From positions 2,480,001 through 2,544,000 of the forward strand of contig NZ_UPHU01000001.1 of NCBI RefSeq assembly GCF_900566075.1: DNA of 64,000 bases. Reading direction: 5' to 3'. Source of the stretch: Mycobacterium pseudokansasii (GTDB taxonomy: Bacteria; Actinomycetota; Actinomycetes; Mycobacteriales; Mycobacteriaceae). Shown one piece after another: positions 1 to 64,000 of the stretch. Every line of letters begins with the position of its first letter. Positions within the stretch are counted from its first letter, which is position 1. The notes beneath the pieces are model-generated. The model did not search any database. It was not told the DNA's origin and was given only the letters and a program-made list of their open reading frames with translations. The translations under genes were made by a program, and so were the position numbers.

Positions 1-637
1 CGTTCGAAACCATTTCGGGCTCGAGCAACTGCTCGCTGATCCACCGTTCCAATCCGCTCCAGTGCTGCGACCCGGCAAGCACGACCGGGAAGCGGCGGAT
101 CTTCTCGGTCTGTATGAGCGTCAGCGCCTCGAAGAGCTCGTCAAGCGTTCCGAATCCTCCCGGAAACACCACAAACGCCTGCGCGTAGCGGATGAACATC
201 ACCTTGCGGACGAAAAAGTACCGGAACCGAAGCGATAGATCGACGAAGGGGTTGGTGGCCTGCTCGTACGGCAGCTCGATGGCCAAGCCGATCGAGCGCA
301 CTCCTGCCTCGCGGGCCCCCTGGTTAGCGGCCTCCATGATTCCGGGGCCGCCGCCGGTGATGATGTCGAATCCCCGTTCGCCAAGTCGGGTAGCCAGTGT
401 GCGCGCAAGTCTGTAGTGCGGATGATCCGGCGGTGTGCGCGCGGAGCCGAAGATCGACACGGCCTGCGTTACCGTTGTGAGTCTCGCAAAGGCGGCCGCC
501 ACCTCATCGCGGATCCTGGCCACACGATCGGGATCCGTGCCGGCTAGCGGCGGGAAGCCCGGCCCCAGACAGCACAGCAGCTCCTCATCACAGGTCGATG
601 GGGTGTGTGCTGTCGACTCGGGCATCTGCGCAATCAT
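1..637 (-). CDS. LOG-family protein (TIGR00730-like), 3' end cut by window
   Basis: The minus strand encodes a Rossmann-fold LOG-family protein that runs off the left edge. The two family signatures are present: a Gly-rich TGGGPGIMEAAN segment and the PGGFGTLDE motif that binds the nucleotide and carries the catalytic Glu. LOG proteins hydrolyse nucleoside 5'-monophosphates (classically cytokinin riboside monophosphates) to the free base; the substrate here is unknown. The visible part, about 212 residues, has an N-terminal extension of roughly 50 residues before the Rossmann core and so resembles the longer LOG type rather than the 187-residue Rv1205. The start is ATG at 637 or the in-frame ATG at 625. 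It diverges from the copper genes and I see no shared promoter. Confidence 0.85.
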   Translation of the reverse strand, partial: MIAQMPESTAHTPSTCDEELLCCLGPGFPPLAGTDPDRVARIRDEVAAAFARLTTVTQAVSIFGSARTPPDHPHYRLARTLATRLGERGFDIITGGGPGIMEAANQGAREAGVRSIGLAIELPYEQATNPFVDLSLRFRYFFVRKVMFIRYAQAFVVFPGGFGTLDELFEALTLIQTEKIRRFPVVLAGSQHWSGLERWISEQLLEPEMVSN

Positions 638-882
638 CCCACTGCGATCACGTGCATGTGATTGCAGCGCCCCGACGGCGGTCCTGAAGACCCGAATTCA
701 GCTTGTTGCGCGCGAACCGCGGGGGCAGAGCACACGGTACCTCGCACAATCGCACGCGTCGCAGGCGTGCCATCCGTAGTGCGCATGTCACCTTCGATTG
801 AGTACCAGCTGTCCCGGCCATACTCATTCCTCTTTGTACCGTAGCTCGCCGGGGGCATTAAGTGAGAGGAGCGAAGCCATAC

Positions 883-911
883 TTGTGGACCATACCCTAC
901 AGGGGTATGCT
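883..911 (+). promoter_or_regulatory. Promoter with copper-repressor-type operator before copZ-like gene
   Basis: Positions 891-909 form a perfect inverted repeat CATACCC-N5-GGGTATG. It sits between a possible -35 (TTGTGG, 883-888) and -10 (TATGCT, 906-911) spaced 17 bp apart. A TACCC-N5-GGGTA palindrome inside the promoter is the layout expected for the CsoR/RicR repressor family. A near-identical site lies at 14301-14315, so both promoters probably answer to one repressor. Regulation by copper is inferred. Confidence 0.7.
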
Positions 912-961
912 ATCAACCAACTAGGTAGAAAGTATTGCCAAACTCGAGAGGGGGAAGCGAC

Positions 962-1168
962 GTGAACACCGTCACTGTCACAGTCACCGGCATGAGCTGC
1001 GCGCACTGCGCGTCCTCGGTGCGCGATGAGCTCGGCAGCATCCCTGGTGTCACCGCGGTCGATGTAGACCTGCCCAGCGGCGCTGTCACCGTCGAAAGCG
1101 ACTGTCCCGTCGACAACGACGCGATCAAGAACGCCGTCGCAGTGGCCGGCTATGAGCTCGCAGGCTGA
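962..1168 (+). CDS. Heavy-metal-associated domain protein, CopZ-like copper chaperone
   Basis: A 68-residue protein consisting of one HMA domain with the metal site GMSCAHC at residues 10-16. Such proteins carry Cu(I) in the cytosol and hand it to P1B-type ATPases. GTG at 962 is chosen because GAGGGGGAAG lies just upstream and the HMA fold starts there; a longer in-frame TTG at 935 would only add residues outside the fold. It lies about 130 bp before a copper ATPase gene on the same strand and behind a copper-type operator, so it probably forms a copZ-copA-like unit. Confidence 0.88.
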   Translation: MNTVTVTVTGMSCAHCASSVRDELGSIPGVTAVDVDLPSGAVTVESDCPVDNDAIKNAVAVAGYELAG

Positions 1169-1301
1169 CTGGGAATCCTTCAACAGGCGCGCAGGCCAGT
1201 TCCGCAGCACGTTTCGTGGGCGCCTTTGGTTAGGCCGCATCCCTTCTACTCTGGCGCATCGCGATGCTCTATGCGCCCGTTAGGTATCGAGAGGAGACAT
1301 C

Positions 1302-3551
1302 GTGTATCCCGTTGCCGCGCCGAGCGGCCATGTCGAGCTGTCGATCGACGGTATGACGTGCGCGTCGTGCGCGGCCCGAATTGAGAGGAAGCTCAACAAG
1401 CTCGACGGCGTCACTGCGACGGTCAACTACGCAACGGAAAAGGCCAACGTGGACTACGTCGGGGGGGTCACGCCGGATCAGCTTGTCGTGGCGGTCGAAG
1501 AGGCCGGCTATACGGCGCAACTGTTGCAGCGCAAGGCCAATGCCCCCGAAGGCGGCCTGAATACGCCGGACGAGGACGACCCCACCGCATCGCTGCGTCA
1601 ACGGTTCTTTGTTTCTCTGGTACTGACCCTGCCGGTGATCGCGATGGCCATGATCCCGGCATTTCAGTTCGCCAACTGGCAATGGTTGTCACTGACACTG
1701 ACCGCCCCGGTGGTGGTGTGGGGCGGTTGGCCGTTCCATCGAGCCGCGTGGGCCAACCTGCGGCACGGCACCGCCACCATGGACACGCTCATATCCATGG
1801 GGACGATCGCCGCTTTCGGCTGGTCATTCTACGCGCTGTTCTGGGGCACTGCGGGGATGCCCGGCATGAGGCATGCGTTTGAGTTCACGATTACCCGCAG
1901 CGACGGCACCAACAACATCTATCTGGAGGCCGCGAGCGGTGTTACGACGTTCATCCTGGCTGGCCGATTCTTCGAGGCGCGCGCCAAACGCCGGGCCGGT
2001 GTCGCGCTGCGCGCCCTGCTGGAACTAGGCGCCAAGGATGTCGCCGTACGCAGAAACGGTGTGGAGCAACGTATTCCGGTTGAACAACTCGCGGTCGGTG
2101 ACGAGTTCGTCGTCCGGCCGGGGGAGAAAATCGCTACCGACGGCGTGGTCATCGAGGGCGCCTCGGCGGTGGATGCGTCGATGCTGACCGGCGAATCGGT
2201 TCCTGTCGAGATCCGGCCTGACGACCACGTGATCGGCGCTACCGTAAACGTCGGCGGCCGAATAGTGGTGCGAGCAAAGCGGATTGGAACCGACACTGAA
2301 CTGGCGCAGATGGCCAAGCTAGTGGAGGAGGCCCAAGCCGGAAAGACCAAGGCGCAACGACTGGCCGACAGGATCTCGGCCATCTTCGTGCCTATCGTCA
2401 TCGCTTTGTCGTTGGCGTCACTGGGATTTTGGCTAGCTGCCGACGGATCGGCTGCGACGGCGTTCACGGCCGCCGTGGCGGTGCTGATTATCGCCTGCCC
2501 TTGCGCCCTGGGCCTGGCCACGCCGACCGCGCTGATGGTCGGCACCGGCCGCGGCGCACAGCTCGGCATCCTCATTAAGGGTCCCGAGGTGCTGGAATCG
2601 ACCCGACGGGCCGACACCATCGTGTTCGACAAGACCGGCACGGTGACGACCGGCGAGATGACCCTGCTCGATGTGGTAACCGCTGCCGGCGAACGGCCCG
2701 ATCAGTTGCTCCGGCTGGCGGGTGCATTGGAGGCCGCGTCCGAGCACCCCGTCGCCATGGCGATCGTCAAGGCCGCTCGTAAGAGGGTCGGTGAACTTCC
2801 TGCCGTCGAGGATTTCATCAACTTCGAGGGACTGGGTGTCCAAGGCGTGGTCGAGGGACACGAGGTGGTGGTGGGCCGCGAACGTCTGCTGGCTGAACGG
2901 GCCCAGCACTTACCGGACCGACTCGCCGAATCCATACGCCAGGCCGAGTCAGACGGTAAGACTGCTGTCGCGATCGGCTGGAACGGCAAGGCACGCGGGG
3001 TGGTAGTGGTCGCGGACGCAGTCAGGCCAACCTCTGCCGACGCCATACGCCAGCTGCGCGCACTCGGTCTGACGCCGATCTTGCTCACCGGTGACAACAA
3101 GGCCGCGGCACGTACGATTAGCCGTCAGGTCGGCATCGACCGTGTCATCGCCGAAGTCCTGCCACGCGACAAAGTGGACACTGTGCAGCGGCTGCAGGCA
3201 GATGGCAAGGTCGTGGCTATGGTCGGCGACGGTGTCAACGATGCGGCCGCGCTGGCCCAGGCCGATCTTGGACTCGCGATGGGCACCGGCACCGATGTCG
3301 CCATCGCGGCTAGCGACCTGACCCTGGTCCGCGATGACTTGCTCGCGGTTCCCGATGCGATCCGGCTTTCCCGTAAAACGTTGTCCACTATAAAAGGAAA
3401 TCTGTTTTGGGCCTTCGCCTACAACATTGCCGCGTTGCCACTTGCTGCGGCCGGGCTACTCAATCCGATGCTGGCCGGCGCCGCGATGGCATTCTCGTCG
3501 GTGTTTGTCGTTACCAATAGCCTGCGACTCCGCAAGTTCCGAGCCGGATAG
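1302..3551 (+). CDS. Copper-translocating P1B-type ATPase (CopA/CtpA/CtpB-like)
   Basis: A 749-residue P1B ATPase that would export Cu(I) across the plasma membrane. In order: an N-terminal HMA domain with GMTCASC at residues 17-23, two hydrophobic helix pairs, the A domain with TGES, the transport motif CPC at 399-401, the phosphorylation site DKTGT (Asp443), the ATP-binding HP element (SEHP), and GDGVND at 642-647, then two C-terminal helices. CPC plus the N-terminal CxxC HMA points to Cu(I)/Ag(I). It belongs with mycobacterial CtpA/CtpB-type pumps but I cannot assign orthology. This is a second copper ATPase in addition to ctpV at 10.8 kb. ATG 1302 follows GAGAGGAG. Confidence 0.93.
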
Positions 3552-3670
3552 TCAGTGAACCTTTGCAGCCTGCGCAACCGGCTTCCAGAGCAACATGCCT
3601 CAACGCCCATCCTGGCGGACTGAACCGTCCCGGTTTCTTGCACACCGTGGTGTACCGGTGTGCTGCCCGG

Positions 3671-3982
3671 ATTGCGTCGAGCGTAGTACTTGGCTTCGGC
3701 TTCCATGAGTGGGATGCGGCCAAGGCGGTGCATAAGCCGGGAGGCGTTGTATCGGCCCACCCATGCCGAGGCGACGTCTTCCAGGTCAGCCAGGGTGCGG
3801 ATCGGCCCGCGACGAAATGGGCTGCAATTGCGGATGCATACGGTCGTGTAGAGCCCTATCGTGGTTTCACATAAGGCCCTATCGAGCGCATCGCCAATGC
3901 TTCCTATCGACGGCCGCAGTCCGGTGAGCATCAGTGTCTCGCCGAAATGTATTGCAGTGTATTGACTTCCGGCGTCCGAATG
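3671..3982 (-). pseudogene. IS3-family transposase remnant (integrase core)
   Basis: The minus strand encodes an IS3-type DDE core fragment from HSDAGSQY through a region like ETTIGLYTTVCI and SPFRRGP to EAKYY. It lacks the N-terminal part of OrfB and all of OrfA, and the reading frame runs into unrelated sequence at both ends. One of three separate IS3 scraps between the copper ATPase and the first IS1634 element. Confidence 0.8.
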
Positions 3983-3993
3983 AGCCGGATCCG

Positions 3994-4311
3994 GCTCGAT
4001 TCGGATCGCGGCAGCCAGTACCCCGCCCACTACATGGCGGCGGCCTGCGCCGCACACGGGCTTTGTCGCTCCATGGGCGCGACCGGGAATCTGCCTGTTA
4101 AAGCTGGGACAACGCCGGCGCCGAGTCGCTGTGGTTGACGTTCAAACACGAATGCTACTACCGGCACACCTACGCGATAAAAGCAGAAATAATTGCAGCA
4201 GTTGACAATTAGATGTACTTATACAACAATCAACGCAGGCATTCAGCAATCGGGACGCGTTCACCTATCGACTACGAGCGGACGCTGAAGGCCGCCACGG
4301 AAGCAAGTTAA
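3994..4311 (+). pseudogene. Second IS3-family transposase remnant, opposite orientation
   Basis: The plus strand shows DSDRGSQY, then in another frame WDNAGAESLWLTFKHE, then after an in-frame stop NNQRRHSAIG and DYERTLKAA, which is the usual C-terminus of IS3 OrfB. At least one frameshift and one stop make it a pseudogene. Its 5' edge abuts the previous, oppositely oriented fragment, so the two come from different elements. Confidence 0.75.
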
Positions 4312-4315
4312 CCGT

Positions 4316-4512
4316 GTCCACTTTTTCGGGGGAAGCCCACACACCCACCGGTGCAACGTCTCCGGGCTCATACCCAACCTGCCCGCGATCGCCTTGATTG
4401 CCGCCCACTGGGTCTCGTAGTCGCCGACGTGCTCGAAAGACCAACCGCACCGCTCTAGTCTTGGTGTTCCCGTTCGTACCTGATCGCCATCGCGCCAACC
4501 CTTCCCTCAAAG
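4316..4512 (-). pseudogene. IS3 OrfA (HTH) remnant with IS end
   Basis: On the minus strand, TRAVRLVF and, after a frameshift, EHVGDYETQWAAIKAIAG followed by PETLHRWV match the helix-turn-helix part of IS3-family OrfA. It stops near a TGTCCACTTTTTCGGGGG sequence at about 4316 that looks like part of an IS3 boundary. Not functional. Confidence 0.6.
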
Positions 4513-4522
4513 GAAGGTGTGC

Positions 4523-4549
4523 ATAAACAAAACCCGGGATGGTTCACGA
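4523..4549 (+). repeat. Left copy of 27-bp direct repeat flanking IS1634-family element
   Basis: These 27 bases recur exactly at 6195-6221, immediately outside the two ends of the IS. The repeat starts ATAAACAAAACCCGGG and ends GTTCACGA. It reads as a target-site duplication. IS1634-family elements, notably IS1549 of M. smegmatis, are known to make unusually long and variable duplications. Confidence 0.85.
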
Positions 4550-6194
4550 CCTGACTTCGGTCATTTAGTGCGTAGGTCGGCTCCGCTGATTTGGGCGAGG
4601 GCGTCGCGTAGGTCGGCGGGCAGTGGATCGGCGGCGGTGAGGGTGTGTTGGCCGGCTCGGATGTCCACGGTGCGGTATCGGCGTGTGGTGCGCACGAATT
4701 GCCGGATACTCCAACCGGTTTGGTGTTCGATCCAGTGGCTGACTGCGAGCGCGGCGAACACGATGTTTAGGTGGGCCTCGATGGACTCGCGTTTGTGGTG
4801 GTAGATCGGGCGGGCGGCCAGGTCGTGCTTGGACATCCGGAACGCCTTCTCGATCCGCCACAACTGGTGATACGCATCGATGACGAAGTCTGCGGTCTGG
4901 CCGGTCAGGTTGGTGGTGTAGCCCTTGATCCCGGCCAACTCGCGGGCTTTGGCTTCTAACTCCCGGTTCACCGACCGGTTCTCGCCGGTCACGGTGATGA
5001 ACCGGTTGCGTTTGAGGGGGGCCTTCCCGTCGACGGCGGCCTGGGCTTTGGCTACCTGCTCATCGATACCACGCAGGGTGCGCCGGGCCCGGTCAGCACG
5101 GTACTGGTAGAAGATGACCCGGTCGGGGATCCCGCGGGCCTTCTCCTTGCTGCTGGCCAGCCAGGCCTGGGTGAAGATGTGCCCGTCAGGGATGTCCTCG
5201 CCGGGATGCTTGTCGCGCCATTCGCGTATGACGCCGGGCAGGAACGGGATCCTGGAGCCGAGGATGAAGGTCAGCCCGGCGGCGTAGATCGCTTTCTGGT
5301 TGTCCTCGGAGATCATGCCGGCATCAGCGACCACTGTGACATCGGTGAGTTGGTGGGCCTTCTTGAAGGCGTTGATGACGGGCAGCATCGTCTTGGTTTC
5401 ACCCTTGTCGCCTTCAAATGCGTGTACTGCCAATGGAAATCCAGTCGCATCGGTGAGCAGGCCGATGGTGATCTGCGGTTCGAGCCGACGTTCTTTGGAG
5501 AATCCGGGCTCGCGGAATCCGTCGGCCTTATCGGTCTCGAAGTACAGCGTCGAGACGTCGTAGAGCACCAACGACGCCGGCCCCAACGCCGCCTGAACCG
5601 CGCACGCCTTGGACAACGCCCGGCCGAAAGCCGCTGTGGCGAACCGCGGCAGGTGCCGGGTCAGGGTGCGGTAGGACACCGTGGCGATACCGGTCTCGGC
5701 CAGTACCCGCAGCGAGTCGGCCTTACTGGTCGGCTCGATGATCCGGGCCAGCACCAGATCCCGGAACACCTCATCGGCTCCAGCGGCCCGATCGAAGCCA
5801 AGCCGGACATACGCAGCGCACAAGCTGTCCCACAAAAACGCCATCCGCGAAGAGACGATTTCCAAAGAGGCACCGGATATTTCGGTGTCACCGACATCAA
5901 GGTCGAGGGTCTGCTGACCTCCAGTAAGCCGCCGTACGGCCGCCGTCTTGAGTGCTTGCAATTCCACCGCGTCATGAGCCGAACCCACATGCTCGATCGA
6001 GCGTGCACCGCGCCGCGACGACCACACAATCTGCACCGCTGTCGCCCCCGACTTGGTCCTCACCGTCCGCATATAGGCCACTCCGGCACCCTACGAACCC
6101 ATCCGTTAGTGCACACATTCCGGCCCCAACGACCACAAAACAGCAGGTCCAAGCGTCGCGCCAACCCCAAACCGGAAAAGTGACCGAAGTCAGG
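4550..6194 (-). mobile_element. Intact IS1634-family insertion sequence, 1645 bp
   Basis: Bounded by perfect 14-bp inverted repeats, CCTGACTTCGGTCA at 4550-4563 and its complement at 6181-6194, and flanked by 27-bp direct repeats. It carries one full-length transposase gene on the minus strand whose stop codon lies inside the left inverted repeat. Perfect ends and duplication suggest recent insertion and possible mobility. Confidence 0.9.
4561..6081 (-). CDS. IS1634-family transposase
   Basis: A 506-residue DDE transposase of the IS4-like IS1634 family. Candidate catalytic residues lie in YDVSTLYFET (first Asp), VVADAGM (second Asp) and the IEKAFRMSKHDL segment (Glu), matching the family's Y-(2)-R-(3)-E-(6)-K style C-terminal block. 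The frame is uninterrupted from ATG 6081 to a TGA inside the left inverted repeat. No passenger genes. Confidence 0.9.
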   Translation of the reverse strand: MAYMRTVRTKSGATAVQIVWSSRRGARSIEHVGSAHDAVELQALKTAAVRRLTGGQQTLDLDVGDTEISGASLEIVSSRMAFLWDSLCAAYVRLGFDRAAGADEVFRDLVLARIIEPTSKADSLRVLAETGIATVSYRTLTRHLPRFATAAFGRALSKACAVQAALGPASLVLYDVSTLYFETDKADGFREPGFSKERRLEPQITIGLLTDATGFPLAVHAFEGDKGETKTMLPVINAFKKAHQLTDVTVVADAGMISEDNQKAIYAAGLTFILGSRIPFLPGVIREWRDKHPGEDIPDGHIFTQAWLASSKEKARGIPDRVIFYQYRADRARRTLRGIDEQVAKAQAAVDGKAPLKRNRFITVTGENRSVNRELEAKARELAGIKGYTTNLTGQTADFVIDAYHQLWRIEKAFRMSKHDLAARPIYHHKRESIEAHLNIVFAALAVSHWIEHQTGWSIRQFVRTTRRYRTVDIRAGQHTLTAADPLPADLRDALAQISGADLRTK

Positions 6195-6221
6195 ATAAAC
6201 AAAACCCGGGATGGTTCACGA
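6195..6221 (+). repeat. Right copy of 27-bp direct repeat flanking IS1634-family element
   Basis: Identical over all 27 positions to 4523-4549. One additional matching C at each copy makes the exact boundary ambiguous by one base. Confidence 0.85.
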
Positions 6222-6377
6222 CTTCGCCACCGAAATTTCGTGGTCATTCACAACAGTGTGCGTCTGAGTACCCGCAAGTCCAGCAGTGCCGGCCTCGAAG
6301 CCTATTGGGCTAGCGGCGTTGGGTTGAAAGGTTATTGGCCTCACGATTGAGTAGCCATCGCACAGCGACCTCAACCG

Positions 6378-7025
6378 TTACAGCGAAGCCAGTATTGTCT
6401 GCATGGTGTCAATTTCCTGCTGCTGGCTGGAGACGATGGAACGGGCCACTGAGATCGCCGCGGGATACTGACCGGATTCGATCTCGTTCTGCGCCATGGT
6501 GATGGCGCCGCGGTGATGTTGGATCATCTGTGTCAAAAACAGCTTGCTGGCTTCCACGCCTTGTGCGTTTCTGAGTGCGGCCATGTCCTCTTCGGACATC
6601 ATCCCACCCATTGCTGGCACTCCGCTGTGGCCCGGCATAGTGGTGTGGCCAGGCATCCCACCGTGGTCTGGGGTCATCCCGGGCATGCTCGGCATGGTCG
6701 ACATTCCCCACTGGTTCAACCAGGTTTGCATCTGCTGAACCTCGGGGCTTTGCGCTGCCTTGATCTGGTTGGCCAGATCCACGACACGCGGATCAACCCG
6801 TTGCTTGCTCAACAAGATGTCGCTCATCTCGATTGCTTGCTGGTGATGCTGAATCATGTTCTGCGCGAACCCCATATCTGCTGGGTTGTGGGCGTCAGCG
6901 CTTGAGGGCGGAGTCGAGGGAGCCGACGTCGTGCGGCCGGCCTGGTCGTTGCGGGAATCAGTACACGCACCGACGAGCAGCGCCGCCAGCGTGATGACAG
7001 CGAAGGCGAAACTTCTTATTCTCAT
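6378..7025 (-). CDS. DUF305 lipoprotein, Met/His-rich
   Basis: A 215-residue secreted lipoprotein: signal peptide with lipobox LVGAC and acylated Cys at residue 21, then a DUF305 ferritin-like four-helix region with paired motifs MIQHHQQAI (57-65) and MIQHHRGAI (167-175). Between them residues about 108-150 are rich in Met, His, Gly and Pro, as in periplasmic copper-binding proteins. DUF305 proteins often neighbour copper-resistance genes, which fits this locus, but no biochemical role is firmly known. It would sit on the outer face of the plasma membrane. The inverted repeats at 7143-7168 and 7266-7293 lie upstream and may control it. Confidence 0.85.
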   Translation of the reverse strand: MRIRSFAFAVITLAALLVGACTDSRNDQAGRTTSAPSTPPSSADAHNPADMGFAQNMIQHHQQAIEMSDILLSKQRVDPRVVDLANQIKAAQSPEVQQMQTWLNQWGMSTMPSMPGMTPDHGGMPGHTTMPGHSGVPAMGGMMSEEDMAALRNAQGVEASKLFLTQMIQHHRGAITMAQNEIESGQYPAAISVARSIVSSQQQEIDTMQTILASL

Positions 7026-7142
7026 TAGGGGCCCTTTCCTGGGTTCCCGGCGGCTTGGTTGCGACCCTGGCCGCTGGATGACATCACGGCCGCACTTCGG
7101 TGTTCCCGCCGGCGGCGCGGTTCAATCCCGCACCCCTCACCG

Positions 7143-7168
7143 CATTTAGCCGCGTTAGGGGCTAAATG
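7143..7168. repeat. Inverted repeat CATTTAGCC-N8-GGCTAAATG upstream of DUF305 gene
   Basis: Perfect 9-bp arms with an 8-bp spacer, about 118 bp before the DUF305 start codon. It could be an operator or an RNA stem. A shorter relative, TTAGCC-N6-GGCTAA, is at 13924-13941. No T-tract follows on either strand, which argues against a simple terminator. Confidence 0.5.
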
Positions 7169-7265
7169 TCTGTGCTGTTATGGGATGGTTTCCCGTGGGC
7201 GGTCATGGGTGGAACAGTTGTGTTGGGCAGGGCAATGTGGACCCGGCATCGGCGTTCAGCGCATT

Positions 7266-7293
7266 GGCGGCATACCACGGGTGGTATGCCGCC
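7266..7293. promoter_or_regulatory. 28-bp palindrome between csp and DUF305 genes (operator or terminator)
   Basis: Perfect 13-bp arms GGCGGCATACCAC and its complement around a central GG. The core CATACC...GGTATG resembles the copper-type operator at 891-909, with an 18-bp rather than 19-bp frame. It lies 18 bp past the stop of the copper storage protein gene, so it could instead be that gene's transcription stop; no T-tract is seen on the minus strand. Confidence 0.5.
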
Positions 7294-7310
7294 TGGGTGG
7301 TGGGTCTTCT

Positions 7311-7718
7311 TTAGCCCAGTGACGCCAAGAGTTCGCGGCATGCCTGTTCGCATCGACTGCACACCTCAGCGCAGATGCGGCAGTGCTCGTGGTCGGTTGC
7401 ATGCCTTTCGCACTCGCCTGCGCATGACTTGCAAGCAGTTGCGCATGTTTCGAGTACCGTCCTGGTGAGGTTGGCATCGTAGCCGGTGTGGCGGGACAAG
7501 ACGCGGCCCGTTAGCTCGCAGATGTCCGCACAGTCGAGGTCGGTGCGGATGCATTTTGTCAAATGCGCGACCGAATCTTCGCTCAGGCAAGCATCTGCAC
7601 ACGCCGTGCAGGCTTGTCCGCATTCGACACAGGCGTCAATACAGGCGGTCAGCTTGGCTTCATCGATTCGGCCGAGATCTTGTGGGTAGGTCTTTAGCAT
7701 GTTCCCGCTGGTACTCAT
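7311..7718 (-). CDS. Four-helix-bundle copper-binding protein (Csp family, DUF326)
   Basis: A 135-residue, Cys-rich helical protein. Cysteines recur in pairs along the helices (CIDACVECGQACTACADAC, later CATACKSCAGEC and CAEVCSRCEQAC), the pattern of copper storage proteins in which Cys side chains fill a four-helix bundle with many Cu(I) ions. No signal peptide is visible, so it resembles cytosolic Csp3. ATG 7718 is chosen because GGAGGG lies just upstream; longer in-frame starts to 7853 lack such a site and family likeness. A copper-type operator at 7762-7776 lies upstream. Confidence 0.88.
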   Translation of the reverse strand: MSTSGNMLKTYPQDLGRIDEAKLTACIDACVECGQACTACADACLSEDSVAHLTKCIRTDLDCADICELTGRVLSRHTGYDANLTRTVLETCATACKSCAGECERHATDHEHCRICAEVCSRCEQACRELLASLG

Positions 7719-7761
7719 GCACCCTCCTCTAGGTCGGTGGTGGATGTTTCCCTGGAAACGG

Positions 7762-7776
7762 TACCCGAGCCCGGTA
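7762..7776 (-). promoter_or_regulatory. Copper-type operator candidate upstream of csp gene
   Basis: TACCCGAGCCCGGTA, one mismatch from TACCC-N5-GGGTA, 44 bp upstream of the csp start codon. The same palindrome type occurs before the copZ-like gene and before the Met-rich peptide gene. Assigned by pattern and context only. Confidence 0.55.
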
Positions 7777-8004
7777 TCGCCTAACCCTGATGGCATGTGT
7801 TCATCTCGCGCCTGAGTTGGCTGCTGCCAGGTGGCGTTCCAGCTATCGGGCATCCCGATTTCAATCGTCGCAAGCCGCAGGCAGTTACCGACTGCGCAGT
7901 GCGCCAGCCAGCCCGGTGATGGTTACTCATGGCGCTACCATTGTCCGGGCCCGGTCGAACCTTCTCGGATACGGTACACCCCTATTGTATTCTCCGGCCG
8001 TGGA

Positions 8005-9893
8005 CCTAGCGGGAGTTTCCGGCCTTTCTTGATTGTGGGTCTGGTTTCGCCTGGTGGGATGGCTTTTTCGGGCAGCGCTGGTGTATTACCCAACTCGCTG
8101 TGAGGGGCCCGGCGGGGTCAGCGGGTGGGTGCGTATTGGTGGATGTCGAACAGGTCGGCCAGTTTCTGTTGGGTGGGGGTGGTGTCGGTGAGCATGCGTT
8201 GCACGCGGGGGCGTCCCTTGCCGCCGTCGTGGTAGAGCAGCACGGTTTCTTCGATGCCGGCGAGCTGGTCGAGTAACTCGCGCACGGACAGGTGCAGCCC
8301 AGCCTGGTCGGCGTGGCGGCGCATCAGGTGGGCGACGGCCAAGGCGAGCACGCAGTAGGACACGTGTACGCGGATCTTGGAGTCGGTCCAGTGGTGCATT
8401 GGGCTGAACGAGACCACGTGCGGGTCCTTGAGCTGGCGGAAGCCGAATTCGGCGTCGGATTGGGAGCGGTAGGCGGCCACGATGTCGGGCACCGGCCAGT
8501 CGCGGTTGGTGAACAGGATCCGTTTGCCGAAGATTCGTTGTTCCAAGCGTTTTCGGGCTTTGCTGTCGGTGTGCCAGGCCAGCCGCAACTCGGCGGGCTG
8601 CTCGCCGGTGAGGGTGACGGTGATGATATCGGCCACCCAGCGGGGTTTGCAGATCGCAGCGATCTGGGCCTGCACCTTGTCGCGGTCGCGGCGGGTGTGG
8701 CCGCGGGCCAGGCGGGCGGCCAGCTCGGCCAGCCGACGCCGCGCCTTGGCCAGGGTCTGGTCCAGGCCGCGGGCCTGCTTGGCCGCCAGGTTCGCCGAGT
8801 GGGTCAGCACCGCGCGGCGGGTCACCCCGAGCGCGGTGACGGTGGTGTCGACGAAAGTCAGCCCGGGATAGCGGTCTTCGTCGACGACACGGTAGTCGCG
8901 CGCCGGGATGCCCAGCAGGTCGGGGTGATCGCTGGGCGGCAGCGACCCGACGAACCCGATCCCGTGCTCTTCGACGACCGTGTGGTTGTCGCCGCTGTTT
9001 TGCCCGGCGTCATAGACCACGGTCAGCGACTCGACCGAGGACACCAGGTCGCGGTAGCGGGCCACCAGCTCGTCGATGACCGTGGGGAACTGGGTGACAT
9101 CAGGCCGATCACCGGGATAGGCGTGGCTGATCACCGGCACCCCGCCGTCGCGGGTGATGACCAGCGCCAACCCGACCAGCCGCAGATCGGTGCGTTTCTG
9201 TTTGGCCTTGCCGCGCTGCGCGATCGACGCCTTCGCGTTGCCGGTGTCGATGAAGGTGGCGAAGTTGGTCATGTCCAGCGCCAGCCCGGTCAAATCCAGC
9301 CCGAACTCGCCGACCATCGCCCGCCCGAGCCGGGTCTCGATCTCGCGCAGCTCGCTCTCGCCGAGGCGGTCCATCGCGTCCCAGAACCGGCGGTGATCCA
9401 GCGCGGCGCGGCCCAGCTTCACCCATCGCGGCCCGGCCGTGCTGGCCCACCAGTCGGCGAATTCGCGTTTGGAGCACGGGTCGACGATTCGGTTCGCGCA
9501 TGCCAGCGCGATGTAGGTGCCCACCGACGCGGCCGCGTCCGCGCGACGCGGCGCCACCTCGTCGACGATCCCGGCCACGTCCAGCCGCCTCAGCGTCGAC
9601 CACACCGCCGCCAGATCCCCGAACTGCTTGTGCTGGCTGCGGATCGGCTGCCCGCTCGGCGTCGCCGACAGCTTGGCCAGCACCTCATCGGCGCTGCCCA
9701 GATACTGCTGGGACACGATGCGCGGCTTGCCGCCCACCCGCGCCGATTCCACCAGGTAGTAGTAGGTCTGCTTGCCGCGGCGCTTCCCCACGATCGACGC
9801 CATATATGGGTAATACTCTCTCGTCACACAAACCTCAAGCACCACAACGAAAGACACGCCGATCAACTAAAAAGGCCGGAAACTCCCGCTAGG
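8005..9893 (-). mobile_element. Second IS1634-family insertion sequence, about 1.89 kb
   Basis: Ends are perfect 23-bp inverted repeats at 8005-8027 and 9871-9893; the outermost bases read CCTAGCGGGAGTTTCC. It carries one full-length transposase gene. It differs from the element at 4550-6194 in ends and protein. I see no direct repeat at the flanks, so the target duplication was lost or flanks were rearranged. The right end is about 108 bp from the csoR operator. Confidence 0.88.
8118..9803 (-). CDS. IS1634-family transposase
   Basis: A 561-residue DDE transposase from MASIVGKRRG; an in-frame start at 9866 would add 21 residues with no family likeness. Candidate catalytic positions are in LDMTNFATF, VVYDAGQNSG and the SDAEFGFRQLKD segment. 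The reading frame is intact, so the element may still be mobile. It occupies nearly the whole IS. Confidence 0.88.
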   Translation of the reverse strand: MASIVGKRRGKQTYYYLVESARVGGKPRIVSQQYLGSADEVLAKLSATPSGQPIRSQHKQFGDLAAVWSTLRRLDVAGIVDEVAPRRADAAASVGTYIALACANRIVDPCSKREFADWWASTAGPRWVKLGRAALDHRRFWDAMDRLGESELREIETRLGRAMVGEFGLDLTGLALDMTNFATFIDTGNAKASIAQRGKAKQKRTDLRLVGLALVITRDGGVPVISHAYPGDRPDVTQFPTVIDELVARYRDLVSSVESLTVVYDAGQNSGDNHTVVEEHGIGFVGSLPPSDHPDLLGIPARDYRVVDEDRYPGLTFVDTTVTALGVTRRAVLTHSANLAAKQARGLDQTLAKARRRLAELAARLARGHTRRDRDKVQAQIAAICKPRWVADIITVTLTGEQPAELRLAWHTDSKARKRLEQRIFGKRILFTNRDWPVPDIVAAYRSQSDAEFGFRQLKDPHVVSFSPMHHWTDSKIRVHVSYCVLALAVAHLMRRHADQAGLHLSVRELLDQLAGIEETVLLYHDGGKGRPRVQRMLTDTTPTQQKLADLFDIHQYAPTR

Positions 9894-10000
9894 GTTCCCA
9901 AAAGTATGTAGGTCGGCTTCAGCAACTGCGACCCATCCAGGGCGTAACCGCTGGCGTTGACCCCGAGCTCGAAATCGCCACCGGTCGATGTCGAACTGTC

Positions 10001-10030
10001 GATAGCCCACCCCGGGTGGGGTGGGGTATC
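10001..10030 (+). promoter_or_regulatory. CsoR operator at the csoR promoter
   Basis: A 30-bp near-palindrome that begins GATAGCCCACCCC, ends GGGGTGGGGTATC and lies 29 bp upstream of the csoR ATG. It is almost the same as the operator described for M. tuberculosis csoR (a pseudopalindrome with GTAGCCCACCCC and GGGGTGGGATAC halves, from memory). Apo-CsoR bound here would repress the whole operon and Cu(I) would release it. Confidence 0.85.
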
Positions 10031-10058
10031 GTGGACGGGTGCAGTGTTGGTGGGAGTT

Positions 10059-10418
10059 ATGAGCAACGAATTGACAGCCAAGAAAGACGCGGCACTGAAC
10101 CGGTTGAAGACGGTTAGGGGCCACCTTGACGGAATCATTCGAATGCTGGAGTCCGACGCGTACTGCGTCGACGTCATGAAGCAGATCTCAGCAGTTCAGT
10201 CTTCGCTGGAGCGGGCAAACCGGGTCATGTTGCACAACCACTTGGAGACGTGCTTTTCCGCGGCGGTGCTGAATGGCCGCGGACAGACGGCCATTGACGA
10301 GCTGATCGATGCGCTCAAGTTCACGCCGACGTTGACCGGCCCGCACTCGCAGCTGAACGGTGCCGCAGTCGGCGAGCCAAAAGCGGCCGAGTCGCTGACG
10401 GATCCAAGCACGGTCTGA
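10059..10418 (+). CDS. csoR: Copper-sensing transcriptional repressor CsoR
   Basis: A 119-residue all-helical repressor, the same length as M. tuberculosis CsoR and nearly identical through residue 90. The three Cu(I) ligands Cys36, His61 and Cys65 are present (AYCVDV and HNHLETC). Apo-CsoR represses its own operon; Cu(I) binding releases it. ATG 10059 follows GGGAG and gives the length known for the family. First gene of csoR - DUF1490 gene - ctpV - membrane protein gene, in the same order as Rv0967-Rv0970. An IS ends 166 bp upstream of the start but leaves the operator intact. Confidence 0.97.
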   Translation: MSNELTAKKDAALNRLKTVRGHLDGIIRMLESDAYCVDVMKQISAVQSSLERANRVMLHNHLETCFSAAVLNGRGQTAIDELIDALKFTPTLTGPHSQLNGAAVGEPKAAESLTDPSTV

Positions 10419-10469
10419 CGAACACCAGCTTCTTGTGACGGGGCAACGATATGAAGGGAGCAAATTCGC

Positions 10470-10763
10470 ATGATTGGGCATGGGCTTTTGGTGAGGGCGG
10501 TACCCACGGTGGTGACTGGCCTGGTAGGGGCCGTGGCGTATGAGGCGCTACGCAAGGCGGTGAAGGCTCCCCTGCGGAAGGGGGCCGTCGTCGCTACCGC
10601 CTGGGGCATGCGTGTCGCCCGCGAGGCCGAGCGTAAGGCCGGCCAAAGCGCTGAGCTGGCCCGGCTGACGGTGGCCGACGTGATGGCCGAGGCGCGGGAG
10701 CGTGCCGGGGAGGACGTTGCACCGCTGACGGTGGTGGACTCGGGCGAGCACCATGACCACTGA
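10470..10763 (+). CDS. DUF1490 protein, Rv0968 homologue
   Basis: A 97-residue protein with a hydrophobic stretch near residues 8-25 ([19 protein letters not shown]), a basic middle and a His-containing C-terminus (GEHHDH). It matches Rv0968, the small conserved protein between csoR and ctpV in M. tuberculosis. Its function is unknown; co-transcription with a copper pump suggests an accessory role at the membrane. ATG 10470 follows AAGGGAG, and its last codons overlap the ctpV start. Confidence 0.88.
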
Positions 10764-13122
10764 TGTCCTGGATGCTGCCGACGTCGCGCTGAGAGTTGTA
10801 TCCGACGCGGCGGGTCGGATGCGGGTGCACGTCAACGGGTTTCGTGTCGATACGGTTCGTGCGGTCGCGATCGAGGAGACGGTCGCCGAGGTGGCCGGGG
10901 TGCAGGCGGTGCAAGCCTATCCGCGAACGGCATCGGTGGTGGTCCGGTATTCGCCCGAGCAATGCGACATCGCTGCTGTGTTGTCGGCGATCGGCAAAGC
11001 AGAGCACATCCCACCAGAATTGGTGCCCGCGCGTTCCCCGCATTCGGCTGATGTCGCCAACACCGGTGTGGTGCGCAAGATTCTCGGTGGAATTCGTCGC
11101 GTACTAGGCCGCTCGTCGGATGCCAACACGCTGGGCACGACGGTCGGTGGCAGCAGCTGTCACGAAGGGTCGGTTGCTTCTTGCCATGGGTCGCCGGGTC
11201 AGGACAGTGGTCGCGAGCGGCGGGGGTGGTTGCGGCGGGTGTGGTTGGCCTTTCCCCTAGGGCTGGCGGCGTTGGCGTCGACAATGTTTTTCGGCGCCTA
11301 TCCGTGGGCGGGATGGTTGGCCTTCGCCGCGACGGTGCCGGTGCAATTCGTGGCCGGGTGGCCAATTCTGAAGGAGGCAGCGCGGCAGACGCGGGCGTTG
11401 ACCGCGAACATGGATACGCTAATCGCGCTGGGCACCTTGACCGCGTTCGTCTACTCCACCTATCAGTTGTTCGCCGGAGGGCCGCTGTTCTTCGACACCT
11501 CGGCGCTGATCATCGCGTTCGTGGTGCTGGGCCGCTATTTCGAGGCCAGAGCCCAGGGCAAGGCGCGCGAGGCGATCAGCAAGCTGCTGGAGATGGGTGC
11601 CAAGGAAGCCACTCTGCTGGTGGACGGCCAGGAGCACCGTGTGCCGGTGGATCAGGTGCGGCTCGGCGACCTGGTGCGGGTGCGGCCAGGGGAGAAGATC
11701 CCGGTCGACGGTGTGATCGTCGAGGGGCGCGCTGCCGTTGATGAGTCGATGCTCACCGGTGAATCTGTGCCGGTCGAGAAGACGGTCGGTGATCGTGTGG
11801 CCGGGGCAACGGTCAACACCGATGGGCTGCTGACCGTGCGCGCCATCGCCGTAGGGGCCGATACCGCGCTGGCCCAGATTGTGCGTCTGGTCGAGCAGGC
11901 TCAGGGCGGTAAGGCTCCGGTGCAGCGGTTGGCAGACCGGGTTTCGTCGGTGTTCGTCCCGGCCGTGATTGGTGTGGCCATCGTGACGTTTGCGGGGTGG
12001 ACGCTGATCGCGGGCAATCCGGTAGGTGGCATGACAGCGGCGGTCGCGGTGCTGATCATTGCGTGCCCGTGTGCGCTGGGTCTGGCCACGCCGACCGCGA
12101 TCATGGTGGGCACCGGCCGGGGGGCGGAGATGGGGATTCTGGTCAAGGGCGGGGAGGTGCTGGAGGCTTCCAAGAAGATCGACACGGTGGTGTTTGACAA
12201 GACCGGCACCCTCACGCGCGGCCGTATGCAGCTCACCGATGTGATTGTCGGCAAGCGGCGCCAGCCGAATCTGGTGCTGCGGCTGGCCGCCGCGGTCGAA
12301 TCGGGATCCGAGCACCCGATCGGTGCGGCGATCGTGGCCGCGGCGCGGGAGTGCGGGTTGGAGATTCCGACCGCTAAGGGGTTCGCCAGCGTTGCCGGGT
12401 ACGGGGTCCGCGCGGAGGTCGACGGCAAGCCAGTGATGGTCGGGCGGCGCAAGCTCGTCGATGAATACGATTTGCTTCTGCCCGATCATCTGGCGGTGGC
12501 GGCCATCGAACTCGAAGAGCACGGCCGTACCGCGGTATTCGTCGGCCGCGACAGCCAGGTTGTGGGTGTGCTCGCGGTAGCTGACACCATCAAGGACGAT
12601 GCCGTCGAGGTGGTTGATCGGCTGCACGCCATGGGGTTGCAAGTCGCCATGATCACCGGCGACAACGCCCGCACAGCTAACGCCATTGCCAAGCAGGTCG
12701 GCATCGACCGAGTGCTGGCCGAGGTGTTGCCCCAGGACAAGGTCACCGAAGTTCGGCGGCTGCAGGACGAGGGCCGGGTGGTCGCGATGGTCGGTGACGG
12801 CGTCAACGACGCACCCGCTCTAGTGCAGGCCGACCTGGGCATCGCGATCGGCACCGGTACCGACGTCGCTATCGAGGCCTCCGACATCACGCTGATGTCG
12901 GGCCGCCTCGACGGCGTCGTGCAGTCGATCGAGCTCTCCCGGCAGACTCTACGCACGATCTACCAGAATCTCGGCTGGGCCTTCGGCTACAACACCGCCG
13001 CCATCCCACTGGCTGCGCTGGGCTCGCTCAACCCGGTCGTGGCCGGCGCAGCGATGGGATTCTCCTCGGTCAGCGTGGTGACCAACTCGCTACGGCTACG
13101 TCGTTTTGGGCGGGACACATGA
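10753..13122 (+). CDS. ctpV: Copper P1B-type ATPase CtpV
   Basis: A 789-residue Cu(I) export ATPase matching M. tuberculosis CtpV (770 residues) nearly throughout. An HMA-like fold occupies residues about 20-75 but lacks the CxxC site. Then come the membrane helices, the TGES actuator motif, CPC at 438-440, DKTGT with Asp482, SEHP, and GDGVND before the last two helices. ATG 10753 overlaps the previous gene by 11 bp, typical of translational coupling; ATG 10819 would give the shorter start used in M. tuberculosis. CsoR controls it through the operator at 10001-10030. Confidence 0.96.
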
Positions 13123-13193
13123 CGGGGGCTCTCATCGCTAGCGATTCGCAACTGCATGACTCCGTCTCCGGGGCCTGAGTCCGACGGGCCGGC

Positions 13194-13799
13194 ATGATCC
13201 ATCAACTGATTCTTCGCTGGGTGGTCACTGGGCTGTTCGCGCTACCGGCTGCCGAATGTGGTCTCGCGATCGTCACCAAAGGCCGACCGTGGAGGTCGGT
13301 GGTCGGACACGGGTTGCATCTCCTCATGGCGGTTGCGATGGCGGTGATGGCCTGGCCCTGGAGCGCACGACTGCCGTCGACGGGACCTGCGGTGTTTTTC
13401 CTGTTGGCTTGCGTGTGGTTCGTGACAACGGCCGTCGTGGCACCCCGACAGACCGCCCCGCGAGTGCTGTACGGATATCACGGCCTGATGATGCTGGCGA
13501 CGGCCTGGATGTATGTCACCATGAATGGTCATCTGCTCACTGTCCGATCGAGCGCTCAGCACGATATCGCGATGCCGGGAATGGATATGCCGGCAAGCAG
13601 CGCGTCGCCGCTATGGGTGGGCGCAGTGAACTGGTGCGGTACCGTCGTTTTTGCGGTCGCAGCGGCTTTCTGGACCAGCAGGTACGTCGTAGAACGCCAG
13701 CACGGCGCAGCCCGCTTGAGGACGCTCGGTTCCCTGGGTCAAGCGATGATGGCTTCCGGTATGGCTATCTTGTTTCTCGCCATGGTCTTTCGGATCTGA
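13194..13799 (+). CDS. DUF5134 membrane protein, Rv0970 homologue
   Basis: A 201-residue integral membrane protein with about five to six hydrophobic segments (for example GLFALPAAECGLAIV, AVFFLLACVWFVTTAVV and AVNWCGTVVFAVAAAFW) and a Met/His-bearing loop (HDIAMPGMDMPAS). It occupies the position of Rv0970, last gene of the csoR operon, 71 bp after ctpV. Function unknown; the Met-rich external loop and operon membership suggest copper handling. Confidence 0.85.
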   Translation: MIHQLILRWVVTGLFALPAAECGLAIVTKGRPWRSVVGHGLHLLMAVAMAVMAWPWSARLPSTGPAVFFLLACVWFVTTAVVAPRQTAPRVLYGYHGLMMLATAWMYVTMNGHLLTVRSSAQHDIAMPGMDMPASSASPLWVGAVNWCGTVVFAVAAAFWTSRYVVERQHGAARLRTLGSLGQAMMASGMAILFLAMVFRI

Positions 13800-14300
13800 A
13801 CAAAGTACCGCGGCATAGAAGATGCACGGTGCGGCAGACGACGTGCTGAGCGTCGCGAGCTGCAAAAACCAGCAAGAGCACGATGATTCGCTGTAAGCCT
13901 GGGACGGACGGGACAGCCAGAGCTTAGCCCAGAGAGGCTAATGATGTTCGCGCCCTCTACGTCCCAAATGTGAACACCGACGAACCACGTGACAGCAATT
14001 GGCAAGAACGGTCTAAATCCGCTCTACTGCGGCGTGATACACCTCCCTATTTGATGTTGGGGGAATACGCAAACCTCGCGTGTTCCCTTGGCTACAGCCG
14101 CGGCTTGCTCTCCTAGTCCCCGGTCGTGCTGTCAGCAGCTTCGACTGTGCCCGCGGCAGGTCCTCGCCGCGATCGGCGCACCCGCCAACCAACACAGCTT
14201 TGTGCCAATACCCTAGAGGGGGCAGCGTCTACCCTCGATTGGGAAGCGCCCTCAAGTTCCAATGTTGGTGAGCAGCTATGTACTTTGGGCCCTAAGTCCC
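13800..14300. other. Intergenic region, 501 bp
   Basis: No convincing gene on either strand. Contains a short inverted repeat TTAGCC-N6-GGCTAA at 13924-13941 and a degenerate copper-type half palindrome (ATACCC-TAGA-GGGG) near 14209-14222. The latter may be a decayed second operator before the gene at 14337. Confidence 0.5.
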
Positions 14301-14319
14301 TACCCCTCTGGGGTATGAT
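14301..14319 (+). promoter_or_regulatory. Copper-type operator and -10 before Met-rich peptide gene
   Basis: TACCCCTCTGGGGTA (14301-14315) is a perfect TACCC-N5-GGGTA palindrome. It overlaps a good -10 hexamer TATGAT (14314-14319), 18 bp before the start codon. The arrangement matches the copZ-like promoter at 883-911 and implies copper-inducible expression by a CsoR/RicR-type repressor. Confidence 0.72.
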
Positions 14320-14336
14320 GTGGCATCATTCAACAC

Positions 14337-14696
14337 ATGACGCAAACACCAGAATCTGGCGAACCGACCACCGCGACGCAACAGCCCCGGAACGACGATC
14401 GATCGGATCGACCGAGGCGGCTGGATCAAGTGTTGACCTGGGTGGGCATCATCAGCGGTATCGTGTTCATCGTTGCCCTGATCTTTTTCTCCGGATTCTT
14501 CTTGGGCCGGGCCACACACGGCCCCTACGGCGGGCGTGACGGTGGCTGCTCGATGATGGACTCCGGCGGAAAGATGGGACCCGGCGGGATGATGGGACCC
14601 GGCGGAATGATGGGACCCGGCGGAATGGGTCCGGGAGGGTCGATGGGTCCCCAGCCAACGGCCAGCACGACAACACCGCCCGCGCCGCACCCGTAG
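14337..14696 (+). CDS. Single-pass membrane protein with Met-Gly-Pro-rich tail
   Basis: A 119-residue protein of no named family that I recognise. Residues 1-30 are hydrophilic; one membrane helix spans about 33-55 (WVGIISGIVFIVALIFFSGF). The outer tail carries tandem MGPGG / MMGPGG units at about 78-105 and ends in a Thr/Pro-rich stretch; a CSMMDSGGKM segment precedes the repeats. Methionine-rich runs on the outer membrane face are typical of Cu(I) binding, and the gene lies directly behind a copper-type operator. A role as a copper scavenger or partner of the pumps is inferred. Confidence 0.8.
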   Translation: MTQTPESGEPTTATQQPRNDDRSDRPRRLDQVLTWVGIISGIVFIVALIFFSGFFLGRATHGPYGGRDGGCSMMDSGGKMGPGGMMGPGGMMGPGGMGPGGSMGPQPTASTTTPPAPHP

Positions 14697-14824
14697 CTGC
14701 AACCGTAGGCCTAGCCAATACCAGTACCGCCCAGTCCATTTAGCCTTCGACGCAGTCACTTTCGTACGTCATCTCCATCGATAGGCACCAGTTGGCGTGG
14801 AGCCCGCAGAAAGGGATCAGGACA

Positions 14825-15256
14825 ATGATGACAACACGACACCGGCTCGCGCTCGCAGCCGCCACCGTGGCGGCTACGACCGGGCTGATGCTCCTGGCGC
14901 TCCCGCTGATTCCTGCGGTAGACGCCCATATCGATAGCGCTGTAATGGCCGAAATGGGTATGGTGCCCGAATTGCCTATCCCGCCGAGGATCCACTATGG
15001 TGCGATCGCCTATGCTCCCACCGGCGAGTGGGGCAAAGCGCGGCGTTACCTAACCAGGGCACGAGCCGATGAAGTCGCATTGGATCAGTGCGGCGTCGAT
15101 ACCTGCAAAGTGCTGATCAGCTTCAAACGATGCGGTGCGGTCGCCTATAACGGTGCGACTTACCAAGGCGGAGGCGGCATCACGCTCAGCGAGGCAATGC
15201 AGGACGCCATCGACAAACTCGGCGATGGGCGGATCGTCAACTGGGCGTGCAACTAA
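14825..15256 (+). CDS. Secreted DUF4189 protein (Rv1269c/Rv1813c-like)
   Basis: A 143-residue exported protein: N-terminal signal (LALAAATVAATTGLMLLALP) then a DUF4189 domain with YGAIAYAPTGEWG, four conserved Cys (CGVDTC, KRCGAVAYN, WACN) and a Gly-rich turn. It resembles the mycobacterial secreted proteins Rv1269c and Rv1813c, whose function is not established. ATG 14825 follows AGGGATCAGG; a longer GTG start at 14792 is in frame but spoils the signal peptide. It lies 128 bp after the Met-rich gene and may share its transcript. Confidence 0.82.
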   Translation: MMTTRHRLALAAATVAATTGLMLLALPLIPAVDAHIDSAVMAEMGMVPELPIPPRIHYGAIAYAPTGEWGKARRYLTRARADEVALDQCGVDTCKVLISFKRCGAVAYNGATYQGGGGITLSEAMQDAIDKLGDGRIVNWACN

Positions 15257-15691
15257 GCCCCGGTGCTCTTCCCTTCCGGCCAGAGTGGTGTGGCCACAGA
15301 GACACTGGTGCATGTCATGGTTTCGATGGAGGCTCTGCTTTCTGAAGAGCTACGCAGGGGGGCAGGGGGTGGGCGGCTAGTTGCACAGGCTGGCATATGC
15401 CGTGCCAGATCGAGGTTAGGGCAGAAAGGCATTGCTGGTTGGTGAGCAGATCACTAACCACCGCCGACGAGGATCCAAGCTTAAGGGCAACATCGATGTC
15501 TGTGGCGCTGGTTGGGAGTTTGCCGTCGCTGACACCACGCAGCCGGCGGCGATGACCCGGTCATCGCAAACTGCCACGCAGTCACGGATTGCCCTACCGG
15601 CCATTGAGGCACCCGACATAGGGCTCATGTCGCGTCCGGTCCTCCCGGCGGCATGGCGGATGTTCGCGTGCCGACGCGTTCTGCGAGCTGG
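15257..15691. other. Intergenic region, 435 bp, left of ISL3 element
   Basis: I see no coding region with mycobacterial family likeness and no clear regulatory site. The minus strand around 15430-15630 has a short open frame of no recognisable family. Confidence 0.4.
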
Positions 15692-15699
15692 TTACTTCT

Positions 15700-16945
15700 G
15701 GATCTACTGACGTTTCCGTGGGTTCGCTGACCTGAGGTTTTGGGCGCAACGCCGTGTCCTGCTTACGTTTTGGACTGTTTTCGGGTTCAAGACGAGCAAG
15801 GAGGTACGGCGTTGCGCATATCTAGAGTATTGGCTGGCGGTCTGGGTGACCAGAACATGGTGATCGAGGACGTGGCGATCGAGACCGAGACCACGCGCGG
15901 GAATACCCCGACGACTCTGCTGGCCGCGGTGCCACGGGTGCAATGCCCCGAAGATGGGGTGGTGGTGGCGCATGTGCCGTGGGCGCGGCCGGGTGCTCGC
16001 CACACCTGGGCATTCGAGGACACCTGCGCGTGGCTGGCCGCCCATAGCGCGCTCAGCGTGGCCACGGTGCTGCTGCGCGTCGCCTGGCGCACCGTGGCCA
16101 CGATCGTCGCGCGGGTGGTCGCTGACGGCCGCGATACCAACGACCTGCTGTCCGGGCTGGTCAGGATCGGTATCGACGAGATCGCCTACCGCAAGGGGCA
16201 CCGCTATTTGACGTGCGTGGTGGACCACACGAGCGGCCGGTTGGTGTGGGCCGCCGAGGGCCGCAACAGCGAAACGCTGGGGAAGTTCTTCGACCAGCTG
16301 GGCGCCGAGCGGGCCAAGCTGCTCACCCATGTCCGCTGCGACGGCGCGGAGTGGATCCACGCCCTGGTGCGACAACGCGCGCCTGCCGCGATCATCTGCC
16401 TGGATCCGTTTCATGTGGTGGCGTGGGCGCTCAAGGCACTGGACAAGGTGCGGGTACGCACCATGGTCACAGCCGGGATCCGCGATCGGCACGCGATGTG
16501 GGCGACCCGCAAGAACCCGCCGCAGCTGACCGGCGAGCAGCGCAGCAGTCTGGCCGAGATCGCGGCCACCAACAGCGCCCTCTACCGGGCGTATCTGCTC
16601 AAAGAGCAACTGCGCGAGGTCTTTCGGGTCAAAGGCGCCACTGGCCGGCAACTGCTGGCCGGGTGGTTGTCGTGGGCGTCGCACTCGCGCATCCCTGAGT
16701 TCTTCGCGCTGGCCCGCAGCGTCCGCCGCTACCGTGACCTGATCTGGAATACCCTTGACCACGGGCTGTCGAATGCCCGGTCGGAGGCCACGAACACTCA
16801 CCTGCGGGCACTGACCAAGCGTGCCTATGGATTTCACAGCCCGGACGCGCTCATCGCCATGGCGCTGCTGACCCGCGGCGGCCTTTGCCCACCACTACCC
16901 GGCAGCGCCGCATGAAACCGGACCCACGGAAACGTCAGTAGATCC
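15700..16945 (+). mobile_element. Intact ISL3-family insertion sequence, 1246 bp
   Basis: Perfect 24-bp inverted repeats at 15700-15723 and 16922-16945; the outer end reads GGATCTACTGACGTTTCC. It is flanked by the 8-bp duplication TTACTTCT at 15692-15699 and 16946-16953. Eight-base duplications are the rule for ISL3. One full-length transposase gene is inside. Exact ends and duplication indicate a recent insertion. Confidence 0.93.
15812..16915 (+). CDS. ISL3-family transposase
   Basis: A 367-residue transposase with the ISL3 catalytic layout: Asp in IGIDEIAYRKG, Asp in VRCDGAEWI and Glu in LSNARSEATN. TTG at 15812 is preferred because AAGGAGGT lies five bases upstream; an in-frame start at 15740 lacks such a site. 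The frame is intact. Compared with longer ISL3 proteins it lacks the N-terminal zinc-binding HTH region, so it belongs to a shorter branch or is N-terminally reduced. Confidence 0.88.
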   Translation: MRISRVLAGGLGDQNMVIEDVAIETETTRGNTPTTLLAAVPRVQCPEDGVVVAHVPWARPGARHTWAFEDTCAWLAAHSALSVATVLLRVAWRTVATIVARVVADGRDTNDLLSGLVRIGIDEIAYRKGHRYLTCVVDHTSGRLVWAAEGRNSETLGKFFDQLGAERAKLLTHVRCDGAEWIHALVRQRAPAAIICLDPFHVVAWALKALDKVRVRTMVTAGIRDRHAMWATRKNPPQLTGEQRSSLAEIAATNSALYRAYLLKEQLREVFRVKGATGRQLLAGWLSWASHSRIPEFFALARSVRRYRDLIWNTLDHGLSNARSEATNTHLRALTKRAYGFHSPDALIAMALLTRGGLCPPLPGSAA

Positions 16946-16953
16946 TTACTTCT

Positions 16954-17244
16954 GCCCTGGCCCACTTCGTTGCCTCCGGGGGCGCCCTAAGTAGCAGCCT
17001 GGATAATTTTCCTGTGACACAAGGTGATTCACTGGTTGCGGAAATTGCACCGCCAAAATTGAAGCGACGTCCCGCTGTCAACAGCGGCCGCGGTGGCCGA
17101 TGGGTTCCTCCTCCTCCGCCGGTTCGCTGGCCACGACCGCCAAATGTGCTGAATCACTACGGTGCTCGTTAATCTGCAGCAAAACCAGCCGCACGGCCGA
17201 GCTGAAGATTTGGGCGACTTTTCAAGCTTTTGCTTCTGGACGCT
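16954..17244. other. Upstream region of the PPE gene
   Basis: No gene recognised. This stretch runs from the ISL3 target duplication to the Zur-like box and is the probable promoter region of the PPE gene. Confidence 0.4.
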
Positions 17245-17265
17245 TGATAATGATAATCATATTCA
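17245..17265 (+). promoter_or_regulatory. Zur (FurB)-like box upstream of PPE gene
   Basis: A 21-bp AT-rich palindrome in a GC-rich context with half site TGAnnATGAT mirrored as ATCATnnTCA; eight of ten base pairs are symmetric. This is the Fur-superfamily pattern and is close to the AT-rich palindromes bound by mycobacterial Zur. It lacks the TTAGGTTAG halves of an IdeR box. It lies 146 bp before a PPE gene of the type that in M. tuberculosis (PPE3 and ESX-3 region) is zinc-regulated. Confidence 0.65.
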
Positions 17266-17410
17266 TTAACCCAAGTCCTTGTGCGACTAGGGCTGGCGCA
17301 ACAGATGGAGTGACTCGAGTGACAAGGCGCCTCATGGGTGAAGATCCGCCGCCAATGCCGCTGGACAGGGTGAGCATCGGCAGGATGAGCGATCGCGGTC
17401 GAATCGGTCG

Positions 17411-19012
17411 ATGACCGAGCCAGTGTGGATGGCCTGGCCGCCGGAGGTGCATTCGGCCATGCTCAGCAGCGGCCCGGGAGCCGGCACCTTGCTTTCGGCG
17501 GCCGGGGCTTGGTCGTCGCTGAGCGCCGAATATGCCTGGGCGGCTGACGAACTCACTACCTTGCTGGGGGCGGTACATGCCGGGTCATGGCACGGCGCTA
17601 GCGCAGACCAATACGTTGCCGCGCATTTGCCGTATCTGGCATGGCTGCTACGGATCAGCGCTGACAGCGCCGCGGCGGCCACCCAGCACGAGGTTGCGGC
17701 CGCCGCCTACACCACCGCGTTGGCGGCCATGCCGACGGTAGCCGAGCTGTCCGCTAACCACGCCGTGCACACGCTGTTGGTGGCGACAAACTTCTTTGGG
17801 ATCAATACGATACCGATCGCCCTCAATGAGGCCGACTATGCCCGGATGTGGATTCAGGCCGCCACCACGATGGCGGCCTATCAAGCAGTGTCCACCACAG
17901 CGCTGGCGTCCACACCGCAGACCGCACCAGCGCCGACGATCGTGAAGACCAACGCAGCAGCCGAAGAGTCCGATGTGCCCTTCGAGGGCACCGAGCCGAC
18001 GGATAACTTCGTTGCCGATACCCTGCGCACGATCACTGCCGGCCGCGTGAATTGGGACCCTCTCGGCCGCACCGTCAACGGGCTGCCCTACGAGGCATAT
18101 ACCGACGCAAGCCAACCTATCTGGTGGGTTGTTCGGGCACTGGAATTCAGTCAAGACTTTCTTTCGTTTGCAAGGCTTCTAGTGGTAAACCCGCAAGCGG
18201 CTTTGCAGTATTATGCTGAACTATTGCTGTTCGACTATCCAGTCCACATACCGCAGCTGGCTACCGCGCTGAGCCAGAACCCGCTGCTGCTGGCGGGTCC
18301 ACTCGGCCAAGCAATATCCGGGATTGGAGCCGTAACGGGCTTGGCCGCCCTGGCTGAACTTGGCGCTCAGCCTGTCGTGCCCGCCGTAGCGCCAGCGTTA
18401 CCACCCTCCGCGGCCGCACCGCAGATGTTGCCGGTTACTGCGATAACCCCCACTGCCGCCGCGCCGGGCTCAGCCCCTGCGCCACCAACGGCGCCCGCAC
18501 CTTCTGTCGTCTCTGCCACTGCGGGTCCGGCACCGACCCCCCCGACGACCGCCGCCACGGGTTTGAGCTACCCCTACCTAATCGGTGGTGGTCCCGGCAT
18601 GGGGTTCGACTCGGGGATGAGTAGCAGCGCCAGTGCCAGCGCTCAAAGGAAGGCGCCGGAACCCGAAACCGCCGCGGCGGCGGCAGCGGCCGCGCGGGAG
18701 GAGGCGCGGGCGCGGCGGCGTCGGCGCGCGACGCTGCGCGGCTACAGCGACGAATTTATGGATATGGATTTCGAGGTGGACCCGGAGTGGGCCGCGTCGC
18801 CTCACGAGGAGCCACCCGCGTCACCGATGGCCTCGGATCAGGGCGCCAATAATTTTGGGTTCGCTGGCACCGTACGCAAGGAGACCGTTGCTAAGGCGGC
18901 AGGACTGACTACGATGGCTGGCGATGACTTCGGCCAGGGGGCGACCATTCCGATGGTCCCGGGCACCTGGAACGCGGACGGGGCCGGCGCGGCACGTGAA
19001 GAAAAGCCATGA
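17411..19012 (+). CDS. PPE family protein, PPW subfamily
   Basis: A 533-residue PPE protein. The PPE domain occupies residues 1-170 (WMAWPPEVHSAML at the start, HGASADQY, and TNFFGINTIPIALNEADYAR near 130). A Pro/Ala-rich linker follows, then a basic segment (REEARARRRRRATLRGY) and the PPW C-terminus with GFAGT and PMVPGTW. It is closest in my memory to PPE2/PPE3. PPE proteins go through type VII secretion to the surface or medium. No PE partner precedes it. The Zur-like box at 17245-17265 suggests induction by zinc limitation. The basic run resembles the nuclear-localisation-like patch of PPE2, but function is unproven. Confidence 0.92.
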   Translation: MTEPVWMAWPPEVHSAMLSSGPGAGTLLSAAGAWSSLSAEYAWAADELTTLLGAVHAGSWHGASADQYVAAHLPYLAWLLRISADSAAAATQHEVAAAAYTTALAAMPTVAELSANHAVHTLLVATNFFGINTIPIALNEADYARMWIQAATTMAAYQAVSTTALASTPQTAPAPTIVKTNAAAEESDVPFEGTEPTDNFVADTLRTITAGRVNWDPLGRTVNGLPYEAYTDASQPIWWVVRALEFSQDFLSFARLLVVNPQAALQYYAELLLFDYPVHIPQLATALSQNPLLLAGPLGQAISGIGAVTGLAALAELGAQPVVPAVAPALPPSAAAPQMLPVTAITPTAAAPGSAPAPPTAPAPSVVSATAGPAPTPPTTAATGLSYPYLIGGGPGMGFDSGMSSSASASAQRKAPEPETAAAAAAAAREEARARRRRRATLRGYSDEFMDMDFEVDPEWAASPHEEPPASPMASDQGANNFGFAGTVRKETVAKAAGLTTMAGDDFGQGATIPMVPGTWNADGAGAAREEKP

Positions 19013-19256
19013 CAGCCAACGACGCACCAGTTCGTCTGGGCGTTCGACGACGTTGCCGTTCTCGAACTTCGCGCCGGGAGCGGACGAGAGCGACGATATG
19101 CGGAGCGATCATCGCGTACCAGCGCGATCGCCGGGTCTCGATCAGCTTCTAGTACTGCAGCCGTGGCGATTCCCTGAGCACGTGAGCCGGGGCCGCGCAG
19201 GTTGAATCGCCCTGGAAATCCCGGAGGCTCCTGACCTTGGAAACGAGGATGCAGGG

Positions 19257-19508
19257 ATGCCGAAGCAACAGTCGTCTGGGAAGCCCACGGCGCGTCGATA
19301 CAGCCCGGAGGAGAAGGCCGCCGCGGTGCGGATGGTGCGGACCCTGCGGGCGGAGTTGGGTACCGAGCAGGGAACGGTGTCGCGGGTAGCCCGTCAGCTC
19401 GGTTACAGGGTCGAGTCGGTGCGGTCCTGGGTGCGCCAGGCCGACATCGATGATGGGTACGCGCCCGGGGTGTCCACTGCGGAGTCGGCCCGGATCAAGC
19501 AACTCGAG
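19257..19508 (+). pseudogene. IS3/IS6110-like OrfA, truncated by IS21 insertion
   Basis: Eighty-four codons from ATG 19257 (RRYSPEEKAAAVRMVRTL, then YRVESVRSWVRQADIDDG and ESARIKQLE) match the helix-turn-helix N-terminus of IS3-family OrfA. The frame is cut at 19508/19509 where IS21-type end sequence begins. A sequence TGAATCGCCCTGG at about 19203, like the IS6110 end, probably marks the left end of the IS3 element. Confidence 0.8.
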
Positions 19509-19722
19509 TGTCCGTGGCCAAGTGAAAGTCCCCATTGGTGGCCAGCTGTAGGTCCCCACTGATGGCCAGATGGATGTCCCCATTGGTGGCCAGGTAGAAG
19601 TCCCCACTTCCTTGCGTGTTCGTGTCGGTCCGGGGAGCTCGTGGCCTGGGCGGTGACGGTGATTGCGCCAACAGTCACCTGCACCACCCAGGGAGTTCCA
19701 ATTGAAGTCTGCGAGGGAGCAA

Positions 19723-21181
19723 ATGAACATCATCTCGAGCTATCGGGAGCTGGGAACCTATCGCGGGGCCGCCGACTTGTGCGGCACCACCATCAGACGC
19801 TCAAGCGCGCGGTCGAGCGCGCTGAGGCCGGTGGGCCGCCGCAGCGCGAGCCGCGGCCGCACAATTTCGATGCGGTGCGCGACGTGGTCGCCGAGCGGGT
19901 GGCTAAATCGCGGGGCCGGATCTCGGCCAAGCGGTTGTTGCCGATCGCGCGAGCGGCCGGCTATGCGGGATCACCGCGCAACTTCCGCCGGTTGGTTGCT
20001 GCGGAGAAAGCGTTGTGGCGCAACGATAACCGTGGTCGTCGTCCGGGGTGTGGTCGCCGGGTGAGTATCTGGTGATCGATTGGGCCGAGGCCGCGCCGGG
20101 GTTGTTCGTGTTCTCCGCGGTGCTGGCGTTCTCGCGGTGGCGGTTTGTGCGGTTCGCCACCGATCAGAAAGCGTCGACGACGCTGGCGATGATCGCTGAG
20201 GGGCTGGCCGTGATCGGTGGGGCGCCGTTAGCCGATCGGATGGGCTGTTTGAAGGGTGGGGTGGTCGCCAACGTGGTGGTGCCCACCGCCCAGTATGTCC
20301 GGTTCGCAACGCATTACCCGGATTGGTGTGAGGCGGCTGATCCGCAGTCGAAGGGCATTGTGGAGCACCTGTGCGGCTACGCCCAGTCCGACCTGGTGGT
20401 GCCGCTGCTCACCGAGGCGGCGGTGTCGGGTGTGTCGGTGAGCATCGCGGCGGCCAACGCGGCCGCGGTCACGTGGTGTGTGGAGGTCAACGCCGCGGTG
20501 CACTCGGAGATCGCCGCGGTGCCCGATGCGCGCCTGGCGGTCGAGCGGAAGCTGTTGGCGCCGCTGCCGTCCTTGCGCCTCGAGATCGGCGCGGTGTCGG
20601 TGACCCGCAAGGTGGACCGGCTCTCGTGTGTCCGCTACGGCTCGGCCCGGTGCTCGGTGCCCACCCGGCTGATCGGGGCCACCGTTGCCATCGTGATCGA
20701 CCACGGGGCGCTAGTCGTAGTGGAGCCGGGCACCGGGGCGATCGTGGCCGAGCATGAGCTAATCGCTCCTGGGGAGACATCGATCCTCGACGAGCACTAC
20801 GAAGGCCCCAGGCCCATGCCCACTCATGGTCCGCGCCCGAAAACCACAGTGGAGCAACAGTTCTGCGCTTTAGGTGAAGATGCCGAAGCGTTTCTGGTCG
20901 GGGCCGCCGCGATCGGCAACACCCGCCTGGGTGCGGAGTTGGGGATCCTGCTCGGACTCGGTGCCGCCCACGGCCAAGACAAGTTGGTGGCGGCGTTGCG
21001 GCGGGCGGTGGCCTTCGGGCGGTTCCGTGCGGCCGATGTGCGTTCCATCCTGGCTGCCGGCACCGCCGCGCCGCAGCCCTGCCCGGCCGGGGATGCGCTG
21101 GTGCTAGACCTGCCCACCGCACCGACCCGATCCCTGGACGCCTACAAAATCGCGGCCACTGATGACGGGAGCGCATCGTGA
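19723..21181 (+). pseudogene. IstA transposase of IS21 family, two frameshifts
   Basis: The protein is readable only across three frames: MNIISSYRELGTYRGAADLC from ATG 19723, then HTH-like LKRAVERAEAG to RNFRRLVAAEKALWR in a second frame, then the DDE core from GEYLVIDWAEA to the C-terminus at 21181 in the third. The shifts lie near 19790 and 20045. The C-terminal 370 residues are intact. Its stop overlaps the istB start by four bases, the normal IS21 arrangement. Inactive unless both shifts are sequencing errors. Confidence 0.85.
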
Positions 21182-21864
21182 CAACCACAACCGGAACGAA
21201 AACCGTTGCCCCCAAGACGGTCTCGCCTTTAGCTGCGGATCTGGATGCGGGGTTGCGGCGGCTCAAGCTCGCGACGGTGCGCCGCACCGCGCCCGAAGTG
21301 CTGTTGACCGCCAAGACGCAGCGCTGGACCCCGGAAGAGGTGCTGCGCACCCTCGTCGAGGCCGAGATCGCCGCCCGCGATGCCTCCAACACCGCCAACC
21401 GGCTCAAAGCCGCCGCGTTCCCCGTCATCAAAACGATCGAAGGCTTCGACGTGTCGGCCTCGTCCATCCCCCAAGCAACAATTGACTACCTGGCTATCCT
21501 GGAATGGATTAGGGCACAACATAATCTGACCATTATCGGTTCGCCGGGTACTGGCAAGAGCCACGTCCTGATCAGCCTAGGTCACGCCGCGGTGCATGCC
21601 GGTCACAAAGTGCGTTACCTCACCGCCGCCGACCTCGTCGACACCCTCTACCGCGGCCTGGCCGACAACACCGTCGGCAAGATCATCGATACCCTGCTCC
21701 GCGCCGACCTGCTGATCATCGACGAGATTGGGTTCGCCCCGCTCGATGACACCGGCACCCAACTGCTGTTCCGGCTCGTGTCCGCCGCCTACGAACGCCG
21801 CTCACTGGCGGTTGGCTCTCACTGGCCCTTTGAGCAATGGGGACGGTTCCTGCCCGAACACACC
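21178..21864 (+). pseudogene. IstB ATPase helper, 3' truncated
   Basis: GTG 21178 begins an AAA+ ATPase of the IstB/DnaC type with Walker A GSPGTGKSH and Walker B LLIIDEIGF. It follows the family to GRFLPEHTT and is then cut; the last codons to 21891 come from IS3 sequence. The missing tail and the missing right end of the element argue that it is inactive. Confidence 0.85.
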
Positions 21865-21865
21865 A

Positions 21866-22584
21866 CACGCGGACTCCGACGGTGTCTATGAGGCCCCGCG
21901 CATCCTGGCCGACCTGCGCGATTACGGTGAGCCGGTTTCACGCAAAACGGTGGCGGCATCGCTGCGCCGCCAGAGCCTGGCCGGGATCAGTCCCCGCCGA
22001 TTCGCGCCGGCCACCACGGTCGTCGACCTGGATGCCGCGGTACCCAAAGACCTGGTAGGCCGTCGTTTTGACACCGGCCAGCTGAATCGCGTGTAAACCA
22101 GCGACATCACCTATCTGGGCACCGGTGAGGGCTGGTTGTATCTGTGCGCGGTGCGTGATGGCCCAGCCGCCGAGTGATCGGCTGGGCCATCGACGACTAA
22201 CTGCACACCGATCTGGTCCAGGCCGCCGTTGAGATGGCCGTGGCAATGCGTGGCGAACTGGCCGAGCAGGTGGTCTTGCACGCCGATCGCGGCTGGCAAT
22301 ACACCTCCGCGCAGCTCGCCCGGTTCGCCCAAGAGCACAATCTGGCCCGTTCGGTTGGCCGCACCGCGGTATGTTGGGACAATGCCCAGCAGGAATCGTT
22401 TTGGGCCACACTGAAAGTCGAGTTCTACGACCGATACCAGTGGCCGACCAAATCAGCCGCCAAGACCGCCGTGACCGATTGGATCGAGCGGGTCTATCAC
22501 CGACGCCGACGCCACTCGTCCCTCGCTATGATGAGGCCGGTCGAGTCCGAAGACCGACTCACTCAGACGGCACAAGCCGCCTGA
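21866..22584 (+). pseudogene. IS3-family OrfB remnant with stops and frameshift
   Basis: Begins HADSDGVYEAPRILADL, continues SRKTVAASLRRQSLAGISPR, then meets TAA at 22094 where Trp is expected before TSDIT, a frameshift near 22165 and another TAA near 22196. The rest (HADRGWQYTSAQLA, WDNAQQESFWATLKVEFY, RRRRHSSL) is intact to TGA 22582. Its subgroup looks different from the IS6110-like OrfA at 19257, so the flanks of the IS21 copy may stem from two IS3 elements. Confidence 0.82.
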
Positions 22585-22608
22585 CCCCGTGTCCACCAAA
22601 CGGGGTCA
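22582..22608 (+). repeat. IS3 right end with stem-loop before relA
   Basis: TGACCCCG (22582-22589) and CGGGGTCA (22601-22608) can pair around an 11-base loop that includes TGTCCACCAAA. The right part reads as the terminal repeat of an IS3 element. It begins at the stop codon of OrfB and may also act as a weak terminator. Its end is 97 bp before the relA start. Confidence 0.6.
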
Positions 22609-22705
22609 AGCCCAGGCCCCGTTACGCCGGTCGGCGCCTTCGCCGCCCGAGGCCAGGCCGAATACCACGATTCAGGAGATATCCTCAAGGTCGGAGGTGA
22701 CGACT

Positions 22706-25069
22706 GTGACGGATGACCCAACCACAACGCAAGCTCTTGCGTCGCCGATCGAAGCGCCGCCGGTCGTCGAAACGCCCGAGCCGTCGCCCGTCGAGACTCT
22801 CAAGTCCAGCAGCAGCGCGTCTCGCCGGGTCCGCGCCCGGCTGGCGCGCCGGATGACCGCTCGCAGCGGCGCCATCAACCCGGTGCTCGAGCCGCTGGTG
22901 GCGGTGCACCGGGAGATCTACCCCAAGGCCGACCTGTCGATATTGCAGCGAGCCTACGAGGTCGCCGATCAACGGCACGCCGGCCAGTTCCGGCACTCCG
23001 GAGATCCCTACATCACCCACCCGCTGGCCGTCGCCAACATTCTCGCCGAGCTGGGCATGGACACCACCACCCTGGTGGCCGCACTGCTGCATGACACCGT
23101 CGAGGACACCGGTTACACACTCGAGGCTTTGAGCGAGGATTTCGGCGAAGAGGTGGGTCATCTCGTCGACGGGGTGACCAAGCTGGACCGCGTGGTACTC
23201 GGCAGCGCCGCCGAAGGCGAAACGATCCGCAAGATGATCATCGCGATGGCTCGCGATCCGCGGGTGCTGGTGATCAAGGTGGCCGACCGGCTGCACAACA
23301 TGCGCACGATGCGCTTCCTGCCGCCGGAGAAGCAGGCCCGCAAGGCCCGCGAAACGTTGGAAGTCATTGCGCCCCTGGCGCATCGGCTGGGCATGGCCAG
23401 CGTCAAGTGGGAGCTGGAAGACCTGTCGTTCGCGATCCTGCACCCCAAGAAGTACGAGGAGATCGTGCGATTGGTCGCCGGCCGCGCACCCTCGCGGGAC
23501 ACCTACCTGGCCAAGGTCCGCACCGAGATCATCAATACTCTGGGCGCGTCGAAGATCAAGGCGACGGTGGAGGGCCGACCCAAGCACTACTGGTCGATCT
23601 ATCAGAAGATGATCGTCAAGGGCCGCGACTTCGACGACATCCACGATCTGGTCGGCATCCGCATCCTGTGCGACGAGATCCGCGACTGCTATGCCGCTGT
23701 GGGCGTGGTGCATTCGTTGTGGCAGCCGATGGCGGGACGGTTCAAGGACTACATCGCCCAGCCGCGCTACGGCGTGTACCAGTCGTTGCACACCACCGTC
23801 GTCGGGCCCGAGGGTAAGCCGCTGGAGGTGCAGATCCGCACCCGCGACATGCACCGCACCGCCGAATACGGTATTGCCGCACACTGGCGGTACAAGGAGG
23901 CCAAGGGCCGCAACGGTGTTCCGCATCCGCATGCCGCCGCCGAGATCGACGACATGGCCTGGATGCGCCAACTGCTCGACTGGCAACGGGAAGCCGCGGA
24001 CCCCGGCGAATTCCTGGAGTCGTTGCGTTACGACCTTGCGGTACAAGAGATCTTCGTGTTCACCCCGAAGGGAGATGTGATCACCTTGCCCACCGGGTCG
24101 ACACCGGTGGACTTCGCCTACGCGGTGCACACCGAAGTCGGTCACCGTTGCATCGGCGCCCGGGTCAACGGCCGGCTGGTGGCGCTGGAACGCAAGCTGG
24201 AAAACGGCGAAGTGGTCGAGGTTTTCACGTCCAAGGCGCCCAATGCCGGGCCGTCGCGGGACTGGCAGCAGTTCGTGGTGTCGCCGCGCGCCAAGACGAA
24301 GATCCGGCAGTGGTTCGCCAAAGAGCGGCGTGAGGAGGCGCTGGAGACCGGCAAAGAGGCGATGGCGCGTGAGGTGCGTCGCGGCGGACTTCCGTTGCAG
24401 CGCTTGGTCAATGGCGAATCTATGGCTGCCGTTGCCCGCGAATTGCACTACGCGGACGTGTCCGCGCTCTACACGGCGATCGGTGAGGGCCATGTGTCGG
24501 CCCGGCATGTCATGCAGCGGCTGCTGGCCGAGCTGGGCGGTATCGACCAGGCCGAGGAGGAGCTTGCCGAACGGTCCACGCCCACCACGATGCCGCGCCG
24601 CCAGCGCAGCAGCGACGACGTCGGGGTGTCGGTGCCCGGCGCCCCGGGTGTGCTGACCAAGCTGGCCAAGTGCTGCACGCCGGTGCCGGGCGACCAGATC
24701 ATGGGGTTCGTCACCCGCGGCGGCGGCGTCAGCGTGCACCGCACCGACTGCACCAATGCCACGTCGTTGCAGCAGCAGGCCGAGCGCATCATCGAAGTGC
24801 TCTGGGCGCCGTCGCCGACGTCGGTGTTCCTGGTCGCCATCCAGGTCGAGGCACTCGACCGGCATCGGCTGCTGTCGGACATCACCCGGGTACTCGCCGA
24901 CGAGAAGGTGAACATCCTGTCCGCGTCGGTGACGACCTCCGGCGACCGGGTGGCCATCAGCCGGTTCACCTTCGAGATGGGCGATCCCAAGCACCTCGGC
25001 CATCTGCTCAACGTCGTGCGCAATGTCGAAGGCGTCTACGACGTTTATCGCGTGACGTCCGCGGCTTAG
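22706..25069 (+). CDS. relA: Bifunctional (p)ppGpp synthetase/hydrolase
   Basis: A 787-residue Rel enzyme matching M. tuberculosis RelA (790 residues) almost throughout. Domains in order: HD hydrolase ([18 protein letters not shown]; about 60-200), synthetase ([30 protein letters not shown]; about 240-360), TGS ([22 protein letters not shown] cut short here; about 410-470), a Cys-containing helix region (KCCTPVPGD) and a C-terminal ACT domain. It makes and destroys the stringent-response alarmone. GTG 22706 is chosen for GGAGGT seven bases upstream; the N-terminal 40 residues are divergent. In M. tuberculosis apt lies upstream, whereas here IS debris ends 97 bp away. Confidence 0.97.
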
Positions 25070-25240
25070 ACCAGGCCAGACCAGGCCAGAAGCGTGCACC
25101 GGCAACGCAATTCGAGTGCCGATTCTGCGCTCGCGGCGCCGAACCTGCGTCCAGAGTGCTACATCGTGCAAAGATCAAGCGATCAGCGCAGTCTCGGCAA
25201 GCCGCGGGTCGCAGATGTGCCAGGGTGGGGGCTGGCCTGG

Positions 25241-25298
25241 CGAGCAGACGCAAAGGCCCCCATTTCGCCCGCGAAATGGGGGCCTTTGCGTCTGCTCG
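25241..25298. terminator. Bidirectional terminator between relA and ppiB
   Basis: Perfect 28-bp inverted repeat (arms 25241-25268 and 25271-25298) with a 2-base loop, located between two convergent genes. The stem is long and GC-rich with short A/T blocks, able to stop transcription from either side. Confidence 0.85.
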
Positions 25299-25302
25299 GC
25301 AA

Positions 25303-26202
25303 CTAGTCGAGCAGCAACGACTTGATGACGACGTCGACGGCGGGCGGGCCGTCCTCGCCGCCGCCCGCGACGCCTGCCTCGGCGATCTTGTCCAGCGTGG
25401 CCAGTCCGTCGGCCTGGATGGTGCCGAAAACCGTGTACTCGGGGGGCAGCGCCGAGTCGCGATAGACCATGAAGAATTGGCTGCTGTTGGTGTCGGGTCC
25501 CGCGTTGGCCATGGCCAGGGTGCCCCGCGGATAGATCACCGGCTCCTTGAGTTTGGGGTCGTTCGGCGGGTACTGGTTGGTCGGATACTCGTTGGCGAAC
25601 TGATAGCCCGGCCCGCCGGTGCCGTCACCCTTGGGATCACCACACTGCAGCACCGACAGCGACGGCGACGTGGTCAGCCGATGGCATTTGGTGTCTTTGA
25701 AGAAGCCCTGCTGGGCCAGGCTGGCAAAGCTGTTGACCGTGCACGGTGACTCATTGTTGGCCAGCATCAGGCCGACCTTGCCCTGGCTGGTCACCATGCT
25801 CGCGCTGATCTGAGCCGGCTCGGTGGGCACTTTGCCGGTGCGCGGCGGCTTGGCCTCTTTGGCGGCCTTGTCGGGCGAGGGCGGGTATTGGCAGTTGGCG
25901 CCCAGGTTGGCCGGGGGCTTGAACGCCGGCATCGGCAGGGCGTTGCCAAGCTGCACCGGCGGCAGACCGGTCGCCGAGGGAGAGTTGGGCGCGGAGCTGC
26001 TGGGGCTGGCCGACGTGGTCCCCTTGTGGTCGTCCTTGTTGACGAAGACGACGTACACCACCGCGGCCACCACGGCTACCGCGACAACGGAAGCCCCGGC
26101 GATTGTCGCGATGCGGCGCCTTTTGGCCTGCTTGGCGCGGCGCTCCAGCTGCCGCTCGAGTTTGCGCTTGGCGGTGGCACGTCGCTGCTGATTGGTCGGC
26201 AC
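25303..26202 (-). CDS. ppiB: Peptidyl-prolyl cis-trans isomerase B, membrane-anchored cyclophilin
   Basis: A 299-residue cyclophilin. A basic N-terminus (RRATAKRKLERQL) precedes one membrane helix at about 37-60, a Ser/Pro linker, and the cyclophilin domain with CHRL, GDGTGGPGYQFANEY and SSQFFMVY. It catalyses proline isomerisation outside the membrane. GTG 26202 matches the conserved start VPTNQQRRATAKRK of M. tuberculosis PpiB (308 residues); upstream in-frame starts lack conservation. Convergent with relA, divergent from the next gene. Confidence 0.93.
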   Translation of the reverse strand: MPTNQQRRATAKRKLERQLERRAKQAKRRRIATIAGASVVAVAVVAAVVYVVFVNKDDHKGTTSASPSSSAPNSPSATGLPPVQLGNALPMPAFKPPANLGANCQYPPSPDKAAKEAKPPRTGKVPTEPAQISASMVTSQGKVGLMLANNESPCTVNSFASLAQQGFFKDTKCHRLTTSPSLSVLQCGDPKGDGTGGPGYQFANEYPTNQYPPNDPKLKEPVIYPRGTLAMANAGPDTNSSQFFMVYRDSALPPEYTVFGTIQADGLATLDKIAEAGVAGGGEDGPPAVDVVIKSLLLD

Positions 26203-26311
26203 GGCCGATATCTTTCCATGCTGGCCTGATGACCGGGCTCGGGTGGGCGCTGCATGGGCCATCGTGCGGCCCGCATCGGTGCCTACGGCCTGGGATGGGA
26301 AACTGGTAACC

Positions 26312-26986
26312 GTGTTGATCACCGGATTCCCGGCCGGGGTGCTGGCGTGCAACTGTTATGTGCTGGCCGAGCGGCCCGGAACTGACGCGATCATCGTGGA
26401 CCCGGGCCAGCGCGCCTTGGGCACGCTGCGCCGCATCCTGGACAAGAACCGGCTGACCCCCGCCGCGGTGCTGATCACCCACGGCCACATCGACCACATG
26501 TGGTCCGCCCAGAAGGTCTCCGACACCTTCGGCTGTCCCACCTATATCCACCCCGAGGACCGGTTCATGCTGACCGACCCGATCTACGGGCTGGGGCCGC
26601 GGGTGGCGCAGCTGGTGGCCGGGGCGTTTTTCCGGGAGCCCAAACAGGTCGTCGAACTGGACCGCGACGGCGACAAGATCGACCTGGGCAATGTCTCGGT
26701 CAACGTCGACCACACGCCCGGGCACACCCGCGGATCGGTGTGCTTCCGGGTGCTGCAGGCCAGCAAGGACGACCGCGACGTCGTATTCACCGGGGACACG
26801 CTGTTCGAGCGCTCGATCGGCCGCTCGGACCTATTCGGCGGCAGCGGCCGAGACCTGCTGCGCTCCATCGTCAACAAGCTGCTGGTGCTCGACGACAAGA
26901 CCGTGGTGCTGCCCGGCCACGGCAACTCCACCACCATCGGCGCTGAGCGGCGCTTCAACCCGTTCCTCGAAGGCCTGGGCCGGTGA
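26312..26986 (+). CDS. Metallo-beta-lactamase-fold hydrolase, glyoxalase II-like (Rv2581c)
   Basis: A 224-residue enzyme with the metal-binding [10 protein letters not shown] motif and later His ([10 protein letters not shown]) and Asp (FTGDTLF) ligands, plus PGHG near the end. This is the glyoxalase II branch, which hydrolyses thioesters; the mycobacterial substrate is not known, and glutathione is absent in these bacteria. GTG 26312 gives the same length as Rv2581c. Its stop overlaps the hisS start by four bases (GTGA), so the two are translationally coupled. Confidence 0.92.
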
Positions 26987-28245
26987 GCGAATTCTCGGCC
27001 CCCAAAGGGGTACCGGATTACGTTCCGCCGGACTCGGCGCAGTTCGTCGCGGTGCGTGACGGCCTGCTCAGCGCCGCCCGCCGGGCCGGTTACGGGCATA
27101 TCGAACTGCCGATCTTCGAGGACACCGCGCTGTTCGCCCGCGGTGTGGGCGAGTCCACCGACGTGGTGTCCAAGGAGATGTACACCTTCGCCGACCGGGG
27201 CGACCGCTCGGTGACCTTGCGGCCCGAGGGCACCGCCGGGGTGGTGCGCGCCGTGATCGAACACGGCCTGGACCGCGGCGCGCTGCCGGTGAAGCTGTGT
27301 TACGCGGGGCCGTTTTTCCGCTACGAGCGTCCGCAGGCCGGCCGGTATCGCCAGCTGCAGCAGGTCGGTGTCGAGGCGATCGGCGTTGACGACCCGGCGC
27401 TGGACGCCGAGGTGATCGCCGTGGCCGACGCCGGCTTCCGCGAGCTGGGTCTGCAGGAGTTCCGCCTGGAAATCACCTCGCTGGGCGACGAGACCTGCCG
27501 GCCACAGTACCGAGAACTATTGCAGGAGTTCCTGTTCGGGCTCGACCTGGACGAGGAGACCCGGCGGCGCGCGCAGCTGAACCCGTTACGGGTGCTCGAC
27601 GACAAACGCCCGGCGGTGCGCGCCATGACCGCCGACGCGCCGGTGCTGCTCGACCATCTCTCCGACGTTGCCAAGCAGCACTTCGACACCGTGCTGTCGC
27701 ACCTGGACGCGCTCGGGGTGCCCTATGTGATCAATCCGCGCATGGTGCGCGGGCTGGATTACTACACCAAGACGACGTTCGAGTTCGTCCACGACGGATT
27801 GGGCGCGCAGTCCGGCATCGGCGGCGGCGGCCGCTACGACGGGCTGATGCACGAGCTAGGCGGGCAGGACCTCTCGGGTATCGGGTTCGGGCTCGGCGTG
27901 GACCGGACGGTGCTGGCGCTACGCGCCGAGGGCAGGAGCGTGGGGGAGACCACCCGCTGCGACGTCTTCGGCGTGCCGCTCAGCGAGCCGGCCAAGCTGC
28001 GACTGGCAGTGCTGGCCGCGCAGCTGCGGGCCGCCGGGGTGCGGACCGACCTGGCCTACGGTGACCGCGGGCTCAAGGGTGCGATGCGCGCGGCCGATCG
28101 TTCCGGTGCCCGTCTTGCGCTGGTTGCCGGGGACCGTGACGTCGCGGCCGGCTCGATCGGGGTGAAGGACCTTGCGACGGGAGAGCAGCTGTCCGTGCCG
28201 ACGGATTCGGTCGTGGCCGAGGTCGTTTCGCGGTTGGGCCGGTAG
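26983..28245 (+). CDS. hisS: Histidyl-tRNA synthetase
   Basis: A 420-residue class II synthetase (M. tuberculosis HisS 423). Motif 2 ([16 protein letters not shown]) and the histidine-specific blocks [12 protein letters not shown] and [11 protein letters not shown] are present, with the motif 3 region [11 protein letters not shown] and a C-terminal anticodon-binding domain. It charges tRNA-His. Coupled with the upstream hydrolase. Confidence 0.97.
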
Positions 28246-28286
28246 GTTCTGGGCGGACGTCAGCCGTCTTCCGGCTTGACTTCACG

Positions 28287-28302
28287 TCGAACTATTGTTC
28301 GA
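28287..28302 (+). promoter_or_regulatory. LexA (SOS) box
   Basis: TCGAACTATTGTTCGA is a perfect mycobacterial SOS box (TCGAAC-N4-GTTCGA), ending 8 bp before the ATG of the radical SAM gene. The M. tuberculosis homologue Rv2578c is among the DNA-damage-inducible LexA targets I recall. Confidence 0.9.
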
Positions 28303-28310
28303 ATAGAGTC

Positions 28311-29331
28311 ATGCGCTGGGCGGGCCAGAGCGTGGCGGTCAATGGGGCGTCGGTCGACGACGGGGCGCTACCGGGGCTGCAGCGCATCGGCTTCGTCCGC
28401 AGCGTTCGCTCGCCGCAATTCGAGGGCATGACGTTTCATGAGGTGCTGTGCAAGTCCGCGCTGAACCGCGTGCCCAATGCGGCCGCGCTGCCGTTCCGTC
28501 AACGGCTACCGCGGCTGCTCGCACGCCTGCCGCTACTGTTTCGCCCGTCCCACCCACGAGTACCTCGACTTCGACCCCGGTGCCGACTTCGACACCCAGG
28601 TGGTGGTCAAGACGAACGTCGTCGAGGTTCTGCGCCGCGAACTGCGCCGGCCGTCATGGCAGCGCGAGACCGTTGCGCTGGGCACCAACACCGACCCGTA
28701 TCAGCGCGCCGAGGGCCGTTACGCGCTGATGCCCGGGATCGTCGCGGCGCTTGTCGAATCCGGCACCCCGCTGTCGATCCTGACCAAGGGAACATTGCTA
28801 CGACGGGACCTTCCGCAGCTGGCCGAGGCGGCCCGACGGGTCCCGGTGTCGGTGGCGGTGTCGCTGGCGGTCGCCGACCCGCAGCTGCACCGCGACGTCG
28901 AGCCCGGCACCCCGACACCTCAGGCGCGGCTGGGGCTGATCACCGCAATCCGCGAAGCGGGGCTGGGCTGCCATGTGATGATCGCACCGGTGTTGCCGCA
29001 GCTGACCGACTCCGTCGAGCACCTCGACGGGCTGCTCGGCCAGATCGCGGCCGCGGGGGCCACGGGTGTGACGGTTTTCGGGCTGCACCTGCGCGGCTCG
29101 ACCCGCGGTTGGTTCCTGTCGTGGCTGGGCCAAGCACATCCCGAGTTGGTCGGCAGGTACCGCGAGCTGTACCGCCGGGGCGCCTATCTGCCGCCGAGCT
29201 ACCGCGAGATGCTGCGAAAACGGGCCGCACCGCTGATAACGAAGCACCGGCTCGGCGGTGACCACCGCCCGTCGTCGCCCGCGGCCGAAGCGGCGGTGCT
29301 GCCCGAACTCGTTCAGCCGACGCTGTTCTGA
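28311..29331 (+). pseudogene. Radical SAM protein (Rv2578c homologue), frameshifted
   Basis: The first 60 codons (from MRWAGQSVAVNG to PNAAALPF) and the remainder (VNGYRGCSHACRYCFARPTH cut here, on to the end at 29331) lie in different frames. Compared with Rv2578c (ALPFRYTVNGYRG), about 8 bases are missing at 28495-28500, just before the CX3CX2C iron-sulphur motif CSHACRYC. The rest is intact, with a spore-photoproduct-lyase-like radical SAM fold. Translation from GTG inside the gene could still make the SAM domain. A LexA box precedes it, so it was a DNA-damage gene. A sequencing error cannot be excluded. Confidence 0.85.
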
Positions 29332-29354
29332 CCGGTGCCCCGACGCCCGGGGTG

Positions 29355-30200
29355 TCAGTGCACGTGCGGCTGCAGCAATGCGGCCTGGCCGGTGGAAATG
29401 GGTCGCTGCGCCAACCACTGGCGGGTAGCGGCGTGGGACCGCTCGATGAGCGTTGCCGCTTGTGAGAAATCGGCTCCGGAAATGGAGACCGGACACAGCG
29501 GTCGGATGACACGCAGGTCGGCGGTCTGCTCGAAGCGCTCGACGTCGAGGGCGAGGCGATGGTTGACCGCAAGCGATACTGCGTGCAGGACCATCGTCAT
29601 CGCCGAGGGCGGTGCAGCGGGCAAGGCGCACGAGTAGCCGGTAGGCAACACCCAGACCTGGTCGGCGCCCAGGGTGATCGCGTGCGAAACCGGGGTGTTG
29701 TTGACCACGCCGCCGTCCATGAGGTCGCGGCCGTTGATGTTGACCGGCGGGAAGATGCCCGGGATGGCGGCACTGGCGGCGATCGCGTCGATGGCGTCTC
29801 CGGATGACAGCAGCACGTCGATGCCGGAGATCACGTCGGTGGCCACGACGTGGAACGGAATCGGCGCATCCTCGAGCCTGGCGAAACCGAGTTCCCTGGT
29901 CAGAATCCGCCGCAGCCCCGCGCTGGGGACTAGGTGCTGGCGGCGGCCGAGGAAGCCCAGCAGCCCGGCGACCGGGTGGGTGGGGAATACCGCCTTGCGG
30001 GTCAGCGACAGCCACACGTCCGCCAGCGCGCGAACACCGGCGGCGTCGGGTCGGGCGGCGATCCACGCGCCATTGAGCGCACCGACGGAGGTGCCGATGA
30101 TCAGGTCCGGCCGGATGCCGTCATCGGCCAAGGCCTGCAGCATCCCGACCTGGATCGCGCCGAGGCTCGCGCCCCCGGAGAACACGAACGCTGTGGTCAC
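29355..30200 (-). CDS. Patatin-like phospholipase
   Basis: A 281-residue patatin-domain protein: oxyanion loop SGGASLGAIQVG at 8-19, nucleophile motif GTSVG with Ser38, and catalytic Asp162 in MDGGVVNN. No signal peptide, so probably cytosolic or membrane-associated lipase acting on acyl lipids. GTG 30200 starts the fold exactly. It converges with the radical SAM gene and diverges from the next gene across 94 bp. Rv2577 and dhaA, which I recall here in M. tuberculosis, are absent. Confidence 0.88.
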   Translation of the reverse strand: MTTAFVFSGGASLGAIQVGMLQALADDGIRPDLIIGTSVGALNGAWIAARPDAAGVRALADVWLSLTRKAVFPTHPVAGLLGFLGRRQHLVPSAGLRRILTRELGFARLEDAPIPFHVVATDVISGIDVLLSSGDAIDAIAASAAIPGIFPPVNINGRDLMDGGVVNNTPVSHAITLGADQVWVLPTGYSCALPAAPPSAMTMVLHAVSLAVNHRLALDVERFEQTADLRVIRPLCPVSISGADFSQAATLIERSHAATRQWLAQRPISTGQAALLQPHVH

Positions 30201-30294
30201 AGATAGATACTAAGGACTTCGTGCCGCCGCGGCTCAGCCTTCGGCTGAGACCGCAAATCCCAACCGTGGTAACGAATCCGGTAGCGTTTTCGAC

Positions 30295-30735
30295 ATGACG
30301 AACGTGCGGAAGGTGGCGAGCGCTGTCGCGACGGTAGTGGTTGCCGGAGCGTTGGCGATCAGCACAGCCGCGGCCTCAGCCGCCGATCCAGCCGGCCATC
30401 AGGTGACCTACACGGTGACCGCCACCGGCAATCTGACCGGCAATGTCCGCTACATCAACGGCGACCCGCCCAGCCAGTCCGCCTTCGACGCAAACTCCTC
30501 GCAGTACCTGACCACCGTGCCGGCCACCTTCACCGCTGACCAGCCACTGGTGTACACCACCACATTGGCAAACCCGAACCAGTGGGCGTTCGTCAGCGCC
30601 AGCGGCGGGTGTCACTGGCCGGACTGCGGCTCGGGGAGCCTTCCTCAGCTGCACTGCGAGATCGCCGTGGACGGCCAGGTGGTGGTGACGCAGAACGCGA
30701 CCACCGGGGTCACCTGCTCGACGCGACCCTGGTAA
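30295..30735 (+). CDS. Secreted protein, Rv2576c homologue
   Basis: A 146-residue exported protein: signal peptide with VATVVVAGALAISTAAASA, then a beta-rich domain VTYTVTATGNLTGNVRYINGDP and a C-terminus with QWAFVSASGG and HCEIAVDGQVVV. These blocks match Rv2576c (154 residues), whose role is unknown; the fold resembles MmpS-type outer proteins. Three Cys may form a disulfide. Last conserved gene before the accessory insertion. Confidence 0.85.
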   Translation: MTNVRKVASAVATVVVAGALAISTAAASAADPAGHQVTYTVTATGNLTGNVRYINGDPPSQSAFDANSSQYLTTVPATFTADQPLVYTTTLANPNQWAFVSASGGCHWPDCGSGSLPQLHCEIAVDGQVVVTQNATTGVTCSTRPW

Positions 30736-31042
30736 CCGGCTGGCGCGCGCCGCTGCCGCGCCGATCCGCATGGATCCAACCACTGGAATGGGACCGGCAA
30801 CCGGTGCACGCGGCCTGATCCCGCGGCCGCCGCACCGACGGCCGAATCCGCCCCACAGCTGCCCGTCATAGCAGCCGACTTGTGTTGTCGCTCAAGACGT
30901 CGCATGCCGGGTAGGCGCCTTCTCCTGTCGCTTCCCACGGTCTGTGTGCGCGTCAAGCCGACCCGCGCGGGTACTTAGCGCTTAGCCAGGGCACAACCAC
31001 GTCGCCGGCTGGTGGGCCGGCTCGCTTTCCACGGAGTAGCAC
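30736..31042. other. Intergenic region at left edge of accessory insertion
   Basis: No gene recognised. In M. tuberculosis Rv2576c faces Rv2575 here; in this window about 9 kb of accessory sequence follows instead. Confidence 0.5.
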
Positions 31043-31818
31043 ATGTCCTTCGTGACCACCCGGCCCGCGGCGCTGACGGCCGCCGCGGGCGCACTACAAA
31101 TCGCCGGCTCCTCGATGGCCGCCCAGAATGCCGCGGCGGCGGCACCCACCACGGGTGTTGTACCGGCGGCCGCGGACGAGGTCTCAGCCCTGCAGGCCGC
31201 ACAGTTCGCCGCGTACGGCACCTGGTACCAGCAGGTCAGCGCACAAGCCGCCGCGATTCACCAGATGCTGGTGAACACGCTGGGCAGCAGCGCCGGTCGT
31301 ATGCGGAGACCGAGGCCGCGAACCGCACCGCGGCCGGTGCGACAACGTTGCCGGGACTCCTCGGCGGGCTGGCTGGGGCGGGATCGTCCCCATCGGGGCC
31401 ATTGGGCATTTTCAGTGCGCTGACCGGTGGCTCCGGCTTGTCGTCGTCGTCGGGCGCCACCATCGGAACCCCTATCGGATGGGCGCAGAACTTCAGCGCC
31501 GCCGCGTCGGACCTCGGTCCAGGTGGAGCCGGGCCAGCATTCGACTGGCGCCGGTACTGTCGCCGCTTCCGACTCGCGGGCTACCGCGGCGACGCCGGTG
31601 CTGGCCGGTTCGGGTCAGGCGCGAGTTGGGCCACCGCCGGCGGCCGGGCCGCGAGTTCGGCCCCCGGCCCAGGCGTCGGCTGGACCAGCGCTGCTGCTCA
31701 CGACGCGGCGGTAACCGCCGGCATGCCGGCCGGCACGGCAGGGCGCGCGGGCCTCGGGTTCGGTACGCCGCGCTACGGCACCAAGCCCACGGTGATTCCC
31801 AAGCCGACAGTCACCTAG
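31043..31818 (+). pseudogene. PE family protein, frameshifted
   Basis: The PE domain starts MSFVTTRPAALTAAAG at 31043 and runs normally to MLVNTLGSSAG. The sequence then continues in another frame (SYAETEAANRTAAGATTLP), shifts back (QVEPGQHSTGAGTVAA) and ends in the former frame with GFGTPRYGTKPTVIPKPTVT. At least three indels break a PE protein of about 250 residues. It lies 30 bp before a PPE gene, the usual PE-PPE operon arrangement. Confidence 0.8.
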
Positions 31819-31848
31819 CACACCCGGCCCACAGACAGGAGCGCACAA

Positions 31849-32992
31849 ATGGTTTTCGGTTTCGCAGCATTGCCGCCGGAGATCAACTCAACCCGCATGT
31901 ACACCTGCGCCGGGTCGGGACCGCTGATGGGGGCCGCGGCGGCGTGGAACGACCTGGCCGAAGAGTTGGGTACCACGGCCCGCATCTGCCAGTCGGTGAT
32001 TTCCCAGCTGACCGGCGACCAGTGGGTCGGACCGTCTTCGGCGGCCATGGCCACCGGGGCCGAGGCCTATGTGGCGTGGATGCAGGCCACCGCCGGGCAA
32101 CTTCAGCATGCGGCTACCCACGCCATGGCCTCGGCGGCCGCATATGAAACTGCCTTCGCGATGACGGTGCCGCCGCCGGTCGTTGCGGCCAACCGGGTGC
32201 GGCTGGCGGCTCTCGTGGCCACCAACATTCTCGGACAGAACACGCCGGCGATCGCGGCCACCGAGGCGCAGTACGCCGAAATGTGGGCCCAGGACGCCGC
32301 CGCCATGTACGGCTACGCCGGTTCGTCGGCGAGCGCCGGGGTGCTGACTCCGTTGACGTCCCCACCGCCGGCCACCAATCCCGGCGGACTGGGCGCTCAA
32401 GCCGCCGCGGTGTCTCAAGCCGCCGCAAGCAGCGCGCAGCCGGGGTTTGGCGGGCTGGTGTCCAGCCTGCCCGGCGCGGTGCAATCACTTGCCGCGCCGC
32501 TGGCCGTCTCGTCGGTGACCAGCCCGTTAGACGATTTCTTCAACAACAATCTGGTGATCAATATCGGGCAAGCGGTCTTCGACACCGTGGCGTGGAACAT
32601 GTTCGCCGTCATCGCATCCTCGATCCTCAACGGAAACACCGTTCCGGCGTCAGGCGCTGCGGCTTCCGCCGCGGGAATGGGCGCCGGTGTCGTCGCGGCG
32701 ACGGCCAGCCCCGCGGGTTCGGGTGGAAGACCGGTGCTGGCGGGTATGGCTTCGGCGTCCTCGGTCGGCAAGTTGTCGGTGCCTGCCGGATGGTCCGCCG
32801 CGGTCCCGGCTGACGATGCCGCCGCGACGCTGACCGGCTCGGGCTGGGCCATCTCTTGCGGGAGAGGGCACGCGGGTGACAACGTTGCCCGCCGGTATGC
32901 CTGCGGTTGCCTGGGCCGGACGGGGAGGCTATGGCACGGGACCGCGATACCGAGTCCAACCCAAGGTGATCCCCCCGCAGGTGCTGGGGTAA
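31849..32992 (+). pseudogene. PPE family protein (PPE-SVP), 3' frameshift
   Basis: The PPE domain (FAALPPEINSTRMYTCAGSG at the start) and the SVP motif region GKLSVPAGWSAAVP are intact for about 336 codons. One extra base near 32855 then shifts the frame, so the in-frame product runs to 33069 with an unrelated tail. In the next frame the normal ending is visible: RVTTLPAGMPAVAWAGRGG, GPRYRVQPKVIPPQVLG and TAA at 32990. The first 340 residues could still be made and secreted. Partner of the broken PE gene. Confidence 0.82.
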
Positions 32993-33033
32993 AGCGAGTT
33001 GTGCGCCCCCGCCAAGGGCTGCGACACCCGCTG

Positions 33034-33114
33034 TCAGTCCGAGATTTCGTCGACGGTGAACCAACGTGACGAACGCGGGTCTTCTTCCTCGTGGAACAGG
33101 CTTTCGTAGGACAT
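33034..33114 (-). CDS. 26-residue peptide gene, copy A of a small-protein family
   Basis: ATG 33114 to TGA 33034 encodes 26 residues, preceded by GGAGG four bases upstream. The peptide begins MSYESLFHEEEDP and ends WFTVDEISD. It aligns without gaps with the 26-residue product of 38422-38502: Ser2, Glu4, Leu6, Phe7, Glu11, Pro13, Phe19, Val21, Asp22, Ile24 and Asp26 agree. It lies downstream of the truncated cupin gene on the same strand. No function is known to me. It is too short for usual gene calling; the case rests on the ribosome site and the family likeness. Confidence 0.6.
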   Translation of the reverse strand: MSYESLFHEEEDPRSSRWFTVDEISD

Positions 33115-33238
33115 ATCGCCTCCGTTCGCTGCGACTCCTGGATATGACGAGGCTAACAGCGCCGCGTCGATCGCCGCAGCGTAATCACTGTGTCGGCGGC
33201 TCCCGTCCGCATCGCCGAACCGCAATGCGCAGCTGGTT

Positions 33239-33610
33239 TCAGCGACCGGAATGGGCGACGACGACGACCTCCGCGCGCTCGTCGCCGACCGCCCGCAAGG
33301 TGTGGCCGACCGACGCGTCGAAGTAGGCGCTGTCGCCGGTGTCGAGTGTGATGGTCTGGTCGCCGTAGTCGAGTTCGACACTGCCGGTGTGTACGAACAC
33401 GAACTCCTGGCCGGCGTGCTCGGGATGGGGATCGTCAGCGGCATCGCCGATAGGGCGAACCAGGAACGGCGACATGGACTTTCCCAGCAACGTCGACGCC
33501 AGCGCCCGATAGCGTCCCCCTACCGGGCCGGCGCGGTCGCTTGCCCGGTCGACGGTGATCTTCTCTTGGGCCGTCTCGTCGGAGAACAGCCGCCCGACAT
33601 CGGCGCGGGC
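33239..33610 (-). pseudogene. Cupin-domain regulator remnant, 5' end deleted
   Basis: The minus strand encodes the C-terminal half of an XRE-cupin-type regulator: DVGRLFSDETAQEK linker, then a cupin barrel with HPEHAGQEFVFVHTGSVEL and GDSAYFDASVGHTLRAVGD, ending HSGR at 33239. The N-terminal helix-turn-helix part is missing. At about 33605-33615 the sequence switches to the class II aldolase on the other strand, which lacks its own 5' end. A deletion across a divergent promoter explains both. Confidence 0.75.
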
Positions 33611-34201
33611 GGTGATCTGCGGCTGGGCCTGGGGTTCGACGAGATCACCGAAGACAACCTGCTGCTCGTCGACGAGGACCTCAACGTCCTGCACGGAGGC
33701 GGTATGGCCAACCCCGCCAACCGTTTTCACAGCTGGATCTATCGGGCGCGTTCCGACGTGCACTGCATCGTGCACACCCACGCCTTCCACGTGGCGGCGT
33801 TGTCGATGCTGAAGGTTCCGCTGATCGTGTCGCACATGGACACCACGCCGCTCTACGACGACTGTGCATTTCTCGCCGACTGGCCGGGCGTTCCCGTCGG
33901 CAACGAGGAGGGCGAAATCATCACCGCCGCAATGGGTTCCAAGAAGGCCGTGCTGCTGGCTCATCACGGACAGGTGGTGGCCGGGGCCAGCATCGAAGAG
34001 GCGTGCTCGCTGGCGGTGCTGATCGAGCGTGCCGCCAAATTGCAGCTGGCCGCCATGGCCGCCGGAACCATCGCCGAGCTGCCCGAGCAGCTGGCCCGAG
34101 AGGCGCACGACTGGACGCTGACACCGGCGCGCAGCCGGGCCAACTTCGGCTACTATGCCCGCCGCGCCCTGGCGCGCCATCCGGATGCACTGAGTAGCTA
34201 A
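33611..34201 (+). pseudogene. Class II aldolase/adducin family protein, 5' end deleted
   Basis: From LGFDEITEDNLLLVDED to the C-terminus this is a class II aldolase with the zinc ligands in HCIVHTHAFHV and LAHHGQVVAG. The N-terminal third, with the phosphate/anion loop, is replaced by sequence antisense to the cupin gene. The joined frame has a start codon at 33251 and is open, so a chimeric protein is formally possible, but its first 115 residues would be nonsense. Followed after 51 bp by a DapA-family gene, likely a former sugar-acid or hydroxy-acid catabolic operon. Confidence 0.75.
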
Positions 34202-34252
34202 CTCGTTATCCGCCAACAGAATCGGAGGAGCCCCGCTGCGGCCCAACCAGCC

Positions 34253-35134
34253 GTGCCCAAGATCCACGGGATCATCGCCTACCCGGTGACGCCATTCGCG
34301 CCCGACGCAACCGGCGGTATCGACACCACCCGACTCGCGGCTCTGGTCGACCGCCTGGTCAGCTCCGGCGTGCACGCCATCGCCCCGCTGGGTAGCACCG
34401 GGGAGCTGGCCTACCTTGACGAGTCGGAGTTCGACACCGTGGTCGACACCACCATTGCGGCCGTCGATCGGCGGCTGCCGGTGATTGTCGGCATCTCGGA
34501 TGTGACCACTGCCAAGACCATTCGGCGTGCCCGGTACGCCGAGCGGGCCGGCGCCGACGCGGTGATGATCCTGCCGGTGTCCTACTGGAAGCTCACCGAA
34601 CGCGAGATCGCCCAGCACTACCGCAGTATCGGCGACGCGATCGGAATCCCGATCATGGCCTACAACAATCCGGCCACCAGCGGCGTCGACATGAGCCCCG
34701 AGCTGCTGGTCACCATGTTCGACAACATCGAAAACCTCACTATGGTCAAGGAATCCACCGGCGATCTGTCCCGGATGCACCGCATCGCCCAACTCAGCGA
34801 CGGCCAGCTGCCTTTCTACAACGGCAGCAACCCGCTGGTGCTGGACGCGTTGCGGGCCGGTGCGGCCGGATGGTGTACGGCCGCCCCCAACCTGCGGCCG
34901 CAGCCCTGTATCGACCTCTACGATGCGGCGCGGCGCGAGGACCTAGAGAAGGCCCAGCTGCTCTACGACGACCTGAAGCCGCTGCTGCAGTTCATCGTCG
35001 CCGGCGGCCTGCCGACCACGGTGAAGGCCGGTCTGGAGTTGATGGGTTTCCCGGTCGGCGATCCGCGAGCGGCGTTGCTGCCGCTTGACGAGCGGGGCCG
35101 TGCCGAGTTGCAGGACTTGCTGGCCGGGGGGTAA
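34253..35134 (+). CDS. DapA/dihydrodipicolinate synthase family lyase
   Basis: A 293-residue TIM-barrel class I aldolase. The GSTGE substrate-binding motif, catalytic Tyr137 (AYNNPATSG) and Schiff-base Lys166 (TMVKEST) are present with normal spacing. The true dapA of mycobacteria is elsewhere, and the link with a class II aldolase and a cupin regulator suggests a catabolic pyruvate lyase (keto-deoxy sugar acid or similar); the substrate cannot be read from the sequence. GTG 34253 is the only sensible start; the nearest strong ribosome site, GGAGGAG, is about 23 bases upstream. Confidence 0.88.
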   Translation: MPKIHGIIAYPVTPFAPDATGGIDTTRLAALVDRLVSSGVHAIAPLGSTGELAYLDESEFDTVVDTTIAAVDRRLPVIVGISDVTTAKTIRRARYAERAGADAVMILPVSYWKLTEREIAQHYRSIGDAIGIPIMAYNNPATSGVDMSPELLVTMFDNIENLTMVKESTGDLSRMHRIAQLSDGQLPFYNGSNPLVLDALRAGAAGWCTAAPNLRPQPCIDLYDAARREDLEKAQLLYDDLKPLLQFIVAGGLPTTVKAGLELMGFPVGDPRAALLPLDERGRAELQDLLAGG

Positions 35135-35359
35135 CGCTTGTCAGGACTTTGGCGCCTGAGCTGAGGTGACTTTCGACTCTACGCCGGTGGTCGGTGCGCA
35201 GCGGACTATCAGAAGTCATTGTTGACCTGATCGCCGCTGGTGATGTCAAACATGTTGGCGCAGTTGGTATTTAGAGCTAGCGGCGACGGTGAGGTCAGCC
35301 GGTTGCTAGGCAGTTCGGGTGCACGATGGCAGCAGATGTCGCGCCGAGACGAGGTCGAA
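35135..35359. other. Intergenic stretch before PPE remnant
   Basis: No gene recognised. Ends at the start codon of the broken PPE gene at 35360. Confidence 0.4.
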
Positions 35360-35614
35360 ATGGTTCCTGAGTTTGCGTGGTTGCCACCGGAGGTCAATTC
35401 GGCGCGGATTTTTGCTGGTGCTGGCGGGGTTGGCCTCGCAGCTGGGTGGGCAGGCGGCGGAGTTGGCGACGACGGCTACGGCGGTGTCGCCGGCGTAGCC
35501 GGGTGCGGGTCGATGCCCAAGGGGATGCCAGGCGAGATGATGGGCCGCGGGGGTGCTAATCCGCATGTGGTGCAGGCGCGCCCGAGTGTGATCGCGCGCA
35601 CCGGGATCGGGTAG
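35360..35614 (+). pseudogene. PPE remnant with large internal deletion
   Basis: ATG 35360 opens a typical PPE start (MVPEFAWLPPEVNSARIFAG). It then loses frame; in the next frame LASQLGGQAAELATTATAVS is recognisable. The last part GEMMGRGGANPHVVQARPS to ARTGIG and a TAG at 35614 looks like a PPE C-terminus. Most of the roughly 400-residue gene is missing. Confidence 0.65.
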
Positions 35615-35792
35615 GGCCGCGACTTCCGAGGCATGCCGGCTCGGTGACCTGCCAGGAGTTCATCAGCTGGGCCGCAACTTTCCAGATGATCGACGAACAA
35701 GCCGACCCCCACGGCCAAACCATCCGAGGGCGTGCAGCGGCGTGCGTGCAAGCCCCCGCCAGCGGGCCGCCGTTCAAGGTCGGGGCGTCGGG

Positions 35793-36845
35793 CTATCTGG
35801 ACTCAATCACCGACATCGTGCCGTCGAGGTAGCTCATGACGTACACGGTGTGGATGTCTGGGTCCACGGCGACCCCCCACGGGTACGTGCCGACGGCCAC
35901 AGTGGCCGTGACCGTGTGCGCCTTTCCGTCGATTACCCATAGTGTGGCGTCCTTGTCGTAGTTCGTGACATAGACGCTGTGGGTCCGGATCCACCGCAAT
36001 CTCCCACGGCTTCGTTCCGACGGACACGGTGGCGATGACAGTGTGTGTGGACCCGCCGATTACCGACACCGTGTCGTCGCCGCTGTTGGTGACCTAGACG
36101 GTGTGGGTTTCCGGATCCACCGCCACCCCGGACGGGCCGCTGCCGACGCGCACGGTGGCGGTGACGGTGTGCGTATTCCCGTCGATCACCGACACCGTGT
36201 CGTCATCGTTGTTGGTGACGTAGACGGTGTGGGTGCCTGGATCCACCGCTGCCCCGACCGGAGTGCCGCCGACGGGCACGGTGGCCGTGACCTTGTGTGT
36301 CTTTCCGTCGACCACCGACACCCTGCCGCTGACCGTGTGGGTGACGGCGTAGACGGTGCGGGCACCGGAATCGACCGCTACTCCGTTGAGGAGAGATCCG
36401 ACGGCCACGGTTGCGGTGACCATGTGCGTGACAGGCGCGGTCGATCCCGGTCCTGCCCCAGGCTTCGACGGTCCGGTAGTCGTGGTGCCGGCGCGCTCGT
36501 GGCCGGAGTTGATCACCGAAAACCCAAGCACCGCAAGCGCGCCCACAACAAGGAGACTCCCGGCAATGATGGCTACGCGCCTGACCTTGGCGTTCTTCCA
36601 AGACCCCCACACCTTCCGAGCCCACGACCCGATGCCGGACTCAGGGAGGTTCGCATAAATGATGCCGGCCGCGACCGATGGTGCCGCACCGATGATCGGG
36701 GCACCGCACTCTTCACAGAAAGGCTGGTTCACCGATGTCAGTGGCCCGCTGGGCAGAGAACCACAGCGGGCACGATCGGGGCTCCGCACTCACCGCAGAA
36801 ACGGCAGTCGTCGGGGTTTTGGTGACCGTTCTCGCACGTCACCAT
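35793..36845 (-). pseudogene. Zinc-ribbon, membrane-anchored YVTN beta-propeller protein, broken
   Basis: From ATG 36845: zinc ribbon CENGHQNPDDCRFCGECGAP, a frameshift near 36755, a second ribbon CEECGAP, one membrane helix (VAIIAGSLLVVGALAVLGFS), then YVTN/NHL repeats of about 42 residues (VAVDPGTHTVYVTNN, DTVSVIDGNTHTVTATV). At 36094 a TAG replaces the Tyr codon of HTVYVTN, and a further frameshift occurs near 36000; two more repeats follow to 35793. Three lesions make it a pseudogene. A 231-residue piece from 36789 to 36094 remains open. Confidence 0.78.
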
Positions 36846-37047
36846 GAGCTAGCGTCCCTTCTTCTGCGGCCTGCGGCCGGGTAAAGGTTTCCGCCGTCAT
36901 CGATGTCATCAGATTCCGCCCGCGCACGAGAGTCAACCCGAAGCCATCGGAATCAGCAGTTTAGGGCCCACGCCGCCGAATCGATCCAGCGGCTTCCGCT
37001 GCCGCGACTGGCCGCCCCTACCGCGGCGGGGTAATCGCGCGAACGGC

Positions 37048-37570
37048 ATGCTGACCGGCGGTCGCGACCCGACGCTCGCGCTTGCCCTCCGCCGCCGCAA
37101 CCATGTGCGACACCTCCGCCTCTGGCAGAAAGAGGGCCTGCGGCGGCGCGTGCACAGCCATCGCGAGTGGGCTGGCGTGTCGTCGGCGCCGGAAATGGTT
37201 GCCAATGCTCCGAAGGTGTTGTGGGCCATGGATTTCCAGTTCGACACCACCATCGAAGGTAAGTCCGTCAAGATCGCGTCGTTGCTCGATCAGCATACCG
37301 GCGAAGCGCTGCAGCGCTCGATCACCGCGGAGCGCCTGATCGAGGGAAGTGCGCAGGCGTTCGCCGCGGCCGGCGGGCTTCCGCCGCTGCTGCGCATGGA
37401 CAACGGACCAGAGTTGGTTTGTCAAGCGCTGCAAGAGTCTTGAGTTGCGCAACGATGGCTCTGCTGTATCCCGCCGGGGACGCCGTGGAACAACGGTCAT
37501 ATCCATTCGTTCAACAATCGGCTACGACGGGCGTGTCTCGACCGCAATCGGCCGCATTGTGCCAGCCACC
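37048..37570 (+). pseudogene. IS3-family OrfB remnant
   Basis: LWQKEGLRRRVHSHREWAG, LWAMDFQFDTTIEGKS and LLRMDNGPELVCQALQ are the DDE core of an IS3-type transposase; TGA 37441 ends the frame. In another frame CCIPPGTPWNNGHIHSFNNR continues the family, with the usual catalytic Glu before SFNN changed to His. No ends are recognised. Confidence 0.78.
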
Positions 37571-37622
37571 CTGGGTGAGCAAGCGGCTGGCATCGAGCAC
37601 CGCTGACCCTGACGATGGGGGA

Positions 37623-38309
37623 CTATTTCGTTCGTGGTGTCGCCACCAGCCATTCCGACGAGTCCGGGTCAGCGGTGTCTAGTCCCATCCCCACCTCTTT
37701 GAGCAAGGCTTTGAGTTCGTCGGTTGTCACGTGATGGGCTTCGAACGATTGGGTCAGTCTTTTGTCGTCGTAGTCCAGGGTGAACTCGCCAACGACGGTC
37801 CCGTCGTGGTTGGCGAGGATCGTCATCGTCTGAAGCATCTGACCATCGGACCGCTGGTAACTGCCCGGTGGTCGCTGTGCGAACCACTCCAATGGCCGCC
37901 ACTGGATGATGGCCTTGCCGTCCGGCTTGAGGTGGTGGGCGATGGTCGCCAGGAGGCGCCTGCGGAATTCGAGACCCGGGTAGTTGATCAAGCTGCTGGC
38001 CAGCAGGACGGCGTCGAATTTCTCGGCAAGCCGCAGGTGCTCGATGCGGGCTTGGACCGTTCGCCCGGGGCGGACGTGGGCAAGCATGTCGGCGGAGTCG
38101 TCCACCGCGGTGAGTTGATGGCCGAGTTCGGACAGCGGATTAGCGATTCGGCCGGCACCGGATCCCAGGTCCAACACCGAGCTTGCCGGGTTGAGCATTG
38201 CGGCAATGACCTGCACCTCGGCGTCCCCCGACACCCGGCGGTAGATCTCGACCACGCTGCCGTCGGAGGTTATCGGGCCGCCGGAACCCGGTTCGCCGCT
38301 GCTGGGCAT
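37623..38309 (-). CDS. Class I SAM-dependent methyltransferase
   Basis: A 228-residue Rossmann methyltransferase with motif I VLDLGSGAGRI at about 45-55, acidic loop LTAVDDSADML, motif IV FDAVLLASSLINYP and a C-terminal beta region. The acceptor substrate cannot be told. ATG 38309 has AGGACAGCAGG upstream; an in-frame TTG at 38408 is less likely. It is the last gene of a minus-strand series P450 (38649-39854), 26-codon peptide gene (38422-38502), methyltransferase, so it could act on the peptide or on a P450 product. Close family to generic Methyltransf_25 enzymes. Confidence 0.85.
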   Translation of the reverse strand: MPSSGEPGSGGPITSDGSVVEIYRRVSGDAEVQVIAAMLNPASSVLDLGSGAGRIANPLSELGHQLTAVDDSADMLAHVRPGRTVQARIEHLRLAEKFDAVLLASSLINYPGLEFRRRLLATIAHHLKPDGKAIIQWRPLEWFAQRPPGSYQRSDGQMLQTMTILANHDGTVVGEFTLDYDDKRLTQSFEAHHVTTDELKALLKEVGMGLDTADPDSSEWLVATPRTK

Positions 38310-38421
38310 GCGATGTACCTGCTGTCCTGTCGTGCGCCGCCGGGCCAGCGGGGATGATGCAGACCTGCCGATCAAATTCCCGCTGGCCCTATCGGCTAGT
38401 GGATCCAACCGATGGTCACCG

Positions 38422-38502
38422 TCAGTCGACGATGTTGTCGACGACGAACGAGATCAACGCGTAGGGCGTCTCGTGTGCATTGAACAAGAGCTCGTGGGAC
38501 AC
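38422..38502 (-). CDS. 26-residue peptide gene, copy B of a small-protein family
   Basis: GTG 38502 to TGA 38422 encodes 26 residues preceded by a strong GAAAGGAG seven bases upstream. It starts with SHELLFNAHETPY and ends SFVVDNIVD. It has the same length as copy A at 33034-33114 with 11 of 25 positions identical. It also resembles the C-terminus of the 67-residue product of 43125-43328 (HEVLF and FVADNIPD). It lies between a P450 and a methyltransferase on the same strand. It could be a precursor peptide for these enzymes or an independent small regulator; neither is shown. Confidence 0.7.
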   Translation of the reverse strand: MSHELLFNAHETPYALISFVVDNIVD

Positions 38503-38600
38503 GATCAATCTCCTTTCTTGATCAATGATTCGTATCTATCAACATCTCCGATTCTCGTTACATATTGGACAAATGTGTATCCCCTCGCTGGGTAAGAAAC

Positions 38601-38622
38601 GTGTCCCCCAGATGGGGGACAC
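38601..38622. terminator. Perfect hairpin GTGTCCCCCA / TGGGGGACAC after P450 gene
   Basis: Ten-bp arms with a 2-base loop, 27 bp beyond the P450 stop and about 98 bp before the peptide start. It may end P450 transcription or attenuate read-through into the peptide and methyltransferase genes. As a palindrome it could also be an operator for the peptide promoter. Confidence 0.55.
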
Positions 38623-38648
38623 GGCGCGCGTCGCCTGACGGGTGAGTG

Positions 38649-39854
38649 TTATCCCAGCATGACGGGTAGCTCGGCGTATCGATTGAGCAGCGGGATCGGT
38701 TCGAGACGAAGCTCCTCCGGGGCGACGGCCAGGGTGAGACCAGGGAAGCGGGTGATCAAGCCGGCAATCGCGATGCGGGCCTCCATCCGCGCGAGATGTG
38801 AGCCCAGACAGAAGTGACTACCTCGGCTGAAGGCCAGGTGGTTGTTGGGCTTGCGGGTGATATCGAAGCGGTCGGGATCGTCGAACTCGGCGGGGTCGCG
38901 GTTGGCAGACGTCAGCAGCGGCACCACCATCGATCCGCGCGGAATGGTGACGCCGTGCACGACGATGTCCTCGGCGGCGAACGTGGTCGCCTCGGTGCTG
39001 CCCACGGTGCCGGTATAACGCAGGACCTCTTCGACGGCGCTGCCGATGAGATCGGGTCGTCGCTGTAGCAGGCTTAGCTGTTCGGGGTGGGTGAGCAGGG
39101 CGGCTATTCCGTTGGTGATCACGTTCGGGGTGGTTTGGTAGTCGCCGGTGATGAGCAGGAACGCCATCGCGATGATCTCGTCGTCCGATAGCCGGTCGCC
39201 GTTGTCGCTGGCCTCAATCATCACGGTGATGATGTCTTGCCCCGGGTCGCCGCGGCGCTGTTGGACCAGATTCCGCAGATGGTCGACGAACTCGTCCATC
39301 CGCTGCGCTGCGCCTTCGCTGCCGCCGGCCAACATCATCTCGAACAGCGAGTCGATGTAATCGTAGAAGGCGGACCGATCCTGAGCGGGTATGCCGACCA
39401 TCTCGCTGATCACCGTGGTCGGGATCGGCAGCGCATAGTCGCGTTGTAGGTCGATCCGCTGTCCTGCCTTAATCCCGTCGAGCACGACACGGGTGACGGT
39501 CTGTACTCGATCGCCAAGGCGTGCGATTGCGCGTGGGGTAAACGGCCGGCTGACCAGTTTGCGCAGCCGCAGGTGCGCGGGATCGTCCTGATACACCATG
39601 GTGCCGGTGGTGAGCATGCGGATGGCTTCGGGCAACGGCAGGTGTTCGGCGCCCTCCACGACGCGCCGGATTCGCGGGTCGGTGACCACGTCCACGCAGT
39701 CTTGGTAACGGGAGATGAAGTAGACGTCCCGGTCAGGTGGCCGCAGGGCCAGCCGCCCCCGGTAGACCGGGGCATTGCGGCGCATCCAGTCGTAGTAGCG
39801 GTGTTGGTCGGCGTTGAACTCCGCCGTGCCTACCGTGATGGGGTGGCTGATCAA
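38649..39854 (-). CDS. Cytochrome P450
   Basis: A 401-residue bacterial P450 with the EXXR helix (EEVLRYT), the heme loop FSRGSHFCLG (Cys about 349) and the ERR-triad region near DPDRF. The I-helix reads LLITGDYQTTPNV where AGHETT is usual, so the acid of the proton-relay pair is Gln and the Gly is Asp. It would need ferredoxin and reductase partners. TTG 39854 begins MISHPITVG and sits 7 bp after the stop of the metallopeptidase gene. Substrate unknown; the neighbours are a 26-codon peptide gene and a methyltransferase. Confidence 0.93.
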   Translation of the reverse strand: MISHPITVGTAEFNADQHRYYDWMRRNAPVYRGRLALRPPDRDVYFISRYQDCVDVVTDPRIRRVVEGAEHLPLPEAIRMLTTGTMVYQDDPAHLRLRKLVSRPFTPRAIARLGDRVQTVTRVVLDGIKAGQRIDLQRDYALPIPTTVISEMVGIPAQDRSAFYDYIDSLFEMMLAGGSEGAAQRMDEFVDHLRNLVQQRRGDPGQDIITVMIEASDNGDRLSDDEIIAMAFLLITGDYQTTPNVITNGIAALLTHPEQLSLLQRRPDLIGSAVEEVLRYTGTVGSTEATTFAAEDIVVHGVTIPRGSMVVPLLTSANRDPAEFDDPDRFDITRKPNNHLAFSRGSHFCLGSHLARMEARIAIAGLITRFPGLTLAVAPEELRLEPIPLLNRYAELPVMLG

Positions 39855-39861
39855 CCCGGCT

Positions 39862-40746
39862 CTATCCCAGGTCGGTGGTGGTGAAGGTGTCGCACTTGTT
39901 GGGGTCGCCGGTCTGATAGCCGATGGTGAACCACTTCTGCCGCTGCGCCGACGAGCCGTGTGTCCATGTCTCGGGGTTGGTGCGTCCGTTTACCTGCTGC
40001 TGGATGCGGTCATCGCCGACCGACGCCGCGGCCGAGAGTGCGTCTTGAATGTCCTTGTCGCTCAACGGCTGCAGGTACGGAACTCCGGTGCTCTGCTGTT
40101 TGACGGTCGACGCGTAGTACGCCCAGACGCCGGCATAGCAGTCGGCCTGCAACTCGGTGCGCACCCCGTTGCCGCCGGCGCCCTGCGCGCCTTGCTGGGC
40201 GCGGCCCAGCACGCTCAGCAGGTTTTGCACGTGATGGCCGTATTCGTGAGCCACCACATATTCTTCGGCGAAAGGCCCACCGCTGGAACCGAATTGGGTG
40301 ACCAGTACCTGGAAGAAGTCGGTGTCGAAGTACGCGGTCTTGTCCACCGGGCAGTAGAACGGGCCGACGTCGCTGCTGGCCGGGCCGCAACCGGTGCTGA
40401 CCTGACCGCTGAACAGCCGCAGATGCGGGCGGGTGTAGCGGTTGGGCATCAGCTGCTTCCATACCGCGTCCAGGGAGTTGCCGGTCGCCACCACCCGGCA
40501 CTGCACGTACTTGTTGGCGTCGGCGCCGGTCTTGCACCGGCTCAGGTCGAAGCCGGGTGCCACGGCCTCGCGATTGTCAACGGGCTGCTGGCTCATGATG
40601 CCGCCGGGGTCGACGCCAAGGAACAGGGCGACCACCACGATCAGCAGCCCGCCGATGCCGCCGCCGATGGCCATCCGCCCGCCGGGAAAACCGCCCGACG
40701 ACGACGCGGTGCTGGTGTCGATCTGCATACCCTCGTTGAAGGTCAT
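39862..40746 (-). CDS. Neutral zinc metallopeptidase, YpfJ-like (Rv2575)
   Basis: A 294-residue membrane-anchored protease of the YpfJ/zinc metallopeptidase family (PF04228). One membrane helix at about 29-46 (GIGGLLIVVVALFLGV), then an extracytoplasmic domain with the HEXXH-type site HEYGHH at 167-172 and the downstream Glu in ELQADCYAG. It matches Rv2575 (293 residues) over its full length. It lies 42 bp after the SRPBCC gene. In M. tuberculosis it faces Rv2576c; here the accessory insertion separates them. Confidence 0.92.
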   Translation of the reverse strand: MTFNEGMQIDTSTASSSGGFPGGRMAIGGGIGGLLIVVVALFLGVDPGGIMSQQPVDNREAVAPGFDLSRCKTGADANKYVQCRVVATGNSLDAVWKQLMPNRYTRPHLRLFSGQVSTGCGPASSDVGPFYCPVDKTAYFDTDFFQVLVTQFGSSGGPFAEEYVVAHEYGHHVQNLLSVLGRAQQGAQGAGGNGVRTELQADCYAGVWAYYASTVKQQSTGVPYLQPLSDKDIQDALSAAASVGDDRIQQQVNGRTNPETWTHGSSAQRQKWFTIGYQTGDPNKCDTFTTTDLG

Positions 40747-40788
40747 CGCGCGCTCCCCAATCCGGACCGCCTACCGGGTCGAACCAGC

Positions 40789-41316
40789 CTAACCCTGGTT
40801 CCCGGTGGCGAACCGCGCGTCGGTGTATCTGCGCAGGTTGGCCAGGAACCGGCGCAGCGCCAGGTTTAGCAGCGGCCGGAACACGAACATGCCCAGGACC
40901 GCCGGGCCGGCGGGCTTTTGCGCCATGGTCCAGGTGAGCCGGCAGCCATCGGGGATAACCTCGACCCGGTAATCCTCGGCAAATGCGGCGACCGCTTGGG
41001 TCGAGCATTCATTGAACCGAAATGCCATGCGGTGTACCGGTTCCCAGACCAGAAATTCCTCATTGGCCTCCATGCCCCCGTGCATGTCGACGGTGCGGGT
41101 GGTGCCGACGTGATAGGGCTGCGGACTGGTCCAGGTCACCTTCTTGATCGCCGATGCCCAGCGCGGCCAGGCGTCCGCGTCGGCGAGCACCTCGAACAAT
41201 TGCTCGGGGGTGATGGCCAGGTCGACGCTGCTGCGGAACAGGTATGGCGCCTCACCGGAATCCGGGTCGAGAAAGGTCAACTCGACACGCTCGCAGGGAA
41301 ACATGACTACAGACAT
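40789..41316 (-). CDS. SRPBCC-family protein (Rv2574)
   Basis: A 175-residue START/SRPBCC helix-grip protein (FRSSVDLAITPEQLFEVLAD, WASAIKKVTWTSP and RLTWTMAQKP). These proteins bind hydrophobic ligands or act as polyketide cyclase-like enzymes; no ligand is known here. It is the homologue of Rv2574. The first 30 residues before the domain are weakly conserved, so the start at 41316 could be a little late or early. Probably co-transcribed with the metallopeptidase. Confidence 0.88.
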   Translation of the reverse strand: MSVVMFPCERVELTFLDPDSGEAPYLFRSSVDLAITPEQLFEVLADADAWPRWASAIKKVTWTSPQPYHVGTTRTVDMHGGMEANEEFLVWEPVHRMAFRFNECSTQAVAAFAEDYRVEVIPDGCRLTWTMAQKPAGPAVLGMFVFRPLLNLALRRFLANLRRYTDARFATGNQG

Positions 41317-41756
41317 TAAGCCGACATAAAGCCGTCCGGTTAACCCGCCGACTTCGCGTGCCGTGAAGTGGCGGACTTCGCTACCCGGCGACCAGGCGGG
41401 CCGCGAACACTCTTACAAGGCGTGACGTCCGGGTCGGAGCGCCAGCGCATCTCCAGCTCGATGAGATCTGCGAAATCTGCGGAGCCTTCCCCGCATTCAG
41501 ATTGTGGAAACGCGTTGTGACACGTCGTCGGCGCCGGATGGCTGGGGTTGTGTTCAACGACCAAATTTCGGCGCCTTCGGCGGCTGTAACGCCGGCAATC
41601 GCCCAGCCTTGCGAAGGCCCGGGCCGCACCAGCTTTGAGAACAATCCCGCGCATATCCGGGAGATGGCCCCAGACAGCGTCGCCGGAGCATACCTTCTGC
41701 TGGCTGGTTATGCATGCCGATGACAGTCAGATCACGCGGATTGACGAAGGTGCCAG
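41317..41756. other. Intergenic region, 440 bp, before PE_PGRS
   Basis: No convincing gene. It separates two divergent transcripts and should hold promoters for Rv2574-type and PE_PGRS genes, but I see no clear hexamers or operators. Confidence 0.4.
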
Positions 41757-43094
41757 ATGTCGTTTGTCATTGCGACGCCGGACATGGTAGCGCTGGCGGC
41801 AGCGGACCTCGCGGATATCGGCTCGGGGCTGACCGCGGCCAATGCCGCGGCCGCGGTCCCGACAAGCGGGTTGGTGGCCGCCGCTGCTGACGAGGTGTCG
41901 CAGGCAATTGCGGCGGTATTTTCCAGCTACGCCCAGCAGTACCAGGCGCTGAGCGCTCAGGTAGCCGCAGTGCAGGGCTAGTTCGTGCGGGCGCTGACAG
42001 ATGCCGGGAACGCGTACGCGGCCGCTGAGGCAGCAAATGTTTCGCCGTTGCAGACCCTGGAGTAATTCCTGCTTGGCGCGATCAATGGCCCTACCATCGC
42101 GGGCCGCCCCTTGATCGGTAATGGCACCAACGGGGCCCCGGGAACAGGGGAACCCGGTGGGCCTGGTGGTTATCTGTTGGGCAACGGCGGCAACGGCGGC
42201 TCCGGTGCCCCCGGGCAGGCCGGGGGTGCCGGCGGGGCCGCCGGATTGCTCGGCAACGGCGGGGCTGGCGGCGTCGGAGGTACCGGCGCGTCGGGCGGCA
42301 GAGGCGGTACCGGAGGGTGGCTGTGGGGTAACGGCGGTGCTGGTGGGGCCGGCGGGACCGGCGGCGGCGCCGGTGGCTCAGGTGGTAACGCGCTGTTCTT
42401 AGGCTTTGGTGGCAACGGCGGCCCTGGCGGGGTCGCGAGCGGATCCGGTAACGGCGGGGCCGGGGGGGCCGGCGGCGGCGGTGCACTCATCGCCATCGGC
42501 GGGGCCGGCGGCGCCGGCGGCGCCGCAACCACGGGAACCGGCGGTGGCGGCGGTCTCACCTTGGCCGCGGACTTCCTTGGGTTTGGCCTGTTTCACGGTG
42601 GCGCCGGCGGGGATGGTGGAATCGCCACCGGGACCGGTGGCATCGGCGGGGCGGGTGGCAATGGCAGTAGCATCACCGCGCTCTGGGGCTTGTACAGCGG
42701 CGGCGCCGGCGGGGATGGTGGGGCCGCCACCGGAACCGGCGGCACCGGCGGAAATGGCGGCAACGGGGGCTTTGCGACGGGGGCTGGGATCGGGTGGGGC
42801 GGGGCCGGCGGACATGGCGGCGCGGCTCCCACCGGTACCGGCGGCGATGGCGGCGCCGGTGCCGACGGCGGCGGCATCATCGGCTCGGGTGGCAACGGCG
42901 GTGACGCGGGTAGCGGCGTCGGTGCTGCTAACGGCGGCAACGGCGGCAACGCCGGAATAGCGGCCAACGGCATGTTCGCCCCGTCCGTCTACGGCAATGG
43001 CGGCAACGGCGGCAACGGCGTCAACGGTGGAAGCGGCGGCAAAGGCGGCAGCGCCGGCTCGCTCGGCACACCGGGACGGAACGGATCGCCGTAG
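41757..43094 (+). pseudogene. PE_PGRS protein with two in-frame stop codons
   Basis: One continuous frame of 445 codons: PE domain from [20 protein letters not shown], the linker VSPLQTLE, the GRPLI motif and a PGRS domain of Gly-Gly-Ala/Asn repeats to 43094. It is broken by TAG at 41979-41981 and TAA at 42063-42065. Both fall where related proteins have Gln, so each is one C-to-T change (CAG, CAA). A 74-residue PE-only peptide can still be made. No frameshifts are present in a repeat that is prone to them, so loss seems recent. Confidence 0.85.
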
Positions 43095-43124
43095 CTTGCC
43101 TAGCGGCGAATACTGCCACCTGCC

Positions 43125-43328
43125 CTAGTCGGGGATGTTGTCGGCGACAAACGCGAAGAAGCACGCCGAGTGGATCGAGGCGTGTGTCTCTTGAAACAAG
43201 ACCTCGTGCGTTATCGCGGGTGTGCGGCCGCCCTCGTCGTGCCCGAGGACAGCACCGGCCGCGACGCCCATGGCGGCAATGGCGATCCCGGCGCCGACCG
43301 GCTTGAGTCCGATCTTGCGATCCGTCAT
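43125..43328 (-). CDS. 67-residue membrane peptide, relative of the 26-residue family
   Basis: ATG 43328 with AGGAG six bases upstream encodes 67 residues. An N-terminal hydrophobic segment (AGIAIAAMGVAAGAVLG) is followed by a polar linker and a C-terminal block THEVLF...FVADNIPD that mirrors the 26-residue peptide of 38422-38502. No known family. It lies alone between the PE_PGRS and the PanE-like gene. The hydrophobic part may be a signal or membrane anchor, putting the conserved block outside the cell. Confidence 0.7.
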   Translation of the reverse strand: MTDRKIGLKPVGAGIAIAAMGVAAGAVLGHDEGGRTPAITHEVLFQETHASIHSACFFAFVADNIPD

Positions 43329-43544
43329 GTGGAACTCCTGTTCGAGTTGCTGATGTCAGTGCTTGCCTTCGCCACCGTCGGCACGATGTCATTGAGCTTC
43401 GATGGTGCCCGAAACCCACCCGTCTGTACCAGCGTGCACTGCGATGCGACGATCGCTTGTTTGACTCGGACGATAAACGAAGCTTATTGCCCCAGGTCGT
43501 CAGGCTACGGCGATGCGCCTTCACGGTGGCCCACTGCCGAGCGG

Positions 43545-44414
43545 TCAGCCCGGGCCGTCGCTGGCCGCTGCCAACAGCGGCACCACGACGTCGCTGATCG
43601 GGGTCGCCAGGCCGTGGGCGCGGGCCTTGCGGACGATCACGCCGTTGCGCAGGTCCCATTCCAGGCGCCGACGAGCTTCCCGGTCGGCAAGGATCGAGGT
43701 GCCCATGTCCTCGGGGGCCGACCGGAACAGATTCACCATCTCCTCGACTGCGTCTTCGCCGAGCCGGGCACCCTCGGCGCGCGCCACCGTCAGGCATTCG
43801 GCGACGTAGCGGCGCGACAACGCAGCGACGTCGTCGCGGCGGAACATTCCGGACCGTCGCCCCGACAGTGCCATCAATCCGGCCAGCGCGTTGAGCACCA
43901 GCTTGCGCCACAGCACGGTGGTGAAATCGGGATCGCAGTCCACCCGGGCGCCCGCGCCGCGCAGCAGCTCGGCCAAGGCTTCCGCCGCCGGCCCGGTCGG
44001 CAGAACCAGTGCGGCCTCGCCGCGCAACCGCACCCAGCCCTCCGGCTGAGTTTCGGCGGAAAACCATACGCTGCCCGCGACGACGGTCGACGACGGGCAG
44101 TGCGGCTGCACCTGCTCGACCTGTTCCACCCCGTTCTGCAGGACGGCCACCACGGTGCGCTGGTCGCACAGCCGGGACAGCCAGCCGCGTGCGTCGGAGT
44201 TCTGCGTGGCTTTGACCGTCAGGATCACCACCTCGACCGGGCCGCCGATCTCGGCCGGGTCGGTGTGGACCGGACCGGGTACCACGATGGGGTCCGCGCC
44301 GTCGGGCCGCAGTTCGATACCTCCCCGGGGGGTGTGGCCGCACAGCAGCACCCGGTGGCCGGCCGCGTGCAGCAGCGCGGCCACCGTCGTGCCGACGGCG
44401 CCGGGGCCGATCAC
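43545..44414 (-). CDS. Ketopantoate reductase (PanE/ApbA)-family protein (Rv2573)
   Basis: A 289-residue NADP-dependent reductase-like protein: Rossmann motif [22 protein letters not shown], the C-terminal helical domain with the catalytic-type Lys in [11 protein letters not shown], and [10 protein letters not shown]. In pantothenate synthesis PanE reduces ketopantoate; whether this homologue of Rv2573 does so is unproven. GTG 44414 is the only start between an upstream in-frame TGA and the Rossmann motif, leaving almost no residues before the first strand, so the start may be damaged. Confidence 0.85.
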
Positions 44415-44514
44415 AGCGATGTTGGGTGCGATGAGCCAAAAGTACCGGGTTCATCGGGACTGCGGGCCGGACCTTAGACTGGGCAGTCATTCCGACCGCA
44501 TGAAAGGGAGTCTT

Positions 44515-46290
44515 GTGCTGCGCAGCCACGGCGCTGGTTCACTACGGGATCGCGACGCCGGGCAGCGGGTGACGTTGGCCGGCTGGGTGGCTCGGCGCCG
44601 CGACCACGGCGGTGTCATCTTCATCGATCTGCGCGATGCCTCCGGCGTGGCGCAGGTCGTCTTCCGCGACCCCCACGTGCTGGCCCAGGCGCACCGGCTG
44701 CGCGCGGAATTCTGCGTGACGGTCTCCGGCGTCGTCGAGATCCGCCCGGAAGGCAACGCCAACCCCGAGATCGCCACCGGCGACGTCGAGGTCAACGCCA
44801 CCGCCCTGACGGTACTCGGCGAATGCGCGCCGCTGCCGTTCCAGCTCGACGAGCCCGCGGGGGAGGAGCTGCGGTTGAAGTACCGCTACCTCGACCTGCG
44901 CCGCGACGGCCCGGCAGCGGCAATCCGGTTGCGCTCCAAGGTCAACGCCGCAGCCCGTGACGTGCTGGCGCGCCATGACTTCGTCGAGATCGAGACCCCG
45001 ACGATCACCCGCTCCACCCCGGAAGGGGCGCGCGACTTCCTGGTGCCGGCCCGGTTGCACCCCGGCTCGTTCTACGCATTGCCGCAGAGCCCGCAGCTGT
45101 TCAAACAGTTGCTGATGGTGGCCGGGATGGAGCGCTACTACCAGATCGCCCGCTGCTACCGGGACGAGGACTTCCGCGCCGACCGCCAGCCCGAATTCAC
45201 CCAGCTCGACATGGAGCTGAGTTTCGTTGATGCCGAAGACATCATCGCGATCTCCGAAGAGATCCTTACCGCGCTGTGGGAGTTGATCGGCTACCGGATT
45301 CCGACGCCTATCCCGCGGATCGGCTACGCCGAGGCCATGCGGCGCTTCGGCTCCGACAAACCCGACATGCGGTTCGGCTGCGAGCTCGTCGAATGCACGG
45401 AGTTCTTCACAGACACCACATTTCGCGTCTTCCAGGCGCCCTATGTCGGCGCCGTGGTGATGCCCGGCGGAGCGACGCAGCCACGGCGCACGCTGGACGG
45501 CTGGCAGGAGTGGGCCAAGCAGCGCGGACACCGCGGGCTGGCCTACGTCCTGGTCGGCGAGGACGGCGCCCTGGGCGGTCCGGTGGCCAAGAACCTCACC
45601 GATGCCGAACGCGATGGTCTGGCCGCACACGTCGGGGCCGCACCGGGTGACTGCATCTTCTTCTCGGCGGGTCCGGCGAAGCCGTCGCGGGCGTTGCTGG
45701 GGGCGGCGCGCAGCGAGATCGCGCATCGCCTCGGCCTCATCGATCCCGATGCCTGGGCGTTTGTCTGGGTGGTCGACCCGCCACTGTTCGAGCCCGCCGA
45801 CGAGGCCACGGCCGCCGGTGACGTCGCGGTCGGCTCGGGGGCGTGGACGGCGGTGCACCACGCGTTCACCGGGCCCAAGCCGGAGTTCGAGGACCGCATC
45901 GAATCCGATCCGGGAAGCGTGCTGGCCGACGCCTACGACATCGTCTGCAACGGCCACGAGATCGGCGGCGGCTCGGTCCGTATCCACCGTCGCGACATTC
46001 AGGAGCGAGTGTTCGCGGTGATGGGTCTGGACAAGGCGGAGGCGGCAGAGAAGTTCGGTTTCCTGTTGGAGGCCTTTATGTTTGGCGCCCCGCCGCACGG
46101 CGGGATCGCGTTCGGCTGGGACCGGATCACGGCGCTGCTGGCCGGGGCGGACTCGATCCGTGAGGTGATCGCGTTCCCCAAGACCGGCGGCGGCGTCGAC
46201 CCGCTGACCAACGCGCCCGCGCCGATCACCGCCCAGCAGCGCAAGGAGTCCGGAATCGACGCCAAGCCCAAACCGGTTGACCGGGCCTAG
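44515..46290 (+). CDS. aspS: Aspartyl-tRNA synthetase (aspartate/asparagine type)
   Basis: A 591-residue class II synthetase (M. tuberculosis AspS 596). OB-fold anticodon domain 1-105, motif 1 with [18 protein letters not shown], motif 2 [16 protein letters not shown], the GAD insert about 290-410, and motif 3 GIAFGWDRI. It charges tRNA-Asp; mycobacterial AspS also charges tRNA-Asn for the amidotransferase route. GTG 44515 follows AAAGGGAG. Three residues shorter than M. tuberculosis in the first domain (RDPHVLAQ). Confidence 0.97.
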
Positions 46291-46345
46291 GAGACACGCC
46301 CTGGGAGGGTGCACGGCGCATCCCGTTCTGCGGTAAGTAAGCCTG

Positions 46346-47401
46346 ATGAGGACTTCGCGGCTTGCCCTGGTGGCTGACGGCGGCCCAGCGGCAGTGCAGC
46401 GGCTGCGTGCCGTTGTGTGGCCGATCACCCAGACCTCGGTGGCCGCCGGCCTGGCCTGGTATCTGACCCATGACGTGCTGCACCACCGGCAGCCGTTCTT
46501 CGCACCGATCTCGGCCGTGGTGTGCATGTCGGCGACCAACGTTCTGCGGGCCCGACGCGCTGCGCAGATGATCATCGGGGTGGCTCTGGGGATCGTGCTG
46601 GGAGCCGGGGTACACGCGCTTCTGGGCACCGGACCGACCACCATGGCGGTGGCGGTCTTCGTCGCGCTTTGTGTCGCGGTGCTGAGCGGACGCGGCTTCA
46701 TTGCCCAGGGCCTGATGTTCGTCAACCAGACCGCGGTGTCGTCGGTGCTGGTGCTGATATTCGCCGATACCGCCGGTGTAGTGGCCGAGCGTCTGTTCGA
46801 CGCCGTCATCGGCGGCGGGTTGGCACTGGTGTTCGCCGTGCTGTTGTTTCCGCCCGAACCGGTGCAGATCCTGTGCGATGCCCGCGCCGATGTGTTGGCG
46901 GCATTGCGCGAGACGCTGGTCGAGGTGGCCGACGTGCTGGAAGATCCTTCCAGGGCCGCTTCGGACTGGCCGATGTCAGCCTTCGACCGGCTACATGACC
47001 AGCTCAGCAGGCTGGCCGAAGCTCGCACCACCGCGGTCGTGGCCAGCAGGGCTCCGCGCCGCTGGACTGCGCGCAACACCTTGCTCGGCATCGAACAACA
47101 GTCGGCGCGATTGGCGATGCTGGTCAGCGGCGTGCTGCAGCTATCTCGTGCGGTCACCCGGCTTCACCAGGGGCACGTCCCGCGTCCACTGCACATCGCC
47201 CTGACCGAGCTCGCCGCCGGCATGGCCGTTGCCGACGACCAACCCGCGGCGGCCAGCGCACACGCGACCGCGGCCAGAGACCGCGCATGGGAACTGGAAG
47301 CGGGGGCCCGCGACAAGAATCAGGTGGTGCTGGCCGACATCGTCTGCGCCTGCGCCGACGACTTACAGGAGCTGATCGACCTCCCCAGCCCGCGAACGTA
47401 A
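46346..47401 (+). CDS. FUSC/aromatic acid exporter-like membrane protein (Rv2571c)
   Basis: A 351-residue membrane protein. Residues about 25-190 hold six hydrophobic helices with the FUSC-type block QPFFAPISAVVCMSATNVLRARRAAQM cut as QPFFAPISAVV; the rest is a cytoplasmic helical domain. The family exports aromatic acids or other small anions; the substrate is unknown. It matches Rv2571c (355 residues) and lies 55 bp after aspS on the same strand. Confidence 0.88.
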   Translation: MRTSRLALVADGGPAAVQRLRAVVWPITQTSVAAGLAWYLTHDVLHHRQPFFAPISAVVCMSATNVLRARRAAQMIIGVALGIVLGAGVHALLGTGPTTMAVAVFVALCVAVLSGRGFIAQGLMFVNQTAVSSVLVLIFADTAGVVAERLFDAVIGGGLALVFAVLLFPPEPVQILCDARADVLAALRETLVEVADVLEDPSRAASDWPMSAFDRLHDQLSRLAEARTTAVVASRAPRRWTARNTLLGIEQQSARLAMLVSGVLQLSRAVTRLHQGHVPRPLHIALTELAAGMAVADDQPAAASAHATAARDRAWELEAGARDKNQVVLADIVCACADDLQELIDLPSPRT

Positions 47402-47523
47402 GGTCTGCCAGCTCCTTCGGGACGACGTGATGTGTTCGGCGATAGGGTGCCCGTGGTGCGGGATTCGTCCCGCGGCCGGGGTGGCGGCCGTGGGTTGGGC
47501 GTCGAGAAGTCAGGAGTGAGCTG

Positions 47524-48480
47524 TTGTCCCTGCCGTTTGATGGGCCTTCTGACGCGCGGTTCGACTCGCCGGCCGTCAAGCGTTATCGAGTCACGCACCG
47601 CACCGAATACCGCTACTCCGATGTGGTGACCAGCTCCTACGGCCGCGGATTTCTCACCCCGCGCAGCTCGCCGCGCCAGCGCTGTGTCGCACACCGGCTG
47701 ACCATCGATCCCGCCCCCGCCGACAGCTCCACCAGCCGGGACACCTACGGCAATATCAGCTCCTATTTCCATGTCACCAAACCGCACCGGACCCTGACGA
47801 TCACCGGCGATTCCATCGTCGACGTGGCGCCGCCGGCTTCCGGGCTCTATACCAGCGGTCCGGCGCTGCAGCCGTGGGAGGCCGCCCGGCCGGGTGCGCC
47901 GCGTGGTGCGCTAGCAGTCGACTTCGCGCTGGACTTGGACCCGCCGGAGATCACCGACGAGGTGCGAAAGTACGCGGCTACCAGCTTCGTGCCGGGCCGC
48001 CCGTTGGTCGAGGTACTGCGCGACCTGACGACGCGGATCTATACCGACTTCACCTACCGCTCCGGGTCGACCACCGTATCCACCAAGGTCGACGAGGTGC
48101 TGGCCGCCCGGGAAGGGGTATGCCAAGACTTTGCCAGGCTGGCGATCGCCTGTCTGCGAGCCAACGGGTTGGCGGCCTGTTATGTGTCCGGGTATCTGGC
48201 CACCGACCCGCCGCCGGGAAAGGACCGGATGATCGGCACCGACGCCACCCACGCCTGGGCATCGGTGTGGACCCCCCGACCGCCCGGCCAGTTCGAATGG
48301 CTGGGCCTGGATCCCACCAACGACCAACTCATCGACGAGCGTTACATCGTGGTCGGCCGTGGCCGTGATTACGCGGACGTCCCGCCGCTGCGCGGCATCA
48401 TCTACACAAACTCCGAGCACAGCGTGATCGACGTCGGGGTGGACGTCGTGCCCTTCGGCGGTGACGCGTTCGATGCGTGA
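47524..48480 (+). CDS. Bacterial transglutaminase-like protein (Rv2569c)
   Basis: A 318-residue protein with an N-terminal beta domain (YRVTHRTEYRYSDVV) and a transglutaminase-like core with catalytic Cys200 (EGVCQDFARL), His243 (ATHAWASVW) and Asp263 (GLDPTND). Such proteins are often encoded with a circularly permuted ATP-grasp/alpha-E protein, as here (49517-52159), and may form or cleave amide bonds in peptides. TTG 47524 has AGGAGT upstream. It overlaps the next gene by eight bases. Matches Rv2569c. Confidence 0.9.
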   Translation: MSLPFDGPSDARFDSPAVKRYRVTHRTEYRYSDVVTSSYGRGFLTPRSSPRQRCVAHRLTIDPAPADSSTSRDTYGNISSYFHVTKPHRTLTITGDSIVDVAPPASGLYTSGPALQPWEAARPGAPRGALAVDFALDLDPPEITDEVRKYAATSFVPGRPLVEVLRDLTTRIYTDFTYRSGSTTVSTKVDEVLAAREGVCQDFARLAIACLRANGLAACYVSGYLATDPPPGKDRMIGTDATHAWASVWTPRPPGQFEWLGLDPTNDQLIDERYIVVGRGRDYADVPPLRGIIYTNSEHSVIDVGVDVVPFGGDAFDA

Positions 48481-49495
48481 CTTCCACTGTCCCAGCTGCG
48501 GCCAGCGCCTGAGCTTCGAGAACTCGGTATGCCTGTCCTGCGGCAGCGCGCTGGGCTTTTCTCTCGACCAGATGGCGCTGCTGGTGATCGCCGAGCGCGG
48601 CGCAACCGGGCACGCCGGAGCGGTGCCCGCCGACGAATATCAACTGTGCGCCAATCTTCATCTGGCCCAGTGCAATTGGCTGGTTTCGGTGAACCACCCC
48701 AATGGGCTGTGCGCGTCGTGCGCGCTGACGGTGGAGCGCCCCAACGACGCCGACACCGTGGGTCTGGCCGGGTTCGCCCGAGCCGAGGCGGCCAAACGGC
48801 GACTGATCGCCGAGCTGCACGAGCTGAAACTGCCGATCGTCGGACGCGACGAGGATCCGGACTACGGGCTGGCATTCCGGCTGTTGTCCAGTGCGCACGA
48901 GCAGGTGATCACCGGGCACGCCGACGGCGTCATCACCCTGGACCTCGCCGAGGGCGACGACGTCCACCGCGAACAGCTGCGGGTGGAGATGGATGAGCCG
49001 TACCGGACCCTGCTCGGCCACTTCCGTCACGAGATCGGGCACTACTACTTCTACCGGCTGATCGACCACTCCGGCGACCACCGGGCGCGCTTCACCGAGT
49101 TGTTCGGCAACCCGGATGCCGACTACCAGCAGGCGCTGGACCGGCATTACCGCGACGGCGCGCCACCGGGTTGGCAGGACAGCTACGTGTCGTCGTATGC
49201 GACCATGCATCCGGCCGAGGATTGGGCCGAGACGTTCGCACACTACCTGCATATCCGCGACACCCTGGACACCGCGGCGTGGTGTGGTTTCGCGCCGGCG
49301 TCGGCAACCTTCGACCGGCCGGCGTTGGGGCCCAGCGCTTTTCCCGCGATCATCGACATGTGGCTGCCGTTGTCGTGGTCGCTGAACATGGTGAACCGGT
49401 CGATGGGCCGCGACGACCTGTACCCCTTTGTGCTGCCGGCGGCGGTTTTGGCGAAGATGCAGTTCATCCACACGGTCATCGACCGGGTGGCCTGA
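48473..49495 (+). CDS. Zinc-ribbon putative metallopeptidase (Rv2568c)
   Basis: A 340-residue protein. An N-terminal zinc ribbon with CPSCGQ and CLSCGS, a second Cys pair CASC at about 80-83, and a metallopeptidase-type HEIGH site at 186-190, with a second conserved block PAEDWAETFAHYLH. It fits the putative zinc-binding metallopeptidase family (PF15887). Its target is unknown; it is always seen beside the transglutaminase and ATP-grasp genes. ATG 48473 gives MRDFHCPSCG as in Rv2568c (341 residues). Confidence 0.88.
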   Translation: MRDFHCPSCGQRLSFENSVCLSCGSALGFSLDQMALLVIAERGATGHAGAVPADEYQLCANLHLAQCNWLVSVNHPNGLCASCALTVERPNDADTVGLAGFARAEAAKRRLIAELHELKLPIVGRDEDPDYGLAFRLLSSAHEQVITGHADGVITLDLAEGDDVHREQLRVEMDEPYRTLLGHFRHEIGHYYFYRLIDHSGDHRARFTELFGNPDADYQQALDRHYRDGAPPGWQDSYVSSYATMHPAEDWAETFAHYLHIRDTLDTAAWCGFAPASATFDRPALGPSAFPAIIDMWLPLSWSLNMVNRSMGRDDLYPFVLPAAVLAKMQFIHTVIDRVA

Positions 49496-49516
49496 GATCT
49501 GCGTGGCCGGGCCGGG

Positions 49517-52159
49517 TTAGGCCGGCATCGTGCGCCGTTCCTCGGGCCCCCACAGCGGCTGCATGCCCCCGGGCAGCGTCAACTGTGTCGCGGTGATCAC
49601 GTCGGCGACGTCGCGCAGCGCGGCATGTATTGCGGTCAGCAGGTCGGCCAGCTCCATCCGGCGTCCGTCGACGACGTCCTCCAGCTCGGCAGGATCCGAG
49701 CGGCGCAATCGAGTGTTGATCTCGTCCACCATCCGCTCGGGACGCGACGACCCCGACGAGCCGGGAAGGTCCTTGAGGTCGGCCCGCAGCCGCTCCAGCT
49801 GATACACCAGCGAGCGCGGGTTCTGCGGGTCGAACAGCATCAGGTCGGTCACCGCGGCGACGCTGACCTTGCCCACGGTACGGCGCCGGTAGCTGACCGA
49901 GGACTCACAAGCCTCCAGCGTCGACTCGATGATGGTTTGTTCGGCGGCCACACCACGAACCGCGGTCAGCGTGTCCGCCAACAGTGCGGTCAGCCACAGG
50001 CCACGCTCGATCCGCTTGCCGATGTCCATCATCGTCCAGCCCGCGTCGCGCACCATCGACTCGGCGGCCACCCCGGCCAGCGTCAACATCCCGGCCAGGG
50101 TATGCGCCTGAGCCTCGGCGAGCAGGGCGTCGGCCTCGGCGAGTGACTGCGGCGGGTCCGACCGCAACGCGACGGCGCGCTCGACGCCGGCCAGCACCAT
50201 CCAGGTGTCGTTGGACAGCTGGTCGCGCACCGCCCGGGCGCACAGGGCCAGCCCTTCCACCGACTGGACCAGGGAGCCGGACCGCTCCAGGTCCACGGTC
50301 ATCGACCACAGCATCGAGGGGGCGACGGCGATCATCTCGGCGTGGTCGTGAGCGGCTCCGGTGTCGGTTCCGGTGACCTTACCGAGTGCGGCCATCAGCA
50401 CCGGCACGCATTCGCTTTCCTCGGTGTGCTGCTGGTGACGGAAGACGTGGTAGCGCTCGCGGGCCACGATCAGCAACCGGGCCATGTTCTCGGCGCGTTC
50501 GCCGTAGCGTCCCATCCAGAACAGGTCCGACAGCACCCGCGGAGAACTGACCGCGCGGGTGCCCGCACCGGTCTTGAGCGCCGGCGGCAAGGTCGTCACC
50601 GTCACCGCCTCGGCAATCGCCCGCTCCGTGGGGCGCACCCAGACATCCTTTGCCGCAACGGATTTCAGTATATAGGCGGCCGGGCCTGGCGCCAGAACGT
50701 AGCCCAGCCCGCCGATCATCGGCGCATAGCCGCCGCGTTGGGCGACCGTGAACAACCGCATCCCGACGCCGGCCGAGGTCAACACCCCGGCGTGGTCGGT
50801 GGGCGCCGAGGGGAACGCCGGCAACTCCTGGCCGACCCACTGCCACGGCATCGCCTCGATCCGCGCCGCCAAATCCGACACCTGCCGAGACGAAAGTGTC
50901 GGCCCCGCAACAGTTTTCCTGCCGATAGTGGATCTGATTAGCAGTGACGACAGATTGGCCAGCAGATGCGAGCGTTCACTGACGATGCCGCCCCAGTAGA
51001 CAGCAGCGGTCGGCAGCAGTGGTTCTTCGCCCAGTAGGCGCCGGGCCAGCTCGGGCAGAAACCGCAGCAGCCCAGGGCTTTCCAGGATGCCGCTGCCCAG
51101 TGTGTTGACCACGGTCACCGTTCCGCGGTGCTGGGCCTCCACCAAACCGACCACGCCGAGCCGGGAATCGGCGCGCAGATCCAGCGGGTCGGCGTAGTCT
51201 GCGTCGACGCGGCGCAACACCACGTCGACGCGTTTGAGCGTGCCCAGCGAGCGCATCCACAGTTTGCCGTCGCGCACCACCAGGTCCGCACTTTCCACCA
51301 GCGGGAAACCCAGCAGCGTCGCCAGATACGCCTGATCGAAGGCCGTCTCCGAATAGATGCCGGGGCTGAGCACCACCACCACCGGGTCCTGGGCGACGTC
51401 GGGAGCCGCGTCGATCAACGCCAGCCGCAGCGCTTGGGCAAACGGTGTGGTGGGTCGCGGCGCGATCCTTTCGTACAGGTCCGGGATCGCATGGGCGATC
51501 ACCCGCCGATCGGCCAGCGCATAACCTGCCCCCGAGGGCGCCTGCGTCCAGTCGGCGTTGACCTGATAGCTGCCGTCAGGCATCCGGCTGAGGTCGCAGG
51601 CGTGCAGGAAAAGTTGGTGCCCCGGCACCGTGATCCCGTTGGCCGGGCGCACATAACCGGGGTGGGCGAATACCAACTCGGCGGGCAATACCCCCTCGGT
51701 GAGCAGGCTGCGGGCGCCGTAAAGGTCCGACAGCACGGCATCGAGCAGGCGTGACCGCTGCACCAGGCCGGCCTCCAGGACGGCCCAGTCTTCGGCTGAC
51801 ACCACCAGCGGCAGCGCGTCCAGTCGCCAGGGTCCGGGTTCCAGGCCGTGGGCGCTGTGCTCGTCGCGCGTGGAATCGGTCCCGGTGTAGCTGATGCCGT
51901 CGTGGTCGATCAGGCTGTGCACGACCGCGCGCAGCCGGTCGAGTCCCGCTCTACCGCGCTCGGCGACGGCGTCGGCCAGCTCCGTCCAGGCCGGTCGCAC
52001 CTTGCCGTCGGCATCGACGAACTCGTCGTAACCGGTTCCCGGACCGTCACGCAGGTCGAAGAGAGCTTGCTGGGCTCGCGCGGTGCGGTAACCGTCCAGG
52101 AGGTGGTCGGCATCGGCCACTGCTCGACCCGTTCCCCACGTCACGTCGGCGGAGGCCAT
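49517..52159 (-). CDS. Circularly permuted ATP-grasp / alpha-E domain protein (Rv2567)
   Basis: An 880-residue protein: circularly permuted type 2 ATP-grasp in the N-terminal half (about 80-470, with VVLSPGIYSETAFDQAYLA cut as VVLSPGIYSET and VNTLGSGILESPGLLRFLP) and an alpha-helical alpha-E domain in the C-terminal half (FWMGRYGERAENMARLL). ATP-grasp enzymes ligate carboxylates to amines, and the partner transglutaminase and peptidase genes suggest a peptide-forming or peptide-trimming system. Matches Rv2567 (884). Convergent with the metallopeptidase gene. The very large Rv2566, its usual partner, is not found here. Confidence 0.92.
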   Translation of the reverse strand: MASADVTWGTGRAVADADHLLDGYRTARAQQALFDLRDGPGTGYDEFVDADGKVRPAWTELADAVAERGRAGLDRLRAVVHSLIDHDGISYTGTDSTRDEHSAHGLEPGPWRLDALPLVVSAEDWAVLEAGLVQRSRLLDAVLSDLYGARSLLTEGVLPAELVFAHPGYVRPANGITVPGHQLFLHACDLSRMPDGSYQVNADWTQAPSGAGYALADRRVIAHAIPDLYERIAPRPTTPFAQALRLALIDAAPDVAQDPVVVVLSPGIYSETAFDQAYLATLLGFPLVESADLVVRDGKLWMRSLGTLKRVDVVLRRVDADYADPLDLRADSRLGVVGLVEAQHRGTVTVVNTLGSGILESPGLLRFLPELARRLLGEEPLLPTAAVYWGGIVSERSHLLANLSSLLIRSTIGRKTVAGPTLSSRQVSDLAARIEAMPWQWVGQELPAFPSAPTDHAGVLTSAGVGMRLFTVAQRGGYAPMIGGLGYVLAPGPAAYILKSVAAKDVWVRPTERAIAEAVTVTTLPPALKTGAGTRAVSSPRVLSDLFWMGRYGERAENMARLLIVARERYHVFRHQQHTEESECVPVLMAALGKVTGTDTGAAHDHAEMIAVAPSMLWSMTVDLERSGSLVQSVEGLALCARAVRDQLSNDTWMVLAGVERAVALRSDPPQSLAEADALLAEAQAHTLAGMLTLAGVAAESMVRDAGWTMMDIGKRIERGLWLTALLADTLTAVRGVAAEQTIIESTLEACESSVSYRRRTVGKVSVAAVTDLMLFDPQNPRSLVYQLERLRADLKDLPGSSGSSRPERMVDEINTRLRRSDPAELEDVVDGRRMELADLLTAIHAALRDVADVITATQLTLPGGMQPLWGPEERRTMPA

Positions 52160-52233
52160 TGCTGCCGCAACATCAGGGACTGCCCTCGCCTACACAGCGT
52201 TCGCTGCGCCGAACCCGCTGGTTCCGGCTGGGC

Positions 52234-53334
52234 TTATGCGTACTGCTGCCCCGGTGGCGGTCCCGGTGGCGGTCCCGGCGGAAAAGCGCCGGGGGGCGCA
52301 GCCTGTTCGATTGCGACCACCTGGCCACCGGTCAGCTTGCGGTAGGTGTAGACCTGGACCAGCGCGGCGACCGGAACGCCGACGAGCATGCCGACGAAGC
52401 ATGCGAGCTCACCGACCAGCACGGCCGCGTACTGCACCAGCCACGACAGCGCGCTGTTGCCGAGTTCGCCGCGAACGGTGGCGATGCTGGCCTTGATCGA
52501 CTCGATCGGCGACAGTGATCTGTCGACGACGAACGCAATTGCGAATTGGGCGAAGAAGCCCAAGACCAGCGGCCCGATGATGGTGCACGACAGCACCATC
52601 GCCGCAATGACCAGCAGCAGCGAGGTGAGCACGACGGCGCCCACATTGCGCGGCTTGAAGAACGTTCCGATAGTGACCGGCTTGCCGTCGGCAATGTCGA
52701 GGCAGCCGGTGAGCAGGCCGGCATGCATGTAGGCCACCACGAAGAACACGGCGATGTAGCCGATGATCGTCACGATCCAGCCGAGCGCGGAAAATTCTGC
52801 GGACGTGGTGTGGTAGCTGTAGTCGTACTCCACGACGGTGGTGGTCGTGGTCTGTGACGTCGCAAAAGCAATCGCCAGCGGGATACCGATCACCGCGGCC
52901 ATCGTCAGCCCGTAGATGACCAGCGGCACGACCAGCGCCGCGACGTTCTTGGTGAACTTGTTCCACGCCCAACTGATCGCTTCGCCCACGTTGAAGCCCG
53001 ACTTCGGCTGTCCGCCGAAACCCGGCTGAGGCGGGTAGCCCGGCGCAGGAGCTCCCGGCGGGCCATAGCCGGGAGGCGGGGGCGGGGCGCTGTAGCCGGG
53101 AGCCGAGTAGCCGCCCGGCGGCGGCCCGTAACCGGGTGGCGGGGGAGGCGGTGCGCCATAACCGGGTGGAGGTGCGCCGTAACCGGGCGGGGGAGGCGGC
53201 GGCGCACCGTAACCCGGCGGCGGAGGCGTGGTCCCGTAACCCGGCGGCGGGGGAGGCGGCGGGTAGCCCGCGGTGCTGTGATCGGCGCCCTGGGGGTCGG
53301 CCGGAGTGCCTGGGTGTTCTGGCGGCTGGCTCAT
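52234..53334 (-). CDS. Pro/Gly-rich membrane protein (Rv2560)
   Basis: A 366-residue protein: an N-terminal low-complexity region of PPPPPPGYG and related repeats (about 20-125), then about five or six membrane helices (ALVVPLVIYGLTMAAVIGIPL, IVTIIGYIAVFFVVAYMHA, VVLTSLLLVIAAMVLSCTI) and a Pro-rich C-tail. Matches Rv2560; function unknown, though Pro/Tyr-rich tails often bind partner proteins. ATG 53334 follows AGGACAG; a longer frame to 53406 has no such site. In M. tuberculosis six genes (Rv2561-Rv2566) separate it from Rv2567; here 74 bp do. Confidence 0.9.
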   Translation of the reverse strand: MSQPPEHPGTPADPQGADHSTAGYPPPPPPPGYGTTPPPPGYGAPPPPPPGYGAPPPGYGAPPPPPPGYGPPPGGYSAPGYSAPPPPPGYGPPGAPAPGYPPQPGFGGQPKSGFNVGEAISWAWNKFTKNVAALVVPLVIYGLTMAAVIGIPLAIAFATSQTTTTTVVEYDYSYHTTSAEFSALGWIVTIIGYIAVFFVVAYMHAGLLTGCLDIADGKPVTIGTFFKPRNVGAVVLTSLLLVIAAMVLSCTIIGPLVLGFFAQFAIAFVVDRSLSPIESIKASIATVRGELGNSALSWLVQYAAVLVGELACFVGMLVGVPVAALVQVYTYRKLTGGQVVAIEQAAPPGAFPPGPPPGPPPGQQYA

Positions 53335-53511
53335 CGCTGTCCTAAGTGGCTGGTCGTTCGCTCTCGCCTGGTATGCGCGTGGAATTAGCAAACCGGAACT
53401 TAGCAAATGTGGGCCGGAGGCGCGCGGATTGGTGGTGCTCCTTTTTCGGGTGGCGACCCCGGCGCGTGCGACGCCTCGGCCCCCTCAGGGCTCGCGTGGT
53501 ATGTCTGAAGC

Positions 53512-54852
53512 GTGTCCGACGGTCTGTTCGACCTGCCCGGCTCATCGAAGCCGCCCGGTCCCGGCCTCGACGTGTCAGCCGGAGCGCCGCTGGCGGTGCG
53601 GATGCGCCCGGCGTCGCTCGATGAAGTGGTCGGGCAGGACCACCTGCTGGCGGTGGGGTCGCCGCTGCGCCGGCTGGTCGAGGGGTCGGGCGCGGCGTCG
53701 GTGATCCTCTACGGTCCGCCCGGAAGCGGCAAGACGACGCTGGCAGCGCTGGTCTCACAGGCCACCGGACGCCGGTTTGAAGCCCTGTCGGCGTTGTCGG
53801 CCGGTGTCAAAGACGTCCGGGCCGTCATCGACGAGGCACGGCGGGGGCTTCTTGCCGGCCAGCAGACGGTGCTGTTCATCGACGAGGTGCACCGGTTTTC
53901 CAAGACCCAGCAGGACGCGCTGCTGTCGGCGGTCGAGAACCGGGTGGTGTTGTTGGTCGCCGCGACTACCGAGAATCCATCCTTCGCGGTGGTGGCCCCG
54001 CTGCTGTCGCGGTCGTTGATCCTGCAGCTGAGGACACTGACCCCCGAGGACATTCGGATCGTCGTGCGGCGCGCGATCGAGGATCCGCGCGGGTTCGGCG
54101 GGCGCGTCGCGGTGACGCCCGAGGCCGTCGAGCTGCTGGTGCAATTGGCCGCCGGGGATGCCCGCCGGGCGCTGACTGCGCTGGAGGTGGCTGCTGAAGT
54201 CGCCGAGCAGGTCACCGTCGAGGCGATCGAGCAATCCTTGGACCGGGCCGCGGTCCGCTACGACCGCGACGGTGACCAGCACTACGACGTCGTCAGTGCC
54301 TTCATCAAGTCGGTGCGTGGCTCCGACGTCGACGCCGCACTGCACTATCTGGCCCGCATGCTCGTCGCCGGTGAGGACCCCCGGTTCATCGCGCGGCGGC
54401 TGATGATTCTGGCCAGCGAGGACATCGGCATGGCCGACCCGACCGCGCTGCACACCGCGGTCGCCGCCGCCCAGACCGTGGCGCTGATCGGCATGCCGGA
54501 GGCCCAGCTGACGTTGGCCCACGCCACGATTCATCTGGCCACTGCGCCGAAGTCCAACGCGGTCACCACGGCCCTGGCCGCGGCGATGGCCGACATCAAG
54601 GCGGGCAAAGCCGGCCTGGTCCCGGCTCATCTGCGCGACGGGCACTACTCCGGTGCCGCCGCGCTGGGCAACGCGCAGGGTTACAAGTACTCCCACGACG
54701 ACCCGGATGGTGTTGTGGCTCAACAGTATCCGCCGGACGACCTGGTGGGCGTGAACTACTATCGGCCCACCGGTCGCGGCGGAGAACGGGACATGGCCGG
54801 CCGGCTGGACCGGCTACGGGCGATCATCCGCAAGAAGCGGGGACGGGCGTGA
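53512..54852 (+). CDS. rarA: Replication-associated recombination protein RarA (MgsA)
   Basis: A 446-residue AAA+ ATPase with N-terminal [16 protein letters not shown], Walker [10 protein letters not shown] at 68-76, Walker [12 protein letters not shown], sensor TTENPSF and the C-terminal tetramerisation region with [11 protein letters not shown] (here [11 protein letters not shown]) and [11 protein letters not shown]. It acts at stalled replication forks and on single-strand-binding-protein-coated DNA. Matches Rv2559c. Its stop overlaps the start of the next gene. Confidence 0.94.
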
Positions 54853-55394
54853 GAACCTTCACCGACGACGAGATGCGGGAGCTGCTGCCCAACGCCAGGC
54901 CCTACAGCGTCGTCATCCTCAAGCAGGGACCGAAGTTCGGTGACGAGGCCGCACCGGCCATTGTCTGGGAGCATGGGCGCCGCAACTTCGGACTGCGCGA
55001 CGACGGCGTGCTCGCGGTGGTCCTGCCGATCGCCGACGGGTCCGACGTCTGCGGCATCGGGGTGTTCGCGGCGACGGTTGACGACACCACGGTGATCATG
55101 AATGAAGACCCGGGTGTTGCCGCGGGAATGTTCACTTACGAGGTGCACCCTTGCCGAGGGTTTCCGGGCGACGCCCTGCCCTGTCGGCGCGGCTGTGGCC
55201 TCCGCGAGCGCGGTGCTGATCAGTCGCGGTCGTACCCAACGGTTTACCGGCGTCACGGTTTACCGGCGTCGAGTATGCGTAGCGGGCGTCGAGTGTGCGC
55301 CCAGGGTTTCCAGTGGGTAGCCACGGCGGCCGGTGGGCCGTTTGTTCGCCACGGGTACACGCTCGACGCCGTGAGTGCACGGTCGACGCCGTGA
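54849..55394 (+). CDS. YCII-like small protein with tail running into tandem repeat
   Basis: GTG 54849 overlaps the rarA stop (GTGA). The first 110 residues ([54 protein letters not shown]) look like a YCII-related ferredoxin-fold protein of unknown function. The remaining 70 residues are Arg/Gly-rich, of no family, and end inside the 20-bp tandem repeat at 55361. I suspect the original stop was near 55185 and that a small change lengthened the frame. Confidence 0.65.
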
Positions 55395-55470
55395 GTGCAC
55401 GCTCGACGCCGTGAGTGCACGGTCGACGCCGTGAGTGCACGCTCGACGCCGTCAGTGCACGGTCGACGCC
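55361..55470. repeat. Tandem 20-bp repeat, five and a half units, with alternating variant base
   Basis: Unit GCTCGACGCCGTGAGTGCAC at 55361, 55381, 55401, 55421 and 55441 plus a half unit at 55461. The second base alternates C, G, C, G, C, G, so the true period is 40 bp. Unit five also has GTC for GTG. Shorter inverted relatives (GGCGTCGAGTATGCG and GGCGTCGAGTGTGCG) occur at about 55256-55300. It lies between convergent genes and is a likely length-variable locus. Confidence 0.85.
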
Positions 55471-55491
55471 GAGCGCCGCGATCTTCGGCGG

Positions 55492-56115
55492 TTAGACCAG
55501 CTCAGGCACACGCAAGTGTGCGATCGCCAGCTCGAACTCGGCCACGTCGAGCACCTCGGCGCCCAATTCGCGTACCCGCCTGCTGCGCAACTCGGTTGCC
55601 TGGTCGCGGTTACGGGCCATTGCATCCAGGGTGTCGAACGTGGTGCATGACACCGCGCGCCGGCATGCGGGATGGTCAACCATCAGGCTGGCGCTGCAGA
55701 ACCCGTCCAGGCCCTCCATTTCGGGCAACACATGCATGCCGTAGAAGTCCAGCGATCGCTCGATCTGATCCGGTACCACCTTGAGCCAGGTGGCCCGCAC
55801 GCATGCCCCGGGATGCGAGCGGTGGTCGCGGTGCAGCATGGCGATATTCCATTCCTCGACCCGCGCGTTGCCGGAGAACATCATCGCGGCCCGATCCCGG
55901 ACGGGTGCGACCCGCTCGGCGCTGGCGCGCATTGCCTCCAGGGTCTCCCAGGCGCTGGTGGCGATGCATGTGCCGGTCTGCCGGTCTACCAGTAGCGACA
56001 GCCCGACATATCCGTTGATCGCCTGCAGAGCAGGCATCACGACATCGCGAACGTGCGCGATTCCAATGTCGACCGACAAGGGTTGTGCCTGGATGGTGGT
56101 TGAGCGTGCGTACAC
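55492..56115 (-). CDS. Conserved stress-linked protein, Rv2557/Rv2558 family
   Basis: A 207-residue protein made of two ferredoxin-like antibiotic-monooxygenase-type (ABM) halves: [23 protein letters not shown] cut as [11 protein letters not shown] with [11 protein letters not shown], and [20 protein letters not shown] cut as [12 protein letters not shown]. It matches Rv2557 (224 residues) and its paralogue Rv2558, reported as starvation-induced. Only one of the pair is here. GTG 56115 has GGAGGGG upstream. No enzyme activity is known. Confidence 0.85.
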
Positions 56116-56274
56116 GATCGGCCCCTCCTATGTCGGGGCGGCGCCCCGGTGGCGCCACCGGTCTCACCGAATACCTTCCTCCTACCGAACAGCCGTGGCA
56201 ACAAATTCTTGGGCCGCTCCTGGATCGGCACTTGGATCGTCGGGCGGCGAAATCCGTCCCGGTAGGCTAGGCGA

Positions 56275-56676
56275 GTGGATACCGATGTGCTCGACGTTGA
56301 CACCGCGCGTCGCCGCATTGTCGATCTCACCGACGCGGTGCGCGGCTTCTGCGCATCCCACGGTGACGGTCTGTGTAACGTGTTCGTCCCGCATGCGACG
56401 GCCGGGGTCGCGATCATCGAGACCGGCGCCGGCTCTGACCATGACCTGGTCGACACCCTGGAAAGACTGCTGCCGCGCGACGACCGTTATCGGCACGCGC
56501 ATGGCTCTCCCGGACACGGCGCCGACCACGTGCTCCCGGCCCTGGTCGCCCCGTCGGTGACGGTGCCGGTCTCGGGCGGCGAGCCGCTGCTGGGCACCTG
56601 GCAAAGCGTCGTTCTGGTCGACTTGAACCGGGACAATCCGCGGCGCTCGGTGCGTTTGAGTTTCGTGGAAGGCTAA
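56275..56676 (+). CDS. YjbQ family (UPF0047) protein (Rv2556c)
   Basis: A 133-residue beta-rich protein with HATAGVAIIE, GHGADHVLPAL and GTWQSVVLVDLN, the conserved blocks of YjbQ/secondary thiamine-phosphate synthase. Some members show weak thiamin phosphate synthase activity; the physiological role is unclear. GTG 56275 start. Monocistronic or leading into alaS, 94 bp downstream. Confidence 0.9.
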   Translation: MDTDVLDVDTARRRIVDLTDAVRGFCASHGDGLCNVFVPHATAGVAIIETGAGSDHDLVDTLERLLPRDDRYRHAHGSPGHGADHVLPALVAPSVTVPVSGGEPLLGTWQSVVLVDLNRDNPRRSVRLSFVEG

Positions 56677-56770
56677 GCCGGGCACAATGCGTTCTTTGGA
56701 AAGCCGTCTAATAGACCGGCGAATAGGCTGGTATTGAAACTGACCGAGGAAACTTAGGGAAGCGACCACA

Positions 56771-59476
56771 GTGCAGACACACGAGATCAGGAAACGATTC
56801 CTCGATCATTTCGTGAAGGCCGGCCACACCGAGGTGCCAAGCGCATCGGTGATCCTCGACGACCCCAACCTGTTGTTCGTCAACGCCGGCATGGTCCAAT
56901 TCGTGCCCTACTTCCTGGGACAGCGCACACCGCCGTACGCGACAGCAACCAGCATCCAGAAGTGCATCCGCACGCCCGACATCGACGAGGTGGGCATCAC
57001 CACCCGGCACAACACCTTCTTCCAGATGGCCGGCAATTTCTCGTTCGGCGACTACTTCAAGCGCGGGGCAATCGAACTGGCCTGGTCGCTGCTGACCAAC
57101 GGCGTCGCCGCCGGCGGGTACGGGCTGGACCCCGAAAGACTTTGGGCCACAGTCTATCTCGATGACGACGAGGCCGCCGGCCTGTGGCAGGAAGTCGCCG
57201 GTCTGCCGCCCGAGCGGATCCAGCGCCGCGGCATGGCCGACAACTACTGGTCCATGGGCATTCCCGGGCCGTGCGGGCCGTCGTCGGAGATCTACTACGA
57301 CCGTGGCCCCGACTACGGCCCCGAAGGCGGGCCCGTCGTCAACGAAGACCGTTACCTCGAGGTGTGGAACCTCGTCTTCATGCAGAACGAGCGCGGCGAG
57401 GGTACCACCAAAGAGGACTACGAGATCCTGGGCCCGCTGCCCCGCAAGAACATCGACACCGGCATGGGGGTCGAGCGGGTCGCGCTGGTTCTGCAAGACG
57501 TGCACAACGTCTACGAGACCGACCTCCTGCGACCGGTCATCGACTTGGTAGCCGCCCGGGCGCCGCGCCCCTACGACGCCGGAAACCACGCCGACGACGT
57601 GCGGTACCGCATCATCGCCGACCACAGCCGCACCGCAGCGATCCTGATCGGCGACGGCGTCAGCCCCGGCAACGACGGCCGCGGCTACGTGTTGCGCCGG
57701 CTGCTGCGCCGCGTCATCCGGTCGGCCAAGCTGCTGAACATCGACACCCCGATCGTCGGCGACCTGATGGCCACCGTGCGCGACGCGATGGGTCCGTCGT
57801 ATCCCGAGTTGGTCAGCGACTTCGACCGGATCAACCGCATCGCCGTCGCCGAGGAGACGGCGTTCAATCGCACGCTGGCGTCGGGTTCCAGGCTTTTCGA
57901 CGAGGTCGCCGGCAGCACCAAAGCCAAGGGCGCCACGGTGGTTTCCGGTTCGGACGCCTTCACTTTGCACGACACCTACGGCTTCCCGATCGAGCTCACC
58001 CTGGAGATGGCAGCCGAATCCGGGCTGACGGTCGACGAGAGCGGCTTCCGCGAGTTGATGGCAGAGCAGCGCCGCCGAGCCAAGGCCGACGCCGCCGCGC
58101 GCAAACACGCGCACACCGACCTCACCGCCTATCGGGAAATGGTCGACGCCGGACCCACCGAATTCACCGGGTTCGACGAACTCGCCTCGGAAGCACGAAT
58201 CCTGGGTATCTTCGTCGACGGCAAGCGGGTGCCTGTGGTGGCTCACGGCGACGCTGTGGACGCAGATCGGGTGGAATTGGTCTTGGACCGCACCCCCCTG
58301 TACGCCGAGTCGGGCGGACAGATCGCCGACGAGGGAACCATCAGCGGAACCGGATCGGGCGGCAGCGCCCGAGCGGCGGTCACCGACGTGCAGAAGATCG
58401 CCAAAACCCTTTGGGTGCACCGGATCAACGTCGAGTCCGGAGAATTCGTCGAGGGCGACACCGTTATCGCCGCGGTGGACCCGGGCTGGCGCAGAGGCGC
58501 CACGCAAGGTCACTCGGGGACCCACATGGTGCACGCTGCGTTGCGGCAAGTGCTGGGGCCCAACGCGGTTCAGGCCGGCTCGCTGAACCGACCGGGCTAC
58601 TTGCGGTTCGATTTCAACTGGCAGGGGCCGCTCACCGAAGACCAGCGGACCCAAATTGAAGAGGTGACCAACGAAGCGGTGCAGGCCGATTTCGAAGTGC
58701 ACACCTTCACCGAGCAGCTCGAAAAAGCCAAGGCGATGGGTGCGATGGCGCTCTTCGGCGAAAGCTACCCCGACGAAGTCCGGGTCGTCGAAATCGGTGG
58801 GCCGTTCTCGCTGGAGCTGTGCGGAGGCACCCACGTCGACAGCTCGGCGCAGATCGGGCCGGTGACCATCTTGGGCGAATCGTCGATCGGGTCCGGGGTG
58901 CGCCGGGTGGAGGCCTACGTCGGGCTGGACTCCTTCCGTCACCTGGCCAAGGAGCGCGCCCTGATGGCGGGGCTCGCTTCGTCGCTGAAGGTGCCCTCCG
59001 ACGAAGTCCCCGCGCGGGTGGCCACCCTGGTGGATCGGCTCAAGGCCGCCGAGAAGGAGCTGGAACGCGTCCGGCTGGCGAATGCGCGGGCAGCTGCGGT
59101 CAACGCCGCCGCCGGAGCCGAACGCATCGGTGTCGTCCGGGTGGTGGCACAGCGCATGTCGGGCGGCATAACATCGGCCGATTTGCGTTCCCTGGTAGGC
59201 GATATCCGCGGCCGGCTGGGTAGCGATCCGGCGGTGATCGCGCTGGTCGCCGAAGGCGCAAACGACAGCGTGCCCTATGCCGTCGCCGCCAATCCGGCCG
59301 CCCAAGACCTGGGGATCCGCGCCAACGAGCTGATCAAACAGCTGGCCGTGGCCGTCGACGGCCGCGGCGGCGGCAAGGCCGACCTGGCGCAGGGTTCCGG
59401 AAAGAAACCGGCCGGCATCGACGCCGCGCTCGACGCGGTCCGCTCCGAGATCGCCGCGATAGCGCGGGTCGGTTGA
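56771..59476 (+). CDS. alaS: Alanyl-tRNA synthetase
   Basis: A 901-residue class II synthetase (M. tuberculosis AlaS 904). Aminoacylation core from [20 protein letters not shown] with motif 2 [17 protein letters not shown], editing domain with zinc-site [12 protein letters not shown] and CGGTHVDSS, and C-terminal DHHA1 domain. Charges tRNA-Ala and edits Ser/Gly errors. GTG 56771 follows GGGAAG. First gene of a dense run with ruvX, mltG and aroE. Confidence 0.97.
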
Positions 59477-59989
59477 GTGAGCGCCCCACTTCAACGCCAG
59501 CCCGACCGGCCCGGCGACTCAGACCCCGGACCGGGACGACGCCTCGGTATTGATGTGGGGAGTGTGCGGATCGGCGTGGCCTGCAGCGACCCCGACGGCA
59601 TCTTGGCCACTCCCGTGGAAACAGTGCGCCGCGACCGCTCCGGCAAGCACCTGCGCCGGCTGGTTGCGCTGGCCGTCGAACTGCAGGCCGTCGAGGTGGT
59701 GGTCGGACTGCCGCGCACGCTGGCCGACCGCATCGGCCCCGCGGCCAAGGACGCGATCGACCTGGCCGATGCGCTGGCGCAGCGCATTGCCCCGACACCG
59801 GTGAGGCTTGCCGACGAGCGGCTGACCACCGTCAGCGCGCAGCGATCACTGCGACAGGCGGGCATCCGGGCCAAAGACCAACGTGCGGTGATCGACCAGG
59901 CCGCTGCGGTGGCCATCCTGCAGGCGTGGCTGGATCAGCGCCGCAGTACAGCGCCCGCACCGGCAACCGGGAACGTGGCCGATGGCTGA
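59477..59989 (+). CDS. ruvX: Holliday-junction resolvase-like protein RuvX/YqgF
   Basis: A 170-residue RNase H-fold nuclease: first Asp in [15 protein letters not shown], Glu in [10 protein letters not shown] and final Asp in [12 protein letters not shown]. RuvX resolves Holliday junctions and matures 16S rRNA in other bacteria. The start GTG follows the alaS stop directly and the end overlaps mltG by eight bases. Matches Rv2554c. Confidence 0.93.
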
Positions 59990-61229
59990 GGACGTCGACC
60001 GTCAGCGGGCCGAGCCGGTGGCGGTCGGGCCGCACCGGCACCGGATGAGCAGAGTCGACCGGCGCAAGCGCAGCCACAGCCGCAGAAGACGGCGGCGCAT
60101 CCTGGGCGGATTGGCGTTCACCCTGCTGGTCGCGGTCGTGGTGACGGCCGTTGTGTTCGGCGGCAAGCTCTGGCACCTGATGCTGGGCGCCGGTAACGAC
60201 TACACCGGACCCGGCAGGCACGACCTCGTGATTCAGATCGAGGCGGGTGACTCGACCACGGCGGTCGGGGAGACGCTGTACAAGCACGGCGTGGTGAAAA
60301 CGGTTCGGGCCTTCGTCGACGCCGCGCACGGCAACGAGGCTATTTCGTCGATTCAGCCCGGCTACTACCGGATGCGCACCGAGATCCCGGCAGCCAACGC
60401 GGTCGCCCGGCTGGCCGACCCGAAGAGCAGGGTGGGCAGGCTGGTCATCCCGGAAGGACGTCAGCTCGACGACACCACAGACATGAAGACCAACGTGGTG
60501 ACGCCCGGAATCCTCACGTTGATCTCGCGGGCGACGTGTGTGGACCTTGACGGGAACAAGCACTGTGTAGCGGTGGCCGACCTGCGCGCCGCGGCAAGCA
60601 AGAACACCCCGGCGATGCTCTCGGTGCCGGCGTGGGCGGTTGAGCCGGTGATCGAGCTCGGCGATGACCATCGCCGCATCGAGGGGCTCATCGCGCCGGG
60701 CACCTTCAATATCGATCCGTCGGCCTCGGCGGGCGCCATCCTGTCGTCGCTGATCAGCGCGGGCGCCGTGGAATACGCCAAGGCGGGTTTGGTGGACACC
60801 GCCACGTCGCTGGGCCTGTCACCCTACGACATCCTGGTGGTGGCGTCGCTGGTGCAGCAGGAATCCAGCGTCCAGGATTTCCCGAAGGTAGCGCAGGTCA
60901 TCTACAACCGCCTGCACGAACACCGCACGCTGGAGTTCGACTCCACCGTGAACTACTCGCTGGATCGCCGGGAAGTGGCCACCAGCGACGCCGACCGCGC
61001 GCTGCGCACACCGTGGAACACCTACATGGCCGAGGGGCTGCCGGCGACCGCGATCTGCTCGCCCGGGGTGGACGCGCTGCACGCGGCCGAACATCCGGCG
61101 CCCGGGGACTGGCTGTATTTCGTCACCATCGACTCTCAGGGCACGACGCTGTTCACCCGGGATTATCAGCAGCATCTGGCCAACATCGAGCTGGCTAAAC
61201 ACAACGGTGTCCTCGACAGCACCCGCTAG
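59982..61229 (+). CDS. mltG: Endolytic murein transglycosylase MltG
   Basis: A 415-residue YceG-like protein. Basic N-terminus ([13 protein letters not shown]), one membrane helix at about 41-62, then the extracytoplasmic domain with catalytic Glu294 in [16 protein letters not shown] and the conserved end [14 protein letters not shown] and YFVT. It cuts nascent glycan strands and sets their length. Matches Rv2553c (417). Overlaps ruvX and aroE on both sides. Confidence 0.94.
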
Positions 61230-62022
61230 AAAAGCCGGGGTCCTGGGCTCCCCGATCGCCCACTCCCGGTCCCCGCAGCTGCACCTGGCCGCCTACCGCG
61301 CGCTGGGCCTGCACGACTGGACCTATGAGCGCATCGAGTGCACCGCCGAACAACTGCCGGCCGTGGTCGGCGGCTTCGGGCCGGAGTGGGTCGGCGTATC
61401 GGTGACCATGCCGGGCAAGTTCGCCGCCCTGCGGTTCGCCGACGAGCGAACCGCCCGGGCCGAGCAGGTTGGTTCGGCCAACACGCTGGTGCGCACCCCC
61501 CGCGGCTGGCGCGCCGACAACACCGACATCGACGGGGTGACCGGCGCTCTCGGTGCGGCATCGGGAGACGCGGTGGTGCTGGGGTCCGGCGGCACCGCGC
61601 CGGCCGCGGTCGTCGGGCTGGCCCAACTCGGCATCACCGGCATCACCGTGGTGGCACGCAATCCCGGGAAGGCGGCCCGTTTGGTCGACCTGGGAACGCG
61701 GGCCGGCGTGACGAGCCGGTTCTGCGCCCTCGACGACGCCGGCTTGGCCGACGCGGTCGCCGCCGCGACGGTGCTGGTCAGCACGCTGCCGGCGGACGTG
61801 GCGGCGCGCTACGCCCCGGCGTTTGCCGGTGTCCCGGTGTTGCTGGACGCGATCTATCACCCGTGGCCCACACCGCTGGCCGCTGCGGTGACGGACGCCG
61901 GCGGCCGGGCGATCAGTGGACTGCAGATGCTGCTGCATCAGGCGTTCACTCAGGTGGAGCAATTCACCGGGATGCCCGCGCCCCGTGAGGCGATGACTTG
62001 CGCAATGGCGGAGCTGGATTAG
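61207..62022 (+). CDS. aroE: Shikimate dehydrogenase
   Basis: A 271-residue enzyme with the shikimate site LGSPIAHSRSPQLHLAAY, catalytic Lys in VTMPGKFAA and Asp in ADNTDIDGV, and the NADP site VLGSGGTAPAAV. It reduces 3-dehydroshikimate in the aromatic pathway and pairs with aroC and aroK downstream. GTG 61207 overlaps the mltG end by 23 bases. Confidence 0.95.
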   Translation: MSSTAPARKAGVLGSPIAHSRSPQLHLAAYRALGLHDWTYERIECTAEQLPAVVGGFGPEWVGVSVTMPGKFAALRFADERTARAEQVGSANTLVRTPRGWRADNTDIDGVTGALGAASGDAVVLGSGGTAPAAVVGLAQLGITGITVVARNPGKAARLVDLGTRAGVTSRFCALDDAGLADAVAAATVLVSTLPADVAARYAPAFAGVPVLLDAIYHPWPTPLAAAVTDAGGRAISGLQMLLHQAFTQVEQFTGMPAPREAMTCAMAELD

Positions 62023-62033
62023 CGTGGCCCGAC

Positions 62034-62453
62034 ATGCTGGCGGGGGCGGTTGTGCTCTGGATGGGAGCGCTGTGCGTCTACGACGTCCGGGAGCGACGGT
62101 TACCTAATGCGTTGACCGTGCCCGGGGCCGCGGTGATCCTGCTCGGCGCACTGGCCGCGGGCCGGGGCCTGCCGGCGCTGGCCGGCGCGGCCGCGTTAGC
62201 CGGGGTGTACCTGCTGGTCCATCTACTCGCACCGGCGGCGATGGGCGCCGGTGACGTCAAGCTGGCGTTCAGCGTGGGCGGGTTAACCGGCTGCTTCGGT
62301 GCCGACGTGTGGTTTCTGGCGGCGCTGGCGGCGCCGCTGTTCACCGCGGTGTGCGGCGTGGTTGCCCGGTGTATCGGCGGCGCCGCCACCGTGCCGCACG
62401 GCCCATCGATGTGTCTGGCCACCGCGGTCGCGCTGGCAATGGTGTTGATGTGA
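62034..62453 (+). CDS. Type IV prepilin peptidase-like membrane protein (Rv2551c)
   Basis: A 139-residue A24 peptidase with about four helices and both catalytic Asp motifs: VYDVRERRLPN and MGAGDVKLA. It lacks the N-terminal methylase half of full PilD enzymes, like archaeal preflagellin peptidases and Flp-type TadV. ATG 62034 gives the length of Rv2551c; TTG 61998 is possible. Substrate probably a Flp/Tad pilin, inferred. Confidence 0.9.
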   Translation: MLAGAVVLWMGALCVYDVRERRLPNALTVPGAAVILLGALAAGRGLPALAGAAALAGVYLLVHLLAPAAMGAGDVKLAFSVGGLTGCFGADVWFLAALAAPLFTAVCGVVARCIGGAATVPHGPSMCLATAVALAMVLM

Positions 62454-62487
62454 GGTCGGATTACTCGCGAACCATGGCACTCTCGAC

Positions 62488-62615
62488 GTGACAGCCACAC
62501 CGGTGCGAGACCGCCAACTGTCCGATGTTCTCGAACAGATGCGCAACGAGCAGTGATCTATCTGTACACCTCGGCGCTGACCACGTTGCTCATCGCCGAA
62601 CCGGAGACGGCGGAA
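62488..62615 (+). pseudogene. VapBC toxin-antitoxin stub (vapC20-like)
   Basis: A short open frame ends [16 protein letters not shown] with TGA at 62554, overlapped by GTG 62553 that opens [20 protein letters not shown]. The latter matches the first 20 residues of M. tuberculosis VapC20 ([20 protein letters not shown]), but the first PIN-domain Asp is Tyr. After about 62615 the frame enters the aroC leader. Only this stub of the toxin-antitoxin locus is left. Confidence 0.7.
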
Positions 62616-62681
62616 CCGCGTCGCGACATACGGCTCATGCCGGTCAGCGAGCCCGGGACGTCCACATGGGAAGATGTTCGG

Positions 62682-63887
62682 GTGTTGCGCTGGATCACCG
62701 CGGGTGAGTCCCATGGCCGTGCGTTGGTGGCCGTGGTCGACGGCATGGTCGCCGGAGTGGACGTCACCTCGACCGACATCGCCGACCAGCTGGCCCGCCG
62801 CCGGTTGGGCTACGGTCGTGGCGCGCGGATGACGTTCGAGCGCGACGCGGTGACGGTGTTGTCCGGCGTGCGTCACGGCAGCACGCTGGGCGGACCCATC
62901 GCCATCGAGATCGGCAACACCGAATGGCCGAAGTGGGAAACCGTGATGGCCCCCGACCCCGTCGACCCGGCCCAACTGCAGGATGTGGCCCGCAACGCGC
63001 CGCTCACCCGGCCGCGTCCGGGCCACGCCGACTACGCCGGCATGCTCAAGTTCGGCTTCGACGACGCCCGGCCGGTGCTCGAGCGGGCCAGTGCCCGCGA
63101 GACCGCCGCGCGCGTGGCCGCCGGAACCGTCGCGCGGCAGTTCCTCAAACAGGCGCTGGGTGTCGACGTGCTGTCCCATGTGATTTCAATCGGCTCGTCG
63201 GCGCCTTACGACGGCCCGCCGCCCGGGGCCGAACACCTGGCCACCATCGATGCCAGCCCGGTCCGCGCGTTCGGCAAGGCTGCCGAGCAGGCCATGATCG
63301 CCGAGCTCGAAGCGGCCAAAAAAGACGGCGACACCCTGGGCGGCGTGGTGGAGGTCGTGGCACTGGGCCTGCCGGTGGGGGTGGGATCGTTCACCAGCGG
63401 CGACAACCGGCTGGACAGCCAACTGGCCGCGGCCGTGATGGGCATCCAGGCGATCAAGGGTGTGGAGATCGGTGACGGGTTCGAGACCGCGCGCCGTCGC
63501 GGCAGCCTGGCTCACGACGAGATGTACCCCGGGTCTGACGGTGTCGTCCGCTCCACCAACCGGGCCGGTGGGCTCGAAGGTGGGATGACCAACGGCCAGC
63601 CGCTGCGGGTGCGCGCCGCGATGAAGCCCATCTCCACCGTGCCGCGGGCGCTGGCCACCGTCGACCTGGCCACCGGGGACGAGGCCGTTGCCATCCACCA
63701 GCGCTCCGACGTGTGCGCGGTGCCGGCCGCCGGGGTGGTGGCCGAGGCCATGGTGGCGCTGGTGCTGGCGCGCGCGGTCCTGGAGAAGTTCGGTGGCGAT
63801 TCGCTGACCGAAACCCGCCGCAATATCGAGGCCTACCAGCGCGCGGTCACCGACCGCCAGTCACCGGCCGCTCGGGTGTCGGGATAG
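62682..63887 (+). CDS. aroC: Chorismate synthase
   Basis: A 401-residue FMN-dependent enzyme (called aroF in M. tuberculosis, Rv2540c, also 401). Signatures [39 protein letters not shown] and [16 protein letters not shown] are present. It makes chorismate from EPSP. GTG 62682 gives the known start [12 protein letters not shown]; the longer frame upstream is the vapC stub. Confidence 0.97.
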
Positions 63888-63903
63888 CCGGATAGGCAAT
63901 CAG

Positions 63904-64000
63904 ATGGCACCAATAGCGGTACTCGTGGGACTGCCGGGATCCGGCAAGTCGACCATCGGCCGGCGGCTGGCCAAAGCCCTCGGGGTCAATCTTCTCGACA
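63904..64000 (+). CDS. aroK: Shikimate kinase, 3' end beyond window
   Basis: ATG 63904 begins [20 protein letters not shown] with the P-loop GLPGSGKST, matching M. tuberculosis AroK (Rv2539c). Only 32 residues are inside the window. It phosphorylates shikimate and follows aroC by 16 bp. Confidence 0.95.

Follow-up and report, generated by a model that had tools for sequence, protein, structure and literature searches.

Candidate RiPP precursors of 26 residues in Mycobacterium pseudokansasii, members of a scattered peptide family associated with YcaO-TfuA

Small peptide genes of the window and their neighbours

The analysed window is a stretch of 64,000 nucleotides from Mycobacterium pseudokansasii (contig NZ_UPHU01000001.1, positions 2,480,001 to 2,544,000), whose genome (G000) comprises 6,425,786 bases in 2 contigs. 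Two small frames on its minus strand, pointed out earlier from the letters alone (the sequence-only reading), were found as claimed. Peptide 1 (38422..38502, minus strand) is a frame of 26 codons and a stop, encoding VSHELLFNAHETPYALISFVVDNIVD; it begins with GTG and is preceded, at a distance of seven bases, by the ribosome site GAAAGGAG. Its paralogue, peptide 2 (33034..33114, minus strand), encodes MSYESLFHEEEDPRSSRWFTVDEISD (26 codons, ATG start) and has the sequence CGGAGG four bases 5' of the start codon; close relatives occur in genomes G182, G115 and G081. Aligned without gaps, the two products have in common 11 of the 25 positions that follow the start (S2, E4, L6, F7, E11, P13, F19, V21, D22, I24 and D26), as had been reported, and they score 53.8 and 43.3 bits, respectively, against the family profile described below. 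Translation of these frames is predicted because of the ribosome sites and the constraint observed within the family. Peptide 1 is considered a putative RiPP precursor.

On the minus strand the order of genes is P450, peptide 1, methyltransferase: a cytochrome P450 gene (38649..39854, minus strand; 401 aa) is located upstream of the peptide, and a class I SAM methyltransferase frame (37623..38408, minus strand, as called) downstream. An integrase-core (rve) fragment, whose Pfam match falls just under the cut-off, adjoins the methyltransferase on the opposite strand (37048-37443). A seemingly incomplete beta-propeller-like frame with weak Pfam matches is found at 36094-36789 (minus strand); a longer relative of it (428 aa) comes after the methyltransferase in G182 (L054 4999-6285).

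The neighbour of peptide 2 is a remnant of an XRE-cupin regulator gene, comprising the cupin part only (33239..33612, minus strand; the upper coordinate is approximate), as judged by eye from comparison with L042 6068-6592. Full-length relatives of this regulator gene in other genomes are located directly upstream of a family peptide. The XRE-cupin regulator and class II aldolase genes, divergent from each other and placed together at 33239-33700, both apparently lack their 5' parts, the aldolase matching model positions 68-259 only. Fuller versions of both genes were called in L042 and L054, and the region between them may have been lost from the window by deletion.

A third copy of the family (43125..43214, minus strand; ITHEVLFQETHASIHSACFFAFVADNIPD) matches the profile and has no standard start codon at family position 1; it is probably decayed or uses an unusual start. 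The frames on its two sides are panE-like (43545-44414) and glycine-rich (42111-43094), the latter PE_PGRS-like by eye. G115 and G098 contain similar copies, and the related copy of G137 (C90:17841) does have a standard start.

The peptide family: distribution, sequence and constraint

With a single peptide as query, the genome of origin returned only the query itself. A profile was begun with three peptides and iterated, and 396 genomes of the genus were searched with a three-sequence and then a 50-sequence profile at a cut-off of E up to 0.001. Family matches were found in 25 of the 396 genomes (1 to 21 per genome); a first, looser search (E up to 5) had returned 195 genomes, mostly with E near 1. 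The refined profile gave 163 matches in the fetched loci of these 25 genomes, all of at least 21.6 bits, the scores not being out-of-sample since the profile was built from its own matches. The best reversed-residue small ORF reached 14.2 bits. Nine further peptides of at least 21.2 bits were present in later-fetched loci (172 in total); per genome, the number reaches up to 23. Two of the 163 matches are partial, one of 17 residues at a contig edge (G115 C61) and one of 21 residues (G243 C103), and three (in G000, G115 and G098) show no standard start where family position 1 falls; for the G115 and G098 copies the P450 label is doubtful.

Chance similarity of the two window frames was thus rejected by the reversed-sequence control (14.2 versus at least 21.6 bits). 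The likeness that the sequence-only reading had judged to exceed chance is borne out further by G015 (L003/L041), in which a 65% identical peptide occupies the same order, P450, peptide, methyltransferase, between different outer flanks. The family appears to be confined to one genus: in an order-wide search (397 genomes of 85 genera, E 0.01) it was detected in 1 genus and was absent from the 84 others, and a spread beyond the genus was rejected on that basis. No such ORF was found beside methyltransferase relatives in other actinobacteria, either by a ribosome-site scan (L086, L087, L088, L090 and L091) or with the profile (L086-L092). At E up to 0.001, no NCBIfam model was matched by either of the window peptides.

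The family consensus is M[SAN]HE-x-LF-x-E-x-E-xx-Y-x4-F-xx-D. In the alignment, which took in 142 different sequences of the 163 matches, positions H3, E4, L6, F7, E9, E11, Y14 and F19 are conserved, while positions 8, 10, 12-13, 15-18, 20 and much of the tail are variable; 106 of 134 peptides end in E or D. The shared length of 26 residues, on which the sequence-only reading had placed weight, proved typical (97 of 163) and not fixed, 156 of the 163 peptides having 25-31 residues. Its E-x-P element did not hold as a family pattern, as proline stands at position 13 in just 16 of the 142 sequences. Since the N-terminal half is the more conserved, a division into leader (N-terminal) and core (C-terminal) appears plausible.

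Judged from nucleotide substitutions, the family is under purifying selection: pN/pS ranges from 0.11 to 0.51 across eight ortholog-like groups (pairwise values from short sequences, the pairs not being independent) and is 0.50 over 489 looser pairs; the first half of the peptide 2 group, taken alone, gives 1.50. Thus the homologues and the low dN/dS that the sequence-only reading would have counted as support were both found.

Tandem runs of up to four peptides occur. Runs of three to four are located in L134 (G023 C25), L051 and L052 (G137) and L053 and L196 (G240), and some of their members are near identical, others differing in their C-terminal halves. Such runs, as read from the sequences, suggest local duplication and diversification. 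A relative of peptide 2 in G098 (C1:639067; L159) has a frame that continues far beyond the usual end, forming an open frame of 128 residues.

Gene neighbourhoods and putative local tailoring enzymes

Five enzyme types recur within 3 kb of the 163 peptides, in counts that rest on a home-made ORF caller by which some genes were missed: (i) YcaO (47, of which 46 on the same strand, in 18 genomes), (ii) TfuA (39, 38 on the same strand, 15 genomes), (iii) P450 (34, 30 on the same strand, 19 genomes), (iv) methyltransferase (31, 29 on the same strand, 16 genomes) and (v) FAD monooxygenase (16, 14 on the same strand, 11 genomes). Identities were assigned with Pfam on representatives (PF02624 for YcaO, PF07812 for TfuA), and the names patatin and sulfatase, used for other neighbour clusters, were given by eye. 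Sorted by their nearest genes, 28 peptides belong with YcaO and TfuA, 18 with YcaO, 10 with TfuA, 18 with a methyltransferase, 13 with a P450, 9 with a P450 and a methyltransferase (in 8 genomes), 12 with an FAD monooxygenase and 2 with a methyltransferase and an FAD monooxygenase, leaving 53 with none of these. The context of the family is thus conserved, as the sequence-only reading had hoped to see; that reading proposed no function, and the most frequent partner, YcaO-TfuA, lay outside its view.

It might be argued that the peptides are small unmodified proteins spread by duplication, and that their association with RiPP enzymes reflects hot spots of accessory genes. The 53 peptides whose nearest genes include no enzyme of the five types fit this idea, as does the integrase-core fragment of the window. 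It is nonetheless improbable, considering that YcaO and TfuA rank first and second among the neighbour clusters, almost all co-directional with the peptide, and that TfuA and peptide co-occur genome by genome (see below).

The placement of the peptides relative to the enzymes varies: in many loci they are 5' of YcaO and of P450 genes, and in others 3' of FAD monooxygenase or methyltransferase genes. This bears on the role of peptide 1: a small frame that has a good ribosome site and immediately precedes the methyltransferase could be read as an attenuator, i.e., a leader peptide that regulates the gene after it. Because family members are also located 3' of methyltransferase and FAD monooxygenase genes, next to one another in tandem, and at some distance from such enzymes, we rejected this role, and both halves of the peptide hold residues conserved across loci; we assign attenuation a very small probability.

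In six genomes (G006, G071, G081, G144, G227 and G251) two family peptides flank one methyltransferase gene, and in five of them (G227 excepted) an XRE-cupin regulator gene is located upstream. The group to which the window belongs has a split layout: the P450 is accompanied by the methyltransferase and one peptide, and the XRE-cupin gene, of which G182 has a full-length and the window a truncated version, by the second peptide. Because of these two-peptide loci in relatives and the split layout, the two peptides of the window are probably a separated former pair that flanked one methyltransferase.

The window methyltransferase shares 92-93% identity with those of M. persicum, M. innocens, M. 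ostraviense and M. gastri. In all ten named loci whose methyltransferase is at least 63% identical to that of the window, a family peptide precedes the match by no more than 180 bases, and two more (L075 and L076) have one within 360 bases; in the remaining 17 of the 29 named loci, the more distant ones, the profile detected no family peptide. In a structural model built from 18 sequences (mean pLDDT 80.8), residues 1-45 are below 50; because of this low confidence and of a methionine at residue 34 common to all eight aligned relatives, the real start of the protein may be at residue 34. The closest solved fold of this model is that of CypM, the cypemycin N-terminal methyltransferase (PDB 7wzg; Foldseek E 4.6e-17, TM 0.69/0.74), which ranks second by PDB sequence and shares just 19% identity with the window enzyme. 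The other close folds belong mostly to sugar and small-molecule methyltransferases, and for this reason peptide N-methylation, as indicated by the model, is a lead and no more. Among NCBIfam models the best was that of the daptide RiPP methyltransferase (NF041820), which remained below its cut-off (63.7 of 175 bits).

The window P450 resembles common bacterial natural-product P450s, e.g., PikC and PksS. P450 genes are abundant in the genomes studied, and those adjacent to peptides belong largely to two conserved sites, whose enzymes are about 31% identical to each other. In L048, L125, L147, L187 and L213 a peptide followed by a P450 gene has a ribosomal-protein operon on one side and a sulfatase-like gene (named by eye) on the other, an arrangement kept in several genomes. 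Strict coupling of P450 and peptide was rejected, since a 66% identical P450 is encoded in G026, which is outside the 25 peptide genomes.

A short precursor beside a P450 gene is also the arrangement of the cittilin and biarylitide pathways, in the case of cittilin with a methyltransferase as well, and their precursors carry a C-terminal aromatic core motif (MxYxx or YxYY type) for the biaryl crosslink. Peptide 1 resembles them in its adjoining P450. It differs in that its family is linked to YcaO-TfuA, and no aromatic core for such a crosslink is present at its end, which reads FVVDNIVD.

YcaO-TfuA and proposed modification in trans

TfuA was detected above the Pfam cut-off in 26 of the 396 genomes, i.e., in the 25 peptide genomes and in G380; weak matches under the cut-off were obtained in G025 and G278, both without the peptide. 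In G380 the YcaO gene is in three pieces and TfuA is aligned to residue 439 of the query only, and a family peptide was detected neither within the 19.9 kb around TfuA nor, at E 0.001, in the genome as a whole. For 30 chosen genomes (18 with, 1 broken and 11 without), an aspS tree requires 3 changes of the label; by this tree the co-occurrence is mostly a matter of shared descent with few independent events, and the hypergeometric P value was set aside because of the few independent changes.

The window genome contains YcaO at 4 places (one of them a piece with stops) and TfuA at 3 (one a piece). The YcaO encoded beside a peptide in this genome has MJ1094 as its best solved structure (65 bits, versus 35 for E. 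coli YcaO and 24.5 for LynD). MJ1094 makes thioamides. Peptide 1 is not adjacent to such a pair, its nearest TfuA being approximately 457 kb and its nearest YcaO match approximately 449 kb away, while the same genome has a YcaO-TfuA-adjacent relative at C1:1247366. Among all 172 peptides, 57 have a listed TfuA or YcaO at a distance of up to 8 kb, and 112 are beyond 12.5 kb or on another contig; only some of the YcaO positions entered this count, nine peptides entered it at rounded places, and contig breaks inflate the "other contig" category (e.g., G010, with its sole peptide at a contig edge). In ten near-closed genomes the corresponding numbers are 12 and 36 of 50 peptides.

In G000 one YcaO-TfuA pair is aligned over its full length, and nothing is detectable where relatives carry the precursor; in G243 the neighbouring precursor of such a pair is a 15-residue piece ended by a stop. 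Both genomes have intact-looking peptides elsewhere. These pairs are suggestive of service in trans and fall short of proof, because each genome has a second YcaO-TfuA pair with a peptide beside it. A case against a simple trans reading is G098, whose single YcaO-TfuA pair is aligned full length beside a 15-residue piece of the precursor, and whose other three copies are atypical (a 22-residue frame, a copy without a standard start and the one continuing in the 128-residue frame).

G098, with a full-length pair retained despite damaged-looking peptides, is also relevant to the view that the window copies are precursors modified solely by the local P450 and methyltransferase, in the manner of cittilin or biarylitide, YcaO-TfuA serving adjacent members only. 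The location of peptide 1 between these two genes on one strand (147 and 14 bases away), together with the P450 and methyltransferase class of 9 peptides in 8 genomes, accords with that view. It fits less well, however, with leader-like residues identical to those of YcaO-adjacent members, with the finding that none of the 396 genomes has a peptide (E 0.001) without TfuA, and with the full-length pairs of G000 and G243 that have no intact neighbouring precursor; we consider modification by the local enzymes alone unlikely.

The explanation that we favour, and regard on the sequence evidence as probable, is that the 26-residue genes encode RiPP precursors, found in one Mycobacterium lineage only within the sample searched; YcaO-TfuA, encoded at another place in the genome, would thioamidate them, and local enzymes would tailor them. 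The N-terminal half (about M-S-H-E-L-L-F-x-E-x-E-x-x-Y) would act as a leader recognised by the distant YcaO-TfuA pair, which would turn at least one backbone amide of the C-terminal half into a thioamide; in the window, the product would then be N-methylated by the CypM-like methyltransferase next door and hydroxylated or crosslinked by the adjoining P450. Thioamidation is proposed because of the gene linkage and the protein families. Trans action on the window peptides is a prediction, against which the distances of about 457 kb (TfuA) and 449 kb (YcaO) from peptide 1 have to be weighed; methylation and oxidation by the window neighbours are likewise predicted. That the cellular product is a secreted or metal-binding small molecule is a guess.

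More tentatively, with a confidence slightly short of even, we propose a genome-wide combinatorial system in which one or a few YcaO-TfuA pairs serve up to about twenty leader-sharing precursors in trans, many of the scattered copies having their own tailoring enzyme (P450, CypM-like methyltransferase or FAD monooxygenase). If so, each cell would make differently decorated thioamidated peptides, and environmental and opportunistic species would hold a new reservoir of them, with up to about twenty precursors per genome. Most of this system would be invisible to the mining of YcaO-TfuA neighbourhoods, as a search only beside a modifying enzyme would miss most precursors. The proposal also raises the question of whether one YcaO-TfuA pair accepts all precursors. 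To our knowledge, few RiPPs are known from mycobacteria, mycofactocin being an example.

Parts of the arrangement have precedents. In the RiPPER survey, which used flanks of 12.5 kb for TfuA and of 8 kb on each side for peptides, many mycobacteria are described as carrying YcaO-TfuA, and the largest peptide network is theirs (Santos-Aberturas et al., 2019; PMC6511847). Like the members of this Network 1, the YcaO-TfuA-adjacent peptides of the family are short and mycobacterial and would fall within the 8 kb search, and their identity with Network 1 peptides is likely. To that extent the novelty claimed by the sequence-only reading is reduced: the family is real, and its YcaO-TfuA-adjacent members probably overlap Network 1 (PMC6511847). 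In contrast, the window peptides and most others (112 of 172) are more than 12.5 kb from YcaO-TfuA or on another contig, and the genes named by RiPPER as usual near the mycobacterial loci include a type III PKS and a sulfotransferase but neither a P450 nor a methyltransferase (PMC6511847). In several of the 26 TfuA genomes, one TfuA locus has a type III PKS (PF00195) match at a distance of roughly 15-27 kb, and no sulfotransferase (PF13469) was found within 50 kb of the listed TfuA in the 9 genomes searched. In the openly accessible papers searched, no description of scattered mycobacterial precursors, and thus of the scattered majority of the family, was found; its YcaO-TfuA-adjacent members were probably glimpsed in RiPPER (PMC6511847).

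As in the known thioamidated RiPPs of the YcaO-TfuA type (thiovarsolins and the thioviridamide group), PF02624 and PF07812 genes are found beside short precursors (PMC6511847); the present family differs in having scattered precursors with local tailoring enzymes. A parallel in organization is offered by the prochlorosins (ProcM/SyncM), which are described as having many precursors scattered over the genome, with a conserved leader and a variable core, and few modifying enzymes (PMC10783134). The family described here has likewise up to 23 leader-sharing peptides and 1-6 TfuA matches per genome, whereas prochlorosins are products of lanthionine chemistry in cyanobacteria, and here YcaO-TfuA is combined with a local P450, methyltransferase or FAD monooxygenase.

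Some parts of the system in the window genome are, as judged from their sequences, decaying: a partial YcaO (C1:2967418-2968341; L094), close to genes that look transposase-like by eye, and a TfuA split into two frame pieces (C1:5521475-5521792; L275), with no YcaO match in the 18 kb around it. M. szulgai and M. angelicum are listed with six TfuA clusters each (PMC8120280), and six TfuA matches each were found in G137 and G240.
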